A program made the position numbers and the translations under genes. From Adhaeribacter arboris (GTDB lineage Bacteria > Bacteroidota > Bacteroidia > Cytophagales > Hymenobacteraceae), in the NCBI RefSeq assembly GCF_003023845.1, contig NZ_PYFT01000001.1, positions 2,170,001-2,234,000 on the forward strand: a stretch of 64,000 bases of DNA. The letters run 5' to 3'. Each line of letters begins with the position of its first letter. Position 1 is the stretch's first letter. This document shows positions 1-64,000 of this stretch, piece after piece. Below the pieces are notes generated by a model. The model was not told where the DNA came from. It was given only the letters and a program-made list of their open reading frames with translations, and ran no database searches.

Positions 1-2330
1 CCGGATCTTTCCGGTGGGTTATTACAGGTACCAGCGGGGCTACCTTCGTGAATGGCACTTCGGCTAACTCAAAGTATCCGGAAATAAGTTTCCCGAATGT
101 AGGAGAATATAAAGTTTCCGTTAGTTTTGCAAATGAATGCGGTAACTCCGCCGATGTAGCGCAACAGGGAGCCGGAGAAATAACTATTACCGTAAACGAG
201 GTTCCACAACCGCCTACAATTACCGCAGCTGGTGTTTCTATTTGTTCCGGCGAAAGTACCGTTATAAGACCAACTGGTCCGGCGGGTAATACTTTTCTCT
301 TTTATGGTTCAGCTACCGGTGGTACCCCACTAGACACAGCCGCTACCTACACTACTGGTCCTTTAACCGCCAGTACCACTTTTTACATAACTACTCTTAG
401 CCCTAATGGCTGCGAAAGCGCTGGCGCCCGTACTCCCTTTGCTGTATCCGTGTTACCTCCTATTGCTAACAACAACATTTCCCAGGATCAGGAAGTATGC
501 CAGGGTTCGGCACCTCAGTTATTATCCGGAACTCAACCAACTGGCGGTGATACAAATGGCTACAAATACGAGTGGCAACTTAGTACTACGGGACCTAATG
601 GTACTTTTGCCACTGCTCCCGGAATAAATAATAGCCGCGATTACACGCCACCTGTTTTACAGCAAAATGCCTGGTTCCGACGTTTAGTATCTTCTGCATC
701 CTGCACCGGTGATACCAGTAACGCTGTAGCTATCACGGTTACTCCCCGGATTACAGGTGGTAATATTACCGGCGATCAGCAAGTTTGTGCCAATGAACCC
801 GTATTACCTTTAATTGGTAGCCCATTAGCAGGCGGCACCATCCAATGGCGCAGCAGCACTGTTAGCGCTACAGCAGGCTTTACCCCGGCTTCCAACATCA
901 ACAACGAAGAAAATTATGAACCCGGCACGCTTAGTCAAACTACCTGGTTCCGGCGTTATGTTACTTCCGGCGGCTGTATTGACTCCTCCAATGTGGTAGT
1001 AGTTACAGTTGATCAACCTGTAACTAATAATACAATTCTAGCGGATCAATCGCTTTGCGGGGGCGAACAACCTGCCCCTTTAACTGGCTCTGATCCGCAG
1101 GGTGGCACTCTACCACTCCGCTATATTTGGGAAAGTAGCACCACTGGTTCTAATACCGGCTTTACCACTGCAGCTGGTACCAATAATACAGCTAATTATA
1201 ATCCAGCCGTATTAACTGTGACTACCTGGTTCCGACGTGGAGTAATCTCTGGTTCCTGCGATCCGAATTACAGTAACGTGGTACAAATAACTGTTCTGCC
1301 TTTGATTACGAATAATACCATTAGTGGTACTGAGACGGCGGTTTGTGAAAATACAGTTCCTAAAACTATTACTGGCTCTGCTCCATCCGGCGGTAATGGT
1401 ACTTATACCTATCTCTGGGAAAGCAGTATTACCAGCGCCACCGCAGCTTTTGCGCCGGCTGCTGGCACCAATAATACTCAAAACTATACACCACCGGTAA
1501 TCAGCCGTACCACCTGGTTCCGTCGGACGGTAATTTCTGACAATTGCACCAGTATTTCTCAAACAATACAAATCAACGTGAGTCCGTTACCACCTGTACC
1601 TGTAGTAGAAGCCAATAGCGTTACTACTTGCCAGGATAGTACCGCCACTTTAGTTGCAACAGGAACAGGATTAACTTACCAATGGTTCGAAACTCCTACT
1701 GGTGGCAATATCTTATTTGAGGGCGCTACTTTTGTTACTAACCCTATTTCTCAAACTACCACTTTTTACGTTCAGGCTGTTAATCAAAATCAATGTGTAA
1801 GTCCTGCCCGTACTCCAGTTACGGTAAATGTAACTAGTATTACAGCTAGCGCCGGGCGTGATACTACCATTATTGAGGGCAATACAATGGAATTAATTGG
1901 CCGAGGTGGCGTACGTTACAAATGGGAGCCTGCTACTGGTTTAAACGACTCGAATGTTGAACGGCCCGTAGCTAGCCCAACTAAAACTACTACCTATAAA
2001 GTAACTGCTTTCTCCGAGGAAGGCTGCGTTGCTACCGACGAAGTAACTATTACCGTTATCCCACGGGTTATTATAGTAAACACCTTTAGTCCGAACCACG
2101 ATGGTATTAATGAAACCTGGGAAATTCAACGAATCGAGAATTATCCGGAGGCAACGGTTGAAATTTTTAATCGTTGGGGAACTAAGGTATTTACATCTAA
2201 TACAGGTTATACAAAGGCTTGGGATGGTACTTATAATGGTCAGGATTTACCTTTGGCTACCTATTACTATATTATTCGCCTGGATAAAATATCCAAACCT
2301 ATTTCCGGTAACGTAACATTAGTCCGCTAA
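1..2330 (+). CDS. Large surface protein, 3' part, with T9SS type B (gliding-motility-associated) C-terminal domain
   Basis: The frame is open from base 3 to the TAA at 2328-2330, so the true start lies upstream of the window; about 775 residues are visible. The first Ig-like segment resembles CHU-type Ig modules. Four roughly 90-residue repeats follow, each with a Cys near the start, a W-E-S-S-T-like strand, an N-N-x-x-N-Y turn and the signature TTWFRR before a second Cys. Another Ig-like module and a PKD-like stretch precede the end. The last ~85 residues (TFSPNHDGINE, VEIFNRWG, AWDGTYNGQ, ATYYYII) match the gliding-motility-associated C-terminal domain, the type B signal used to export and anchor SprB-like adhesins through T9SS. 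PorP/SprF follows 16 nt downstream, the usual partner arrangement. Likely a cell-surface adhesin; the ligand is unknown. The family call is secure, the exact role inferred. Confidence 0.88.
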   Translation, partial: GSFRWVITGTSGATFVNGTSANSKYPEISFPNVGEYKVSVSFANECGNSADVAQQGAGEITITVNEVPQPPTITAAGVSICSGESTVIRPTGPAGNTFLFYGSATGGTPLDTAATYTTGPLTASTTFYITTLSPNGCESAGARTPFAVSVLPPIANNNISQDQEVCQGSAPQLLSGTQPTGGDTNGYKYEWQLSTTGPNGTFATAPGINNSRDYTPPVLQQNAWFRRLVSSASCTGDTSNAVAITVTPRITGGNITGDQQVCANEPVLPLIGSPLAGGTIQWRSSTVSATAGFTPASNINNEENYEPGTLSQTTWFRRYVTSGGCIDSSNVVVVTVDQPVTNNTILADQSLCGGEQPAPLTGSDPQGGTLPLRYIWESSTTGSNTGFTTAAGTNNTANYNPAVLTVTTWFRRGVISGSCDPNYSNVVQITVLPLITNNTISGTETAVCENTVPKTITGSAPSGGNGTYTYLWESSITSATAAFAPAAGTNNTQNYTPPVISRTTWFRRTVISDNCTSISQTIQINVSPLPPVPVVEANSVTTCQDSTATLVATGTGLTYQWFETPTGGNILFEGATFVTNPISQTTTFYVQAVNQNQCVSPARTPVTVNVTSITASAGRDTTIIEGNTMELIGRGGVRYKWEPATGLNDSNVERPVASPTKTTTYKVTAFSEEGCVATDEVTITVIPRVIIVNTFSPNHDGINETWEIQRIENYPEATVEIFNRWGTKVFTSNTGYTKAWDGTYNGQDLPLATYYYIIRLDKISKPISGNVTLVR

Positions 2331-2346
2331 GCTTACATCTTATTTT

Positions 2347-3348
2347 ATGAAAAGAATTTTAATAATTGTCACTTTATTAATTTGTTTTATTCCTAGAATT
2401 CAGGCACAGCAACGACCACAATTCAGCCAGTATATGCTGAATCCGTATCTATACAATCCCGCTCTTTCTGGTATAGAGGACTATACCGATGTAAGATTAG
2501 GTACCCGTTATCAATGGGTTGGCTTGGATGGTGCTCCGGTTACCTATTATGTTAGTGCGCATACTCCCTTGAATAAAGAAGCTACCAGTGTCCGGAATCG
2601 TTATAATAACCGGACCCATACAGTTAGACGCAATCGTTTTCAACGCGCGCGTCCTCACCACGGAGTGGGAGTTATGGCTCACGTAGATAAAACCGGCGTT
2701 CTTCGCCGTACCAACTTAACTGGTAGCTACGCGTTTCATTTACCGGTTAGTCAAAAAATCAATGTATCGGTTGGTGTTTCAGCCGGAATGATCCGTAATA
2801 GTTTAAATACGGCAGAAGCTACCTATATTAATCCCGCCGATCCGGCTATTACCAGCGATTACGTTAATCGTACTTACTTAGATTTAAACGTAGGTACTTG
2901 GATTTACTCACAAGATTTCTTTGTGGGTTTTGCCGGTGCTCAATTAGCCCGTGGCCGCCGTGATTTAAATAATTCTCCGGAGCAAAAAACTCCAGGAGTT
3001 ATCCAGCGGCACTTTTTCGCTACTGCAGGTTACAAATTCCGGTTCGGTAATGATTTAGCACTTATTCCTTCGGTTATGATGAAAATGGCTGGTCCTAGTC
3101 CATTTTCGGTGGATGCTAATTTACGTGCCGTTTACGCCGACCGGGTATGGGTAGGGGTTTCTTACCGCAATCAAGATTCTTTTGCCGGATTAATTGGCTT
3201 AAATATCAGTTATCTGATGGACATTGGCTATTCTTATGACTACAATAATTCAGAATTAAATGTTGCTAATTCTGGTTCCCAGGAAATTGTACTTGGTATA
3301 AAACTATTTAATAAAGGCAAGGTTATTTGTCCTCAATGGATGCAATAA
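2347..3348 (+). CDS. PorP/SprF family T9SS outer-membrane protein
   Basis: 333 residues, close to the usual PorP/SprF length. A signal peptide covers about residues 1-20 (MKRILIIVTLLICFIPRIQA, cleavage before QQRP). The mature start QQRPQFSQYMLNPYLYNPAL carries the family hallmark (P-x-F-S-x-Y-M-x-N-x-x-x-x-N-P-A). The rest alternates short beta strands, consistent with an outer-membrane beta-barrel, and ends in strands of the LGIKLFNKG type. Family members assist secretion or surface attachment of proteins with type B C-terminal domains. The gene upstream encodes exactly such a protein 16 nt away, so the pair is probably one transcript and a dedicated client-partner set. Which paralogue (PorP or SprF) cannot be decided, as genomes carry several. 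Confidence 0.93.
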   Translation: MKRILIIVTLLICFIPRIQAQQRPQFSQYMLNPYLYNPALSGIEDYTDVRLGTRYQWVGLDGAPVTYYVSAHTPLNKEATSVRNRYNNRTHTVRRNRFQRARPHHGVGVMAHVDKTGVLRRTNLTGSYAFHLPVSQKINVSVGVSAGMIRNSLNTAEATYINPADPAITSDYVNRTYLDLNVGTWIYSQDFFVGFAGAQLARGRRDLNNSPEQKTPGVIQRHFFATAGYKFRFGNDLALIPSVMMKMAGPSPFSVDANLRAVYADRVWVGVSYRNQDSFAGLIGLNISYLMDIGYSYDYNNSELNVANSGSQEIVLGIKLFNKGKVICPQWMQ

Positions 3349-4663
3349 AATCTAAACATTTAGATAAATAAACTAATCGACGAAGAAAGTTTACATTTGT
3401 ATTATATGTGGATTCAAATGCAAGAACTACTAAACAACTAACCATAGTCCTTAATCTTTTGCTCCCTTTTTGTTGTTGCAAGTTCAAGTATTAATCTTGT
3501 ATTTCCCTTGAATATAGTTAACATAATCTTTGGATTCGAGTGACTTCTTTATATGCTTGATCTTGAGGAGCAATATTCTTTTTTCAGGTACATATTGTTC
3601 AAAACTTCTGCCTTTGGTTCAAATGTACTAACTCGAAGGTTTGCATGAACCAACAAGTTCATCAAGTTGTGGTAAGCGTTGTAAAATTTAGGGATCCTTG
3701 TTAAAGCAATATAGCAACTTATTTTCCGTTCCTATCCTTTTCAGATCAAGCGGAGAAGTTGTGGGGAGAGGAAAATATTTAATTTTTTGTTTCAACAAGA
3801 GCACCTAGATTCTGATAGAAGCAACCCTCATTCGTCTGCTCCTTCCGACCGACATTTTATCGTATTTCGATAAGAATATGTAAAACAGTTGCTTGAGGCT
3901 AAAAGCTTTTTGCCCAAGTTTACATCCAAGACTTTCCAATCCGCAGGCTGAAGAAGTCCTACAGCTAATGCAAGATCTCAAAAGCCAGCACATGGTAGTG
4001 ATCGGTAATTTGGCTTTAGGAAAACTGCGCTTAATAGCTAGTTGCGTGTTGGCGACCATATCTAAGTTCATTTCCTTTACTGGATAGCGCAGGCTTTCTG
4101 GCAGGCAGTTTGAAACAGTCAGTCATATATATTCCATATGTGCCCTTGATCATGGCCAGGATAATTCCTCTGCGTCCTTTAGAGGTTTATTAAACACAAT
4201 AATATAAAGTTCACCATTGGAAAAGAAAATTAATTTTATCAATTCTTAATGAATTAGTAAAATTTTGGAGGAACAATGTCCAATTGGAAGCATGCTCTTT
4301 TTTGCTCCCACTAGAGAAGGCAGAGATGTGATCTTTGTATTACTAGTGGAGGTGTTTAGTGTTTAGTTGAAAGAAATGTGAGACTAGGAAATATTTTTAC
4401 CAAATGTAAAAACAAAGAATAGTCCTTTAAGCAGTTCAAGAACTTTGTGGTATAATTAGGTGGAAGAAGCCAGCATGAACTCGTATAGGACACCTTGGCA
4501 CTAGAATCAAAATTATTTGAGCTTCTATAGAGGAATTAGGAACACTACCTTTTCTTTTCCGATTAGCTGGGTCGATCTACTTAAGCTTTTTGATCCCGTT
4601 TACCTGCCAGAACAGGGGATAGAATAGCAAAGCGGTTAAGTTGTTACATGGAAGTAAACAAAA
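3349..4663. other. Gene-empty stretch between PorP/SprF and the rRNA operon
   Basis: About 1.3 kb without a credible coding region on either strand. The longest open frames (about 64-88 codons near 3800-4090) are antisense to each other and lack family motifs. A -7-like TACATTTG occurs at 3392-3399, but only an 11-codon frame follows. A GGAGG at 4267-4271 precedes an 11-codon frame starting at 4276. The sequence reads like decayed DNA between an accessory surface-protein locus and the rRNA operon. A short frame at 3893-4087 faintly recalls the middle of IS110-type transposases but is too degenerate to call. Confidence 0.5.
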
Positions 4664-4692
4664 GCAAAAAAGCCCTTCTTGAGGGAAGGGCT
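4664..4692 (-). terminator. Rho-independent terminator of the rRNA operon
   Basis: Read on the minus strand, AGCCCTTC and GAAGGGCT form an 8-bp stem with a 6-nt loop, followed directly by a run of T. It lies about 10 nt beyond the 5S gene, the expected end of the rrn transcript. Confidence 0.85.
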
Positions 4693-4702
4693 GGGTAAAA
4701 AG

Positions 4703-4813
4703 GGGTTGGCGGTTACCTACTCTCCCGCATGTGATTGCAGTACCATTGGCGCTACGGGGCTTAACTTCTCTGTTCGGAAAGGGAAGAGGTGAACACCCGC
4801 GCTATAACCACCA
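4703..4813 (-). rRNA. rrf: 5S ribosomal RNA
   Basis: On the minus strand the sequence starts near GGTGGTTATAGCGCGGGTG and contains the conserved block CCGAACAGAGAAGTTAAG. It ends with a GCCAACC arm that pairs with the 5' end. The length of about 111 nt fits. It lies 3' of the 23S gene and just before the terminator, as usual in a 16S-Ile-Ala-23S-5S operon. Ends are accurate to a few bases. Confidence 0.95.
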
Positions 4814-4942
4814 TTATCTTACTGCTCGGCTTTCCCGAGCGGGACTACTGAAGTAGTTCCAATATCTTTAAAGTTACTGTAACATAATTGGGCAAGAGAA
4901 AATGCTAGTCGTAAGCTTAGACGTAAAGTAAATTTGTTTTCA

Positions 4943-7826
<2,884 letters not shown>

Positions 7827-8036
7827 TAAAAAATTTACTCTTTACTCGTATCTAGTCTACTCTAGTTTTTCTCTTGCCATTATGTCAAAGAACTTTACTT
7901 TAAGCTGCAGGTTATAAGTTACAGGTTGCAAGTTACCAATCACTGGATACTCGCTTCTAGCTGCCTTTAAACTGTTTCTTAAATTAAGAAGTAAAGACCT
8001 ATTGTCCTTACTAGGTATAATCATTTCAATTAAGTG

Positions 8037-8110
8037 TGGAGAATAACGGAGTCGAACCGTTGACCTCCTGCGTGCAAAGCAGGCGCTCTAGCCAGCTGAG
8101 CTAATCCCCC
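8037..8110 (-). tRNA. tRNA-Ala (TGC)
   Basis: Minus-strand cloverleaf of 74 nt starting GGGGGATTAGCTCAGCTGG. The anticodon loop CTTTGCACG gives anticodon TGC; the T-arm is GGTTCGACTCC and the end ATTCTCCA. CCA is not encoded. Located in the 16S-23S spacer, where tRNA-Ala is expected. Confidence 0.96.
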
Positions 8111-8190
8111 TTTTTAAGTTAAGTTTTCAGGTATAAGGTAAACGTTTTGCAACTGGACACCTCTAACCGGCAATCTGTAACTTCTAAGTG

Positions 8191-8264
8191 TGGGCCTGCC
8201 TGGACTCGAACCAGGGACCTCTACATTATCAGTGTAGCGCTCTAACCACCTGAGCTACAAGCCC
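8191..8264 (-). tRNA. tRNA-Ile (GAT)
   Basis: Minus-strand cloverleaf of 74 nt starting GGGCTTGTAGCTCAGGTGG. The anticodon loop CTGATAA gives GAT, and the T-arm is GGTTCGAGTCC. The acceptor GGGCTTG pairs with CAGGCCC. It is the first tRNA of the rrn spacer, transcribed before tRNA-Ala. Confidence 0.96.
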
Positions 8265-8459
8265 TCTTCTTTTCGTTGAGTTGCAAGCTCCGGCTTTCTT
8301 TGCGTTTAGTCCTGCTCTGTTTCCTCTGCTGCTCGCTTCGCTTACACGCGGCATTACTGCCACTTCTTACTTTTACCTACTAACCTGTTGTTAGTAGAAA
8401 TACTTTTTGAATAAGGGATAGAGAATAGTAAACCTAATCAAGAGGTAACCATCAGCTCC

Positions 8460-9982
<1,523 letters not shown>

Positions 9983-10239
9983 GAATATAATTGTAGAGTA
10001 TCGCTACTCAATTTGTCTCGCTGGATGGTTGCCTGCTCTTTCTTTTAACATAAGACCCTCTCTCCTATTGAAGAAGAGATTAAGCACTTATGCGGTTTGC
10101 TATTCTCTATTCTCACTCATTCAAAGAACTTCTGTTAACCACTTTCTGGTTAACGCTAGCACCTTCTGGCAAATTAATACCCGGAAGATGTTTTACTTGT
10201 TTTATTTAGCTTAATTCTCGGTTAAAGTAGCTTCTTTTT

Positions 10240-10282
10240 ATTTGGGAGCACAAAGGTCGAAATCTCTTTTCTTCTTTCCAAA
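10240..10282 (-). promoter_or_regulatory. rRNA operon promoter P1 (nearest to 16S)
   Basis: Minus strand: a -33 element TTTG (10279-10282), a 20-nt spacer and a -7 element GACCTTTG (10251-10258, one mismatch to TAnnTTTG). The start would be near 10247, at TGCTCCCA. It sits inside a ~63-bp direct repeat shared with P2. Confidence 0.75.
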
Positions 10283-10417
10283 TCTAAAGCAAAATATTTT
10301 TTAATCTTTTTTCGCTCCTCCTTGCTGGCCGAACACTAAACCTAAACTACTTGCTAAGGTTATTCGTTCCCACCCCTACTCTTTTTGCACTCTCTTTTTC
10401 CCTTCGACCTGTTATCG

Positions 10418-10460
10418 ATTTGGGAGCACAAAGGTCTGAATCCTTTTCCTTCTTTCCAAA
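10418..10460 (-). promoter_or_regulatory. rRNA operon promoter P2
   Basis: Minus strand: TTTG (10457-10460), a 20-nt spacer and GACCTTTG (10429-10436), followed by TGCTCCCA, the same start region as P1. About 178 bp upstream of P1. The surrounding ~63 bp are nearly the same as at P1, so the promoter was duplicated as a block. Confidence 0.75.
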
Positions 10461-10583
10461 TGTAAAGCAAAATATTTTTACCTTTTTCTTGAGCGCCTAA
10501 GGCCTATTCACAACCTTTTTCAATAGTGCTTTGGTTCTTACTGCCCACTCTTCTTTGTCTTGCTTCTTCCGACCGACTGTCGA

Positions 10584-10624
10584 ATGGGGAGGCAAAGGTA
10601 AGAAGCACTTTCTACTTCTCCAAA
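10584..10624 (-). promoter_or_regulatory. rRNA operon promoter P3
   Basis: Minus strand: TTTG (10621-10624), a 20-nt spacer and a perfect TACCTTTG (10593-10600), followed by CCTCCCC. This is a more diverged copy of the P1/P2 block, with the same GGAGAAG-type sequence after TTTG. Confidence 0.75.
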
Positions 10625-10676
10625 AAAAGAATAAGTTTTTTACCCCTTTTTTCTTGGCCTGGCTTTTTTACCGGAA

Positions 10677-10715
10677 CAGAAGACAAAGGTACGGCTCGGG
10701 GGCTTACTTTCCAAA
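10677..10715 (-). promoter_or_regulatory. rRNA operon promoter P4 (most distal)
   Basis: Minus strand: TTTG (10712-10715), followed by GAAAG as at P1 and P2, a 20-nt spacer and a perfect TACCTTTG (10684-10691). All four promoters share exactly the same spacer length. A further TATCTTTG at 10870-10877 lacks a good -33 element. Confidence 0.7.
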
Positions 10716-10983
10716 CCGCAACCCAACTTTTTTTCTACCTTTCTCTTTCTGCCGCCCTAGCTGGCGGCTGGTAAGACCCCCTGCCTTCCCCGGTGTTCTG
10801 GTTCGCCTCCCTCCCCTGCTTTTAGCCGGTGCAGCTTTGGCGTTGAATCCCCTTTTCGGCTTCGCTGCCCAAAGATACGCGCCCCCTTTTTACTTTTCCT
10901 AATCCTACAACCCCTTTTCCCCTCCCCCATCCACTAATCCCCTGAAAACCTGTAAGAAAATTTTTACCCCCCCGTTTGAAAAA

Positions 10984-12252
10984 CTATTTGCGCAAAGTAC
11001 TTATTCTGTCTGGACCAACACTAACAATAGTAATTGGTACTTGTAGTTGATCTTCCAAAAAGCTTATATATTTATGAAATGCTTCTGGTAGTTCGCCAAA
11101 ACTTGTTATGTTACTAGTATTAACTTTCCACCCTGGCAAAGTAGTGTAATAGGGCGTTAGTTCACCTTCAACAAATTGGTGAGGCACTATGTCGGTTAGT
11201 TCGCCTGAAGGTAATTTATAATGTGTACACACCTTTATTTCTTCGAAAGCATCTAATACATCGGCCTTCATCATGTTAAGTTGAGTTACTCCATTTAACA
11301 TAATTGAATATTTTAGGGTGGGTAAGTCTATCCAACCACATCGGCGGGGTCTACCCGTAGTAGAACCAAATTCATGACCTGATTGGCGAATATTATCCCC
11401 AATTTCATCTAATAATTCAGTCGGAAAAGGACCACTACCTACTCGGGTACAATATGCTTTAAAAATACCATACACTTCGCCAATATGTCTGGGTGCAACA
11501 CCTAAACCAGTACAAGCACCTGCAACTAAAGTAGTAGAAGAAGTAACAAAGGGATAAGTTCCAAAATCTATATCCAACAAAGAACCTTGGGCACCTTCCG
11601 CTAAAATACGTTTACCTGCTTTGAGTGCTTGATTAATCATGTACTCGCTATCTACTAAGCGAAAAGTTTTAAGGTATTCAATTGCCTGAAAAAATTCTTT
11701 TTCTTGTTCTGCAATATCTAAATCCCGTTGGTAAAAACTAACCGTTTTCTGATGACGCTCAATTATACGCTTGTAACGTTCGTTAAAATCGCCCAATAAA
11801 ATATCACCCACCCGCAAACCAGATCGACCTATTTTATCCTGATAGGTCGGCCCGATCCCTTTTAAAGTAGATCCGATTTTATTTTCACCTAGTGCTTCTT
11901 CGGATACACGATCAATGAATTTATGTGAAGGTAGAATAAGAGCAGCTTTCTTAGATATATAAAGGTTTTTGCCAGCATCGACCTCACGAGCAGCCAACTT
12001 CTCCATTTCTGCTTTAAAAATTATTGGATCAAGTACTACACCATTACCAATAATATTAATAATGTGCGGATGAAAAATACCAGAAGGTATTTGATGTAAA
12101 ACATGCTTGGTACCATCGAATTCGAGCGTATGGCCAGCATTAGGACCACCTTGAAACCGTGCTACAATGTCGTAAGTAGGAGCTAGAACGTCTACAATTT
12201 TACCTTTGCCTTCGTCGCCCCACTGAAGACCAATTAAAATATCTACTGCCAT
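10984..12252 (-). CDS. purA: Adenylosuccinate synthetase
   Basis: 422 residues, the normal family length. PurA couples IMP and aspartate with GTP hydrolysis to give adenylosuccinate, the first committed step to AMP, in the cytosol. The N-terminal loop LQWGDEGKGKIVD (about residues 8-20) holds the catalytic Asp. NAGHT supplies the catalytic His near residue 41. GTYPFVTSSTT (about 230-240) and the TTGRPRRCGW segment (about 298-307) bind IMP and GTP. It lies 66 nt downstream of the STAS gene in the same direction, so it may share the fur-STAS transcript. No SD is visible before the ATG, as usual here. Confidence 0.98.
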   Translation of the reverse strand: MAVDILIGLQWGDEGKGKIVDVLAPTYDIVARFQGGPNAGHTLEFDGTKHVLHQIPSGIFHPHIINIIGNGVVLDPIIFKAEMEKLAAREVDAGKNLYISKKAALILPSHKFIDRVSEEALGENKIGSTLKGIGPTYQDKIGRSGLRVGDILLGDFNERYKRIIERHQKTVSFYQRDLDIAEQEKEFFQAIEYLKTFRLVDSEYMINQALKAGKRILAEGAQGSLLDIDFGTYPFVTSSTTLVAGACTGLGVAPRHIGEVYGIFKAYCTRVGSGPFPTELLDEIGDNIRQSGHEFGSTTGRPRRCGWIDLPTLKYSIMLNGVTQLNMMKADVLDAFEEIKVCTHYKLPSGELTDIVPHQFVEGELTPYYTTLPGWKVNTSNITSFGELPEAFHKYISFLEDQLQVPITIVSVGPDRISTLRK

Positions 12253-12318
12253 TTATAAGGAGTGATTGGTGAAAAGAAGTTTGTTAATGAAAAGTTCAAC
12301 CTGAATAAATGAGGAATT

Positions 12319-12663
12319 TCAAGATCGACTTAAAAAGTTGGCGGCTGCCTGATCAGTATCAGTTACAGTAAAAATGTTATTAAGTTTAGTAATTATTAAC
12401 AGCTTACGGATTTGTTCTGATGGGTTTATTAATACCATTTCACCACCCCGATTCCGAAACTTAGTTAATAAAGAAACCAATACTCCAATACCACTACTGT
12501 TTATAAAGCGTACTTCCGATAAATCTACGGCACAAAGCAATTTGGTTTCGTTGATGCTGCTATTTACTAATTCTACTAATTGTTGTGAATCTGGGTTTCC
12601 AATTAAATCACCTTGTAACCGAACGTAAACAATATCTTCTGTAACAGTACTTTCCAGTTTCAT
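12319..12663 (-). CDS. STAS-domain protein, anti-sigma-factor-antagonist type
   Basis: From the ATG at 12663 the protein is 114 residues and is essentially one STAS domain. It contains [16 protein letters not shown], then the [16 protein letters not shown] helix start whose serine is phosphorylated in SpoIIAA/RsbV-type proteins, and a C-terminal [14 protein letters not shown] segment. The longer frame that starts 30 nt upstream lies inside fur and adds no domain sequence. The start overlaps the fur stop as ATGA, suggesting translational coupling. Such proteins relay signals by binding an anti-sigma kinase; no kinase or phosphatase partner is present nearby, so the pathway is unknown. Confidence 0.85.
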
Positions 12664-13127
12664 GAATTTTGCGCGTTGTTTTTGGCCCGGCAATCAGCAC
12701 AAATGCCGTACAAATTTAATGAGTGGTGCAAGATATGAAAATTTAATAGTTCCCCTACCATGGTCTGAATATTATGAATCCGAGGGTCACAGAACTCCAC
12801 TACTTTATGACACTCTGTGCAAATTACGTGGTCGTGCTGCCGGTAACCATACGATTTTTCGTATTGAGCCAGATTCCGGCCAAATTGATGTTTACTGACC
12901 AAATCGTTTTCTACCAATAAATCCAGTGTATTATACACGGTTGCCCGACTTACCTGATAGTTTTTATTCTTCATGCTTATGTACAACGATTCTACATCGA
13001 AGTGGCCATTACGAGAATATATTTCTTCCAGGATAGCGTAGCGCTCTGGCGTTTTTCGCAAACCTTTACTTTCCAGGTATGCCGTAAATATTTTTTTTAC
13101 TTCGTTAAATTTTACAAGATCTAACAC
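12660..13127 (-). CDS. Fur family transcriptional regulator (Fur/PerR type)
   Basis: 155 residues. An N-terminal winged helix (about 1-85) contains [14 protein letters not shown] and [14 protein letters not shown], the DNA-recognition region of Fur proteins. The C-terminal dimerisation and metal domain has [18 protein letters not shown] (about 117-134) and CADC near the end; these two CxxC pairs form the structural zinc site. Members repress iron-uptake or peroxide-defence genes with Fe or Mn as cofactor; which of these is sensed cannot be told from sequence alone. It is the first gene of a likely fur-STAS-purA unit, overlapping the next gene by 4 nt. Confidence 0.93.
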
Positions 13128-13205
13128 GTTTATTGCCTTTCTTTAAAATAAACTTATTATTAAATAATCCCTGAACATTCCCTGATTTGAACTGATTTAA
13201 TATAG

Positions 13206-15455
13206 TTAAGAATCGAAACGTTCCACTAAAATAACTCCGTTTACCCGGTTGAGCCGTTGAATTAATTTCTCTAAATGACTAGTATCATTAACAAACACCA
13301 TAATCTTACCGTCGAAAATACCATCGTGTGAATCTAAGGTAATGGAACGCATGTTTACTTTTAAGCTGTTGGAAATAACTTTAGTCAAATCATTTACCAT
13401 TCCTACGCGGTCAGTACCCTTAATTCGGATACCAGCCAGGAACACTAATTCGTATTGATCGGTCCATTTAGCTTTTACAATGCGATTGCCGTAATTCGAC
13501 ATTAATTCTACTGCTTTCGGGCAAGAAGTACGATGGATAATAATGCCTTCATTTTCCGTTTCAAAACCAAAAACATCATCGCCAGGAATCGGATTACAAC
13601 AAGTAGCTATACTATAAGCTATCTTCGCCGTATTTTCTCCAATTACCAACATGTCAGAGGTTACTCCTCTTATTTTTTGTACTTCTTTATCAAAACTTTT
13701 TTGATCGAAATTCTCCATTTTAGCCCGCTCTAAAACTAAATTATGATCAAAAATTTCTTCCTTAATATCTTTTACATCCAATTTATTTATAGCAATCCGG
13801 TAATAGAACTCCTGCGGATGTGGAACATGAAAGAACGTAAAAAGACGATTTAAATTAGAAGACGAAAATTCTATTCCTAGCTGCTGCAAACGTTTCCCAA
13901 CTAAAATTTTACCTTCCTCTGCCTTAATTTTTCGATCTTCTCGCAGGTACTCTTTAATTTTGGCCCTTGCCCGGGAGGTAGTAGCAAATTTAAGCCATTC
14001 TTCCGAAGGTCGTTGTTTTTGGGAAGTTAATACTTCTACTTGGTCACCGTTATGAAGCCGATAACTTAAAGGAACAAGCTTTTGATTTACCTTTGCTCCA
14101 ATGCACTGAATTCCGATTTGAGTGTGAATTTCAAACGCAAAATCCAGCGCAGTAGCTTTATCTGGTAAAATTATCAACTGACCTTTTGGCGTAAACACAA
14201 AAACCTCTTCTACAAATAAGTTTTTCCGGAAGTCGTCCATAAACTCTAAAGCATTAGAATTGTTCGTCTCGAGCATATCCCGTACTTTATTAATCCATTG
14301 CTCTAATCCGGATTCGTGGCCGGCAGCGCTGCCTTCGCTTTTATATTTCCAATGAGCAGCATAGCCTTTTTCGGCAATATCGTTCATTCGTTGGCTGCGG
14401 ATTTGGACTTCTACCCATTGCCCCGTACGACTCATTACTGTAGTGTGCAGAGATTCGTAGCCATTGGCTCTTGGAGTACTTACCCAATCCCGTAACCGAT
14501 CGGGGTTAGGTTGATAAAAATCCGTAACGATTGAATAAACCGACCAACATGCCGCTTTCTCTATTTCTAAAGGCACATTTAATATAATGCGAATGGCAAA
14601 TAAATCGTACACTTCATCGAAGGTGATATTCTGCTTGCGAATTTTCTTTAGAATAGAATAAATAGATTTAGGACGACCTTTGATTTCAAAATCAAACCCT
14701 TGCCGCTTTAATTCTTCTTCTAGGGGAGTAACAAAATCTTTGATAAACTTATTACGGGCTATCTTCGTCTGCCTGATTTTATTCGTTATCTCTTTATAGG
14801 TTTCGGTATCGGTATATTTTAAGTATAAATCTTCGAGTTCTGATTTAATAGCGTACAAGCCTAAACGATGCGCCAAAGGTGCATATAAATACATTGTCTC
14901 CGAAGCAATCTTTAATTGCTTGTCCCGGGCCATGCTGTCCAGGGTACGCATATTATGTAAGCGATCGGCTAACTTTATTAATATGACGCGTACGTCATCG
15001 GAAAGAGTAAGTAGCATTTTCCGGAAATTTTCGGCTTGCTGCGAAGTACCGTAATCAAAAACGCCGGAAATTTTGGTAAGTCCTTCAATAATTCGTGCTA
15101 CGCTGTGCCCAAACTCCCGTTCAATGTCCTGAATTTCAAGTTCGGTATCTTCTACTACATCGTGCAAAAGAGCGGCTACTATAGATGTAGTGCCTAAGCC
15201 AATTTCTTCAACGGCAATTTGCGCTACCGCTAAGGGGTGCAAAATGTAAGGCTCCCCCGATTTACGGCGCATATTTTTATGTGCCTCCAGAGATGTATTA
15301 AATGCTTTCTTAATAATTTTAGCATCATTATCCTTTAAAAAAGGCTTGGCATATTTTAACAACCGGCGATAATGACGTAATATTTCCTTTCGCTCTTCTT
15401 CCGGATCAATCATTTTTGTATAAGGTGCGTTTCGTCGCATTTTACTTAAAGGCAA
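13206..15455 (-). CDS. rel: Bifunctional (p)ppGpp synthetase/hydrolase, RelA/SpoT family
   Basis: 749 residues, full length for a long RSH enzyme. The HD hydrolase domain (about 45-200) has an intact HDVVEDT at 98-104 and KLADRLHNMRTL, so the hydrolase should be active. The synthetase domain (about 240-370) has the RPKSIYSILKK and NGYESLHTTV motifs. A TGS domain follows (about 415-475, EVFVFTPKGQ...NGDQVEVLTS), then a conserved region with CCNPIPGDD and a C-terminal ACT domain (about 672-749). It makes and degrades the stringent-response alarmone that controls growth and rRNA transcription. The ATG at 15455 is used; a second Met 14 codons later is also possible. A -7-like TACATTTG lies at 15488-15495 on the minus strand. 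Confidence 0.96.
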   Translation of the reverse strand: MPLSKMRRNAPYTKMIDPEEERKEILRHYRRLLKYAKPFLKDNDAKIIKKAFNTSLEAHKNMRRKSGEPYILHPLAVAQIAVEEIGLGTTSIVAALLHDVVEDTELEIQDIEREFGHSVARIIEGLTKISGVFDYGTSQQAENFRKMLLTLSDDVRVILIKLADRLHNMRTLDSMARDKQLKIASETMYLYAPLAHRLGLYAIKSELEDLYLKYTDTETYKEITNKIRQTKIARNKFIKDFVTPLEEELKRQGFDFEIKGRPKSIYSILKKIRKQNITFDEVYDLFAIRIILNVPLEIEKAACWSVYSIVTDFYQPNPDRLRDWVSTPRANGYESLHTTVMSRTGQWVEVQIRSQRMNDIAEKGYAAHWKYKSEGSAAGHESGLEQWINKVRDMLETNNSNALEFMDDFRKNLFVEEVFVFTPKGQLIILPDKATALDFAFEIHTQIGIQCIGAKVNQKLVPLSYRLHNGDQVEVLTSQKQRPSEEWLKFATTSRARAKIKEYLREDRKIKAEEGKILVGKRLQQLGIEFSSSNLNRLFTFFHVPHPQEFYYRIAINKLDVKDIKEEIFDHNLVLERAKMENFDQKSFDKEVQKIRGVTSDMLVIGENTAKIAYSIATCCNPIPGDDVFGFETENEGIIIHRTSCPKAVELMSNYGNRIVKAKWTDQYELVFLAGIRIKGTDRVGMVNDLTKVISNSLKVNMRSITLDSHDGIFDGKIMVFVNDTSHLEKLIQRLNRVNGVILVERFDS

Positions 15456-15667
15456 TGGCTTAATACTAAGCTTCTTTTTATTGAAATCAAATGTACTTAT
15501 CCTATAAACATAATCTACTACTATATCGTGCCTATTTTAGATAGCAACAACTCTATACCACTTCCAATTATTAAAGTAACAAAAGTTAACCTTTTAATTC
15601 CCAATTGTAATAACACTATTGTACGCATAGTCTAAGGAAAAATATTTTATAAAAAAATACAAAGCAT

Positions 15668-15698
15668 TTTGCATTTACCTTCCGCTTTTGTACCTTTG
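15668..15698 (+). promoter_or_regulatory. Promoter of tRNA-Leu
   Basis: TTTG (15668-15671), a 19-nt spacer and a perfect TAnnTTTG match, TACCTTTG (15691-15698). The predicted start near 15702 lies about 17 nt before the tRNA. Confidence 0.75.
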
Positions 15699-15718
15699 CA
15701 GCACAATTGGAAAGCCTT

Positions 15719-15800
15719 GCGGATGTGGCGAAATTGGTAGACGCACTAGACTTAGGATCTAGCGCTTCACGGCATGGGGGTTCGAGTCCCTTCATCCGCA
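15719..15800 (+). tRNA. tRNA-Leu (TAG)
   Basis: 82-nt class II tRNA. The acceptor GCGGATG pairs with CATCCGC. The D-arm is GGCGAAATTGGTAGACGC. The anticodon stem CTAGA/TCTAG encloses CTTAGGA, giving anticodon TAG. A long variable arm and a GGTTCGAGTCC T-arm follow. CCA is not encoded. Confidence 0.97.
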
Positions 15801-15807
15801 CTTCAGC

Positions 15808-15841
15808 ACCCTCAACATTTCTATGTTGAGGGTTTATTTTT
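15808..15841 (+). terminator. Terminator after tRNA-Leu
   Basis: ACCCTCAACAT and ATGTTGAGGGT form an 11-bp stem around a 4-nt loop, followed by TTATTTTT. It lies between tRNA-Leu and tig, overlapping the tig promoter's -33 position. Confidence 0.8.
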
Positions 15842-15868
15842 AATGCAGTATCCAATAACCTAAATTTG
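15837..15868 (+). promoter_or_regulatory. Probable promoter of tig
   Basis: TTTT (15837-15840, one mismatch to TTTG), a 20-nt spacer and a perfect TAAATTTG (15861-15868). The predicted transcription start falls at about 15872-15875, directly at the tig start codon, implying a very short or absent 5' leader. Confidence 0.55.
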
Positions 15869-15874
15869 TAAGCC

Positions 15875-17206
15875 TTGAACATTACCTTAAACCAAAACGA
15901 CACAACCAATGCTAACCTGAAGGTGGTATTGCAGGAAGCGGATTATGCTCCTAAAGTTGACGAAAAAATAAAAGAATATACCAAAAAGGCACAGATCAAA
16001 GGATTTCGTCCGGGTAAAGTTCCGGCTGGCCTTATCCGTAAAATGTACGGCAAAAGCATTTTAGCCGAAGAAATTAATGGCTTGCTTTCTAAATCGGTTA
16101 ACGACTATATCAAAGAAAATAATCTTAAAATTTTAGGCGAGCCATTGCCAGATGAAACTAAGCAAAACTCCATTGATTGGGACAACCAAAAAGAGTTTGA
16201 ATTTGATTTCGAGTTAGGTATTCTCCCGGATTTTGAGCTAGACCTTACTGCTGGTGAAACTTTAGATGCTTATAAAATAGAGCTTGACGAAGAAACTATT
16301 AACCAGGTACATGAGCATTTGCAACGCCAGTACGGCGAAACTGCTAACCCGGAAACTTCAGAAGCAAACGATTACCTTTCGGGCGAGTTGCGGCAAGTGG
16401 AAGGAGATTTTAAAACTACTACCCTCCTGCCCATAAATAAAATCAAGAAAAACCAAGAGCAATTTATTGGGATTAAACCAGGTGATGTTATCACGTTTAA
16501 CCTTCAGGAAGTATTTGATCAGGATGCTGGTGCTATTTCGCACGTTACTGGTCTTAAAAAATCAGAAGCAGCCGAGTTAAAGGGCTCATTTGAGTTTGCC
16601 GTTGAAAAAATAAACCGCACTACAGCTGCTGAATTAAATCAGGAATTATTCGATAAAATTTTCGGGAAAGATACCGTTACAACCGAAGAAGAGTTTAATA
16701 ATAAGCTTCGGGAAACCCTAACGGAGAATTACCAGCAGGAAGCCGATAAAGTTTTAAAAAATAAAATAGTGGAAAAACTGGTAAAAGAAACCAATATTAC
16801 TTTACCGGAAGAATTTTTCAAAAAATGGTTGGCCGTTTCTAATCAAGGTAAGTTAACTCCCGAGCAAATTGAGCAAAACTTTGAGCAATACAAAGATGAG
16901 CTTAAATGGTCCATGATTCGCAACAAAGTAGTAGAAGAAAACGACATAAAAGTTTCGAATCAGGAAGTGGTAGATGCTACTAAAGCTAAAATGTTCGCCC
17001 AGTTTAATATGCCAGAAATTTCAGAAGAACTAGCTGAAACAATGAATGGTTATATTGATAATTACCTGAAACAAAATAATGGCCGTAATTACATTAACGA
17101 ATACGAAGCCATTTTGGCAGAAAAAGTGCTAGATGTACTAAAAGATAAAGTTACAGTAGTCGAAAAGTCAGTAACTGCCGATGAGTTCCGTAATTTACCG
17201 TTTTAA
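15875..17206 (+). CDS. tig: Trigger factor, ribosome-associated chaperone and prolyl isomerase
   Basis: 443 residues in the Bacteroidota trigger-factor form. The N-terminal ribosome-binding domain contains GFRPGKVPAGLIRKMYGKSI (about 44-63), whose F-R-x-G-K-x-P loop docks on uL23. A divergent central PPIase-like part and a helical C-terminal chaperone part follow. The start codon is TTG: an in-frame TAA lies only two codons upstream, so no earlier ATG exists, and the family's usual N-terminus M-N-I-T-L begins right here. It is followed by its own terminator and then clpP, the usual tig-clpP neighbourhood linking folding and proteolysis of new chains. Confidence 0.95.
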   Translation: MNITLNQNDTTNANLKVVLQEADYAPKVDEKIKEYTKKAQIKGFRPGKVPAGLIRKMYGKSILAEEINGLLSKSVNDYIKENNLKILGEPLPDETKQNSIDWDNQKEFEFDFELGILPDFELDLTAGETLDAYKIELDEETINQVHEHLQRQYGETANPETSEANDYLSGELRQVEGDFKTTTLLPINKIKKNQEQFIGIKPGDVITFNLQEVFDQDAGAISHVTGLKKSEAAELKGSFEFAVEKINRTTAAELNQELFDKIFGKDTVTTEEEFNNKLRETLTENYQQEADKVLKNKIVEKLVKETNITLPEEFFKKWLAVSNQGKLTPEQIEQNFEQYKDELKWSMIRNKVVEENDIKVSNQEVVDATKAKMFAQFNMPEISEELAETMNGYIDNYLKQNNGRNYINEYEAILAEKVLDVLKDKVTVVEKSVTADEFRNLPF

Positions 17207-17234
17207 AATACTAGTTTTATAAAACAAAAAGCTT

Positions 17235-17263
17235 AAAAAGTCCTTATAATAAGGACTTTTTTA
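17235..17263 (+). terminator. Terminator after tig
   Basis: AAAGTCCTTAT and ATAAGGACTTT form a near-perfect hairpin followed by T residues, 30 nt past the tig stop. Confidence 0.8.
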
Positions 17264-17340
17264 CTTTCGCATGATTTCTGTTATTTGCTTACCCTATTAC
17301 CTGTTTTATATTTTACTTAAATCCTTTAAGACCCTACTTT

Positions 17341-18042
17341 ATGTACAATAAAGATGAATTTAGAAAATTTGCCGTGAAAGGCCAAGGTTTAAGCGGTTTA
17401 GGCGTAGATCAGTATTTAAGCCACGTTGAGAATACTACTAATCTGCACCGCATCGAAAGCATGACTCGCTCGGTAATTGAAGAACGTCCAACTAACTTCC
17501 GGGAGATTGATGTATTCTCGCGTTTAATTATGGATCGTATTATATTCCTGGGTACGCAGGTAGATGATTTTATTGCCAATATTATCACCGCGCAACTGCT
17601 CTTCCTGGAATCTTCCGACTCGAAGAAAGATATTTTATTATATATTAATAGTCCGGGTGGCTCCGTGTACGCTGGCTTAGGTATTTACGACACCATGCAG
17701 TACGTAAAACCGGATGTAGCTACTATCTGTACGGGTTTAGCCGCTTCGATGGGTGCGGTGTTATTGTGCGGGGGTGCCAAAAACAAGCGTTCTGCTTTAC
17801 CGCATGCCCGCGTTATGATTCACCAACCAATGGGAGGTACCCAAGGCCAGGCTTCCGATATCGAAATTACCGCCCGGGAGATTCTGAAACTGAAAAAAGA
17901 ATTGTACGAAATTATTGCTTCGCACAGCGGTAAAAGCTACCAGGAAGTACACGATAACTCTGACCGAGACTATTGGATGCGCGCCGACGAAGCCAAAGAA
18001 TACGGCTTAATCGACGAAGTTTTAATTCGTCCGACCGTTTAA
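17341..18042 (+). CDS. clpP: ATP-dependent Clp protease proteolytic subunit
   Basis: 233 residues. The serine protease of the Clp system forms tetradecameric rings that degrade substrates unfolded by ClpX. The catalytic Ser lies in [11 protein letters not shown] (about 138-148), the His in [12 protein letters not shown] (about 161-172) and the Asp in the NSDRDYWM segment near 209-216. [11 protein letters not shown] shapes the oxyanion region. About 35 N-terminal residues precede the core, which is common in this phylum and may be a propeptide or extension. clpX lies 2.7 kb downstream on the same strand, separated by an opposite-strand McrBC pair. In most related genomes the two are adjacent (general knowledge, not checked here). 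Confidence 0.97.
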
Positions 18043-18070
18043 GTTATTTCGGACACTAATTTTTAGAAAG

Positions 18071-18107
18071 GCTTACCTTAACTTAAATAGTGGGGTAAGC
18101 TTTTTTG
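18071..18107 (+). terminator. Terminator after clpP
   Basis: GCTTACC and GGTAAGC pair around an AT-rich loop and are followed by TTTTTTG, 28 nt past the clpP stop. Confidence 0.75.
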
Positions 18108-18192
18108 TGATCAAAATTTTCATTTAGCACCTATTTACGAAAGAACAAAGTACAACTTTAACAAAGCTAAGATGCTAAACAAAGTAACTTTA

Positions 18193-19227
18193 CTAAGCAA
18201 GTAACTCTAATAAATCTTGTTTAATAGTAAGCCAAGGCTGGTTTAAGTTGATGGTACAAATCCTTACCTTTTTACCACTTAAAGTATATTCAAGATTTAA
18301 TTCTTTGTTTACGGCTGGGTAAAGCAATATTCCTTCTATAATCTGTTCCGGGTGCCTCACTAGTGAGTTTTGCAAATAGGCAAACAATTGATATAAATGT
18401 TTAGAATGCAGCTTTTCTTTTTGATGATGAGGTAAAAAGGCTTTTTTATAATATTTGGTATCAATAATTATTTTACGCTCCTCCGATTGTAACGAAATAT
18501 CGGTAAACATAGCAGGCAGAAAATCTTGCGCTTCCTTTGTAGCTTTTGGTCCTTGCCAGTCTATTCTCTCTGATTTTACCTGAAAAATATTTTGCTCTCG
18601 CCGATAAAAATTCCGAACAAAAGCTTCGAAAATTGTCGCCATCTGCTTTTTATTGGTTAAAAAAGCTTTAAAAGTGTATTCCTGTCCTCCATTTACCGGC
18701 AATAAGTTTTGCCGAATAAAAGCGCAGCAATGCAGGACAAATTGATAACGAGCTGTTTGAAAACGGGGTAATATAAGTTCTCTCTTTGGAATAGCAGGCG
18801 AAAATGCTCTTATTGAAGCGAAGGCTGGTAAAAGGTCTTTTATTTGTTTGTGAAAAACAGGTGCTAAATCATTCGTTTGTTGTAGCTGTACAAACGTACT
18901 TTTTATAATTTGATTAGGCAAAATGTCCGAACTAAGCTCTTCTATGGCACATATTGTTCGACCTGATGTGAGTTTCGAATCTTGTCTGAAGGTTTCGGTT
19001 AATAACAACTTGCCTTTAATTCCTTTAACTGAGCGCGTTTGAGTTATGTAATCGGTAGCTAAACCTTGAGCGACTAAAAGCTGTACTTCCGGCAGGAGCA
19101 TGTCTGTCAACAAATTTGTTAAATTGTCGCTAATTTCGCTTCCAACCAACTGCGGTTTCAATAATAAATGCGTCTTATCCCAAGCGTAACTGAGCAGGTA
19201 ATAAATATTTTGAATGGGAATAACCAT
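18193..19227 (-). CDS. mcrC: McrC-like endonuclease subunit of a type IV restriction system
   Basis: 344 residues. The N-terminus (IPIQNIYYLLSYAWD) is the typical McrC start. VKGIKGKLLLTETFRQ is a conserved beta-rich segment. The C-terminal nuclease region contains ERKIIIDTKYYKK (about 252-264), the D-x-K core of a PD-(D/E)xK nuclease. With McrB it cuts DNA carrying modified cytosine, using GTP hydrolysis for translocation. The gene begins 3 nt after the mcrB stop, so the two are surely co-translated. The pair lies on the strand opposite to its clpP/clpX neighbours, suggesting acquisition as a unit. Confidence 0.9.
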   Translation of the reverse strand: MVIPIQNIYYLLSYAWDKTHLLLKPQLVGSEISDNLTNLLTDMLLPEVQLLVAQGLATDYITQTRSVKGIKGKLLLTETFRQDSKLTSGRTICAIEELSSDILPNQIIKSTFVQLQQTNDLAPVFHKQIKDLLPAFASIRAFSPAIPKRELILPRFQTARYQFVLHCCAFIRQNLLPVNGGQEYTFKAFLTNKKQMATIFEAFVRNFYRREQNIFQVKSERIDWQGPKATKEAQDFLPAMFTDISLQSEERKIIIDTKYYKKAFLPHHQKEKLHSKHLYQLFAYLQNSLVRHPEQIIEGILLYPAVNKELNLEYTLSGKKVRICTINLNQPWLTIKQDLLELLA

Positions 19228-19230
19228 AAC

Positions 19231-20502
19231 TTACCTAACTTGCAGTTTTTGAAGTTGCGTTGTTACTTGTTTCGGATTATCAAACCAGTATTCTTCGAGC
19301 AAGGGTGTAATTTCATTTTCGATAATGCCTTTAAACCAATCTATGCCAGCTGCAACGGGTGGATTGCTAAAATAACTATGCCCAATCCGAAAACCTGGCC
19401 CGAGTGCCGGATCATCACTAATTACCTGATTTAATTTATTAATACTCTCTATAATATGATTTATTAAACCCAAAGCTAAATTCTTACTTAAAAGATGTTC
19501 CCGAAAGCGCTCGCCTAGCTGGGGTTCCATCTTTAAAAAAGCAAAACGCCGCCTTAACGCATAATCTAATAAAGTTAAAGACCGATCGGCGGTATTCATC
19601 GTACCAATTACAAATACATTTCCCGGAATATAAAATTTCTCGTTTTCGGATTGCCCATAAGTAAGAGAAGTAGCAAACGCTGGTCCGCGTTTATCCGCCT
19701 CTAGCAGAAACAACATTTCGCCAAAAATACTACCTACATTACCGCGGTTAATTTCTTCAATAATGAAGTAATAAGAATTTTCAGTATCAGCTAAAGCCCG
19801 CCGGCAAAAGTTAAAAAATACCCCATTCGTCAGTTTAAATTTACCTTCGCTATCCGGCCGGTAACCCTGAATAAAATCATCGTAGGCATAATTAGTATGA
19901 AATTGAACCGTTTCTATCCGATTCTGGTCTTTGTTCTCCTGTTCTAAAAAGGCCAAACGTTTAGCCAAAAATGATTTTCCGGAACCTGGTGGCCCTTGCA
20001 AAATGATATTCTTTTTACGGCGCAAGGCAGTTAGTAAACTCAATAGTTGATGTTCTTCCAGAAAAATTTCCTTTAATGCTTGCGCCAAAGAATATGATTC
20101 TACTTTCTTGGGAGTGTAAACAACTGCTGGTTCGGCGGCTAATTCCGAAGAAGGTACCGGATTACTAAGAGCCAAGGCAATTTCGGCGGGAGCAGCTAAG
20201 TCTGTAATAACTTTATCGTCGTCCGGCGGCAGTAAAAATAAGGGCCGCTTGTTTACCACCGAAAAACCTAATTTTTCTAAATAGGTATTAGCCGCTACAC
20301 CGGCCGAAGTTACCCATTCTGCTGCCGTACCACTTGCCACTTGGTGCGCCATCCGCAGCAATTCCCGGGGCGGGTAGCGTTTTCCTTTGTAAATAACATC
20401 GTATACCGTAGAAGCTCTTAAATTAAGATGTTGACGATCTATGTGGTTTATCGCCTGTAAAATATGCTCCCGGGTAATACTTTTAAGTCGAAATGTGGCC
20501 AT
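19231..20502 (-). CDS. mcrB: McrB-like AAA+ GTPase subunit of a type IV restriction system
   Basis: 423 residues. The N-terminal ~85 residues (ILQAINHIDRQHLN, VIYKGKRYPPRELLRMAHQV, YLEKLGFSVV) resemble the ScoMcrA/McrB-associated head domain, not the classical DUF3578 5-methylcytosine domain of E. coli McrB. After a linker comes the AAA+ domain: Walker A GPPGSGKSF (about 173-181), Walker B IIEEINRGNVGSIFGEM (about 247-263) and the McrB-specific GTMNTADRS (about 304-312). The N-terminal domain is where the DNA modification is read, so specificity may differ from E. coli McrB. The gene sits directly upstream of mcrC. A defence role is inferred from the family. Confidence 0.9.
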   Translation of the reverse strand: MATFRLKSITREHILQAINHIDRQHLNLRASTVYDVIYKGKRYPPRELLRMAHQVASGTAAEWVTSAGVAANTYLEKLGFSVVNKRPLFLLPPDDDKVITDLAAPAEIALALSNPVPSSELAAEPAVVYTPKKVESYSLAQALKEIFLEEHQLLSLLTALRRKKNIILQGPPGSGKSFLAKRLAFLEQENKDQNRIETVQFHTNYAYDDFIQGYRPDSEGKFKLTNGVFFNFCRRALADTENSYYFIIEEINRGNVGSIFGEMLFLLEADKRGPAFATSLTYGQSENEKFYIPGNVFVIGTMNTADRSLTLLDYALRRRFAFLKMEPQLGERFREHLLSKNLALGLINHIIESINKLNQVISDDPALGPGFRIGHSYFSNPPVAAGIDWFKGIIENEITPLLEEYWFDNPKQVTTQLQKLQVR

Positions 20503-20707
20503 AAACTACTCTTACCCTAACAACGTACAAATTAATTGGTTAGGTTCAGAAAAAATAATAGCATTTAAACAAGTTTTTTTACTTTTTAAATATAAACTTA
20601 AAAGACCCAAACTTAAAAAAATTCAAAAAAAGGTTTTTAGCTTACTACTTTCAGCTAAATATCTAACATACAATATTTTAAATGTTAAGAATGTGTGAAT
20701 AAAAATA

Positions 20708-20739
20708 TTTAACCGTAAAAATTCTATTTAGTACCTTTG
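20708..20739 (+). promoter_or_regulatory. Probable promoter of clpX
   Basis: TTTA (20708-20711), a 20-nt spacer and a perfect TACCTTTG (20732-20739), about 43 nt before the clpX ATG. The clpX gene therefore has its own promoter and is not dependent on the distant clpP transcript. Confidence 0.6.
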
Positions 20740-20781
20740 TAATAGATTACATTAAAAATACCTTTTACTACTAATAATTAT

Positions 20782-22005
20782 ATGGCCGATGTAACGTGCT
20801 CTTTCTGCGGAAAAACAAAAAAAGAAGTATCTATAATGATTTCGGGCATTAATGCTCATATCTGCGAGAGGTGTATCGGCCAGGCGCAGCAAATTTTGAA
20901 CGAAGAAAATAAAATTCGTTCGAGCAGTCGATCTCCCAAATTTAATTTGGTTAAACCAAAAGAAATGAAGGAGTATTTAGACCAATTTGTTGTGGGGCAG
21001 GATGAGGCGAAGAAAGTAATGTCGGTGGCAGTTTACAATCATTATAAACGGTTAATGCAAACTATTAAGACCGATGATGTGGTGATTGAGAAATCAAACA
21101 TTATTATGGTGGGCGAAACAGGTACCGGAAAAACTTTTCTGGCTCGTATGTTAGCCGGCATTTTACAAGTTCCTTTCTGTATTGCCGATGCTACCGTATT
21201 AACCGAAGCGGGCTATGTGGGGGAAGACGTAGAAAGTATTTTAACCCGGTTATTGCAAGCCGCAGATTACAACGTAGAAGCAGCCGAACGTGGAATTGTA
21301 TACATTGATGAAATTGATAAGATTGCCCGTAAAAGTGATAATCCTTCTATTACCCGCGATGTGAGCGGCGAAGGTGTACAGCAAGCTTTATTGAAATTAC
21401 TGGAAGGTACTTCGGTAAATGTTCCCCCGCAAGGTGGTCGGAAACATCCGGAACAAAAAATGATATCGGTGAATACCGAGAATATTCTGTTTATCTGCGG
21501 CGGCGCTTTTGTGGGAATTGACCGGCTCATTAAAAACCGGATGAATGCCAAACCAATTGGCTTTTCGAAATCGGCAGCGGATAATGCCGAAAACACAGAT
21601 AATTACTTACGGTATATCTCTGCCCAAGACTTAAAAACTTTTGGCCTTATTCCGGAACTCATTGGCCGTTTACCCGTTTTAACCCATCTTAATCCGCTGG
21701 ATAAATCTACTTTGCGTTTAATTCTAACTGAGCCTAAAAACTCCATTATTAAACAATATAAGCGCTTGTTCGAAATGGAAAACATTAATCTTTCCTTTGC
21801 TGAAGAAGCCTTAGATTATATTGTAGACAAAGCGGCGGAGTACAAATTGGGTGCCCGTGGTTTGCGTTCCATCTGTGAAGGTATCATGACGGAAGCCATG
21901 TTTGAACTTCCTTCGCAACAAGGTACTTCTGACTTGATTATTGATTTAGAATATGCCCGTCAGCAGTTCGAAAAATCGTCTTTAAAGCAATTAAAGGTAG
22001 CTTAG
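20782..22005 (+). CDS. clpX: ATP-dependent Clp protease ATP-binding subunit
   Basis: 407 residues, normal length. The N-terminal C4 zinc domain has Cys 6, 9, 28 and 31 (CSFCGK...CERC). The AAA+ core shows Walker A GETGTGKT (about 111-118), the pore loop GYVGEDVES, Walker [13 protein letters not shown], the GGRKHPEQK segment containing the RKH pore loop, and a PIGFSK segment with the IGF tripeptide that docks on ClpP. It unfolds tagged proteins, including those carrying the tmRNA tag encoded at 54 kb, and feeds them to ClpP. Its own promoter and a bidirectional terminator delimit the gene. Confidence 0.97.
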
Positions 22006-22070
22006 TGTTAGATTTTAGATATTGGATGTTGAATATTAGATCAAAGTAATTTTATAAAAATTATTATCAA

Positions 22071-22108
22071 ACAAAAGCGGCTCCTGAATACTTAGGAGCC
22101 GCTTTTGT
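22071..22108. terminator. Bidirectional terminator between clpX and lpxB
   Basis: ACAAAAGCGGCTCCT and its exact complement AGGAGCCGCTTTTGT form a 15-bp stem with an 8-nt loop. A and T runs on the two sides let it serve both convergent genes. Confidence 0.85.
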
Positions 22109-22163
22109 TTTCACTATAAAATGTTCTTATCAATGCTTTAGTCTAAAATCGAGAATCTAATGT

Positions 22164-23285
22164 TTAATATCTAGTGTTTAATGTCAAGTATTTCACCATT
22201 AGTTGAGCGGCTTTAGTCGCCGATTTGGCTTCGCCTAATAAAGTACGAATAGCTTGGTAATCTTTCTTTTGCTGGTGAATAAAAGCGTCGTCTTCCGTTA
22301 TTTTTTTTAGTTCCGCAATAATGTTTCTACTGGTCAATTCGGCTTGAATAAGCTCTTTTACTACTGCTTTACCAGCAATTAAATTTACTAAGGAAATATA
22401 CGGCACTTTAATAACGGCTCGCGCTATCCAGTAAGAAATGGTACTGGTACTATAACAAACTATTTGAGGCACATTAAATAAAGCCGTTTCGAGGGTAGCT
22501 GTACCTGAAGTAACCAAAGCCGCCTGAGCATTGGCTAATAAATCATAAGTCTGGTTAGTTACTACACTAACATTTACCTTTTGCCCAATATTACGATAAT
22601 ACTCCGGATTTAAGTTAGATACGGCGGCTACTACAAATTGGTATTCCGGAAAATCTGGAATTACACTCAGCATAACCGACAATATAGATTCAATTTCCTG
22701 TTTGCGGCTACCTGGCAGTATGGCAATAATGGGTTTGTCGGGTAAATTGTTCTGGTGCCGGAATAAGGTATTGGGTTGATGCGCACTTACCATATCGGCA
22801 ATTGGGTTGCCGATGTAATCCACTTTATAATCAAAGCGCTGGTAAAACGCAGCTTCAAAAGGCATAATTACAAACATGCGGTCTACCAACTTTTTAATAG
22901 TATGCACCCGCCCTTGGTTCCAAGCCCAGATTTTAGGAGAGATATAATAGAAAACTTTAAAGTTGTTTGCTTTGGCAAATTTGGCAATCCGCAGATTGAA
23001 TCCGGCATAATCTACTAAAATAACTACATCCGGATTATAAGCCTGGATATCGGAGGTACACTCCCGCAGGAAACGCAATATTTTAAATAAATTAGTGATT
23101 GCTTCTTTAAAGCCCATAAAAGCTAGTTCCCGATAATGACGCACCAGGTAACCGCCCGTTGCTTGCATCATATCGCCTCCCCAATAACGGAACTCAGCGT
23201 TAGCATCTTGCTTCTGCAGCTCCTGCATTAACTTAGCTGCGTGTAAATCGCCGGAGCGCTCGCCTGCAATCAGATAATATTTCAA
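22164..23285 (-). CDS. lpxB: Lipid-A-disaccharide synthase
   Basis: 373 residues, a family GT19 glycosyltransferase. It joins UDP-2,3-diacylglucosamine and lipid X into the lipid A disaccharide at the inner membrane. The start MKYYLIAGERSGDLHAAKLM (about 1-20) is the hallmark AGExSGD motif. Also visible are LVDYAGFNLRIAK, FYYISPKIWAWNQGRV (about 116-131), IGNPIADM, ILPGSRKQEI and LVTSGTATLETAL (about 259-271), which form the nucleotide-sugar site. It complements LpxH encoded at 62.7-63.5 kb, the preceding enzyme of the pathway. Convergent with clpX. Confidence 0.96.
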   Translation of the reverse strand: MKYYLIAGERSGDLHAAKLMQELQKQDANAEFRYWGGDMMQATGGYLVRHYRELAFMGFKEAITNLFKILRFLRECTSDIQAYNPDVVILVDYAGFNLRIAKFAKANNFKVFYYISPKIWAWNQGRVHTIKKLVDRMFVIMPFEAAFYQRFDYKVDYIGNPIADMVSAHQPNTLFRHQNNLPDKPIIAILPGSRKQEIESILSVMLSVIPDFPEYQFVVAAVSNLNPEYYRNIGQKVNVSVVTNQTYDLLANAQAALVTSGTATLETALFNVPQIVCYSTSTISYWIARAVIKVPYISLVNLIAGKAVVKELIQAELTSRNIIAELKKITEDDAFIHQQKKDYQAIRTLLGEAKSATKAAQLMVKYLTLNTRY

Positions 23286-23428
23286 AATTTAAATGGTTGA
23301 AGTGCTGGATGGTTGAATTGTTACTTTACTAAAGAATTTTATTGTTGAATGGCTTCCTTTAATGGTAATCAAATAATTTCGATAATGCTTAATCAGCTAT
23401 TCAACAATTTAGCAAACCAACAATATAA

Positions 23429-23848
23429 TTATTCGCCAAAATATTCCACAAAATTGCGGGGCGTTTCGTACAGTTTTAAGCTGTGTAATTGAGCTGAACT
23501 GGAAATTTTAGAAATTAGCGGTTTTAAGATATTCCAGAACTCAATAACTAGATTTTCGGTACTGGCCAGCTTGCCTTCCATAAAAGCCACATCCAAGTTA
23601 AGATTTTTATGATCTACTTTTTGAATAATATGCTCCCGGATTAGTACACTGAGTTTTTTCAGGTCAATTACAAAACCAGTGTCCGGATCCGGATTACCCT
23701 TAACCGTTACGATCAATTCGTAATTATGACCGTGCCAGTTAGCATTAGCGCACGGACCGAACACTTCTTTGTTCTTCGCCAGCGACCAATTTGGGTTGAA
23801 CAGCTTATGCGCTGCATTAAAATGTTCTAATCTGCTTATATAAACCAT
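23429..23848 (-). CDS. 6-pyruvoyl-tetrahydropterin/6-carboxytetrahydropterin synthase (PTPS/QueD) family enzyme
   Basis: 139 residues, one T-fold domain. The zinc ligands are visible: HFNAAHKL near residue 9-16 and WHGHNYEL near 38-45. The catalytic Cys lies five residues before HGH (CANANWHGH), the spacing seen in PTPS-type enzymes rather than the shorter spacing of E. coli QueD. DHKNLN, ASTENLV and ETPRNFVEY complete the family pattern. The substrate is dihydroneopterin triphosphate; the product may feed queuosine (preQ0) or a pterin. Its start overlaps the stop of the permease gene upstream by one base (TGATG), so it is translated together with an iron/B12-type transporter. Confidence 0.88.
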   Translation of the reverse strand: MVYISRLEHFNAAHKLFNPNWSLAKNKEVFGPCANANWHGHNYELIVTVKGNPDPDTGFVIDLKKLSVLIREHIIQKVDHKNLNLDVAFMEGKLASTENLVIEFWNILKPLISKISSSAQLHSLKLYETPRNFVEYFGE

Positions 23849-24855
23849 CAGCTGAATTGATATTGCTTTTTCAGCAGCAAATATACGAAAAAAGGTACCC
23901 CGAAAAACGAAGTAATAATTCCAATTGGTAAACCAGCCGGTGGGTATATAAAGCGGGACAATATATCACAGCCTATCATAAACACGCCGCCTAACCAGGC
24001 ACACACCAGAAGGTTGTTTTTAGAGGTAATACCCATTAAAGCCCGGGTAACATGCGGAATAATAATCCCCACAAATCCTACGGAACCTGCTAAGGAAACT
24101 GAAAATCCACAAAGTACGGCTACGGTAATTAAGATAAGCCACCGAGTACGTACTACATGTACGCCCAAGGCATGTGCCCGATCGGAGCCTAATAATAAGG
24201 CATTTAGTTCTTTCACCTGAAACCGGAACAGCAACAAAGCTAAACTTAAAGCTGTGGCAGGATATAGTAAAAAATTCCAGTTAGCCCGCCCAAAATCTCC
24301 CATCGACCAAAATAAAATAGATTTAATGTTACTCTCGGAACCAGAAAGAAATGTAAATAAACTTACCAAGGCAGTAAGTAATGAGCTAACAGCAATGCCC
24401 GCTAACAGCAACTGAGCAGGAATAATCTGGCCTTTGCGGTAGCCTAAGGCAATTACTAAAACCGTTACGCCAAAAGCTCCTGCTAAAGCGAAAAATGGCG
24501 GTAAATAAATTACTCCCCAGGTAGTAGCCAATATACCGGAAATACTCAAAGAAGCCCCTAGCGAAGCGCCGGAAGCCGTACCTAAAATATAAGGATCGGC
24601 CAACGGATTGTTTACCATAGCTTGCATTAAATAACCGCAAAAGGAAAGGGAGCTACCGACTAACAGGGCTAATATTAATCGAGGCAGCCGTAATTGCACA
24701 ATAGCAAAATGAGTGGCATTTGTTGGTTCATATGCTAAAATAGCTTCTTGCACATCGGTTAGCGAAGTTTCAAAGCTGCCCACTAACAAGCCCAATCCTA
24801 ATATTAATAAGAGTAGTACCAGTAGTAAAAAATAAATAATTAAGTTCTTCGTCAA
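23848..24855 (-). CDS. FecCD/BtuC-type ABC transporter permease
   Basis: 335 residues with about nine to ten hydrophobic segments. Family markers are QLRLPRLILALLVGSSLS (about 52-69), NPLADPYILGTASGASLGA (about 87-105), SLAGSVGFVGIIIPHVTRAL (about 256-275) and GLPIGIITSFFGVPFFVYLL near the end. It forms the inner-membrane channel for cobalamin, haem or siderophore import. The binding protein is encoded immediately upstream (4-nt overlap). No cognate ATPase gene is in this cluster, so it must be supplied from elsewhere. Confidence 0.94.
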   Translation of the reverse strand: MTKNLIIYFLLLVLLLLILGLGLLVGSFETSLTDVQEAILAYEPTNATHFAIVQLRLPRLILALLVGSSLSFCGYLMQAMVNNPLADPYILGTASGASLGASLSISGILATTWGVIYLPPFFALAGAFGVTVLVIALGYRKGQIIPAQLLLAGIAVSSLLTALVSLFTFLSGSESNIKSILFWSMGDFGRANWNFLLYPATALSLALLLFRFQVKELNALLLGSDRAHALGVHVVRTRWLILITVAVLCGFSVSLAGSVGFVGIIIPHVTRALMGITSKNNLLVCAWLGGVFMIGCDILSRFIYPPAGLPIGIITSFFGVPFFVYLLLKKQYQFS

Positions 24856-25790
24856 AGCTTAAGGAGAGATTGCAGTTCGTGGACGGACTCTACTACCCGC
24901 GGACTAGGTCGGGACATTAAGTCGTCAGTGGCGGCAAATATACGGCGGTTTTGATACGCATTGATTTGTTTCAGTTCCGGGTACTGCTGAAAAAAGGTAC
25001 TATCCATTTTCCCGAAGGTGCCGCCAATGATGACATCCGGATTTATTTTTAAAATATATTCCCGGGTTAAAGCCGGATAAGGTTGGGACATTACTTCAGT
25101 AACCGCGTTTTCGGCGCCAAGTAAACGCAGTTTATCTGTAAAAATAGTATTACGACCATACACGTAAATAGGGTCGTTCCAGGTAATAGCTAAAACTTTC
25201 GGTTTAAAACTAATTTTTGCGTTTCGGGCAGCTATATTTTTGAGTTCGCGCCGTAACGAATCAGCATAATACATGGCATACGCATCGCGGTGCATTATTT
25301 TGCCAATATCCACTAAGCGGTCAAAAACATCGTTTAATTTCTCGAAAGTTTGAAAATAAACCGGAATACCCAGTTCCTGAATGCGGGCGGCTACTTCGGG
25401 CGGAGTAATCCCGTGTACCGTAAAAATTAAATCGGGTTTTACCTTTATCAAGGTTTCATAATCCATCGGATAGTTATTCACCACGGGCTTATTTTTGACT
25501 TTAGCTGGATAATCGCAATTCTGGGTTCGGGCAATAATCTGATTTTCGTCGCACACGGCATACAGCATTTCCGTAGCCGAAGGCGCCAAAGCCATGATGC
25601 GTTTAGGATAATGCGGAATTTTTAATTTTCGCCCTAAGTCGTCGGTAACCGTAATGTACTCTTTTACGGGTAAATGCTTTTTTACATTCTCATTTCCAGA
25701 CTGGCACCCAAATCCGGCATAGAGCAAAAACCATAGGGAGTGCCTTAAACCTATTGAAAGTATTTTTACTCGGAATTGTTTTCGCGGCAT
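24852..25790 (-). CDS. BtuF/FecB-type periplasmic substrate-binding lipoprotein
   Basis: 312 residues. The N-terminal hydrophobic segment ends in a lipobox AGFGC (Cys about 29), so it is probably a lipoprotein. The class III binding-protein fold is seen in ITVTDDLGRKLKIPHYPKRI (about 46-65), LAPSATEMLYAV, DYETLIKVKPDLIF and ILKINPDVIIGGTFG. The length and the LAPSATEML motif resemble BtuF, the vitamin B12 binder, but siderophore or haem ligands are equally possible. It is the first gene of a binding protein-permease-PTPS operon with overlapping junctions. No cobalamin riboswitch was recognised in the 146 nt upstream. Confidence 0.9.
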   Translation of the reverse strand: MPRKQFRVKILSIGLRHSLWFLLYAGFGCQSGNENVKKHLPVKEYITVTDDLGRKLKIPHYPKRIMALAPSATEMLYAVCDENQIIARTQNCDYPAKVKNKPVVNNYPMDYETLIKVKPDLIFTVHGITPPEVAARIQELGIPVYFQTFEKLNDVFDRLVDIGKIMHRDAYAMYYADSLRRELKNIAARNAKISFKPKVLAITWNDPIYVYGRNTIFTDKLRLLGAENAVTEVMSQPYPALTREYILKINPDVIIGGTFGKMDSTFFQQYPELKQINAYQNRRIFAATDDLMSRPSPRVVESVHELQSLLKL

Positions 25791-25936
25791 TTTATAATTA
25801 TGTCGTAATTTATTATTGAAGGCGCTTTTATTAAAGAAACAAACCCCATCGCCTATCAGAGTTAGCCGTACGAGCTATTGTTTTTTTCGTAAATTTAGCG
25901 CTTAAGTTTAAAACCGTTTGTAAATAAAATTTAAAT

Positions 25937-26902
25937 ATGATAGTAGTAACCGGGGCCGCAGGTTTTATTGGTTCGTGTTTAGTAAGTCGGCTGAACGCTG
26001 ATAATTTTAACGATATAATTGTTGTCGACAACTTTTCGATAGCAAAAAAAGAAAATAACCTGCAGGGTAAAAAAATTAAACGGTACGTAGACCGCAACGA
26101 TTTTTTTGATTGGCTAACCAGTAACTACGAAGAAGTAGAATTTATTTTTCATTTAGGCGCTCGCACCGATACCACCGAAATTAGTAAAGATATTTTTGAT
26201 TTACTTAATCTGAATTACTCTAAAAAAGTCTGGGAAGCTTGCTGTGAGTATCAAATTCCGTTGGTTTATGCTTCTTCCGCCGCTACCTACGGGGCGGGTA
26301 AGCTTGGCTACGACGATGATGAGGCTATTTTACCTTTGCTCAATCCTTTAAACCCCTACGGCGATTCCAAGCACGAATTTGATAAGTGGGTATTGCAGCA
26401 AACGGCAAAACCATTTTTCTGGGCGGGATTAAAGTTTTTTAACGTGTATGGCCCTAACGAATACCATAAAGGCCGAATGGCATCGGTTATTTTTCATGCT
26501 TTTAATCAAATAAATGATAATGGCCGTTTAAAACTTTATAAATCGCACCACCCCGATTTTAAAGACGGAGAACAAATGCGGGATTTTGTGTATGTAAAAG
26601 ATGTGGTAGAAGTTTGTTATTTTCTGATGCATTTGCGACAGCACTCCGGCATTTATAATTTGGGTAGTGGCCGAGCTCGTACGTTTTTAGATTTAGGATT
26701 CAACACCTTTTCGGCGATGAATAAAGAAATAAATATTGATTTTGTGGATACCCCATTGGTTATCCGGGATAATTATCAATATTTCACCGAAGCCAATATG
26801 CAGAAATTAAAAAATATCGGCTTTACCCGCCCTTTTTACACGCTGGAAGAAGGCATTACGGATTATGTGCAGCAATATTTAATTCCGAATAGATATTTAT
26901 AA
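25937..26902 (+). CDS. hldD: ADP-L-glycero-D-manno-heptose 6-epimerase
   Basis: 321 residues, an extended short-chain dehydrogenase/reductase. The NADP-binding motif GAAGFIGS sits at about 6-13. VVDNFS follows the second strand, and HLGARTDTTE (about 73-82) is diagnostic for HldD. Catalytic Tyr and Lys are in NPYGDSKHEFD (about 136-146), and FFNVYGPNEYHKGRMAS matches the heptose-epimerase signature. It produces ADP-L-glycero-D-manno-heptose for the LPS inner core. Transcribed alone, divergent from the transporter operon, and closed by a strong terminator. Confidence 0.93.
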   Translation: MIVVTGAAGFIGSCLVSRLNADNFNDIIVVDNFSIAKKENNLQGKKIKRYVDRNDFFDWLTSNYEEVEFIFHLGARTDTTEISKDIFDLLNLNYSKKVWEACCEYQIPLVYASSAATYGAGKLGYDDDEAILPLLNPLNPYGDSKHEFDKWVLQQTAKPFFWAGLKFFNVYGPNEYHKGRMASVIFHAFNQINDNGRLKLYKSHHPDFKDGEQMRDFVYVKDVVEVCYFLMHLRQHSGIYNLGSGRARTFLDLGFNTFSAMNKEINIDFVDTPLVIRDNYQYFTEANMQKLKNIGFTRPFYTLEEGITDYVQQYLIPNRYL

Positions 26903-26906
26903 TAAA

Positions 26907-26938
26907 AAAACACCTCCAATTCATAATGGAGGTGTTTT
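26907..26938. terminator. Bidirectional terminator between hldD and emrB
   Basis: AAAACACCTCCA and TGGAGGTGTTTT form a 12-bp stem around an 8-nt loop, with A and T runs at both sides; suits both convergent transcripts. Confidence 0.85.
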
Positions 26939-27014
26939 CAAAAAATAGTTAGCAAGAGTTCTTTTAATACAAATTTCTACTAACAATTTGAGGATTTCTA
27001 ATCGGTCTTCCAGA

Positions 27015-28562
27015 TTAATGCGCATCAACGGGTAATTTCACGTTTTTCTTAAACTTCTGCAGATAAAGTAAGGGAATCGAGCATAGCATAATCATACCAG
27101 ATATCCAGTAAGCATCCGTATAAGATAAAAGCATAGTTTGTTTCATTACCGTGCCTTCAATGGCGCGATAAGCCGCCGTTTTTGCATCCAGCATGCTATA
27201 GCCTTTAGAAATGAAATTTTGCATTAAGCCTTGGAATCGCTGCAAAAAAGCCGGGTTATATTCATTTATATTTACCAGCAAATCATTGCGGTGCATGCCC
27301 GAGCGCACGTGAATTAAGGTAGTAAGCAAAGCAATACCAAACGAACCGCCCAATTGCCGCATCATATTATTTAAACCAGTACCTTGCCCTAATTCCTTAC
27401 CTTTTAAATCCTGAATGGCTAAGGTGGTGAGTGGCACAAATAACAAGGCCATTCCTACTCCCCGAATAGCTAAAGGCCAGAAAAAATCATGCGTGCCGGA
27501 AACCAGGGTGGATTTAATAAGCATTTGCGAGAAGATAAAAAACAATAACATACCCACTGTTGCCATAAACTGGGCCGGTACTCCGCGCTGCAGCATTTTT
27601 CCCACAAATGGCATCATGAAAATAGTAAATAAACCACCGGGCAATAACAATTCACCCGTTTGCTGGGCCGTAAATCCTAATAAACTCTGACAAAAAACCG
27701 GGAACACGAACATCGACCCATATAAACCTAAGCCTAGCACAAACGAAGTAAACATACCCACGCTAAAACTCCGGTGCCGCATAATTTTAAAATTTACGAT
27801 GGGGTGCTTCGTAACTTTCTCGCGCCAAACGAATAATATGCCACCAATTACCGAGGTAACGGTTAAAACAATAATATAAGGTGCCGCAAACCAGTCTTCC
27901 GATTCCCCTTTTTCGAGAACAGTTTGTAAACTACCCACTGCCAGCGCTAGTAAAGCAATACCCCACCAATCAATTGGGTTTCCTTTGCCTTCGCGCGGAG
28001 TTTCGCGCACAAAGGTATACGTGGCAAAAGCGGCAATAGCTCCTACAGGTATATTCACGTAAAAAATCCAGGGCCAGGAAAAATTATCGGTAATATATCC
28101 TCCTATCGTAGGACCAACGGTTGGACCTACTACGGCTCCCAAACCGAATAAGGCAGTAGCGGTACCAACTTGTTCAGGAGGCCAGGTTTCGAGTAATATG
28201 GCTTGGGCCGTAGAAATTAAACCACCGCCCGCTAAACCTTGCAAAATACGAAAGGCAATTAACTCTTCGAGGGTAGTAGCATTGCCGCACAGAAAAGAGG
28301 CAATAGTAAAAAGAATTATAGAACCTAAAAAATAATTTTTGCGCCCAAAATAACCTCCTAACCAGCCCGACATAGGCAAAATAATTACGTTGGCTACCCC
28401 GTAACCCGTAGTAATCCAGGCAATATCTTCCAGGGTAGCGCCTAAATTACCTTGCATTTGCGGAATGGATACGTTTACAATAGTGGTATCAATCAGCTCC
28501 AGTAAAGAGGCAGTAATAACCGTGATGGTAATAACCCATTTTTTTAATCCTGTTTCAGCCAT
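27015..28562 (-). CDS. emrB: DHA2-family MFS multidrug exporter, EmrB-like
   Basis: 515 residues with about 14 hydrophobic helices, the DHA2 pattern. Near the start, LLELIDTTIVNVSIPQMQG (about 20-38) is the typical first-helix motif. GWLGGYFGRKN is the loop 2-3 motif A, and ALFGLGAVVGPTVGPTIGG (about 137-155) is the antiporter motif C. It expels drugs or other lipophilic compounds using the proton gradient. With the HlyD-type protein 3 nt upstream and the TolC-type protein before that, it forms a tripartite pump across both membranes. Last gene of a TetR-led operon. Confidence 0.92.
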   Translation of the reverse strand: MAETGLKKWVITITVITASLLELIDTTIVNVSIPQMQGNLGATLEDIAWITTGYGVANVIILPMSGWLGGYFGRKNYFLGSIILFTIASFLCGNATTLEELIAFRILQGLAGGGLISTAQAILLETWPPEQVGTATALFGLGAVVGPTVGPTIGGYITDNFSWPWIFYVNIPVGAIAAFATYTFVRETPREGKGNPIDWWGIALLALAVGSLQTVLEKGESEDWFAAPYIIVLTVTSVIGGILFVWREKVTKHPIVNFKIMRHRSFSVGMFTSFVLGLGLYGSMFVFPVFCQSLLGFTAQQTGELLLPGGLFTIFMMPFVGKMLQRGVPAQFMATVGMLLFFIFSQMLIKSTLVSGTHDFFWPLAIRGVGMALLFVPLTTLAIQDLKGKELGQGTGLNNMMRQLGGSFGIALLTTLIHVRSGMHRNDLLVNINEYNPAFLQRFQGLMQNFISKGYSMLDAKTAAYRAIEGTVMKQTMLLSYTDAYWISGMIMLCSIPLLYLQKFKKNVKLPVDAH

Positions 28563-28565
28563 AGT

Positions 28566-29627
28566 CTATTTTTGGGTAATAACCGAAACTCGTACGCTCA
28601 TTCCTGGCCGTAAACGCTCCATAATCTCTTTACGAACATTCAGTTTGATTTTTACGGGTACCCGTTGCACCACCTTCACAAAGTTACCGGTGGCATTATC
28701 CGGCGGCAATAACGAGAACTTAGCCCCTGTAGCCGGCGAAAAATTGTAAATTTCACCTACTACTTTTTCCTCGGGAAAAGCATCTACTTCGATATTTACT
28801 TTTTGGCCGGACCGTAATTTCTCTAATTGCGTTTCTTTAAAATTAGCCGTAACGTACAAACTATTTTCGTTTACAATGGAGAATAAGCTTTGACCGGGCT
28901 GGACTAATTGACCTTTTTGCACATTCTTTTTAGAAGCAATGCCACTAGCCGGAGCCGTAATCTGAGCATACGATAATTGCAGTTTTGCAAAATCAATATC
29001 CGCCTGACGCTGTTCAATTCCAGTGGAAGTAGCTGCGAGCTGCGAACGAGTGGTACCAACCTGTTGGTTTGCTGCCCGGTACTGGCCTTTTGCTGCATCT
29101 AAGTTTGCTTCGGCGGCATCGCGTTCTGCCTTCGCCTGGTCAAACTGTTGTTGCGTAATAGAACCATCCTGAATTAAATTAGCGTATCGCTTATAATCCT
29201 GAGTAGCTTTCCAGAGTCGGGCTTGAGCTGCTTCAATATTGGCTCTAGCGGTAGATAAATTAGCGGCTGTCGCAGTAATTTGGGCCTGTGATACATTTAC
29301 GTTCGCAGTAGTTCCCCGGCGGGCAGCCTCGGCTTGTTCTAATCGGATACGTAAATCGCGGTCATCCAATTTCACTACCACTTGGCCTTGTTTAACCGGC
29401 TGGTTTTCTTCAAAGTTAATTTCCTCTACGTACCCTCCTACCCGGGCCACCACCGGACTAATATCCCCATCAATTTGAGCATCGTCGGTATCCACGTGTT
29501 TACTGAAATAAATATATTCCCTAATACCGAATATAGCTCCACCTAGTAAAACAAGTCCCAGAATTATAGGAATTACTTTTTTCGATTTCTTTTTTTTCTT
29601 TTTTTCGACTACTATTTCTGTCTCCAT
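28566..29627 (-). CDS. emrA: HlyD/EmrA-type membrane-fusion protein
   Basis: 353 residues. A Lys-rich cytosolic start is followed by one membrane helix (VIPIILGLVLLGGAIFGI, about 19-36). The lipoyl/barrel-sandwich half begins with VDTDDAQIDGDISPVVARVG (about 48-67), a highly typical EmrA motif. A long alpha-helical coiled-coil hairpin rich in Ala, Gln and Arg follows (about 110-210). The second lipoyl half APASGIASKKNVQKGQLVQPG and a beta-barrel domain complete it. It bridges the inner-membrane EmrB-like pump and the TolC-like channel encoded on either side. Confidence 0.93.
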   Translation of the reverse strand: METEIVVEKKKKKKSKKVIPIILGLVLLGGAIFGIREYIYFSKHVDTDDAQIDGDISPVVARVGGYVEEINFEENQPVKQGQVVVKLDDRDLRIRLEQAEAARRGTTANVNVSQAQITATAANLSTARANIEAAQARLWKATQDYKRYANLIQDGSITQQQFDQAKAERDAAEANLDAAKGQYRAANQQVGTTRSQLAATSTGIEQRQADIDFAKLQLSYAQITAPASGIASKKNVQKGQLVQPGQSLFSIVNENSLYVTANFKETQLEKLRSGQKVNIEVDAFPEEKVVGEIYNFSPATGAKFSLLPPDNATGNFVKVVQRVPVKIKLNVRKEIMERLRPGMSVRVSVITQK

Positions 29628-29639
29628 GACACTATAAAA

Positions 29640-31013
29640 TTATTTTTGCGAGATTTTTCCGGTTGATTTTAATAAAGTATAATAAGCAATTTGGGCATCG
29701 GCGCGGGCCAGCTCTAAGTTTATTTGCGCCTGAAACAGCTCCGATTGCGCATCTACCCGTTCGGTGGCAGTGGCTACTTTGTTTTGGTACTGCGAAGCGG
29801 TGGTACGGTCATTTTCCCGGGCCTGTACAATAGAAGTTTCCAGAATTTTAATGCGTTCCAGTGCTTTCACATAGTTTTGGTAATTTTGATTTACTTCGGT
29901 TTTAACCTGATCAGTGGTCAGGTCACGGGTAATATCTAATTGCGTTTTCTGAATCCGGGCTTCGCTAATTTTATTTTTATTTTGCCAGATCCGGTCAAAA
30001 TTCCAGGCTACCGTGGCGGCGGCTGTCACGGGAGCAATAAATCCGTTCGTCTGTGGTAAAAAAGGACCTTTTAAATTAACATAATAAGCATTTGTCCCTA
30101 CCAGAACTGTTGGCATAGCATCGGCCTTAATAGATTTAATGTTTAAATCCGCTACCTGGCTATTTAAGCTTAGAGATTTTAACTCTTGCCGGTTAGCAAA
30201 AGCGGTTTCCATAAAAGAGGTTAAGGCTGGTGCTTCACTGACTGGATTATGTAATTCTTCCGTCTGCAAATCAGTATTATCAGGCAAACCCAACAAAATA
30301 CCTAAATTGTATACTACAATTTTTCGGTTGGTTTCTAAATCTACCCCCGATAACTCCACATTGCTGCGCTGTAACTGAAATCGCAAAACATCATTTTTAG
30401 TAACAATACCTTGTTCAAAGAACCGCTGCGCCTGTTTTATTTGCCGGTCAATGGCTTGCAGGTTTTGGTCAACTACTTTTTTACTTTGCTGCAGCTTATA
30501 CAAGTTGTAATAAGCGTTAGTGATGTTGTAAATAATTTCTTCCTGGTCTTTATCGGCGTCTAAACGCGCTATATCGGTAAGCAATTGGGTACTTTCGCGA
30601 GCATAACGCAATTTATTACCGGCAAATAGCACTTCTTGCAGACCAGCAATTCCTATAGCGGCATCAGCATGTTTTGGCAAAATTACTGGCTGCTGTTCGG
30701 GGGTTAACTGTACTTTGTTGGCCAGTATTTCGGCGTGGTTGTAAGTATAACTAACACTACCTGTAGGCAAGCGGCTATCCAAAGCCTGATGGTACCGCAC
30801 AATTGCTTGGTCAATTTTGGATTGAGCTAGTTTTAAATTTTTACTATTGCGTACACCTAAATCTACGGCTTCGCTTAACGCGAGTACCTTTACATTCTGC
30901 GCCGAGGCAGTAAAGGAATGTACACCTAAAATAATGACTAGAATTGGTTTGTAAAGCTGACTTAAGTAGCTCCATTCTACCTGACGGAAAAGATTCCGAA
31001 GTTTCGATTTCAT
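29640..31013 (-). CDS. TolC-family outer-membrane efflux channel protein
   Basis: 457 residues. A signal peptide (about 1-38, ending SFTASAQ) precedes the mature chain. Two internally similar halves follow, as in TolC proteins: LSEAVDLGVRNSKNLKLAQ (about 45-63) starts the first coiled-coil half. ITNAYYNLYKLQQSKKVVDQ and QVKTEVNQNYQNYVKALERI mark the paired helices. It forms the trimeric outer-membrane exit duct of the neighbouring EmrAB-type pump. The start overlaps the tetR stop as ATGA, so pump synthesis is tied to regulator synthesis. Confidence 0.92.
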   Translation of the reverse strand: MKSKLRNLFRQVEWSYLSQLYKPILVIILGVHSFTASAQNVKVLALSEAVDLGVRNSKNLKLAQSKIDQAIVRYHQALDSRLPTGSVSYTYNHAEILANKVQLTPEQQPVILPKHADAAIGIAGLQEVLFAGNKLRYARESTQLLTDIARLDADKDQEEIIYNITNAYYNLYKLQQSKKVVDQNLQAIDRQIKQAQRFFEQGIVTKNDVLRFQLQRSNVELSGVDLETNRKIVVYNLGILLGLPDNTDLQTEELHNPVSEAPALTSFMETAFANRQELKSLSLNSQVADLNIKSIKADAMPTVLVGTNAYYVNLKGPFLPQTNGFIAPVTAAATVAWNFDRIWQNKNKISEARIQKTQLDITRDLTTDQVKTEVNQNYQNYVKALERIKILETSIVQARENDRTTASQYQNKVATATERVDAQSELFQAQINLELARADAQIAYYTLLKSTGKISQK

Positions 31014-31627
31014 TTTTTTAATAAATATGCTTGTAAATAATCCAGTATAAAATGTTTAATGCGGGGTCTTAGTTGCGCTTCCAGTACATCCGGATCATTT
31101 AAATCCATGTGCAACAATCGGGATGAAATATGTGTGGAATTAGAGATGTAATATTTGGTGCCCAGAATGCTGGCAATGGTCATCTCAACGTCAACCGGCC
31201 GGAAAGTGCCATTATCGATGCCTTCCTGGATAATAGCTCTTATGGCATCAATATTATTCAAAACCTGTTCAGTAATGGTACTAATAATTTCCGGACGTTG
31301 ATTTAAAGAAAGTTCGCGTTGAATAAGCCGGTGAAAACAATTATTTGCCAGTACGCGATCCAGGTAAATATCGATTGCTTGGGTTAATTTCTCCCAGGAT
31401 GAGATGGGCTTTTCTTTTATGGCTAATAAGGCTTGCCGCAGGGTATTTATTCGCCTTTCTAAAACGGCTTTAAGCAGGCCATCTTTCGAACCAAAGTAGT
31501 AGTTTAACATGGCGATATTAACTCCAGCCTCAGTTGCTAAATAACGCGTAGAAGCTCCTTCGTAACCAACCTCACCGAAAACTCTCTCGGCTATTTCTAT
31601 AATATGTTCTTTCTTATCAAGCCTCAT
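31010..31627 (-). CDS. TetR/AcrR family transcriptional regulator of the efflux operon
   Basis: 205 residues. The N-terminal helix-turn-helix domain (about 1-50) reads IIEIAERVFGEVGYEGASTR then GVNIAMLNYYFGSKDGLL, the canonical TetR pattern. The C-terminal ligand domain (about 60-205) resembles the CerR/DUF1956-like TetR branch that often controls emrAB-tolC. It is the promoter-proximal gene of tetR-tolC-emrA-emrB, so it very likely represses its own operon. A 20-bp perfect palindrome in the promoter is the obvious operator. Confidence 0.93.
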   Translation of the reverse strand: MRLDKKEHIIEIAERVFGEVGYEGASTRYLATEAGVNIAMLNYYFGSKDGLLKAVLERRINTLRQALLAIKEKPISSWEKLTQAIDIYLDRVLANNCFHRLIQRELSLNQRPEIISTITEQVLNNIDAIRAIIQEGIDNGTFRPVDVEMTIASILGTKYYISNSTHISSRLLHMDLNDPDVLEAQLRPRIKHFILDYLQAYLLKK

Positions 31628-31654
31628 GATTTCTCTTGAACATCAAACTATATG

Positions 31655-31686
31655 CAAGATTAATCAATCGATTGATTAAATACAAA
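31655..31686 (-). promoter_or_regulatory. Promoter and palindromic operator of the tetR-tolC-emrAB operon
   Basis: Minus strand: a -33 TTTG (31683-31686), a 20-nt spacer and a -7 TAATCTTG (31655-31662, one mismatch to TAnnTTTG). The perfect 20-bp palindrome TTAATCAATCGATTGATTAA (31660-31679) fills the space between the two promoter elements and touches the -7 box. Repressor bound there would block RNA polymerase. Start of transcription near 31651, about 24 nt before the tetR ATG. Confidence 0.8.
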
Positions 31687-31945
31687 AATAATCTTAAATA
31701 TTTATTAATCGACTTTTAGTAGTGATGTTTTAGGCGTTTAGTTGCTCCAAAACGAGATATCAAGAAAAAGGATGCAGAATTAGTACTAACTCGCTGAACT
31801 TACAGTAAAACAGCTAGTAAAAGTAAGTATGTATAACCAAGCAACCTCCCTTTATACTTTGCGTTTTTTAAGGTGAAGTAGTTTTATTGCCAGAATGCTT
31901 AATATTACATTTTCAACCGCACCTACGTGCGCAAACCCTATAAAG

Positions 31946-32566
31946 ATGAACTTTAAGAGTAACAAAGAAAAAATCAGTTATATCATTGGCCGCGATATGG
32001 CCACTAATTTCCGGAAACAAGGTCTGGAAGTAGATCCCGAAATATTTTTACAAGGTTTTAAAGAAGCAACCGCGGGTCAGAAATCGCAGCTTAGCCCGGA
32101 TGATGTACAAGCGGCCATGATGGAACTTCAGCAATTAATGGCAAGTCGCCAGAATACGACAGATAATCGGCAGGGAGAAATCAATCAACAAGAAGGCGAA
32201 GCTTTCCTGGCAGAAAACAGAAACCGTCCGGACGTAGTTACTTTGCCAAGTGGTCTGCAATATCAGGTTCTTAACCAAGGTTCCGGTAAATCTCCTTCTA
32301 AAACCGATTCCGTTACTACCCATTATCACGGCACTTTATTAGATGGAACTGTATTTGATTCGTCGTACGAACGGGGCGAACCTGCTACTTTCCCGGTAAA
32401 CGGGGTAATTGCCGGTTGGACAGAGGCCTTGCAAAAAATGAAAGAAGGCGATAAGTGGCGTTTATTTATTCCGGCGAATTTAGCTTACGGAACGCGGGGT
32501 GCCGGCGGCGATATTGGCCCCAATGCCACCCTCATCTTTGATGTAGAATTGTTAACAGTAAATTAA
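31946..32566 (+). CDS. FKBP-type peptidyl-prolyl cis-trans isomerase (FkpA/Mip-like)
   Basis: From the ATG at 31946 the protein has 206 residues. The alternative start at 31895 adds 17 residues without signal-peptide character, and family members start with KEKISYIIG-type sequence as here. The N-terminal dimerisation domain (about 1-95) includes ISYIIGRDMATNFRKQGLEV. The FKBP domain (about 105-206) shows LPSGLQYQVL, VTTHYHGTLLDGTVFDSSYE, PATFPVNGVIAGWTEALQKM and FIPANLAYG. It speeds proline isomerisation during folding. No secretion signal is seen, so a cytosolic location is possible. A large hairpin follows directly. Confidence 0.92.
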   Translation: MNFKSNKEKISYIIGRDMATNFRKQGLEVDPEIFLQGFKEATAGQKSQLSPDDVQAAMMELQQLMASRQNTTDNRQGEINQQEGEAFLAENRNRPDVVTLPSGLQYQVLNQGSGKSPSKTDSVTTHYHGTLLDGTVFDSSYERGEPATFPVNGVIAGWTEALQKMKEGDKWRLFIPANLAYGTRGAGGDIGPNATLIFDVELLTVN

Positions 32567-32575
32567 TTATTATAA

Positions 32576-32649
32576 ACCCGAAAGCAGAACTAATTTTAGG
32601 AGGGAAGTTTCTTGGAACATTCCTTCTAAAATTAGTTCTGCTTTCGGGT
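32576..32649. repeat. Long perfect inverted repeat forming a 24-30 bp hairpin
   Basis: Arms 32576-32599 and 32626-32649 are exact complements over 24 bp; six further pairs with two G-T wobbles extend the stem toward a ~14-nt loop. It starts 9 nt after the FKBP stop. On the plus strand it is followed by GTAAAAAAC, not T residues, so it is not a textbook terminator. It could protect or end the FKBP mRNA, or be a small inverted-repeat element. Confidence 0.75.
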
Positions 32650-32672
32650 AAAAAACAGGCAAAACGGAGACA

Positions 32673-33122
32673 ATGCTGGTGGAGTTAATAGAAGAATATT
32701 ACCCGGAAAAAGGTTACTCCAGCGATTATCTCCTTTTAACGGCGGAAACGCTGGAAATTAAGCATCATTCTCACCGGTATATTTTGCCCTTAGATCAAAT
32801 TGAATCTATTGATTTACGACATATCCGGTTATTGTTTTATTATTTAGCCGGCGGGTTTACGGTTACTCTTTCCTTAATCGCTATTCTAAGCTATTTTATT
32901 TCTCCCTTGCCTGGTTTATTACTGGTTTTACTTGGTATTATCGGGCTTTATTTCGGTTTGAAAGGAAAAATAAGTTTGCAGATAAGTACCACTACCGACG
33001 ATTATGTTTTTTGGTTTTCGGGTAAGTACCCTCCCTTTCTAAAATTTATTAATGCGGTCCGTCATCGTATCATCATGCAAAGTGCCCTAAACTCCGAAAA
33101 TTTAAATTTAACGGAAGAGTAA
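32673..33122 (+). CDS. Small membrane protein with two transmembrane helices, unknown function
   Basis: 149 residues, not recognised as a named family. The first ~48 residues look like the beginning of a bacterial PH-like or YcxB-like fold (LLLTAETLEIKHHSHRYILP, then LDQIESIDLRH). Two adjacent hydrophobic helices follow (about 55-75 and 80-96, with SPLPG between). A polar C-terminal part continues the possible PH-like strands (ISLQISTTTDDYVFWFSG). It lies downstream of the FKBP gene and the long hairpin. Probably an inner-membrane protein; no function is claimed. Confidence 0.7.
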   Translation: MLVELIEEYYPEKGYSSDYLLLTAETLEIKHHSHRYILPLDQIESIDLRHIRLLFYYLAGGFTVTLSLIAILSYFISPLPGLLLVLLGIIGLYFGLKGKISLQISTTTDDYVFWFSGKYPPFLKFINAVRHRIIMQSALNSENLNLTEE

Positions 33123-33248
33123 TTATTTGCACTCAGGTTCTTCGAAACATCATACAATTATTTAGTATCAACGCTTCTTTCCAACAATTCTTCATCTACT
33201 TACAACTTTCTGAAAGCTAACCAACCTAAATTTTACATCTGGTTTTTA

Positions 33249-35051
33249 TTAGCCATTCGTCCATTTATTTAAAATAGCAGCTTGCTCTTTACCAGCCTTC
33301 TCGTTGGGGGTGATTTCGAAGCGGCGCGTTTCAGTAGCTACTAAAGGAAATTCCAAGGTAAGCATTTGTCCATCTCGGTTTATAAGCAAACTAATTGGCT
33401 GACCAGCCCGCGCCCCTGATAAGGATAGATTCACGCCGTCGGTTATACGGTAACCATTTAAAGCGATAATTTCGTCGTTTACATTTAACCCACCTTGCCA
33501 GGCGCTACCATCCCGGAGTACAGTAGTAACTATTTGTTTCCCGGTAGTTAAAGAGACCTTTGCTCCTAAACTAGCTTCCGGTTTGTTGGTATTTAAGTTC
33601 ACAAAGTGCAATCCGGCATAATTAAAATAGGCGACGTAGTCGGGAGTTTTAGTACCATAAATATAATCATTAAAAAAAGCATCCAACTTTCCGCCTGCTA
33701 CACTCTCAGCTGCTTGTTTAAATTCCGCGTCCGTAAAACCACGGTCCAGTTTTTTATAATATTGCTGATACAATTGACGCATTAAATCGTCTAAATTTTT
33801 TCGACCTTTCGTGCGCTGCAAAATTTCCAGGTTTAATAATGTGCCAATAACGGAGCCTTTAGAATAATAAGAAGTTCCGGCATTTATGGAGTTTTCGTTG
33901 GGCCGGTAATATTTAATCCAGGCATCAAAACTCGACTCAGCCGCCGATTGTACCCGGACACCCGGAGTATTTTCGAGGTCGCTTATTTCTTTCGCAATAG
34001 TATTTAAATATTGTTCGTTCGACTGAAATCCACTGCGGCGCACAATTAAATTAGCGTAGTAACTAGTAAAACCCTCCGAAACCCACAGTAAATTAGTATA
34101 TGTTTCGGCATCGTAATTAAATGGACCTAAACCAGCCGGCCGCAAACGTTTTATGTTCCAAAGGTGAAAGTACTCGTGGGCAGCCAAACTTAGAATGCTA
34201 TTATAACCGGCGGCGCTAGCATAATTCCATTTTTTCACCTGCAAGGTTGTAGAATATTTATGCTCCAATCCTCCTCCCCCATTTGAGGTATTATGAATAA
34301 TAAATAAGTACCGATTAATAGGCTGATCACCCATGATTTGGGTAGCCGTAGTGGTTATTTTTTTCAGGTCGGCTAAGAACTTATCTTTGTTCACGTTCGA
34401 TTCCCCGAACATAGCTACCTGGTGCGGTACGCCATTTACCTCAAACTGCCACACATTATGGTTGCCAATTTCAATCGGCGAATCTACTACTTCATCGTAG
34501 TCAGCGGCCTGAAATGTAAAGGGCTGACTTTCGGATGCCGGCGCCAGAGCCGTTGAAACCACTTTCCAGTCTTTAAAGGGTACTACTTTTATTTCGGATT
34601 TTTCCTTTTGCAAACCATCCGGATACATAAACACACTCGCGCCGTTGGCATAACCATGTTCGGCATCCAGAAAACTGGTACGTACAGTTAATTCAAAAGC
34701 ATATACTTTATAATTTATTTTAACTTGCGGTACTTTTTGTGAATAGATACGCCAGGTATTTTTATTAATTTTTTCGAAACGCACAGGTTGATTATTGGCA
34801 CTGGCGGTAAATCCTTCCACATTTTTGGCGTATTCGCGAACCAGGTAAGAGCCGGGAGTCCAAACTGGCATTTTTACATCTACATAATCTTTCTGAGGAC
34901 TCGCAAATGTCATTTCAACCTCAAAATAATGCGTTTGGGGTTGCGGCATAGCTAAGGTATAAGTTATGTTAGCGGCTGCCCAAATTTTAATAGGAAGAAA
35001 AATAATTGAGAAAGTAAAAAGTAAAATTCGTTTATTATTGGATAAAGACAT
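33249..35051 (-). CDS. M61 family metallopeptidase (glycyl aminopeptidase-like) with PDZ domain
   Basis: 600 residues with a signal peptide (about 1-24). The N-terminal beta domain of M61 enzymes (ITYTLAMPQPQTHYFEVEMT, about 25-44) is followed by the catalytic domain. The zinc motif is in LAAHEYFHLWNIKRLRP (about 286-302): H-E-x-x-H with a later Glu in LLWVSEGFTSYY. A PDZ domain lies at about 500-570 (GLNVNDEIIALNGYRI). These exported peptidases remove N-terminal Gly or Ala from peptides; in Bacteroidota they are periplasmic. It is separated from the micro-ORF unit upstream by a strong terminator, so it likely has its own promoter near 35.1-35.3 kb. Confidence 0.93.
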   Translation of the reverse strand: MSLSNNKRILLFTFSIIFLPIKIWAAANITYTLAMPQPQTHYFEVEMTFASPQKDYVDVKMPVWTPGSYLVREYAKNVEGFTASANNQPVRFEKINKNTWRIYSQKVPQVKINYKVYAFELTVRTSFLDAEHGYANGASVFMYPDGLQKEKSEIKVVPFKDWKVVSTALAPASESQPFTFQAADYDEVVDSPIEIGNHNVWQFEVNGVPHQVAMFGESNVNKDKFLADLKKITTTATQIMGDQPINRYLFIIHNTSNGGGGLEHKYSTTLQVKKWNYASAAGYNSILSLAAHEYFHLWNIKRLRPAGLGPFNYDAETYTNLLWVSEGFTSYYANLIVRRSGFQSNEQYLNTIAKEISDLENTPGVRVQSAAESSFDAWIKYYRPNENSINAGTSYYSKGSVIGTLLNLEILQRTKGRKNLDDLMRQLYQQYYKKLDRGFTDAEFKQAAESVAGGKLDAFFNDYIYGTKTPDYVAYFNYAGLHFVNLNTNKPEASLGAKVSLTTGKQIVTTVLRDGSAWQGGLNVNDEIIALNGYRITDGVNLSLSGARAGQPISLLINRDGQMLTLEFPLVATETRRFEITPNEKAGKEQAAILNKWTNG

Positions 35052-35313
35052 AGGTAACGCTTGGTAAAAACTAAGTTAGAAGAGCAAATAAAAACTATTT
35101 GGTATATTTAGAAAGGCTTTTGAGTTTTAGTTAAATTAAAAATCAAGAAATGAGTAAGTTGTTTTTTTGAAGTATAATACAATACGAATTTTAAAAATTT
35201 TTATCCGGCAAAAGTACTGGATAAAAAGATAGAAAATAGAGTATTCCTCATCAAAAAATTAATGCTAACCGAAGCTGGAAAAATGGAAGTACCCTACATT
35301 TAAATCAGTGGGC

Positions 35314-35355
35314 AAAAAAAAACCTGCCTGTTTCATGCAACATGAAACAGGCAGG
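35314..35355 (-). terminator. Very strong terminator of the strong-SD micro-ORF unit
   Basis: A 15-bp perfect stem (CCTGCCTGTTTCATG with CATGAAACAGGCAGG) closes on a 3-nt loop. On the minus strand it is followed by nine T residues. No minus-strand gene other than the 22-codon ORF lies between it and 35.65 kb, so it ends a short independent transcript. Confidence 0.9.
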
Positions 35356-35460
35356 CTATAAATCCTTTAAAATCTTACCAAGTTACCGATTGTATTTCAA
35401 ACCAGTGATCCTTTCAGATCTTAAAAATAATGTTAATCTGTTTTAACCGGTAAAGCCAGC

Positions 35461-35529
35461 TTAGAACAGACCTTCATTGAAGGATACAACATTATTTGAA
35501 CCTGATAAAATTTGTTTGGGACTAGACAT
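35461..35529 (-). CDS. 22-aa micro-ORF with exceptionally strong Shine-Dalgarno
   Basis: Starting MSSPKQILSG and ending FNEGLF, 22 residues, stop TAA at 35461-35463. The leader carries GAAAGGAGGT (35534-35543, read on the minus strand), which is complementary over 10 nt to the 3' tail of the 16S gene in this window (ACCTCCTTTC). It lies 4 nt before the ATG (5 nt after the GGAGG core). No other gene here has anything comparable, and Bacteroidota mRNAs generally lack SDs. The peptide has no signal sequence, membrane helix or known leader motif; I do not recognise it. It lies in a ~310-nt unit with a possible promoter (TTTG 35650-35653, TATCTTTA 35624-35631) and a strong terminator. It could be a true microprotein, a translated regulatory peptide, or part of a structured RNA. 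Confidence 0.55.
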   Translation of the reverse strand: MSSPKQILSGSNNVVSFNEGLF

Positions 35530-35620
35530 TTGTACCTCCTTTCTTTAAATCCGACATATCTTACGGGGTTTGCCAAGCACCTTATGGCGCGGCCAGTAAG
35601 CCGTAGCACTCACTACTATG
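35530..35620 (-). ncRNA. Structured 5' leader candidate of the micro-ORF
   Basis: On the minus strand, GCCGCGCC-ATAA-GGTGC-TT-GGC (35572-35593) forms an 8-bp hairpin with a 2-nt bulge. The competing pairs CGGC/GCCG, TACGG/CCGTA and CTTAC/GTAAG all involve the segment just before the SD. Mutually exclusive pairings next to a strong SD are the usual design of a translational switch. It was not matched to any riboswitch family that I know. Confidence 0.4.
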
Positions 35621-35909
35621 TTATAAAGATATATTTTATCCATTAGGTTCAAAAACATTCTACTATTTTTTTATGAATATTTTTGGAATGATAACACTAT
35701 CAGCAACTTAAATTATTACATTTTAAACAGCAAAATACAGTAGATACGCTATTTCAAACAACTACTTATCTATTAATCATTCACTTACTTATTTACTTAA
35801 AATTGCATATTTCTATTAATTAACTTTATCACAATCAAGCATTTAAAATCACATACCTAAAACTGAAATACTAATTACTGGTATAAGAACTTGTCGTTAC
35901 CTCGACCAA

Positions 35910-38900
35910 TTACTGCTTAATAAATTTAAAAAACTGTATTCCTTGGTCGGTTTGCAAATGCAATAGGTAAACGCCAGGCTTTAAATCTTGAATATTTAAT
36001 TCTAATTGATTGTTCTTTATTGATTGTTGCTGTATTAGCCTCACTTCCGCTCCCGTTAAATCGGTAATAGACGTGGATATTTGGGCATCAGGCTTATCTA
36101 GTACAAGCGTTAATTTATTTGTTGCCGGATTCGGATAAATTTTGGTTGTTATAACAGTTCTGTTTAAAGGAAAGGTTTGCGTTGCGAGTCGATTTGGATT
36201 GGCTACTGAAATTACCTCAATGGCCGATACGCAGGCCTTATCTGTTACCGAGATAAAAGATATGTTTAATGTCCCATCCGTAACAGTTAAGTTTTTAGTA
36301 GCTATTACGGCTTTTCTGGCCGCACCGGCCGCCGTAATAATATCGTAGTTCGTTAACCAGTTTACTCCTTCGGCACTTACATTAAATTTACGTTTGCCGC
36401 TCGCCGTAAAGGCAATTTCGGCAAAGTGCAGCTTAACTGTATAATTACCATTAGCAACCGGAATAGAATAGTTAAAACTACCCCCTACCGTTTCTGCTCG
36501 CCGGGTATTTTGATATAGCACGTCATCGTTGGTACCTAAAATTTCGGCGGTAGTAGTGGTAGTGATAGTAAGGCCATTGAAATAGGCATCGGCACTAAAG
36601 TTACCCAAGGAAGTAGTAGCAGCGGTTCCACCACTGTTAATTCGTAGAGCTTTAGCCGTATTTTCTCCCACGGTAATAGAAACTGTTTTAACTGTCGAAG
36701 TTTGACAACCCCAGGTTACGGTAAAAGTAAAAGAATCTGAACCGGTGAAACCGGGTTTAGGAATATACAAGTGATTTGATCCTGAACCCGTTAAAGTTCC
36801 GTTTTTAGGTTGGGCAACAATGGTATAAACCAATGGGCTACCACCCGTACCCGAAAGAGTAATAGCTTTAGGAGTACTTGCAGCCGTTACTACTTCTTGC
36901 GCTTTCGCTACGGGCGCTGCTTTTTGAATAATTAAACTACCTAATGGATTGCCTCCGTCCGTAGATTTGTTTAGATGACGCAGAACTGTAAAATTACCAG
37001 ATGGTGTAAATCTAAAAATGGTTCCGCCCTCGTAAAGGCCTCCTTCGCTATTTAATCCGTATAAATTTCCTTTTTCGTCCCGCACTAAACTGCCTCTGCA
37101 TTTACTGCCGTCCGTGATTTTATCAAAATTATGAAGTATCGTTAAAGCACCCGAAGGTGTCAGCTTAAATATAGTACCGTACCCCTTAGTGCCGCCTACT
37201 TCCGTTGTACCATAAAAAGTACCATCCACATCCTGCATCAGGCTTCCTTGCGAGAATCCACCGCTGGCGTTAGTAAAGTTGTAAATAACTGTATACGCAC
37301 CACTGGGCGTAATTTTAAAGATGGTACCACCTACGTTCGCACCACCCGTACGCGTTAGGCCATATAGATTACCATCTTTCCCTTTTATAAGGGTGCTTTT
37401 GGAATCAACTCCATCATCGAAGCTAAGATCCCGAATAAAAGTTATAGTACCTTGGGGAGTAATTTTATAAATAGTTCCACCGCCAATTTTTCCTCCTTGG
37501 TAAGTAATGCCGTAAAAATCACCATCGTTGCCCTGTATTAAACCGCCATAAGGAGCTCGCCCGTTAGAACTAAAATCAAAAGAATGCAAAACTTTAAAAG
37601 TACCACCTGGCGTAATCCTAAATATTGTACCGTACCCTTTACTGCCACCCGAAGGAGCCGTACCGTATAAGTTTCCATCGGTAGCCTGAATTAAATTACC
37701 CTCGGGGTAGGCGCCGTCGGTGTTAATGTTTAAAGAATGCAGGGTAGTAAAGGTACCGTCGGTACACATTTTAAAGATGGTGCCATTCCCGTATTTACCT
37801 CCCTGAGAAGTTGTACCATAATAATAGCCGTCTTTGCCTTGCACTAAACTACCATAAGGTGCATTTCCCTGATTATTATCGGGCAAAGATACCAGCAAAG
37901 TAAAAGTACCACCGGGCGTAATCTTAAAAATAGTACCGTAACTGCTGGGGCCATAACTCCCTGCCATGCCGTAAAAACTGCCGTCCTTGCCCTGCACTAA
38001 ACTCCCTCGCGGGTTTGCCCCGGTGGTTGCAAAATCAAGGTGCTTTAAAACAGTAAAAGTACCGCCCGGAGTTAGCTTAAAAATAGTACCATTATAATTT
38101 TTACCCCCATCGGAAGCCATACCGTAGAAATTACCATCCGAGCCTCTAACTAAGGTACCGTATGCATGACCGCCATCTTCAGAGCTTAAATGGTGTATAA
38201 CCGTGAAGGCTCCTTTAGAAGAAATTTTAAAAATTGTTCCGTAATATTGTTCACCTCCGGCGTACGTCATACCATAAAAATTACCATCGGTAGCTTGAAT
38301 TAAACTACCGCCCGGAATACTTCCATCTGTAGTACCATTTAATGCTCGTAAAACGGTATAAGTACCAGTCGGCGTAACCTTAAATATAGTACCGTAACCG
38401 TGGGTACCTCCAGCGGAAGTCATGCCGTAGAAATTACCGTCTTTTCCCTGTACTAAATTTCCGTAAGGAGATCCGCCGTTGGTAGTTCCGTTAAAAGAGC
38501 GTAAAACAGTATATACCCCTTTGGGCGTCATTTTAAATATAGTTCCATAATTGTACTTGCCGCCCAGCAAGGTCATCCCATAAAAATTACCATCCGTACC
38601 TTGCACTAAGCTGCCCCAAGGGTTTCCGCCATCATTTGTGTAATCGAAAGATTTTAAAACCGTAAATACTCCATTTGGAGTAATTTTAAAAATGGTACCT
38701 TTCCTATACTCGCCGTTAACATAGGTCATTCCATAAAAATTACCGTCTGCCCCTTGCACCAAATTTCCGGCAGGACCAGTGCCATCGGGATGATTGAAAT
38801 GGTGCAGTATAGAAACTTTACCTGCCGGACTCATTTTAAAAATAGTACCATAACCGTAATTTCCTCTATTAGCAGTCATACCATAGAAATTGCCATCTTT

Positions 38901-39212
38901 CCCAAGGGTTAAATCGCCAAAAGGAGAAATGCCCAGTTTATAAAAGCCTTTTCGAACCTTAAAATTAGTTCCAGAACGGTTAATTGTAAAGGCTGCTCCG
39001 CCACCTTGCGGGCCCTCACTGGAAGTTAGTCCAATTAAAACTTCTTGCGCCATTGTGCTATTTGCTGAAAGCAAAACAAAAACCAGAGCGATAGCAAAAG
39101 TTATGAGGAGGTTTAACCTTAAATTATAATAAAATTGCCGAAAAGAGCCTTGAGACTGTGATTTTGGGCGGAACCAGGCCAGTAGAAAGAAAGAGTGTAA
39201 ATTTAATTTCAT
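35910..39212 (-). CDS. Secreted repeat protein: ~13 'YGTIFK' repeats, malectin-like domain, T9SS type A sorting domain
   Basis: 1100 residues. A hydrophobic segment (about 31-54, ending STMAQE) acts as export signal. About 13 tandem repeats of ~50-54 residues follow (about 75-770), each with GSLVQGxDGNFYGM, a GG turn, YGTIFKxTPxG and a T-V-L strand. This is the gloeo/Verruco-type repeat and probably folds as beta-propeller blades. Then come an Ig/cadherin-like module (about 785-860), a malectin-like carbohydrate-binding domain (about 865-1010, LRINSGG...YTVKLHFAEIAF...AIEVI) and a C-terminal T9SS type A domain (KIYPNPATNKLTL...GVYLLHLQTDQGIQFFKFIK). So it is secreted and surface-attached. The role is unknown; carbohydrate binding is inferred from the malectin part. 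Confidence 0.9.
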   Translation of the reverse strand: MKLNLHSFFLLAWFRPKSQSQGSFRQFYYNLRLNLLITFAIALVFVLLSANSTMAQEVLIGLTSSEGPQGGGAAFTINRSGTNFKVRKGFYKLGISPFGDLTLGKDGNFYGMTANRGNYGYGTIFKMSPAGKVSILHHFNHPDGTGPAGNLVQGADGNFYGMTYVNGEYRKGTIFKITPNGVFTVLKSFDYTNDGGNPWGSLVQGTDGNFYGMTLLGGKYNYGTIFKMTPKGVYTVLRSFNGTTNGGSPYGNLVQGKDGNFYGMTSAGGTHGYGTIFKVTPTGTYTVLRALNGTTDGSIPGGSLIQATDGNFYGMTYAGGEQYYGTIFKISSKGAFTVIHHLSSEDGGHAYGTLVRGSDGNFYGMASDGGKNYNGTIFKLTPGGTFTVLKHLDFATTGANPRGSLVQGKDGSFYGMAGSYGPSSYGTIFKITPGGTFTLLVSLPDNNQGNAPYGSLVQGKDGYYYGTTSQGGKYGNGTIFKMCTDGTFTTLHSLNINTDGAYPEGNLIQATDGNLYGTAPSGGSKGYGTIFRITPGGTFKVLHSFDFSSNGRAPYGGLIQGNDGDFYGITYQGGKIGGGTIYKITPQGTITFIRDLSFDDGVDSKSTLIKGKDGNLYGLTRTGGANVGGTIFKITPSGAYTVIYNFTNASGGFSQGSLMQDVDGTFYGTTEVGGTKGYGTIFKLTPSGALTILHNFDKITDGSKCRGSLVRDEKGNLYGLNSEGGLYEGGTIFRFTPSGNFTVLRHLNKSTDGGNPLGSLIIQKAAPVAKAQEVVTAASTPKAITLSGTGGSPLVYTIVAQPKNGTLTGSGSNHLYIPKPGFTGSDSFTFTVTWGCQTSTVKTVSITVGENTAKALRINSGGTAATTSLGNFSADAYFNGLTITTTTTAEILGTNDDVLYQNTRRAETVGGSFNYSIPVANGNYTVKLHFAEIAFTASGKRKFNVSAEGVNWLTNYDIITAAGAARKAVIATKNLTVTDGTLNISFISVTDKACVSAIEVISVANPNRLATQTFPLNRTVITTKIYPNPATNKLTLVLDKPDAQISTSITDLTGAEVRLIQQQSIKNNQLELNIQDLKPGVYLLHLQTDQGIQFFKFIKQ

Positions 39213-39393
39213 AATTAATTGGTTTAGGTGGGGAAATGGATTATAGAAAAGGCAAAAACATTTATAATCAGCTTTTTACAGCCTTTATCGAACTCAATAA
39301 ATCAAGCAAAATTTATATAAATTAAGGCTTTAAAGCTAAATATAAACTCTATATTTTTTATAAATATTTAATCGGTAATTGAGGTACTTTTAA

Positions 39394-39540
39394 ATGTGCC
39401 AACCTGAACAAACTTTAAATAAAGAAAAACGGGAAGAACTTAAATTCACCTGGGATTTAGCTGGATTAACAACTATCTTACCCGACCTAGATCATTCTAT
39501 AGGTTCCTTGAAAATTTTAAACTATCTGGCAAACTTATAA
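39394..39540 (+). CDS. Possible 48-aa small protein
   Basis: An ATG-to-TAA frame of 48 codons in the 344-bp gap between the repeat-protein gene and alkB. It begins MCQPEQTLNKEKREEL and continues with a hydrophobic half (WDLAGLTTILPDLDHSIGSL). The composition is protein-like, but there is no SD, no clear promoter and no family match. It could be spurious. Confidence 0.25.
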   Translation: MCQPEQTLNKEKREELKFTWDLAGLTTILPDLDHSIGSLKILNYLANL

Positions 39541-39556
39541 TTCAATGACTTGCTTT

Positions 39557-40162
39557 TCAGGTTACAATGGTGCGGAAGGTTAGGTTAACCCGGGGTTCGT
39601 TAACTTTTTTAGTTTTGGGTAACGAATGCAGCCAATTCGATTGAGTAGTGCCTTTCATTACCAGCACACTACCGTGTTCCAGCATTAGCCAGGTTGTTTG
39701 CTTGGTTTTTTTGTGTTTAAATCCAAATTTTCGTTCCGCTCCCAAACTTAAAGAAGCAATAGAGGTATTTCGACCTAAGGATTTTTCATCGTCGCTGTGC
39801 CAGGCCATACCTTCCTCTCCGTTATGGTATAAATTCAGCAAACAAGAATTAAACGTATTGCCGGTGAGTTGCTCTACCAAATGCTTTAAAGCTAATAATT
39901 CTTTGGTCCAGCGGAAAGCCTGCTTCGTAATGTTGGAGTACGTGTACTGATATTCCGCATCACCGTACCAGGCAACTTTTCGTTTGGTAATGATGTGTTT
40001 CCCGAAAATGATGGCCTCATCGTTTTTCCAGGCTATAGTAGCGAGTAGACAATTCAGGTAGAAGTTTGCCTCCTTTGGAGAAAGTACGGGGCCAAAATAA
40101 TGTACTATTCCGTCGGAAGGTAATACATTAACCACCCGTATATCAGGATTAAATAAGTCCAT
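39557..40162 (-). CDS. alkB: AlkB-like alpha-ketoglutarate-dependent DNA repair dioxygenase
   Basis: 201 residues, the short AlkB form. The iron ligands are H-x-D in GMAWHSDDEKSLG (about 113-125) and the later His in NWLHSLPKTKK (about 176-186). The C-terminal RVNLTFRTI carries the two arginines that bind 2-oxoglutarate. SLSLGAERKFGFKHK is the substrate-lid strand typical of bacterial AlkB. It reverses 1-methyladenine and 3-methylcytosine in DNA by oxidative demethylation. It is the last gene of an Ada-led operon and overlaps the Ada-type metal-binding ORF by 14 nt, so damage-induced co-expression is likely. Confidence 0.92.
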   Translation of the reverse strand: MDLFNPDIRVVNVLPSDGIVHYFGPVLSPKEANFYLNCLLATIAWKNDEAIIFGKHIITKRKVAWYGDAEYQYTYSNITKQAFRWTKELLALKHLVEQLTGNTFNSCLLNLYHNGEEGMAWHSDDEKSLGRNTSIASLSLGAERKFGFKHKKTKQTTWLMLEHGSVLVMKGTTQSNWLHSLPKTKKVNEPRVNLTFRTIVT

Positions 40163-40394
40163 TTTTCCAGTTTCTAAATTCAGCAGCCATACAATGTCCG
40201 CATGGACGAAATCCTTGATTTTGCGCTTCAGCTTCAGATACGAAAAATACCCGGTTTTCTTTCTTCATTCGTTTACCCGAAGCACAATTTAAATGCCCGT
40301 AGATTTTAAGTTTCTGATTTCCTCCCAGAACTATTTGCTTTAAACGAATTTGTTTTTGCAACTCCTTGTGGCTGATTTCTATATGCAGGGTCAT
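40149..40394 (-). CDS. Stand-alone Ada-type metal-binding domain protein
   Basis: 81 residues. KLKIYGHLNCASGKRMKKEN (about 28-47) and GFRPCGHCMAAEF (about 60-72) match the N-terminal zinc domain of Ada, which accepts methyl groups from phosphotriesters. The second cysteine of the usual first pair is absent: only three cysteines (one, then CxxC) are seen, as in the free-standing family version. It is encoded apart from the AraC/methyltransferase protein three genes upstream and overlaps alkB. It may act as a DNA-damage sensor or a small zinc protein; methyl acceptance is not proven. Confidence 0.8.
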   Translation of the reverse strand: MTLHIEISHKELQKQIRLKQIVLGGNQKLKIYGHLNCASGKRMKKENRVFFVSEAEAQNQGFRPCGHCMAAEFRNWKNGLI

Positions 40395-40547
40395 TCTTTA
40401 GCTTAAAATCCTGATTTTACAAAATAAAAATTGTTTGGTCCTGTGGCTACATTATTGATTTTGGCGATAAATATTATATCTCAAAACTATTTAGTGAAAA
40501 CTTGTAAGTTTTAAATTAATGGTTTTAACCTTAATGGCAGTTTGTTA

Positions 40548-41261
40548 TTAAGTAAGAGCATCGTGAAAAATAATGCCTAGCGTATGACGTTCACCAGTAT
40601 GAACCTCACTTACGCCATGCTTCATATTTACTCGGTAAAAACCTTTACTGCCTTTTATTGGCCGGAAATTGGTGGTAAATAAAAGCATGTCTCCCTTTTT
40701 TGGCCGCAAAACAATAGCTTTGGATTGAGCTCTTGGAGTTTGTTGAGTTAATACAAACTCACCGCCGGTATACTCTTCCTCGGGCTGATTTAAAAATAAT
40801 ACCACTTGAATAGGAAAAAAGAGATTGCCGTATAAATCCTGGTGCAAAGTATTGTGTCCGCCCGCTCCGTATTTTAAAATCAATACGGTTGGTTGCGTTT
40901 GATTATTTTCGCGACAAAGAACTTGTAATTCTTCCAGCGTATCCGGAAAATGATAGTTTAATTTTAATTCCTGCATCCAGGTATTGGCAACAGGAACCAA
41001 CTTCGAGTAAAACAGGCGCCGGATAGTTTGAATTAAGTTGGGCAAAGGATAACGAAAATATTTGTATTCCCCCAAACCAAACCGGTATCTTTCCATGGTA
41101 ATGGTTTTACGATACAAACTTGACTCGTAATAATTTGCTATTAATGTTGCGCATTCTTCTGCCGTTACTATTTGAGAAACCCGAGAGTAACCTTTTTGGT
41201 GGAGATTGCTGGTAACCAGTTGCCAATCAATTGCCGAGATTTTAGCTTCTAGCGTTTCCAT
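40548..41261 (-). CDS. 2-oxoglutarate/Fe(II) oxygenase, prolyl-hydroxylase-like
   Basis: 237 residues. The jelly-roll core shows HNTLHQDLYGNLFFPIQVVL (about 136-155), where H-x-D binds iron. The third ligand is probably the His of the VNMKHGVSEVHTGERHTLGI segment (about 213-232), followed by the 2-oxoglutarate-binding Arg. GGEFVLTQ and LRPKKGDMLLF are typical of the P4H-like family that often follows ada in bacteria. The substrate is unknown, but the operon context suggests alkylation-damage response. The start lies 4 nt after the ada-like stop. Confidence 0.85.
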   Translation of the reverse strand: METLEAKISAIDWQLVTSNLHQKGYSRVSQIVTAEECATLIANYYESSLYRKTITMERYRFGLGEYKYFRYPLPNLIQTIRRLFYSKLVPVANTWMQELKLNYHFPDTLEELQVLCRENNQTQPTVLILKYGAGGHNTLHQDLYGNLFFPIQVVLFLNQPEEEYTGGEFVLTQQTPRAQSKAIVLRPKKGDMLLFTTNFRPIKGSKGFYRVNMKHGVSEVHTGERHTLGIIFHDALT

Positions 41262-41265
41262 CCGC

Positions 41266-42120
41266 TTAATTCTGCTTGGTTACTTCACGAGAAGCTGCTT
41301 CCCAGCCAATTATTGCTGATTTACGAACAGTGCCCCAGTGGTAGCCTCCTAAAACCCCGGTAGATTGAATAATCCGGTGACACGGAATTAAAAACGCTAC
41401 GGGGTTGTCGCCGATAGCCGTACCTACTGCCCTGGAAGCATTCGGCAGATTAATTTGCCGGGCTATTTTACCATAAGTCGTTAATTGACCGGTTGGTATC
41501 TTTAAAAGCGCTTCCCATACTTTCAATTGAAAATCGGTAGCTTTCAGGTGCAGTTTAATTTGATTTAATTTGCTCCAGTCGTGGGTAAAAATATATAAGG
41601 CATTTTGCTGCGCTAAATCCACTATTTGGGTGTAAGTAGCTTTCGGAAATTTAGCCTGCAACTTAGTAAATGCTACTTGTTCTTCGTCGGCAAAGGCCAG
41701 GTAGCAAATACCTTTAGGAGTAGAGGCAACCAGAACATTGCCAAACGGGCTTTCGGCAAAACTGTAATGAATGGTTAAATTTTCGCCCCCATTTTTGTAT
41801 TCGCCGGGAGTCATGCCTTCAACGGCTACAAACAAATCGTGCAGTCGGCTTGTACCAGAAAGCCCGGCTTCGTAGGCGGTTTCAAATAAAGTGGCTTGCT
41901 GGTCCTGCAACATTTTTTTGGCGTATTGCACCGTAAGGTATTGCAGGAACTTCTTAGGACTTACGCCCGCCCATTCGGTAAATAACCGCTGAAAGTGGAA
42001 AGGACTTAAATTTATTCTTTCGGCTACTTCTTCTAAACTGGGTTGCGTTTTAAAATTGGTGTTGATGTAGCTGATAGCGGCCGCTATGCGGCTGTAATTG
42101 GTTTCGGCTTGCGCTTCCAT
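41266..42120 (-). CDS. ada: Ada-like protein: AraC DNA-binding domain fused to methylated-DNA--protein-cysteine methyltransferase
   Basis: 284 residues. The N-terminal AraC helix-turn-helix (about 10-105) contains SLEEVAERINLSPFHFQRLF and a second helix near LFETAYEAGLSGTSRLHDLF. The C-terminal methyltransferase (about 115-284) has the active-site Cys in NPVAFLIPCHRIIQSTGVLG (about 244-263), with NLPNASRAVGTAIGDN just before. It repairs O6-methylguanine by transferring the methyl group to itself and presumably activates the operon. The classical N-terminal Ada zinc domain is missing; a similar domain is encoded separately downstream. A perfect -7 element TACCTTTG lies at 42149-42156 (minus strand), with TTTG 17 nt further upstream. 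Confidence 0.92.
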   Translation of the reverse strand: MEAQAETNYSRIAAAISYINTNFKTQPSLEEVAERINLSPFHFQRLFTEWAGVSPKKFLQYLTVQYAKKMLQDQQATLFETAYEAGLSGTSRLHDLFVAVEGMTPGEYKNGGENLTIHYSFAESPFGNVLVASTPKGICYLAFADEEQVAFTKLQAKFPKATYTQIVDLAQQNALYIFTHDWSKLNQIKLHLKATDFQLKVWEALLKIPTGQLTTYGKIARQINLPNASRAVGTAIGDNPVAFLIPCHRIIQSTGVLGGYHWGTVRKSAIIGWEAASREVTKQN

Positions 42121-42306
42121 GTTTTTCCTTTATTTATTTTGAACAATACAAAGGTAAACAGCCCATCACCAGCCAAACACCCGAAACTTGCTAAATTAAA
42201 AGAACTATTTAACCGCTTGCATTAGAAAGGATATCTATAAATATTAAGTAAATGCTTGTACTATTATCCTTAATTAAATTAGGAAAGCACCCAATATTTA
42301 ATGGCT

Positions 42307-45300
42307 TTAATCTTCCTTTATAATTTGCAAATGCTGCACCTCGTGATCCGTTATTAACCTGACAACATAAATGCCATTGTTTAGATGATCTGACTGCCAA
42401 GTTACTTCTATTAATTCACCGGCGGGAGCAGTATCCGTTTTCAGGCGATTTACCAAAGTGCCGTTTAAATCATAAATTTCCAAGGTATATTCTTGCTCTT
42501 CTGGGAAAGAAAACTGGAAAGTAGTTTGGTTTTGAAAAGGATTTGGGAAATTAGTAAGTCTTACTTCTTCCGTGGCGGGTGCTTCACCCGAGTAGGGGTC
42601 TTCCGCAGATTCTTCTACGGCTAAGGAATCAGTACCAGGTACATAGTTAATTTCTACTGGGCTGCCACCCGCTACATTTACTATCTTAAAATTGATAGTA
42701 AGTGGTGTACCCGCCGTACCAGCACCTTTAGCTAAAGTATAAGGAGTTGTTTTAAGAGTATAATCGCCGATAGGAGGCACCCAGGCGCTGTAATCTCCGG
42801 AAACATCGCCAAAAACGGCATAAGGAGCCGCGGTTTCCGTTTTCGTAAGCGAACCCCGGCCGCCTAAAACCATGATGACACTACCTACAATTTCCGGATT
42901 GGTATTCACCCGAATGTTTAAATTTTTAGTAGGTAAAGCAGCTAAATTTAGTACCCCTCCGTTCGCAATCGTCTGAATTTCTTTGTTGGTATCCGCATTC
43001 ATTAAAGTATAGCTAACTACTTTTTGCCCAGCCGGGGAGCTGTTGCTTACCGTAATAGTTACCTGGGCCGGACTGCTAGCTGCATTATCATTATCTTTTA
43101 CCGTTAAGCTAAACACATAAGTACCGGCCACCAAACTGCTCACGGTAGGTTTAGCGATTGTTTTACTGCTAAAAGTAGCGGTGTTGGGTCCGCTGTTTTG
43201 GACCCATAGGTAACTATTTACGCTGCCATCGGCATCGGAGCCCGATCCATTTAAGGTAGTACTACTGGTGGGCAGATAAATGGTGCTGTTTTCTCCCGCG
43301 AAAGCCAGGGGCGCCTGATTTCCGGTGGACTCATCTACCACTTTAAAATTAATTACGAGAGAAGTGCCTACTGTATTACCGGTGGTCTTGGAGTAAGGGG
43401 TAGCCTCTAAAGTATAATTACCTACGGTGGGTGTCCAGGCACTATAATCCGTACCTGATGCCCCAAATACAATATAGGGAGCAGTAGCTTCTGACCGGTT
43501 CAAGGTTTCCGCTCCTTTTAAAGCAAAGGCTACGCCTATCGAATTTGTACTTGTATTGACCCGGACATTCAGTCTTTTAGTAGGTAAGCTACTCAAATTT
43601 AAAGTAGCACCGTTATTGATAGTTTGAATGTCAGTATCCGCATCCGCGTTCAGTAAAGTAAAACTAAGTATCTGCTGATCAGGACTATCACTATTGTTTA
43701 CCGTAATAGTTACCTGGGCCGGATTACTGCTAGCATTGTTGTTGTCTTTTACGGTTAAGCTAAATACATACGTACCGGCCACTAAATTGCTTATGGTAGG
43801 TTTTGCTACGGTTTTACTACTGAAAATTGCCGTAGTGGGCCCCGTGCTTTGCACCCAAAGGTAACTCTCAATGCTGCCATCGGCATCGGAACCCGACCCG
43901 TTCAAAGTTGTACTAGTAGTAGGCAGAGAAATCGTGAAGTTAGAACCCGCCGAAGCTATTGGTTTTTGATTACCGGTAGATTGGTTAATTACTTGAAAAT
44001 TTATCGAAAGAGCCGTGCCAGCAGAACCACCACCTCCGGCTTGGGTGTAAGGAGTTGTTTTAAGAGTATAATCACCTACAGCTGGTATCCAGGGACCATA
44101 ATCACCTTTCACATCGCCAAAAACGGCATAAGGGGCGGCGGTTTCCGTTTTCGTAAGCGAACCCCGGCCGCCTAAAACCATGACGACACTACCTACAATT
44201 TCCGGATTGGTATTCACCCGAATGTTCAGGTTTTTGGTTGGGAAGCTGGTTAGATTTAGAATCGCGCCATTTTCAATTGTTTGTATTTCCGTATCGGTAT
44301 CGGCATTCATTAAGGTATAACTAACCACTTGCTGGCTATTAGAGTTAGTTACCGTAACAGTTACTTGAGCGGGGTTACTAGCTGCATTATCATTATCTTT
44401 TACCGTTAAGCTAAACACATAAGTACCGGCCACCAAACTGCTCACGGTAGGTTTAGCGATTGTTTTACTGCTAAAAGTAGCGGTGTTGGGTCCGCTGTTT
44501 TGAACCCATAGGTAACTATTTACGCTGCCATCGGCATCGGAGCCCGACCCATTTAAGGTAGTACTACTGGTGGGCAGATAAATGGTGCTGTTTTCTCCCG
44601 CGAAAGCCAGGGGCGCCTGATTTCCGGTGGACGACTCATCTACCACTTTAAAATTAATTGTGAGAGGAGTGCCTACCTGGGCATCAACGGAAGGAGTAGC
44701 TTTTAAAGTATAATTGCCTGTGGCAGGCACCCAGGCGTTGTAATCATTACCCGTTGAGCCGAATACTGTATAAGGAGCACCTGATTCGGTTCTAATTAAA
44801 TCTTGGGCTCCGCTCAGATTAAAAGCTACGGAGCTAATAGTACTCGTATTGGTATTGGCCCGGATATTTAAGTTCTTAGTGGTTAAAGCGGCTAAATCTA
44901 TGGTAGCTCCATTCGTCAGCGTTTGAATATCGGTATCCGTATCGGCATTTAATAAGGTGAAACTTTCTATTTCCGGATTTGTTGGCGGCGGATTATCCGG
45001 TCCTCCCAGGTCTAGGTTAATGAACCAATAATCGGTGTCTCCCCGGGAACTACTGTTTTTATCACCGCTGGCATTGGAGTTAGAGGTTCCGGTTAATAAA
45101 CAACCACCGGTACTCGTTACTTGCAAGGCTTGCAAGTTATCGTAGCCTTCGCCGCCATACGTTCTATTCCATTGTTTATCCCCATTGGCATTTACTTTTA
45201 CAATCCAAAAATCCGATTCCCCTTTCGAGTCGGTGGATTTATCGCCACTAACCGGCGAATCTGAAGTTCCCCCGAGCAGGAAGCCGTTATCATAGGTTTG

Positions 45301-46350
45301 AATAATGGCTTGGAGGTAGTCGTTATTATTTCCGCCGAATGTTTTGTCCCACTTCTTGTTACCAGCTCCATCAATTTTTATAAGCCAATAATCACTGAGT
45401 CCGTTAGAACCTTCCGATTTATCATTACTACTAGGGCTATTAGAAATGCCCCCTAATAAGTAGCCACCATCCGGTGTTAACAAGCACGATTCAAGATTTT
45501 CTTCCAGGTTACCTCCGTACGTTTTATCCCATTGCTTATTCCCGTTGGCATCTACTTTTACCAACCAAAAATCAGCAAATCCATTGCTGCTTTCTGATTT
45601 ATCGCCATTTGCTGCAGAATAAGAATGACCTCCAAATACGTACCCGTTATCGTTGGTTAATTGAATGGTTTGCAGATAATCGTAATTGCTGCCGCCAAAA
45701 GTTTTATCCCATTGCTTGGTACCGGCAGCATCAATTTTAATAATCCAGTAATCTTGCAATCCTTTAGAACCGGCAGTTTTGTTGTAGCCGGTTTTACCGC
45801 TCACCGGCGAGTCGGAGGTGCCTCCTAAAATGTAGCCGCCATCGCGGGTTTGTACCACGGCTTTCAGGTAATCATTACCGGAGCCGCCATAACTTTTGTC
45901 CCATTGTTTGTTACCGTCTGCATCCAGTTTTATAATCCAGTAATCATACTGTCCGGAAGCGGTGAAAGACCTATCGCCACTAACCGGCGAATTAGAGCTT
46001 CCACCTAAAATATAACCACCATCGGCGGTTTGCCATGCCGTTTGCAAGTAATCCGAACCCGACCCGCCATAAGTCTTATCCCACTCCTTATTGCCATCGC
46101 CATTGGTTTTTACAATCCAATAATCCTGAAGTCCTTTGTTACCCGTAGATTTAGTACCACTCACACCAGAAGTAGAAGTACCTCCTAAAAGAAAACCATT
46201 ATCTTTGGTAGCAACATTCGTTATTAGAATATCCGAATCACTTCCGCCCAATGATTTATCCCAAATCTTACTTGCTTGACTAAAAGTAAGCTGGTTAAAA
46301 ATCAGGCAAAGCAATAACGTAAAAAATACTTTCGTAAATTTTATTTTCAT
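42307..46350 (-). CDS. Giant secreted repeat protein with PKD-like modules and T9SS type A sorting domain
   Basis: 1347 residues with a signal peptide (about 1-25). The first third holds about eight ~55-65-residue repeats with WDKTYGGSGSDYL, a QTxDGGYILGGxSxSPxSGD core and DYWIIKxDxxGNKQ, the delta-60/PKD-associated repeat type that probably forms a propeller. The rest alternates two modules: a ~110-residue 'LLNADTDTDIQT' module and a ~95-residue PKD/K319L-like module (AGENSTIYLPTSSTTLNGSG...). The order is A-B-A'-B'-A''-B''-A'''. The end (LTNFPNPFQNQTTFQFSFPE...GIYVVRLITDHEVQHLQIIK) is the type A T9SS signal. Likely a surface protein. The internal modules are nearly identical at DNA level, a sign of recent duplication. 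Confidence 0.9.
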   Translation of the reverse strand: MKIKFTKVFFTLLLCLIFNQLTFSQASKIWDKSLGGSDSDILITNVATKDNGFLLGGTSTSGVSGTKSTGNKGLQDYWIVKTNGDGNKEWDKTYGGSGSDYLQTAWQTADGGYILGGSSNSPVSGDRSFTASGQYDYWIIKLDADGNKQWDKSYGGSGNDYLKAVVQTRDGGYILGGTSDSPVSGKTGYNKTAGSKGLQDYWIIKIDAAGTKQWDKTFGGSNYDYLQTIQLTNDNGYVFGGHSYSAANGDKSESSNGFADFWLVKVDANGNKQWDKTYGGNLEENLESCLLTPDGGYLLGGISNSPSSNDKSEGSNGLSDYWLIKIDGAGNKKWDKTFGGNNNDYLQAIIQTYDNGFLLGGTSDSPVSGDKSTDSKGESDFWIVKVNANGDKQWNRTYGGEGYDNLQALQVTSTGGCLLTGTSNSNASGDKNSSSRGDTDYWFINLDLGGPDNPPPTNPEIESFTLLNADTDTDIQTLTNGATIDLAALTTKNLNIRANTNTSTISSVAFNLSGAQDLIRTESGAPYTVFGSTGNDYNAWVPATGNYTLKATPSVDAQVGTPLTINFKVVDESSTGNQAPLAFAGENSTIYLPTSSTTLNGSGSDADGSVNSYLWVQNSGPNTATFSSKTIAKPTVSSLVAGTYVFSLTVKDNDNAASNPAQVTVTVTNSNSQQVVSYTLMNADTDTEIQTIENGAILNLTSFPTKNLNIRVNTNPEIVGSVVMVLGGRGSLTKTETAAPYAVFGDVKGDYGPWIPAVGDYTLKTTPYTQAGGGGSAGTALSINFQVINQSTGNQKPIASAGSNFTISLPTTSTTLNGSGSDADGSIESYLWVQSTGPTTAIFSSKTVAKPTISNLVAGTYVFSLTVKDNNNASSNPAQVTITVNNSDSPDQQILSFTLLNADADTDIQTINNGATLNLSSLPTKRLNVRVNTSTNSIGVAFALKGAETLNRSEATAPYIVFGASGTDYSAWTPTVGNYTLEATPYSKTTGNTVGTSLVINFKVVDESTGNQAPLAFAGENSTIYLPTSSTTLNGSGSDADGSVNSYLWVQNSGPNTATFSSKTIAKPTVSSLVAGTYVFSLTVKDNDNAASSPAQVTITVSNSSPAGQKVVSYTLMNADTNKEIQTIANGGVLNLAALPTKNLNIRVNTNPEIVGSVIMVLGGRGSLTKTETAAPYAVFGDVSGDYSAWVPPIGDYTLKTTPYTLAKGAGTAGTPLTINFKIVNVAGGSPVEINYVPGTDSLAVEESAEDPYSGEAPATEEVRLTNFPNPFQNQTTFQFSFPEEQEYTLEIYDLNGTLVNRLKTDTAPAGELIEVTWQSDHLNNGIYVVRLITDHEVQHLQIIKED
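43076..44631 (-). repeat. Near-identical intragenic repeat pair (~254 bp copies)
   Basis: 43076-43329 and 44378-44631 agree at all but about two positions. A second, shorter pair (about 42806-42917 and 44116-44227) is separated by nearly the same distance (~1.3 kb). Together they show duplication of a module block within the gene. Confidence 0.85.
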
Positions 46351-47009
46351 AATTGGATTTGATCAGGTTGTTTAAAAGCTGGGATTAAATCAAAAAGCAG
46401 CTAAGTTAAAGTGTCGTATTTGAAAGCTTACTTCATCTTGCTGCTTAGCCCTTAAAGTTTATTTTACATATTAGTTAAGATTAGAAATTGTATTTTACAA
46501 CAGATTCACGCTGGAAAATATAATCACCAAATAGCTACTGCCTCATAGAAAACTAACAGCAAGTCTTCTTACAAGTGTAATTTAATTTTCTAAAAACGAA
46601 TATTGTTATCAAGAAGCAACAAACAAGAAAACCTTACTTTTTATCAGAAAACCATAAATATTTAGGTTAAAAGTTAAATTTTAATCTTAATCAGATAGTA
46701 ATTCTACTTGTTTATTATAAAACATAATTAAAAATCATTAGTACAAAGAAAAGTAAAATTATAATATAAACAAGTAAAAATTTTGTCTGTTCCTATATGC
46801 TAATGCTTAATATTAGAAATGTTATAAAATTAAAAATTTCCTGAGGTGAGCAAATTTGATTTAATCAAAATAGTATTTAGGAATTAATTTTAATTACGGA
46901 GCTGTTAAGATTGTATATTAGCAAGGGGTTAATTGCAGAACGTATTAAAAAAATCAAATTTTTCAAAATATTATTTTAATGGGTAGATTTTAGGTAAACT
47001 TAGTTTTCC
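46351..47009. other. AT-rich intergenic stretch
   Basis: About 660 bp, strongly AT-rich with many A and T runs. No credible gene, tRNA or repeat was seen on either strand; it holds the unidentified promoter of the giant repeat protein. Confidence 0.5.
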
Positions 47010-47219
47010 TTATTTCTTCTTTTTAGATTTCTTTTTTTTAGCTCCCTTTTTACGGGAAGTTTCTTTACCTATTATCCTTTCAGTAATTTCTGTTATTAAA
47101 GTTGTTATTATACTGGTAACTATTGCAATGGCTATTTCTGATCCGGTTTTGACAACTACCTTGCGTAGTTGTTTTATAAGTTGTTTTAGCGTTTTCTTTT
47201 TTAATTTAAGTAAAGTCAT
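47010..47219 (-). CDS. 69-aa basic protein with one hydrophobic segment, unknown
   Basis: 69 residues in three parts: a basic amphipathic start (MTLLKLKKKTLKQLIKQLRK), a hydrophobic middle (EIAIAIVTSIITTLITEI, about 28-45) and a C-terminal tail made almost only of Lys with a few Ser, Gly and Arg. No family is recognised. The layout would suit a membrane-associated or nucleic-acid-binding microprotein. But AT-rich DNA favours Lys and Ile codons by chance, so it may not be real. It stands alone between the repeat protein and the PSD1 gene. Confidence 0.4.
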   Translation of the reverse strand: MTLLKLKKKTLKQLIKQLRKVVVKTGSEIAIAIVTSIITTLITEITERIIGKETSRKKGAKKKKSKKKK

Positions 47220-47472
47220 AGCTTTAAATTCTAATGAAATTTACCTAATTTGTTTAAACCTTATGCGAACGGCCCATCCGTTTTTGTTTGATTTAGGAAA
47301 CTTAACCGATAGTAACTACTTAATCATCAATATTTAAACTATATTAACTATCTATAGCCGTTATTTGCATCTTCCATAGTAAGTTGTTTGATTCTGTCGA
47401 TTAAATGCTTAATTTTCAGGTTTATAAAGTGCTAAAACATAGATTTCAGGATTATTTATTTGAATAGCTTTT

Positions 47473-50217
47473 ATGAGACTTCTTAAACTATTGCTGGTTC
47501 CGTTGGTAGCCTTAGTTGGCGGATGGTTTCTGTGGCACAGTTTGAAACAAGAAGAAACAATAGATTTTAACGCCGATATCCGGCCAATTATAAATACAAA
47601 ATGTATTTCTTGTCATGGCGGAGTAAAAGAAAGCTCCGGGTTTAGTTTGTTTTCGCGGGCTGATGCACTGCGCAAAACTAAATCCGGTAAACCCGCTATT
47701 GTTCCCGGTGAAGCAGATAAAAGTGAACTTATTCGACGGCTATTAGCCAAAGACGAAGACGAACGCATGCCTTACCATGGTACTCCATTGAGTCCGGAAG
47801 AAATTGCTAAAATGAAACAATGGATTAATCAGGGTGCGCCGTGGGCCGACCATTGGGCCTATATAAAACCACAAAAACCCGCTATTCCCGACGCAACGGA
47901 GTGGTCCAACCATCCGGTAGACAAGTTTATTCAGGCCCGGTGGCAACCAGATTCGCTTAGTCCGGCCGTTCCGGCCGATAAAGTTACTTTGCTTCGCCGC
48001 CTGAGTCTGGATTTAATTGGCTTACCGCCTACCCTCTCCGAAGTACGTGCTTTTGTGGCCGACACCTCTGCGGATGCCTACGAAAAGCAGGTAGACCGCT
48101 TGCTGGCCTCGCCGCATTTTGGCGAACGCTGGGCGGCTATGTGGCTTGATTTAGCGCGCTACTCCGATACGAAAGGTTACGAAAAAGACCAGTACCGCAA
48201 TATCTGGCGGTACCGCGATTACGTCATCCGGTCTTTTAACCAGGATAAACCTTTTAACCAATTTACCATTGAGCAATTAGCCGGCGATTTACTAGCAAAA
48301 CCCACCGAAGAACAACTTATTGCCACTGCTTACCACCGGAATACCGCCAATAACGACGAAGGTGGTACCGACGATGAAGAATTTCGCACCACGGCCATTC
48401 TGGACCGGGTAAGTAATACCTGGGAAGTATGGCAGGGAACTACCATGGGCTGCGTGCAATGCCACAGTCATCCTTACGATCCTATCCGGCACGAGGAGTT
48501 CTACGAATCCATGGCTTTCTTTAATAATACGCACGACGAAGACGTACCCGGTGAATACCCAAATTTAAATAAATATACGCCCGAAAACGAATTACAAATA
48601 AAACAAGTAAAGGCTTGGTTACAGCAGCAGTTACCCGCCGAAGTTGCCGCTAGTAAAATAAAAACCTTAGATAATCTTCTTAATTTTACCGAGCCTAAGA
48701 TTCATCCGCACTCTTTCGACCAGCTCACTAATGCCGCTCTGGCCGATGGCAAATTTTTAGGTGGCGGGCACAGAGGTTATGCCCGTTTAAAAAACGTTAA
48801 TTTAACTGGTAAAGCTAATTTAATACTAAGCATTGGCTCCTCACAAAATACGGGCACTCTAACCATCCGGAAAAATAAAGTAGACGGGGAAATAATTGGT
48901 ACTTACAAAAATAAATTTACCGGGGGCGGTGGCTCCACCCAGCGGGAAATTATTCCTTTAAAACCTACTAGTGGTTTTCACGATTTGTATTTTGTTTTTG
49001 AGAACGCTGCTCAATCTAACCCGGAAGATTATGTGTGCCAATTAGATTGGATTTTATTTTTAGAATCATTACCGGGTATAGACAAATCTGATTATCCGGA
49101 AGTAGAAAAAAAATTAGTCTCGTTACTGAACTCCGAGACGGAGCAAATACCAGTGTTCTACGAAAACCCGGCTGATTTCCGGCGTAAAAATGTTGTTTTT
49201 ATCAGAGGTAATTGGCTAACCAAAGGCAAGGAAGTGCATCCTACTACGCCGCGGTTTTTACCTAACTTTAATAAATATCCTAAAAATCGCTTAGGATTAG
49301 CTCAATGGCTAGTAAGTGAAGAAAATCCGCTCACTGCCCGAGTAACCGTTAACCGTTTTTGGGAACAATTATTCGGGACAGGCCTGGTAGAAAGTTTAGA
49401 AGACTTTGGCTCCCAAGGCAGCAAACCCTCCCACCCCGAACTGCTCGACTGGCTGGCCCTTCATTTTCAGCACGAACAAGGCTGGCAAGTAAAAAAATTA
49501 TTAAAGTTGTTGGTGCTCTCTAAAACTTACCAGCAAAGCTCAAAAACAAATAAAACACTTTTAAGTAAAGATCCCGTTAATCGATTGTTGGCCCGCGGCC
49601 CACGGGTGCGGCTTACCGCGGAACAAATACGGGATCAAGCCTTGGCTACCGGTGGTTTACTTAGCCGGAAAATGTACGGTAAAAGCGTAATGCCGCCTCA
49701 GCCCGAAGGCGTTTGGCAAGTAGTTTATAGTGGCATGGAATGGAAAACCAGTCCTGAGGAAGATGCTTACCGGCGGGCTATTTACACCTTCTGGCGGCGT
49801 TCCAGCCCCTATCCTTCTTTACTTACTTTTGATGCCGCCGGTCGGGAAGTTTGCGTTTCCCGGCGTATTCGGACGAACACCCCCTTACAAGCCTTAGTTA
49901 CTTTAAACGACACGGTTTACTTAACTGCTGCCCGCGGCTTAGCCAGTCAAATGCAGCAAGCCGGAGCTACTCCTACGGATAAGATTAAAGCCGGATACTA
50001 TCGGGCTTTGTTCAAATATCCTGATACCCGAACCTTAAAAATATTAACGAATTTATATCAGCAAACCGAACAGCATTATGCGCAACGCCCAAAAGAGTTA
50101 ACTAAATTTTTAGGAAAGAAGAATGTAGCTACTCTCCCTAATGCCCAAAGTTTAGCCGCCTTAACGGTGGTAAGTAATGCCATTCTTAATCTGGATGAAT
50201 ATATAACGAAGGAATGA
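47473..50217 (+). CDS. PSD1-type protein: cytochrome-c-like domain with DUF1549 and DUF1553
   Basis: 914 residues. A membrane/signal segment (about 1-24) is followed by a planctomycete-type cytochrome c domain with CISCHG near residue 43-48 and [16 protein letters not shown] at its end. DUF1549 then shows [39 protein letters not shown] and a second haem-like [12 protein letters not shown] central jelly-roll-like insert carries [13 protein letters not shown]1553 ends the protein ([20 protein letters not shown]...[16 protein letters not shown]). The biochemical role of PSD1 proteins is not established; they are common in Planctomycetes and Bacteroidota and nearly always pair with DUF1501, as here. 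Probably periplasmic. Confidence 0.92.
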
Positions 50218-50380
50218 AGTTCGAGGTAATTGTGTCGGTATTATCAGTTCAAAATGCATATTTTGACATAATTAACCTTGATCTGTTAATATAAAGGAGT
50301 AAAAATTAATAAAAGCTTTTTGCCTTCTGCTTCCTGCTTCAATCGGAAAAATGAAAGGTAAAAATTAAAATAAAGCAGCT

Positions 50381-51877
50381 ATGAATCTTTTTGAAGAAGC
50401 TCTTTTCCGGCAAACCGAGTACTTTACTCGCCGGCACTTTCTGCGGCAATGCACTACCGGATTGGGCGCCATGGCTTTATCGTCGTTGTTGGGTTGCTCG
50501 GATCGGGATAGTAATACTAGTACTGCCAACACGAGTGGCATTCTCCGCGATTTATCTAAGCCCTTTGCGCCCTTAGCTCCTCATTTTGCACCTAAGGCAA
50601 AAGCGGTAATTTTTCTGCATATGGCAGGAGCTCCTTCGCAATTAGAGCTGTTTGATTACAAACCGGTGCTGCATAAGCTAGATGGTCAGGATTGTCCGCC
50701 TTCGTTGCTTGAAGGTAAAAAGTTTGCTTTTATTAAAGGTGTTCCTAAAATGCTGGGGCCGCAGGCTCAGTTTAAACAGCACGGACAATCGGGCGCGTGG
50801 GTTTCCCAGCATTTACCGCATTTCTCTAAAATGGTCGACAAAGTTTCCTTCCTGAAAGCCATGCACACCGATCAATTTAACCATGCTCCAGCCCAATTAT
50901 TAATGCAAACGGGCAATGCTCGTTTAGGCCGCCCCAGCATGGGTGCATGGGTAACCTATGGTTTAGGCTCGGAAAATGAAAACTTACCCGGATTTATGGT
51001 GCTGCTTTCAGGGGGTAAAGCGCCGGATGCCGGCAAGGCTGGTTTTGGCAGTGGTTTCTTACCCACTGTTTATCAAGGAGTAGAATGTCGCCAGAAAGGG
51101 GAACCAGTCTTATATGTTTCAGATCCGGAAGGTATGAGCCGGGATTTACGCAAACAATCCATTTCGGCCATTAATGAGATAAACAAACTACACTACGAAG
51201 AAACAAAAGATCCGGAAATTATTTCCCGGATTTCTCAATACGAAATGGCTTTTAAGATGCAGGTATCGGTACCCGATGTAATGGATATTTCCCGGGAGCC
51301 GGCCAGTGTACACGCCATGTACGGGACCGAACCTGGAAAAGCTTCTTTTGCGAATAACTGTTTGCTAGCCCGGCGGCTGGTAGAGCGAGGAGTTAGGTTT
51401 GTTCAGTTATTCGACTGGGGCTGGGATTCACACGGCAATGATCCTACCAATGCTCTCGACAAAGGTTTCGGTAATTTGTGTCATACTATTGATAAACCGG
51501 TTTCTGCCTTATTGCAGGATTTAAAAATGCGGGGTTTACTGGAGGAAACCTTAGTGGTTTGGGGAGCCGAGTTTGGCCGAACCCCCATGCAGGAAAACCG
51601 CGAAGGCAAACAAATGGAATTTAAAGGCCGTGACCACCACACCGAAGCTTTTACCGTTTGGCTGGCCGGGGGCGGCATTAAACAAGGATATACCCACGGC
51701 GAAACCGACGAAATTGGTTACTACGGCATCAAAGGTCGGACGGATATTTTCGATTTACAAGCTACTATTTTGCATCAGTTGGGCATGGACCACGAAAAAC
51801 TTACTTATGCTTTCCAAGGACGTAATTTCCGGTTGACCGATGTACACGGAAAGGTAATTACTCCCATAATTGCTTAA
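50381..51877 (+). CDS. DUF1501 (sulfatase-like) protein with Tat signal
   Basis: 498 residues. The N-terminus carries a twin-arginine signal, RRHFLRQCTTGLGAMALSS (about 18-36), and a lipobox-like LLGC just after. The alkaline-phosphatase-like fold is seen in AKAVIFLHMAGAPSQLELFD (about 73-92), VRFVQLFDWGWDSHGNDPTN and VVWGAEFGRTPMQENREGKQ then GRDHHTEAF near 395-430. These positions correspond to metal ligands of that superfamily, but the real substrate is unknown. It lies 163 nt after the PSD1 gene; the pair travels together in many genomes, so they probably work on one exported substrate. Confidence 0.92.
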   Translation: MNLFEEALFRQTEYFTRRHFLRQCTTGLGAMALSSLLGCSDRDSNTSTANTSGILRDLSKPFAPLAPHFAPKAKAVIFLHMAGAPSQLELFDYKPVLHKLDGQDCPPSLLEGKKFAFIKGVPKMLGPQAQFKQHGQSGAWVSQHLPHFSKMVDKVSFLKAMHTDQFNHAPAQLLMQTGNARLGRPSMGAWVTYGLGSENENLPGFMVLLSGGKAPDAGKAGFGSGFLPTVYQGVECRQKGEPVLYVSDPEGMSRDLRKQSISAINEINKLHYEETKDPEIISRISQYEMAFKMQVSVPDVMDISREPASVHAMYGTEPGKASFANNCLLARRLVERGVRFVQLFDWGWDSHGNDPTNALDKGFGNLCHTIDKPVSALLQDLKMRGLLEETLVVWGAEFGRTPMQENREGKQMEFKGRDHHTEAFTVWLAGGGIKQGYTHGETDEIGYYGIKGRTDIFDLQATILHQLGMDHEKLTYAFQGRNFRLTDVHGKVITPIIA

Positions 51878-51901
51878 ACTTATTGTAGTAAAACAATTAG
51901 C

Positions 51902-52303
51902 ATGAATATTTCAGCTTCCATCAAAAATAGTTACCAAGCCAACAAGGTAAGTGTTGTTACCAATGGCAACGTAAAAGAAATTCAAATACCAGGTAAAACA
52001 GAAGGCTATGGTTCATCGGTTAACGGCGGTGAATTGCTTTTTTTATCCTTGGCAACTTGTTTTTGCAATGATGTATACCGGGAAGCTGCTCGTAAAAAAA
52101 TAACTATTGAATCGGTGGAAGTAACTGTTGCGGGCGAGTTTGGTAAAGAGGGAGAGCCGGCTGCTACTATCACCTACGAAGTAAAAGTACAGTCAACCTC
52201 CCATTCTTCCCAAGAAATTACAACTCTTATTCAAGAGGTAGACCAAGTAGCCGAAGTTCATAATACCTTAAGAAAAGGCGTGCGAGTAACTTTGATAGAG
52301 TAA
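51902..52303 (+). CDS. OsmC/Ohr family protein
   Basis: 133 residues. VNGGELLFLSLATCFCNDVY (about 40-59) contains the OsmC helix with its first redox Cys (ATC) plus a second one two residues later. The C-terminal part (HNTLRKGVRVTL) lacks a clear second conserved Cys, so it is better called OsmC-like than Ohr. Members reduce organic hydroperoxides or act as thiol enzymes. It begins 24 nt after the DUF1501 stop and is probably in the same transcript, which is an uncommon partner for PSD1/DUF1501. Confidence 0.85.
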   Translation: MNISASIKNSYQANKVSVVTNGNVKEIQIPGKTEGYGSSVNGGELLFLSLATCFCNDVYREAARKKITIESVEVTVAGEFGKEGEPAATITYEVKVQSTSHSSQEITTLIQEVDQVAEVHNTLRKGVRVTLIE

Positions 52304-52437
52304 GGCCGGCAAAATATTTCTCTTATATCTGAGTTAGTTTAATTACTTATTTAATCCTCAGCCGAAATTTACTACTCCAAGAGTAATAGGTATTCAAAGA
52401 AAATCACAGGTAAATTTTTCGATGATTTAGCTTAATT

Positions 52438-53397
52438 TTATCTATTTTTCTGCTGCAACTGAGTTTGTATTTGCTGTCGTAATTCTTCAGATTTATTTTG
52501 AGCTTCATTCAGAGGCAAACCAAGTGGCAAACCTGGCCGTTTATGCTTGGTTTCAGTGAGCCAGGCATCCCGCATTAAATTCTGGCGTTCGGTAACTAAT
52601 TTCAAATATTGAGATGCATCCGGCACGTGCTTTAAATTTGGTAATATTCCTGGTGAGTTAGCCACTTCCTTATAGCCCAGATACACTAAAACTTGGCGAG
52701 CCATAATCCAGTGCCCGGTTTCACTGGGATGGATGCCATCTTGGCCTAAAGCGAAACCATCTAACCCAAACGTAGCATCTACAGCGCGGTGAGCCCGCAA
52801 GTACTTTTGCATGGGATAATGAATATCAATCACCTCCCATTTTGAAGTAGATCTTTGCCTTAATAACCAATCGGCGTACTTATCCAGAACGGCGGTGTAA
52901 CCCAAGCTTTTTCCTTTTTGTTCATCGTAATCTGGTGGGGTTAGATGAATAATTTTTGCTCCGGTTTTTACTACTTCCTGATGCAGCCAGTTAATCCCTT
53001 CTTTAAATTTGGCAAAACGGTTTTCGTCGAAAGGTAAGTAAATTCCATCATTCATACCGTAGCAGGCAAATACCAGTTCGGGTTTAGTTTTGGCCAAAAC
53101 TCGTTCTAGTCTTTCGTGCAAATCGGGTCGCGGAAAACTACCTCCCGCGTGGCCTTCTTCCGAAAGTCCCGAAACCGTTTCGCTGGACAAGCCAGCATTA
53201 ATAAATTCTATTTGCCGATTAGGATCCTGCGCCGTAATATAAGCTTCTATATCGTTCACATAAATGCCTGCCCAAGTAATGCTATTACCTAAAAACAAAA
53301 TACGTTTAACATTAGGAGCAATCTTTTGCGCAAAAACAGTAATCGATAGAAGCTGAATAACTAGTATTAAAAAACCATAACGCAGGCTCTTGTTCAT
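52438..53397 (-). CDS. Secreted SGNH/GDSL hydrolase
   Basis: 319 residues with a signal peptide (about 1-24). The SGNH blocks are readable: ILFLGNSITWAG (about 34-45; block I, with Ser after GN), INAGLSSETVSG (block II), FACYGMNDGIY (about 109-119; block III, Asn) and GQDGIHPSETGHWIMA (about 213-228; block V, Asp-x-x-His). It is probably an esterase or carbohydrate deacetylase in the periplasm or outside the cell; the substrate is not predictable. Transcribed convergently with the OsmC gene. Confidence 0.9.
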   Translation of the reverse strand: MNKSLRYGFLILVIQLLSITVFAQKIAPNVKRILFLGNSITWAGIYVNDIEAYITAQDPNRQIEFINAGLSSETVSGLSEEGHAGGSFPRPDLHERLERVLAKTKPELVFACYGMNDGIYLPFDENRFAKFKEGINWLHQEVVKTGAKIIHLTPPDYDEQKGKSLGYTAVLDKYADWLLRQRSTSKWEVIDIHYPMQKYLRAHRAVDATFGLDGFALGQDGIHPSETGHWIMARQVLVYLGYKEVANSPGILPNLKHVPDASQYLKLVTERQNLMRDAWLTETKHKRPGLPLGLPLNEAQNKSEELRQQIQTQLQQKNR

Positions 53398-53564
53398 GCT
53401 AGTAGATTTAAGCTTTCGATGTTAATAGGGGATATAAAAATTAATAAGAAGGTTAATACTTTATAGAAAAGGAATTTAACAAAGTCAGCAGGTAAGAAAT
53501 AAGCTTGAAACCAGCCTTATCCCTAAAACTAAAACTTCTAAAATATTTAGAAAAAGAAAGGCAA

Positions 53565-53702
53565 CTAACAGTAACTGCTTACATCTTCGTCGTCTAAATC
53601 GATATTTAAATTATCCTCACTATTATAAGTATTTAGGTATAAATAAGCAGCTGTACCTAACAGTAATAAGGTAATAAAAAGAGCAGTGGCTGATTTATTC
53701 AT
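53565..53702 (-). CDS. 45-aa single-pass membrane microprotein
   Basis: An ATG-TAG frame of 45 residues, too short for usual gene finders. Start MNKSATALFITLLLLGTAAY gives one hydrophobic helix (about 5-23), followed by a short polar linker and an acidic tail (DLDDEDVSSYC). The composition (one helix, then acidic end) is protein-like, not random AT-rich translation. There is no SD, as usual here. It lies between the SGNH hydrolase gene and tmRNA, on the same strand as both. No family recognised. Confidence 0.5.
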   Translation of the reverse strand: MNKSATALFITLLLLGTAAYLYLNTYNSEDNLNIDLDDEDVSSYC

Positions 53703-53884
53703 ATTTATATAATTTTAAACAGTACTACAAAACAAAACCTTAGAACTACAAGACCTAGTTTCTATCACCAACAAAGGTAGTCAAAGTTTAGTTATACCAT
53801 AAACATATAATATATCTGGAAATTACCTAACTATAACCCGTATTGTTATTTATGTTTTCATCTTTTGGTAGGTTGTAAATGCAT

Positions 53885-53920
53885 AAAAAAAGCTCTGTAA
53901 CTAATCAGTTACAGAGCTTT
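53885..53920 (-). terminator. Terminator of tmRNA
   Basis: AAAGCTCTGTAACT and AGTTACAGAGCTTT form a 14-bp stem with a 4-nt loop; on the minus strand it ends in a T run. It lies 11 nt beyond the tmRNA 3' end. Confidence 0.9.
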
Positions 53921-53930
53921 CATAACGTTG

Positions 53931-54298
53931 TGGAGCTGCAGGGATTCGAACCCTGGTCCAGACAAGGAAACCGTCGAGCTTTCTACATGCTTAGTTGCCG
54001 TTGGTTTTTCGAGTACGTTTAGGTCGGCACCAGACCTGTGAACGTACCTTAGATACTTTAGCTTCGCTTGGGTGCCGTACCTTCACCCTTGCTATCCATT
54101 CATTTCGATGCCCCGTACTCAACCGCGGAACGGAGAAGCAGTTGCGGGACAATGGCTATCGCTTAATACCTAGATTAAGCAGCCATGGCGTAGTTAGTCT
54201 CGCCGATTATTGTTTGAACGCTTTTTTAACAGGAGACTCGCTCAACTCCCGACATGCTTACCCGCAGCCTGCACAAGCTGTCAATTCCAGTCAGCCCC
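53931..54298 (-). ncRNA. ssrA: Transfer-messenger RNA
   Basis: About 368 nt on the minus strand. The 5' end GGGGCTGACTGGAATTGACA and the 3' end GGTTCGAATCCCTGCAGCTC form the tRNA-like part; acceptor GGGGCTG pairs with CAGCTCC, and CCA is not encoded. The tag reading frame is GGC GAG ACT AAC TAC GCC ATG GCT GCT TAA, giving GETNYAMAA (plus the tRNA alanine). tmRNA frees stalled ribosomes and marks the chain for ClpXP, both of whose subunits are encoded in this window. Most tags end in LAA; here it is MAA. Confidence 0.94.
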
Positions 54299-54491
54299 AA
54301 TTTGCGGATTCAAAATAATAAACAGTTTTAACTTTTAAAAAATTCCTTTCTAAACCGCTCTGCAAACATACAAATTAAATGAATAAAGCCAGTGGGCAGA
54401 TAAATAATTTACGGAAAGAAAACACGGCCATGCGCCATTTTATAAAAACCGAATTCTAATTAAACCGGAAGGTAGTTTTCAAGAAAACCAT

Positions 54492-54523
54492 AAAAAAAGC
54501 TCTTCTAAAAGTAGAAGAGCTTT
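54492..54523 (-). terminator. Terminator of the low-complexity protein gene
   Basis: AAAGCTCTTCTA and TAGAAGAGCTTT form a 12-bp stem with a 4-nt loop, followed by T residues on the minus strand, 24 nt past the stop codon. Confidence 0.85.
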
Positions 54524-54546
54524 CAAAAGTTAAGATTAAATTTTAA

Positions 54547-56190
54547 TTATTCCTCATCATAACTGGTATGGCGCGCCCGGCCTTCGTAGCCGCCCCGGTT
54601 ACCCTGATAAGAAGAATTATACTGTTCATCATCCCATTGGTTTCTTGGTCCTCTGCCAGAAGAAGCACCGTACCCGCTTTGTCCTTGGTAGCGGCTGCGT
54701 TGTTCGTATGTATCATTATTGCGGTAGTTTCCGCCTTGAGATGAATTTCCGTAATTACCGCGGCCATAATCTTCGTCTCGGTCGTACTGCGATGAACCAC
54801 CATAACCCGATCCACTGCCATAGCCTCTATTCTGATCTCGGTACGATTCCCGGGAACGGTTCTCATCCTGGTTTCCTTGTCCGCTGCCATAACTCGGCGA
54901 ACCATAACCGGTTCCGTAAGAGCCGCCTCTTTCATTGCGCGGTGAGCGGTATTCGTCGTTGTAGGAACCACCTTGCGAACCGTAACCTCCTTGCTGGTTA
55001 TAACCACCTTGCCGCTCCTGCTGGTTGCCATAGCCTCTTTGGTTACCATAATCGTTATTAGAACTATAAGAAGAACCTAACCGATCAGAAGACCCATGTT
55101 GCCAGGATTGATTGTTTGGCTGATTACGGTGTTGCTGGTCGTTATAGTTGCCGTAGTGTCTGTTTTGCTGATCCCACTGCGAGGAATTATCGTAACCTCC
55201 CTGGCCACGATAATCATCTTGCGAACGGAAACGTGATTGCTGATTCCAATCTGGCTGATTACCTTGCTGGCTTCGTTGCTGATTATACGGTTGCTGCTGA
55301 TTGTAGCCACTATTCCGCATATCATGTCCGCCGTAACTACCTTGATAGCCCCCATGCGAATGATTATTATACTCGCCACCTTCCTGCAAACCATAGCCAC
55401 CTCTTGTAGCAGACGGATAGCCGCTATTATTATCGTCGTGGGAGCGCTGATTGCCGTAGCCACCCTGGAAACCACCCTGCTGACCATAACCCGCGTATCC
55501 TTGATTGGCTGGCTGGCTGTATTGATCTCTTAATCCTTGCTGACCATAGTCATTACCACCGCCGCTAAAGTCCTGTTGGTGGCCGTAGCTGCCGCCCTGA
55601 TTTCCCCAACTGCCTCTTTGTTGAGTGCCGTAATTATCAAAATCCGATTCCCTGTGACCACCCCAGTTTTGCTGGCGTACCTGGTTATTATTGTTAAAAT
55701 CTTGATTGTTCTGATTATTATTCTGGTCCCCAAACTGATTTTGCTGGGTTTCGGATTGCGTTTTATTTTGGTCAGTAGCGCTGGATTTATCTCCGGCTGA
55801 ATGTAAATCATTTTTAACATCTTTATTTCCGGAAGCTACTGCACTGCTAGTTTTATTCGTATTTTTAGTCGCAGCTTTATTCTTATTGTCGGTACTTGCA
55901 TCTGTTTTAGCCGCAACCGGATTAGTTTTAACACTCGATTTTTTTGTAGCATCTCCCAGCTCGGATTTACTTTCTACTCTTTTACCAAAAAGACCTTCTG
56001 ATTCCTTTTTATCTTCTTTGCCTTTATTTTCCTGGTTATTGGGAGCACTAGCTCCTAATCCACCAGCAATATTATCCGATTTGTTCTGGTTAGTAGTACC
56101 ACTTGCATTAATAGACGCATTTGTTGCACCAGCACTAAGATTATTTTTTTGATCTTCCGTCTGATTTTTTTGTTCGTTTTCCATTTTCAT
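54547..56190 (-). CDS. Prion-like, FUS-like low-complexity protein (G/Y/Q/N/S-rich with RGG motifs)
   Basis: 547 residues with no recognisable folded domain, signal peptide or membrane helix and no cysteine. Residues ~1-145 are polar and Lys/Asn/Thr/Ser/Ala-rich (an EGLFGKRVESK patch near 65-75 is the only less repetitive part). Residues ~146-172 are a Gln/Asn tract. Residues ~173-547 consist of Gly, Tyr, Gln, Asn, Ser, Arg and Asp with almost no Ile, Leu, Val or Met. Short motifs recur: GYGQQGG, SYG, RGGYG, RGGSYG and YGSGSGYGG. This composition resembles the disordered domains of eukaryotic FUS/EWS and GRPs, which phase-separate and bind RNA. The gene is monocistronic with its own terminator; a cold-shock RNA chaperone gene lies divergently next to it. 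Real coding is supported by a full uninterrupted frame. Function unknown. Confidence 0.85.
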   Translation of the reverse strand: MKMENEQKNQTEDQKNNLSAGATNASINASGTTNQNKSDNIAGGLGASAPNNQENKGKEDKKESEGLFGKRVESKSELGDATKKSSVKTNPVAAKTDASTDNKNKAATKNTNKTSSAVASGNKDVKNDLHSAGDKSSATDQNKTQSETQQNQFGDQNNNQNNQDFNNNNQVRQQNWGGHRESDFDNYGTQQRGSWGNQGGSYGHQQDFSGGGNDYGQQGLRDQYSQPANQGYAGYGQQGGFQGGYGNQRSHDDNNSGYPSATRGGYGLQEGGEYNNHSHGGYQGSYGGHDMRNSGYNQQQPYNQQRSQQGNQPDWNQQSRFRSQDDYRGQGGYDNSSQWDQQNRHYGNYNDQQHRNQPNNQSWQHGSSDRLGSSYSSNNDYGNQRGYGNQQERQGGYNQQGGYGSQGGSYNDEYRSPRNERGGSYGTGYGSPSYGSGQGNQDENRSRESYRDQNRGYGSGSGYGGSSQYDRDEDYGRGNYGNSSQGGNYRNNDTYEQRSRYQGQSGYGASSGRGPRNQWDDEQYNSSYQGNRGGYEGRARHTSYDEE

Positions 56191-56786
56191 TCTGGTTTTA
56201 GTTGAAAGAAAAATTCAGGCAAACAGCTATTTTACCGGTTAAAAAAAGTTTTAAAAATTTCTTTCTTTACCATTACTGTTGGCTATAGTATTCTATCCGT
56301 GACACTTCTGCTATACGAAGTCTTTTTTAGGTATGTTTTGATTAATCAATAGCCAGACAAAGAGATAAATAATTAACCATACAAAATCTTTAGCTTTTAG
56401 AAACCAGTTCGTTACATATCTATTACTTCTGTTAGGAGATATAAATAGAAATAGCCGATTTATTAAATAAATATTAATTCAAGGGTTCAAAAAAGATAAA
56501 GGATTTTGATACTTACTTTTTAAATCCTTCTATAGAAATTAATTTAATAAAGTATCAATTCGTGCTTTTTAATTCTATAAGCCCGGTATTATTATCAAAA
56601 TTGGGTATTGGAAATGCGAAAAGATTTAAAATGGTCTTTTTACAATTTTTTTAAAATTTTGGTGCTAGATTATAATAAATTAGTATTTTAGTGCCATAAA
56701 ATATACCGAGGAATTATTTTTTATTGAAGATTCCGAAAAAAATGGAGTGTACTATTCTAAATAGATTAAATATTAAATTAAATTTC
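56191..56786. other. AT-rich divergent intergenic region
   Basis: About 600 bp between the low-complexity protein gene and the cold-shock gene, very AT-rich. Apart from the csp -7 element at its end, nothing recognisable was seen. It should hold the promoter of the low-complexity gene and any long cold-shock leader. Confidence 0.45.
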
Positions 56787-56794
56787 TATCTTTG
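56787..56794 (+). promoter_or_regulatory. -7 element of the cold-shock gene
   Basis: TATCTTTG is a perfect TAnnTTTG match 26 nt before the ATG. No TTTG is found at the -33 distance, so this is a partial promoter. The implied leader is short, unlike the long leader of E. coli cspA. Confidence 0.5.
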
Positions 56795-56820
56795 TATTAA
56801 TTATTAATTTCACATTTTTT

Positions 56821-57012
56821 ATGAAAACAGGTAAAGTAAAATTTTTTAATGAATCTAAAGGATTCGGTTTCATTGTTTCAGATGATAATAGCCAAGACAT
56901 TTTCGTTCATCAGAGCGGTCTGGTTCATGAGATTCGGGAAAATGACCGGGTTTCTTTTGAAGTAACCGAAGGAAAAAAAGGTTTGAATGCAGTTAATGTA
57001 GAGAGAATCTAA
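56821..57012 (+). CDS. Cold-shock domain RNA/DNA-binding protein
   Basis: 63 residues, a single cold-shock domain. RNP1 is KGFGFIV (about 13-19) and RNP2 is DIFVHQ (about 26-31); the N-terminal MKTGKVKFFNESKG is the family start. It binds single-stranded nucleic acids and melts RNA structure, at low temperature or in stress. The length is slightly under the common 64-70. Monocistronic with a strong terminator, and divergent from the low-complexity protein gene. Confidence 0.95.
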   Translation: MKTGKVKFFNESKGFGFIVSDDNSQDIFVHQSGLVHEIRENDRVSFEVTEGKKGLNAVNVERI

Positions 57013-57054
57013 CTAAAAAAATATATTGCCATTAGGCATCGTATTATTTTGATT

Positions 57055-57086
57055 ATCCCGTTCAGAAAACTGAACGGGATTTTTTG
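57055..57086 (+). terminator. Terminator after the cold-shock gene
   Basis: ATCCCGTTCAG and CTGAACGGGAT form an 11-bp stem with a 4-nt AAAA loop, followed by TTTTTG. Confidence 0.9.
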
Positions 57087-57101
57087 TTTTTAGTACTCTC
57101 T

Positions 57102-58166
57102 TTAAACATTATCACTTTCCGGTTCCATTACTTTATCAATCATCTCCTGCGCTTCTTCTATTTCTTCTGGTTCCGCTACCGGTATTTCCTGTTCTTCGGC
57201 TTCTAGTGGTTCATAATTTAAGCGTAAAAACATTGGGAAATGATCCGAACCAAACTTCGACAACCGCTTAATGCGAATAAGCCGAAATGCCGGATCATAA
57301 AAAATATGATCTAATGAATAGCGGAAAAACGGAATTAAAGCGTTGTACGTGTTAAAAAAACCCCGGCCAATCCGCGGATCTAGTAAACCGCTAATCTTGC
57401 GAAACAAATTTGTGGTGTACGACCAGGCAACATCGTTCAGATCACCGGCCACAATAGTAGCTAATGGGGTAAGTTTGGCTAATTGAGCTACTTGCAATAA
57501 TTCCGCTTCGCGGGTATCGGTATTTTTATCAAAATGGGGTGGTCGCGGATGTACCATAAAAATATCAAAATGTTTGCCACTGGGCAGTTCCAGAATGGCG
57601 TAAAAAGACGGAATATCTTCTTCAACTATAAACTGAATGCGGCGCGAAACAATTTTAAACTTGCTGAAAAACATCATACCGTAGGTATTTTCCAAGGGCA
57701 TTTTAATAGAATATGTATAAGTTGTATCTAAGTCTTTCAGAGCCTTGGCCCATCGCTGATTAGGTTCATTTATCAGCAATATATCTGGATCATTTTCGCG
57801 GACTATTTTCAAAAATTTCTCGTATCTCCGGTTCGACATCCGAACATTCGACACCATTATACTAAACGAATTTTTAGGTGCTTTTATCTTGCTCCGCAAA
57901 GCTTCGGTTTTACTAAGAGGAGTAAACCGGTAAATGTGTTTAAGTTCAATGGCTAAAGCCAGAACTAACAGAAGAGTAAATATTATTTCTGAGGTGGTTT
58001 GAAAAGAAGTAAAGAAAGGATAGAGTACCAGGGTAACAGTAGTAAAAAAAGCTACCTGTACCCGAGGGAAATCTAAAACCCGGACCCACCAGTAATGGGT
58101 TTTCACAAGCGGAAGTAAGGAAAAAACAATGAGTAAGGCGCCAAATACTTCGAGGGTAATTTTCAT
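57102..58166 (-). CDS. Membrane-anchored endonuclease/exonuclease/phosphatase-family protein
   Basis: 354 residues. Two or three N-terminal hydrophobic helices (about 3-80) precede an EEP domain. Catalytic and metal motifs: MVSNVRMSNRRYEKF (Asn), PDILLINEPNQRW (Glu), MVHPRPPHF, VAGDLNDVAW (Asp-x-Asn), YSLDHIFYD and FGSDHFPMFL (final Asp-His). The C-terminus is a Glu-rich tail. The topology puts the catalytic domain on one side of the inner membrane. Substrates of such proteins are mostly unknown (nucleic acid, phosphoinositide-like or other phosphodiester). Confidence 0.88.
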   Translation of the reverse strand: MKITLEVFGALLIVFSLLPLVKTHYWWVRVLDFPRVQVAFFTTVTLVLYPFFTSFQTTSEIIFTLLLVLALAIELKHIYRFTPLSKTEALRSKIKAPKNSFSIMVSNVRMSNRRYEKFLKIVRENDPDILLINEPNQRWAKALKDLDTTYTYSIKMPLENTYGMMFFSKFKIVSRRIQFIVEEDIPSFYAILELPSGKHFDIFMVHPRPPHFDKNTDTREAELLQVAQLAKLTPLATIVAGDLNDVAWSYTTNLFRKISGLLDPRIGRGFFNTYNALIPFFRYSLDHIFYDPAFRLIRIKRLSKFGSDHFPMFLRLNYEPLEAEEQEIPVAEPEEIEEAQEMIDKVMEPESDNV

Positions 58167-58287
58167 GCATAATAATTTTTAAAGATATTATAGCATTATA
58201 CCCGTATTTATTACATAAAGTTTTACGTATTTACAACAATTTAAATTGTATTTATTACACCCTTAATTAAGCGCTAAAATCGAACAT

Positions 58288-58770
58288 TTAAGGACTTACT
58301 TTTTCTACTCGAAGCCCTACTGCCATAATGCCTGGTAAAGGATCTTTTCGCATATATTGTTTCAAACGTATCTTATACGTTCCCGCTTGTGGAAATTTTA
58401 AATTTTTTATTGCCAGAAATTGATGATCAAATATATCGCCCGCACCGTTGCCCAAAGGTCGGCCGGTAGTTTTATCCATTAAGTACATTTCGTGCAATTT
58501 TAAATGTAAGGGCTTCTTATCTGGTCCGGTTAATTCCGCGCGCACGTATAAGTTATAAAACTCATAAAAAATGGCATTCCGGACATTAAAATAAATATTA
58601 TAAGGAGTTTGAGGATCTTCAATGGTAAATGAAAATTGAGGTACATTTTTTATCTGCCAATTATTATCCGGGATATCCTGATTTTCTTCAAAAACCCGGT
58701 TTTTATCGCAGCCTGTTAAAGCTGCGATAAAAATTACCAGGTAGAAGTACCAACGAACCTGTATCATCAT
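58288..58770 (-). CDS. gldH: Gliding motility lipoprotein GldH
   Basis: 160 residues. The signal peptide ends in a lipobox AALTGC (Cys about 21). The body reads RVFEENQDIPDNNWQ, then FTIEDPQTPYNIYFNVRNA (about 49-67) and GNGAGDIFDHQF, a layout characteristic of GldH. In gliding Bacteroidota, GldH is required for motility and works with the T9SS/gliding machinery; non-gliding species also keep it. The start overlaps the ricT stop by 4 nt (ATGA), the conserved ricT-gldH pairing in this phylum. Confidence 0.92.
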   Translation of the reverse strand: MMIQVRWYFYLVIFIAALTGCDKNRVFEENQDIPDNNWQIKNVPQFSFTIEDPQTPYNIYFNVRNAIFYEFYNLYVRAELTGPDKKPLHLKLHEMYLMDKTTGRPLGNGAGDIFDHQFLAIKNLKFPQAGTYKIRLKQYMRKDPLPGIMAVGLRVEKVSP

Positions 58771-60206
58771 AAGGACGCTGGATTATCCGGACGAGGCCCT
58801 CTAGGCTTATGAGGCGGCCGACGATGCCGGTGGCGTTGGTGCCCTTCAGGGTTGCCCTCTAACTTAATTTTCTCGGTGGCAACCGCAGAAATAGCCAATA
58901 TGGATGTTTGACTTTCTGTTGCTACAGTAACCGGACGGGGTTTATTCTTTTTATTTTTAAATTTATTTTTAGGCCGTGCTGTTGGTCCTTGGCCAGGTAT
59001 AACCGCATCATTCACTACTTCGGGCGTTTTGGCATCTACGCGTACAGCAACGGAACTTTGCGTTACTGCCTGGTCGCCTTTAGACTCCGGGTGCTTTTTC
59101 TTCTTCTTTTTCTTCTTTTTCGGCTTATCAAACTTTTCGTCCAACCGCTCCAAGCTTCCCTCTAATTGCGTTGCTTGCCCAGCTTCTTTTTTCGGATCTT
59201 CTACCGTTACTACTAAGGTTTCGGCCTGAACTCCTTGCGCATTTAATTCCAGAATTTCTTTTACCCGTTCTACTGTTACCGGATACCAGTTGTTATCATC
59301 CTTAAAACCAAACCACATTAAACGCTTGAAAATATCTGTTTTTTGCAGGACGGCTTCTCCTTTTACAGTTAATAAAGGGCGGGTAACGTTCGGAATATCC
59401 TTTAAAGCATCCATATACGTTTCGAGCTCATAATTAAGGCAGCATTTTAAACGCCCACATTGCCCCGACAACTTACTTGGATTTAGAGATAGATTTTGAT
59501 AACGTGCTGCCGTAGTAGAAACACTTTTAAAATCGGTAAGCCAGGTAGCACAACAAAGCTCCCGTCCGCAAGAACCAATACCACCTAAGCGACCAGCTTC
59601 GTGACGTAAGCTAATCTGACGCATTTCTACCCGAATTTTAAATTCATCGGCTAGTTTTTTTATTAAATCCCGAAAATCGACCCGATCTTCGGCGGAATAA
59701 TAAAAAGTAGCTTTAGAACGATCTGCTTGGTACTCCACATCCGATAATTTCATTTTGAGTTTGCAGTCCTGAATAATAGTACGAGCCCGGTACATGGTGT
59801 CCATTTCCAAGTCCTGCACCGCCTGCAATTTTTCTAAATCTTTTTCGGTAGCAATACGGTAAATACTCCGGATTTCTTCGTTATTATCTACCTTCTTTTT
59901 CAGCATTTGCAACCGAACCAGTTCTCCCTTCAACGAAACATATCCAATATGATGACCATTGGGAACATCTACAACCACTGCATCGCCGGTAATTAACGGT
60001 AAACTATTTACATTACGGTAAAAATCTTTGCGCCCGCCTTTAAATCGTACTTCAACTATATCAAACTCTTCGAAAGAGGTTGGCAAATCCATATCGCTCA
60101 GCCAATCAAATACGTTTAGGCGGTTACAACCACCCGTACTGCAGCCACCATTGCTGTTACAGCCCTTCGGACCGCAACCGCCGCTAGAACATGAACCACA
60201 TCCCAC
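58767..60206 (-). CDS. ricT: RicT/YaaT-type PSP1-domain protein with Cys-rich N-terminus
   Basis: 479 residues. The N-terminal ~28 residues hold seven cysteines in Gly/Ser/Asn spacing (MGCGSCSSGGCGPKGC...), as in Bacteroidota RicT. The PSP1 core follows (about 45-300) with FDIVEVRFKGGRKDFY, GGIGSCGRELCCATWL (about 207-222) and SGQCGRLKCCLNYELE (about 244-259). Those cysteines bind Fe-S clusters in the B. subtilis Ric complex, which stimulates RNase Y maturation of mRNAs. The C-terminal third is low-complexity and contains a run of about ten Lys (KKKKKKKKKK, around 365) and a His/Arg/Pro-rich end (HQRHRHRRPPHKPRGPRP), likely contacting RNA. Partners RicA and RicF are not in the window. Confidence 0.92.
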   Translation of the reverse strand: MGCGSCSSGGCGPKGCNSNGGCSTGGCNRLNVFDWLSDMDLPTSFEEFDIVEVRFKGGRKDFYRNVNSLPLITGDAVVVDVPNGHHIGYVSLKGELVRLQMLKKKVDNNEEIRSIYRIATEKDLEKLQAVQDLEMDTMYRARTIIQDCKLKMKLSDVEYQADRSKATFYYSAEDRVDFRDLIKKLADEFKIRVEMRQISLRHEAGRLGGIGSCGRELCCATWLTDFKSVSTTAARYQNLSLNPSKLSGQCGRLKCCLNYELETYMDALKDIPNVTRPLLTVKGEAVLQKTDIFKRLMWFGFKDDNNWYPVTVERVKEILELNAQGVQAETLVVTVEDPKKEAGQATQLEGSLERLDEKFDKPKKKKKKKKKHPESKGDQAVTQSSVAVRVDAKTPEVVNDAVIPGQGPTARPKNKFKNKKNKPRPVTVATESQTSILAISAVATEKIKLEGNPEGHQRHRHRRPPHKPRGPRPDNPASL

Positions 60207-60434
60207 ATTAAATTCTCCTTATATCTTAAATTCCTGTTTTCTTAATTTATATCGTATTTAACACGATAAGAACAAATATACACAAAAACCGAAATTCGAC
60301 TAATTTAATTAAAGAGAGCTAATAATGCTTTCCATCTATTTGTAAAATAAAAATTTACCAGATAAATGCGAATCCCGTTTGGTATACTTGTTTTAAGACA
60401 GAATTAGACCTTAAAAAATTCGATTAAACCTAGC

Positions 60435-60464
60435 AAAAAAAAGCAGGCTGCTAAAACCTGCTTT
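60435..60464 (-). terminator. Terminator of the alcohol dehydrogenase gene
   Basis: AAAGCAGG and CCTGCTTT pair across a 9-nt loop; on the minus strand a T run follows, 30 nt beyond the dehydrogenase stop. Confidence 0.8.
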
Positions 60465-60494
60465 CTCCTTTTAAGCTTTCTTCCTTTTGGGCAA

Positions 60495-61652
60495 CTAAGG
60501 TTTTAAAACTACTTTTACGCAGTTGTCTTCTTTCTTCTTGAAAATATCGTAACCATGAGGAGCTTCCGATAAGGGTAGAGTATGGGTAATGATATCGTTA
60601 AGTACTACTTTTCCTTCTTGTACTAAACTCATCAGGTGGTCAATGTAAATCTGTACCGGAGCCTGGGTTCCCATTAAGGTTATACCTTTATCAAACCAGC
60701 GGCCAATTGGGAAGTTATCCACGGGCATCCCATAAACTCCTACTACGCTCACCACCCCGGCCCGGCGAACCGCTCTTAAACAAGTTTCCAGTACTTTAGT
60801 GGTGCCTTTTTCAAAATTTAAAACCGCTTTTGCTTTTTCCAGAAAATTGCGGTCTGCCTCCATCCCAACGGCATCTATGCACACGTCGGCTCCGCGGCCC
60901 TCCGTCATACTCCGAATAATTTCCACTACTTGATCTTCACTTTCCCAGAGAATGGTTTCGGAATTAGCCGCTTTTTTGGCCATATCTAACCGGTATTGCT
61001 GAATATCAATATTAATAACGCGGGCTGCTCCCATTATCCACGCCGATTTTGCGGCCATTATACCAACTGGGCCGGCCCCAAAAATAGCCACGGTTTCACC
61101 ACCTCTAATTCTACCCCAGTCGGCGGCAGCCCAGCCAGTCGGAAATATATCCGTCAGAAAAAGTACTTGTTCATCGGTTAATCCTTCGGGTACCAGGCGC
61201 GGACCATAATCGGCGTACGGCACTCGAACGTATTCCGCCTGACCGCCGTTTATACCGCCGTATAAATCGGTATAGCCAAACAAAGCAGAAGCTTTCTCTG
61301 TCAATAACCCACCATCCGGACCGTAATTTTTGTTGGAGTTTTCGCATTGGGTCGGCCATTTATGGGTGCAGAAAAAACAATGTCCGCAGGCAATTGGGAA
61401 AGGTACCACTACCCGGTCGCCCTTTTTTAAATTACTTACTCCCGATCCTACCTCTTCTACAATGCCCATAAATTCGTGCCCTAGCACCATATTCCGCATT
61501 TGGGGCACAAAACCGTCCAGGATGTGCAAATCGGAACCGCAAATAGCGGTAGAGGTAACCCGAATAATGGCATCGCGAGTATCTTCTATTATCGGATCAT
61601 CTACCGTCTCAACTCGTACATCATTAATTTTGTGAAACACAAGCGCTTTCAT
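60495..61652 (-). CDS. Zinc-dependent alcohol dehydrogenase, formaldehyde-dehydrogenase-like
   Basis: 385 residues of the medium-chain dehydrogenase family. The catalytic zinc ligands are TAICGSDLHIL (Cys about 38) and GHEFMG (His about 59). The structural zinc loop has four Cys in CGHCFFCTHKWPTQC (about 88-102). The NAD-binding motif is GAGPVGIMAA (about 193-202). The insertion after the zinc loop and the long C-terminal half resemble the glutathione-independent formaldehyde dehydrogenase/FdhA-like subgroup. The true substrate may be another alcohol or aldehyde. Single gene with its own terminator. Confidence 0.9.
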   Translation of the reverse strand: MKALVFHKINDVRVETVDDPIIEDTRDAIIRVTSTAICGSDLHILDGFVPQMRNMVLGHEFMGIVEEVGSGVSNLKKGDRVVVPFPIACGHCFFCTHKWPTQCENSNKNYGPDGGLLTEKASALFGYTDLYGGINGGQAEYVRVPYADYGPRLVPEGLTDEQVLFLTDIFPTGWAAADWGRIRGGETVAIFGAGPVGIMAAKSAWIMGAARVINIDIQQYRLDMAKKAANSETILWESEDQVVEIIRSMTEGRGADVCIDAVGMEADRNFLEKAKAVLNFEKGTTKVLETCLRAVRRAGVVSVVGVYGMPVDNFPIGRWFDKGITLMGTQAPVQIYIDHLMSLVQEGKVVLNDIITHTLPLSEAPHGYDIFKKKEDNCVKVVLKP

Positions 61653-61870
61653 AGTCTTATTTTAGATGGTGGAACAAAAGCAATACCCACTAAGGGTACA
61701 GCAACAATTCCTTCTCTAACGAATAAGGTCAAAGCTGGTTGTAGCCCAGATAAGTATTTATCAGCTAGTTGATGGAAGCATCATGGAATTACGTACCATA
61801 TAAATATACAAGCCTTATAAGGATAATGCTTAGAATTATCAGGAAAGAAGCACATGATGGGAAATACTCA

Positions 61871-62716
61871 TTATTTGAACGGTAGTACTTGTATACCTGA
61901 ATCGGAGATTAAATAAAACTTAGATTCCCCAACTAAAACCTGTTTAAAGGTACTAGAATTCAGAGCAGATGGTAAATCAATCGTCCGTTCTTGTAAAGTA
62001 TACAAATGAAAAAAATGGACTTGATTGTTAGCGAAGTAGTAAAGTTCGTCTCCGCGAAATCCAATGTAAGTAAGCCCGGTAAAAGGCAGCCTTTTTTGAT
62101 AATTACCTAAATCATCGAACACATAAACTCCGGAAAGTTTATCGAGTAAAAATACTTTGTTCTGGTATTCACGCAGAAACCGAATATCGTATTGTTGTTT
62201 CGGAAGCACTAAATCTAGGGGAATGGTACGGGTAGCTTCCGGAAATTGCAGATCAATCTTATAAAGGTTAAATTTACTTTCGTTAAAAGCCCAAATTTTA
62301 TTATCTGAGGCTAAAGAAGTCATTTTGATAATGCCATCTACTTGATCGCTTAACCGAACGGCACTGATTGGCGCCAGAAAACGGTCGAGAAAAGTTAATG
62401 TTTGCTGGTCGTCGTAAAAAAGCAGGATTTTAGCTGTACTCCACGCTTCAACTAAAGCAATATGACCAGTTACCGAGGGCGAAAAAGTAGTTACTAATTT
62501 ACCTGAAGTATCATATCTATGCAAGTTATTCTTTTGGTCAATAAGATATATATTGTCGAGCCGATCTAAAGAAACTACTCCTGAAAAAGTAACTTTATCT
62601 GTCAGAGGGTCATGTTGATTCACACTGGTTTGAGCCTTACTGCTACCTAATACAGCAAGCCATAAACCGAATGCAAAAAACCAATTAACCGACCCTAATT
62701 TTTTATTCTTTTTCAA
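61871..62716 (-). CDS. Exported protein, probable beta-propeller, unknown function
   Basis: Taken from the TTG at 62716 the protein has 281 residues. It then begins with a classical signal peptide: MKKNKKLGSVNWFF, a hydrophobic core FAFGLWLAVLG and a cleavage site SSKAQ. The ATG at 62755 lies 39 nt further inside lpxH and would add 13 residues before the Lys cluster. The body has repeating four-strand patterns with D-x-x-N-x-x-Y-L-I-D (SLDRLDNIYLIDQKNNLHRY, about 50-69; LREYQNKVFLLDKL; DELYYFANNQVHFF), suggesting a six-bladed propeller. Short overlap with lpxH suggests joint translation. No enzyme motif found. Confidence 0.8.
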   Translation of the reverse strand: MKKNKKLGSVNWFFAFGLWLAVLGSSKAQTSVNQHDPLTDKVTFSGVVSLDRLDNIYLIDQKNNLHRYDTSGKLVTTFSPSVTGHIALVEAWSTAKILLFYDDQQTLTFLDRFLAPISAVRLSDQVDGIIKMTSLASDNKIWAFNESKFNLYKIDLQFPEATRTIPLDLVLPKQQYDIRFLREYQNKVFLLDKLSGVYVFDDLGNYQKRLPFTGLTYIGFRGDELYYFANNQVHFFHLYTLQERTIDLPSALNSSTFKQVLVGESKFYLISDSGIQVLPFK

Positions 62717-63479
62717 AGTAATGTAGGGTAAGTTGATGGCCGTCAAAAACGGCATAAGAATAAAAATTTACCCATTCGCCTAAGTTTACGTACCGGGCCT
62801 GGTTATTTATTTGAATGTCGATAGGAAGATGACGGTGCCCAAAAATATAATAATCATGATGCGTGCGTTGCTCCATATTTCGGCAAAAAGTAATTAACCA
62901 TTCCTTTTCGCCTTTAAATACTTCGTCTTTCACAGTGTTGCTGATACGGCTGCGCTGCGACCACTTTGTTGCCAGGCCAATGCCAAAGTTTGGATGTACC
63001 CGGGCAAATAACCATTGACACATTTTATTTGCAAAAATGCGTTTGAGCACTTTATAGGTATAATCTTTTGGACCCAATCCATCACCATGACCAATAAAAA
63101 ATGTTTTATCATTAAATTGCGTGGAAATAGGCTTACGAATAATAGGAATATTTAATTCTTTGGTAAAGTAATCAAACATCCACATATCGTGATTGCCGGT
63201 AAAAAAATAAACGGCTATGCCGTTATCCGTAAGTTCGGCCAGTTTACCTTGTAACCGAATAAAGCCCCGTGGAATGGCATGTTTGTATTCAAACCAAAAA
63301 TCAAAAATATCACCCACCAGAATTATTAATTCCGCATCTTTCTTTATTTGATCGAGCCAACGGACAATTTTCTTTTCGCGGGCTAAGCTGCTGGCGGCAT
63401 CGGGTACACCCAGGTGAAAATCAGAGGCAAAGTAAATTTTTTTACCAGGAGATAAGTGCTTAATGGGGAATATCATCAA
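62703..63479 (-). CDS. lpxH: UDP-2,3-diacylglucosamine diphosphatase (LpxH-like metallophosphoesterase)
   Basis: 258 residues. Calcineurin-like metal motifs in order: FASDFHLGV (about 17-25), LVGDIFDFWFEY (about 54-65), FFTGNHDMWMFDYF (about 92-105), FIGHGDG (about 128-134) and FGHRHLP (about 218-224). The GDIFDFWFEY and GNHDMW patterns are specific for LpxH over other phosphoesterases. It hydrolyses UDP-2,3-diacyl-GlcN to lipid X at the inner membrane, giving a substrate for LpxB (encoded at 22-23 kb). The start overlaps the upstream LutC-like gene by 20 nt; the second Met one codon later is also possible. Confidence 0.92.
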   Translation of the reverse strand: MMIFPIKHLSPGKKIYFASDFHLGVPDAASSLAREKKIVRWLDQIKKDAELIILVGDIFDFWFEYKHAIPRGFIRLQGKLAELTDNGIAVYFFTGNHDMWMFDYFTKELNIPIIRKPISTQFNDKTFFIGHGDGLGPKDYTYKVLKRIFANKMCQWLFARVHPNFGIGLATKWSQRSRISNTVKDEVFKGEKEWLITFCRNMEQRTHHDYYIFGHRHLPIDIQINNQARYVNLGEWVNFYSYAVFDGHQLTLHYFEKE

Positions 63480-64000
63480 TCAGAAATAGAACCAATTCGC
63501 GCGGACCATGCGCACCCATTACCAGTGTTTTTTCAATATCGGCAGTTCTGCTGGGGCCACTTACCAGCGAAATCATAGAAGGTATCTTACTGCCGTATTT
63601 TTGTTTGATTAATTGTAACCCATCTTTAATATCCGGAACCAACTGGGTCATTTTGGCTACCACTAAATGTTGCTCGGGGTAAATACTTAAGCGACGCCCA
63701 CTTTCGGTGGCACCACTAACAAAAATACTACCAGTACGAGCAATTAAAGCTTCGCAGGTGGTTAAACCTGCATCACCTTGTTTTAAAAAGTTTGTTTCAT
63801 CTTCGAGATAATGAATACCGGCTGCATACAATTTGGTTTGCCATTCCTGCTCCCATACATACAAGTTTTCAATTCCTTTTTCTTTTTTGTAGGCAAACAA
63901 TTGGTCGAAGAAGTCTTCTTCTGACTCGCAGTAAATAAAAGTACCACTATTTTTTAAAAAATTAGTGGCAAAGGTAACCGATAAATCATCTTCTGCCGGC
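63460..64000 (-). CDS. LutC/YkgG-type LUD-domain protein, 5' end outside window
   Basis: The frame stays open past the internal ATG at 63900 to the window edge, so the start lies beyond; about 179 residues are seen. The upstream part (TNFLKNSGTFIYCESEEDFF) matches the family's usual segment. The core has TCEALIARTGSIFVSGATES (about residues 80-99 of the visible part), then HLVVAKMTQLVPDIKDGLQL and PSMISLVSGPSRTADIEKTL, and it ends with MGAHGPRELVLFLID. All are LUD-domain hallmarks. LutC works with LutA/LutB in iron-sulfur-dependent lactate oxidation; the partners are not visible here, so the role is open. Overlaps lpxH by 20 nt. Confidence 0.9.
   Translation of the reverse strand, partial: PAEDDLSVTFATNFLKNSGTFIYCESEEDFFDQLFAYKKEKGIENLYVWEQEWQTKLYAAGIHYLEDETNFLKQGDAGLTTCEALIARTGSIFVSGATESGRRLSIYPEQHLVVAKMTQLVPDIKDGLQLIKQKYGSKIPSMISLVSGPSRTADIEKTLVMGAHGPRELVLFLIDDIPH

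Follow-up and report, generated by a model that had tools for sequence, protein, structure and literature searches.

The minus strand of the 64,000-nt stretch of Adhaeribacter arboris DNA analysed here (the window) carries a small conserved element in which a strong Shine-Dalgarno sequence (SD) stands before a 22-codon open reading frame (ORF), and in which part of the coding sequence is preserved as a strand of a long-range RNA helix, its changes being compensated in the partner strand. The element is real, and the preliminary description of the locus was correct: on re-reading the sequence, all the features that it had claimed are found in place within 35653-35314 (-). We propose, at a shade under an even chance, that it is a free-standing RNA of ~306 nt acting in trans, gated by its own translation and opened by ribosomes whose anti-SD is free. 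The anti-SD of Bacteroidota is intact even though their ribosomes conceal it, and the worked-out use of it is rpsU autoregulation (PMC9976891). For other Cytophagales the element is a strong candidate for such a use and is widely conserved; should its ORF be unannotated, SD screens that start from genes would overlook it. Through it the role of exposed-anti-SD ribosomes in these bacteria becomes directly testable at one small locus.

As read from the sequence, the putative transcription unit of ~306 nt (35619-35314 (-)) combines an 11-nt complement to the 16S rRNA tail, the 22-codon ORF and a terminator. Its candidate promoter (35624..35653 (-)), which we take to be of Bacteroidota type, consists of TTTG at 35653-35650, an 18-nt spacer and TATCTTTA at 35631-35624, and TTTTGAAC / TAxCTTTA is kept in the promoter region of a 52-row alignment whose rows come nearly all from the window's family. 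The intrinsic terminator (35314..35355 (-)), found by reading and by a terminator scan, has a 15-bp stem, a 3-nt loop and nine U, the hairpin occupying 35355-35323 and the nine T 35322-35314 (-); the scan counts 17 pairs when flanking bases join the stem. Such signals suggest that the unit is transcribed. Between them the SD, 4-nt gap, ATG and 22 codons first reported are confirmed, with GAAAGGAGGT at 35543-35534 (-) and the ATG at 35529 opening the ORF MSSPKQILSGSNNVVSFNEGLF (35461..35529 (-)), whose length is kept in relatives. No family of Rfam 15 passes its gathering cut-off at the element, in the window or at six diverse loci, which speaks against a known RNA family as its identity; a relaxed setting gave twelve sub-threshold matches, all far from their cut-offs. 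Nor is the element a tmRNA: the window's one tmRNA, found by ARAGORN and Rfam, lies elsewhere (53928-54298; 53930-54298 (-) with its tag GETNYAMAA) and is ordinary. Among the titles and abstract openings searched, no report of the RNA was found.

The SD is longer than first described, for a preceding A lengthens the 10-nt match to an 11-nt complement, AGAAAGGAGGT (35544-35534 (-)), of the 16S tail ACCTCCTTTCT; the 16S end reads ...GGATCACCTCCTTTCT, and the two matches in the genome are identical there. This extended SD, AGAAAGGAGGU (35534..35544 (-)), pairs with the tail at a calculated -17.6 kcal/mol, and energies of -17.0 or stronger recur in 110/110 elements, all of them gathered with SD-bearing patterns. 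Relatives found without an SD pattern carry the variants GAAAGGGGGT (L035), GAAGGGAGGT (L103) and GAGAGGAGGT (L104), whose changes on reading preserve pairing via G-U, the 16S tail being confirmed in one of the three genomes (G026), and one relative from a metagenome-assembled genome (L099) has a shortened SD. That the organism hardly uses SDs, as the preliminary description held, is true of the window if first-ATG starts are right, because none of 30 non-overlapping window ORFs of at least 150 aa, each started at its first ATG, reaches -8 kcal/mol or better, and their mean SD energy (-1.34) is that of shuffled upstream regions (-1.41). The motif by itself is unremarkable. Across the 7.2-Mb genome, AAAGGAGGT...ATG occurs 18 times, two of these at one place, and a reversed control pattern 8 times, and within the window one-mismatch SD matches number 5 against 4.0 in shuffles. 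An SD followed by ATG is thus not beyond chance genome-wide; it is conservation that lifts the element above chance and rules out a chance SD as its explanation. A second AGAAAGGAGGT lies a few nucleotides 5' of an ATG in the same genome (G000:C1:1703099-1703113 (-), L265), before a 24-codon ORF of unrelated sequence, and may be chance. At another locus (L152 in G651, ~413-437), AGAAAGGAGG is followed directly by TTATGCCTCCTTTCT, placing an extended SD and start codon in a self-complementary hairpin ahead of an 11-codon ORF.

All 60 examined genomes of the window's family contain the element, 49 by BLASTN and the other 11 (G010, G014, G015, G019, G026 and six more) by a sequence-only model, R1. 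BLASTN matched 54 of 98 relatives, including the 49/60 of the family; one of the 54 (L054) is a chance match on reading. R1, applied to a draw of 291 genomes from the order, gave matches in 66 at E 0.01, of which 54 were accepted (45 of the window's family, 7 of family f5, and 1 each of f17 and f20); the 12 weak matches (E above 0.001) were not, and none of the 8 that were read has the anatomy of the element. Each genome has one strong match, with a weak second one in G045 (E 0.0011). Scanning the genomes of 84,980 species with a pattern returned 90 contigs, and all 80 among the matches listed are Bacteroidota by title, including Pontibacter, Rufibacter, Adhaeribacter, Chryseolinea, Ohtaekwangia, Cesiribacter, Nafulsella, Rhodocytophaga, Anditalea and metagenome-assembled genomes. 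Within the class, a strict pattern matched 77/395 genomes, mostly by chance; 20 stretches from these matches yielded five relatives (L148, L149, L150, L156, L157) and one ambiguous case (L158). One of the five, L148, has a cobalamin riboswitch nearby (632-821). A structural model, R2, matched 11 of the 395 class genomes: 4 of the window's family, 4 of f23, 1 of f51, 1 of f26 and a weak one (G510). Of the 13 genomes of f23 it matched 5. Three relatives outside its seed were recovered, G727 (L350) strongly (E 9.9e-11) and G327 (L157) and G406 (L114) weakly (E 0.0013 and 0.0068); relative L156 was not matched. The RNA is therefore general in the window's family, and in the rest of the class its distribution is patchy. 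Relatives retain the SD, the start and a short ORF almost everywhere and the RNA itself is conserved, so that the comparative refutations foreseen in the preliminary description do not apply, and what had been described as an independent unit is supported by comparison as an independent-looking conserved one.

Absent from the preliminary description is a long-range fold, in which codons 3-4 and ~6-10 of the ORF are base-paired to a 3' stretch immediately ahead of the terminator. In the folds listed, clade-wise RNAalifold gives one architecture: P1, P2/P3, an AUGUNNNRY motif, SD, start, P4 and P5. The 5' domain begins with P1, a GUAGU-GAGU-GCUAC hairpin (35603..35616 (-)) of which 5/5 pairs change on both sides, with 97.7% of cells paired, and which covaries in a second alignment too. 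P2 (35600-35596 with 35564-35560; 35560..35600 (-)) then encloses the P3 hairpin at CCAUAAGGUGCUUGG (35587-35573), whose outer pairs all change on both sides (3/3; 77.9% of cells paired in the second alignment) and whose CCxUAAGG..UUGG-like core is clear outside Pontibacter-type loci. Upstream of the SD lies AUGUNNNRY (35549..35557 (-)), its AUGU and its A near-invariant in alignments A2, A3 and A4. SD and start codon thus sit behind a 5' domain of hairpins and just outside the long helix. The first part of that helix, P4, joins AGUCC in codons 3-4 (35519..35523 (-)) to GGAUU just before the terminator (35361..35365 (-)), and AGUCC or AAUCC pairs with GGAUU in 53/53 rows of A3, rows that were selected for GGATT. 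P4 has little covariation of its own because it is nearly invariant, with one pair alternating between G-U and A-U and the outermost pair missing in 49/53. Its continuation, P5, joins CAAAUUUUAUCAGGU in codons 6-10 (35500..35514 (-)) to ACUUGGUAAGAUUUU (35369..35383 (-)); 14 of its 15 pairs change on both sides across A3, and its span is 58-142 nt between innermost partners and 86-170 between outermost.

Tested together in 53 sequences, P1, P4 and P5 have 85.8% of cells paired (77.5 when shuffled, 31-49% for slid structures), 130 cells changed on both sides (37.7 when shuffled) and a covariation score of 0.347 (0.201 when shuffled). None of these three values was reached by any of 500 shuffles, which ignore relatedness; the slid structures keep it. 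A fourth measure, 'further pair types', is not beyond the shuffles (47/500). Against a shuffled ORF, P5 has a z below -1.64 in 53/53 rows of A3, and outside A3 in 11 of 14 scored elements (10/12 and 1/2, with L156 left unscored), falling short in L149 (z -0.5), L150 (z -1.5) and L157 (z -1.4). A3 excludes near-duplicates as well as elements that lack GGATT at 90-240 nt: L174 and L247, where it is nearer (79 and 84), stand outside, L169, L199 and L215 were dropped when the alignment was made, all five being scored among the elements outside A3, and eight further similar picks were dropped by name before the counts. The minimum-energy structure of the window's own RNA contains P4 and P5, with a z of -3.4 without the terminator. 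A competing helix 3' of the stop is clear in Cyclobacteriaceae-type loci, where CCUCGUGAAAUUUUAG opposes the P5 3' strand and GAGG; such helices are stronger than shuffled in only 26/53, which makes a two-state switch likely for some clades but leaves it unproven for the rest. In L113 (G352, minus strand), the end of the 22-codon ORF and the 3'UTR that follows form a long hairpin whose loop contains the stop codon.

One rival reading makes the RNA a message whose product is a functional microprotein of 18-23 residues, with the fold and strong SD merely setting expression. In its favour, among the matches listed, 80/80 keep SD and start and stop after 18-23 codons (the search pattern fixes SD and start, not length), with ATG or GTG as start and all three stops in use across relatives. 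From codon 10 to the end, the ratio of nonsynonymous to synonymous changes (N/S; 104 distinct ORFs of 16-29 codons, the count of 80 having had no length limit) is 0.00 for the Rufibacter type (6 ORFs) and 0.28 for the Hymenobacter type (24), and this purifying selection suggests a working peptide in those two groups. The same measure rises through 0.57 in the Adhaeribacter type (7 ORFs), 0.67 (7) and 0.78 (22, Pontibacter S-type) in two Pontibacter-type groups and 0.91 in a mixed group (4) to 1.28 in 12 Cyclobacteriaceae/Cytophagaceae-type ORFs, so that an open short frame is kept everywhere and a peptide only in some clades; codons 2-9 of the Hymenobacter type (N/S 1.74) fit neither clean coding nor clean RNA constraint. 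Furthermore, the MSSPKQIL-like identity of the N-terminus falls on the P4/P5 strand, where altered codons (SVVL, SKNV) have counterpart changes at the 3' end; since codon changes are compensated across the long-range helix, part of the peptide's conservation is conservation of the RNA. In families f23, f26 and f51 the peptides that were read have little in common with that of the window after the initial few residues, yet the anatomy of the RNA is retained. The earlier claim of a conserved regulatory microprotein thus fails for the main product, constraint beyond codon 10 being clade-dependent and N-terminal conservation partly due to 3'-end pairing, and we consider a microprotein mRNA unlikely as the general account.

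A leader that regulates the downstream gene by attenuation would account for a short ORF, a terminator and, in some clades, competing helices, and in the window the next gene (33249-35051, presumably M61-peptidase-like) is indeed on the same strand. Elsewhere the first downstream gene lies on the opposite strand in 53 of the 71 named loci that have one, and neighbouring genes in the first 30 loci vary or often face the other way; given this usual arrangement, the element is not a leader, a reading which context largely refutes and which is the least credible of all. It looks like a free-standing unit. Neighbours do recur (loci L168-L247), with one gene downstream in 41 loci, which we take to be NlpC/P60-like, and two upstream in 36 each, presumably a DUF2147-like secreted protein and a GreA-like protein. 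Plasmid records, phage records and viral contigs gave no match, so that a phage or plasmid element was rejected; this, with the one strong match per genome, also speaks against a hok-kind type I toxin mRNA, in which the 3' end would pair with the translated region and silence it until processing. The topology is the same, a terminator-adjacent 3' end folding back on the region where translation starts, but none of 74 distinct peptides has a 15-residue window above 1.6 on the Kyte-Doolittle scale (mean hydropathy 0.03), and a toxin of this kind is very improbable. Less remote, if still distinctly unlikely, is a ribosome decoy, an RNA whose chief effect would be to retain or count 30S subunits that have their anti-SD free, its peptide and opened fold being irrelevant. 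The other genes of the window lack a strong SD, and the 11-nt complement matches in strength the rpsU SDs of the literature (PMC9976891); a decoy, however, would need neither a stop codon at a narrow distance nor a compensated helix running through codons.

We therefore return to the reading of an RNA gated by its own translation, whose ribosomal side is drawn from the rpsU work. According to that study, Bacteroidia ribosomes have their anti-SD hidden by bS21, bS18 and bS6, those of Flavobacterium johnsoniae that lack bS21 start better on the extended rpsU SD, and such SDs (9-13 bp, below -13 and reaching -14 to -21 kcal/mol) occur before rpsU in ~20% of Cytophagales, mainly Cyclobacteriaceae (PMC9976891). 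In the proposed scheme, ordinary Bacteroidota ribosomes, their anti-SD tucked away by these three proteins, would be unable to use the SD of the element, which would therefore remain closed. Extrapolating from what the same source reports of rpsU (PMC9976891), ribosomes with a free anti-SD, whether bS21-less or immature 30S, may dock by the 11-bp SD duplex and translate through the long-range helix, thereby opening it. The output is the weakest step of the scheme: it might be the opened RNA, through its 3' part, its stability or its partners, or it might be the ribosomes held, and the peptide would be a clade-specific extra and not the shared product. Among the functions first suggested, the sensing or titration of ribosomes with a free anti-SD is our best guess. 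A more specific version, in which the RNA is a gauge of anti-SD availability, translation by bS21-less or immature 30S frees a trans-acting 3' domain, and the codons serve chiefly as a switch strand with the peptide incidental in most lineages, is rather doubtful as a complete account; if true, it would point to a regulon of specialized ribosomes beyond rpsU. The counts do not support the idea that the RNA replaces an rpsU SD that has been lost. The rpsU of the window's genome has no SD, and a strong one (-13 or better) occurs in 2/20 and 2/19 RNA-bearing genomes against 2/20 without a match, a comparison in which 'without' means no model match, so that diverged copies may be missed, in which one 'without' start (G068) was mis-assigned, and in which one of 20 genomes (G721) had no rpsU match and a second rpsU copy in G714 was left unresolved. 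Strong rpsU SDs do occur in some Cytophagales without a match to the RNA (L303 in G092, L300 in G083), one of them being AAAGGGGGT with a G-U pair.

Several known systems resemble the element in part. In hok-type mRNAs the 3' end folds back on the region where a short ORF is translated, and the 3' end of the element likewise pairs with its own translation region through P4 and P5; unlike them, it pairs within codons 3-10 with the SD left free, and its peptide is not hydrophobic. RNAIII and SgrS are dual-function small RNAs, structured and provided with their own promoter, terminator and short ORF, a description that fits the element with its putative promoter, although the element has no Rfam match. 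In the icaR mRNA of Staphylococcus aureus, part of the 3'UTR is reported to base-pair with the message's own 5' region and to hamper initiation (PMC3868564). The element resembles it in that a 3' segment pairs back into the 5' part of the same RNA; icaR differs in pairing at the SD region and in encoding a repressor, where the element pairs within the ORF of a stand-alone short RNA. With rpsU autoregulation it shares an exceptionally strong SD in an anti-SD-hiding phylum, and the same ribosomes would be its likely readers. Its pairing lies beyond the mark of about -13 kcal/mol for the rpsU type, and its -17.6, from our own duplex calculation, falls inside the -14 to -21 kcal/mol given, by another program, in the rpsU study (PMC9976891). 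It differs in being a structured RNA with a short ORF, the bS21 gene lying elsewhere. By the features tested, the element thus stands outside the rpsU-type, fold-back and leader-type families, and works like a fold-back or leader-type translation gate combined with an rpsU-type extended SD.
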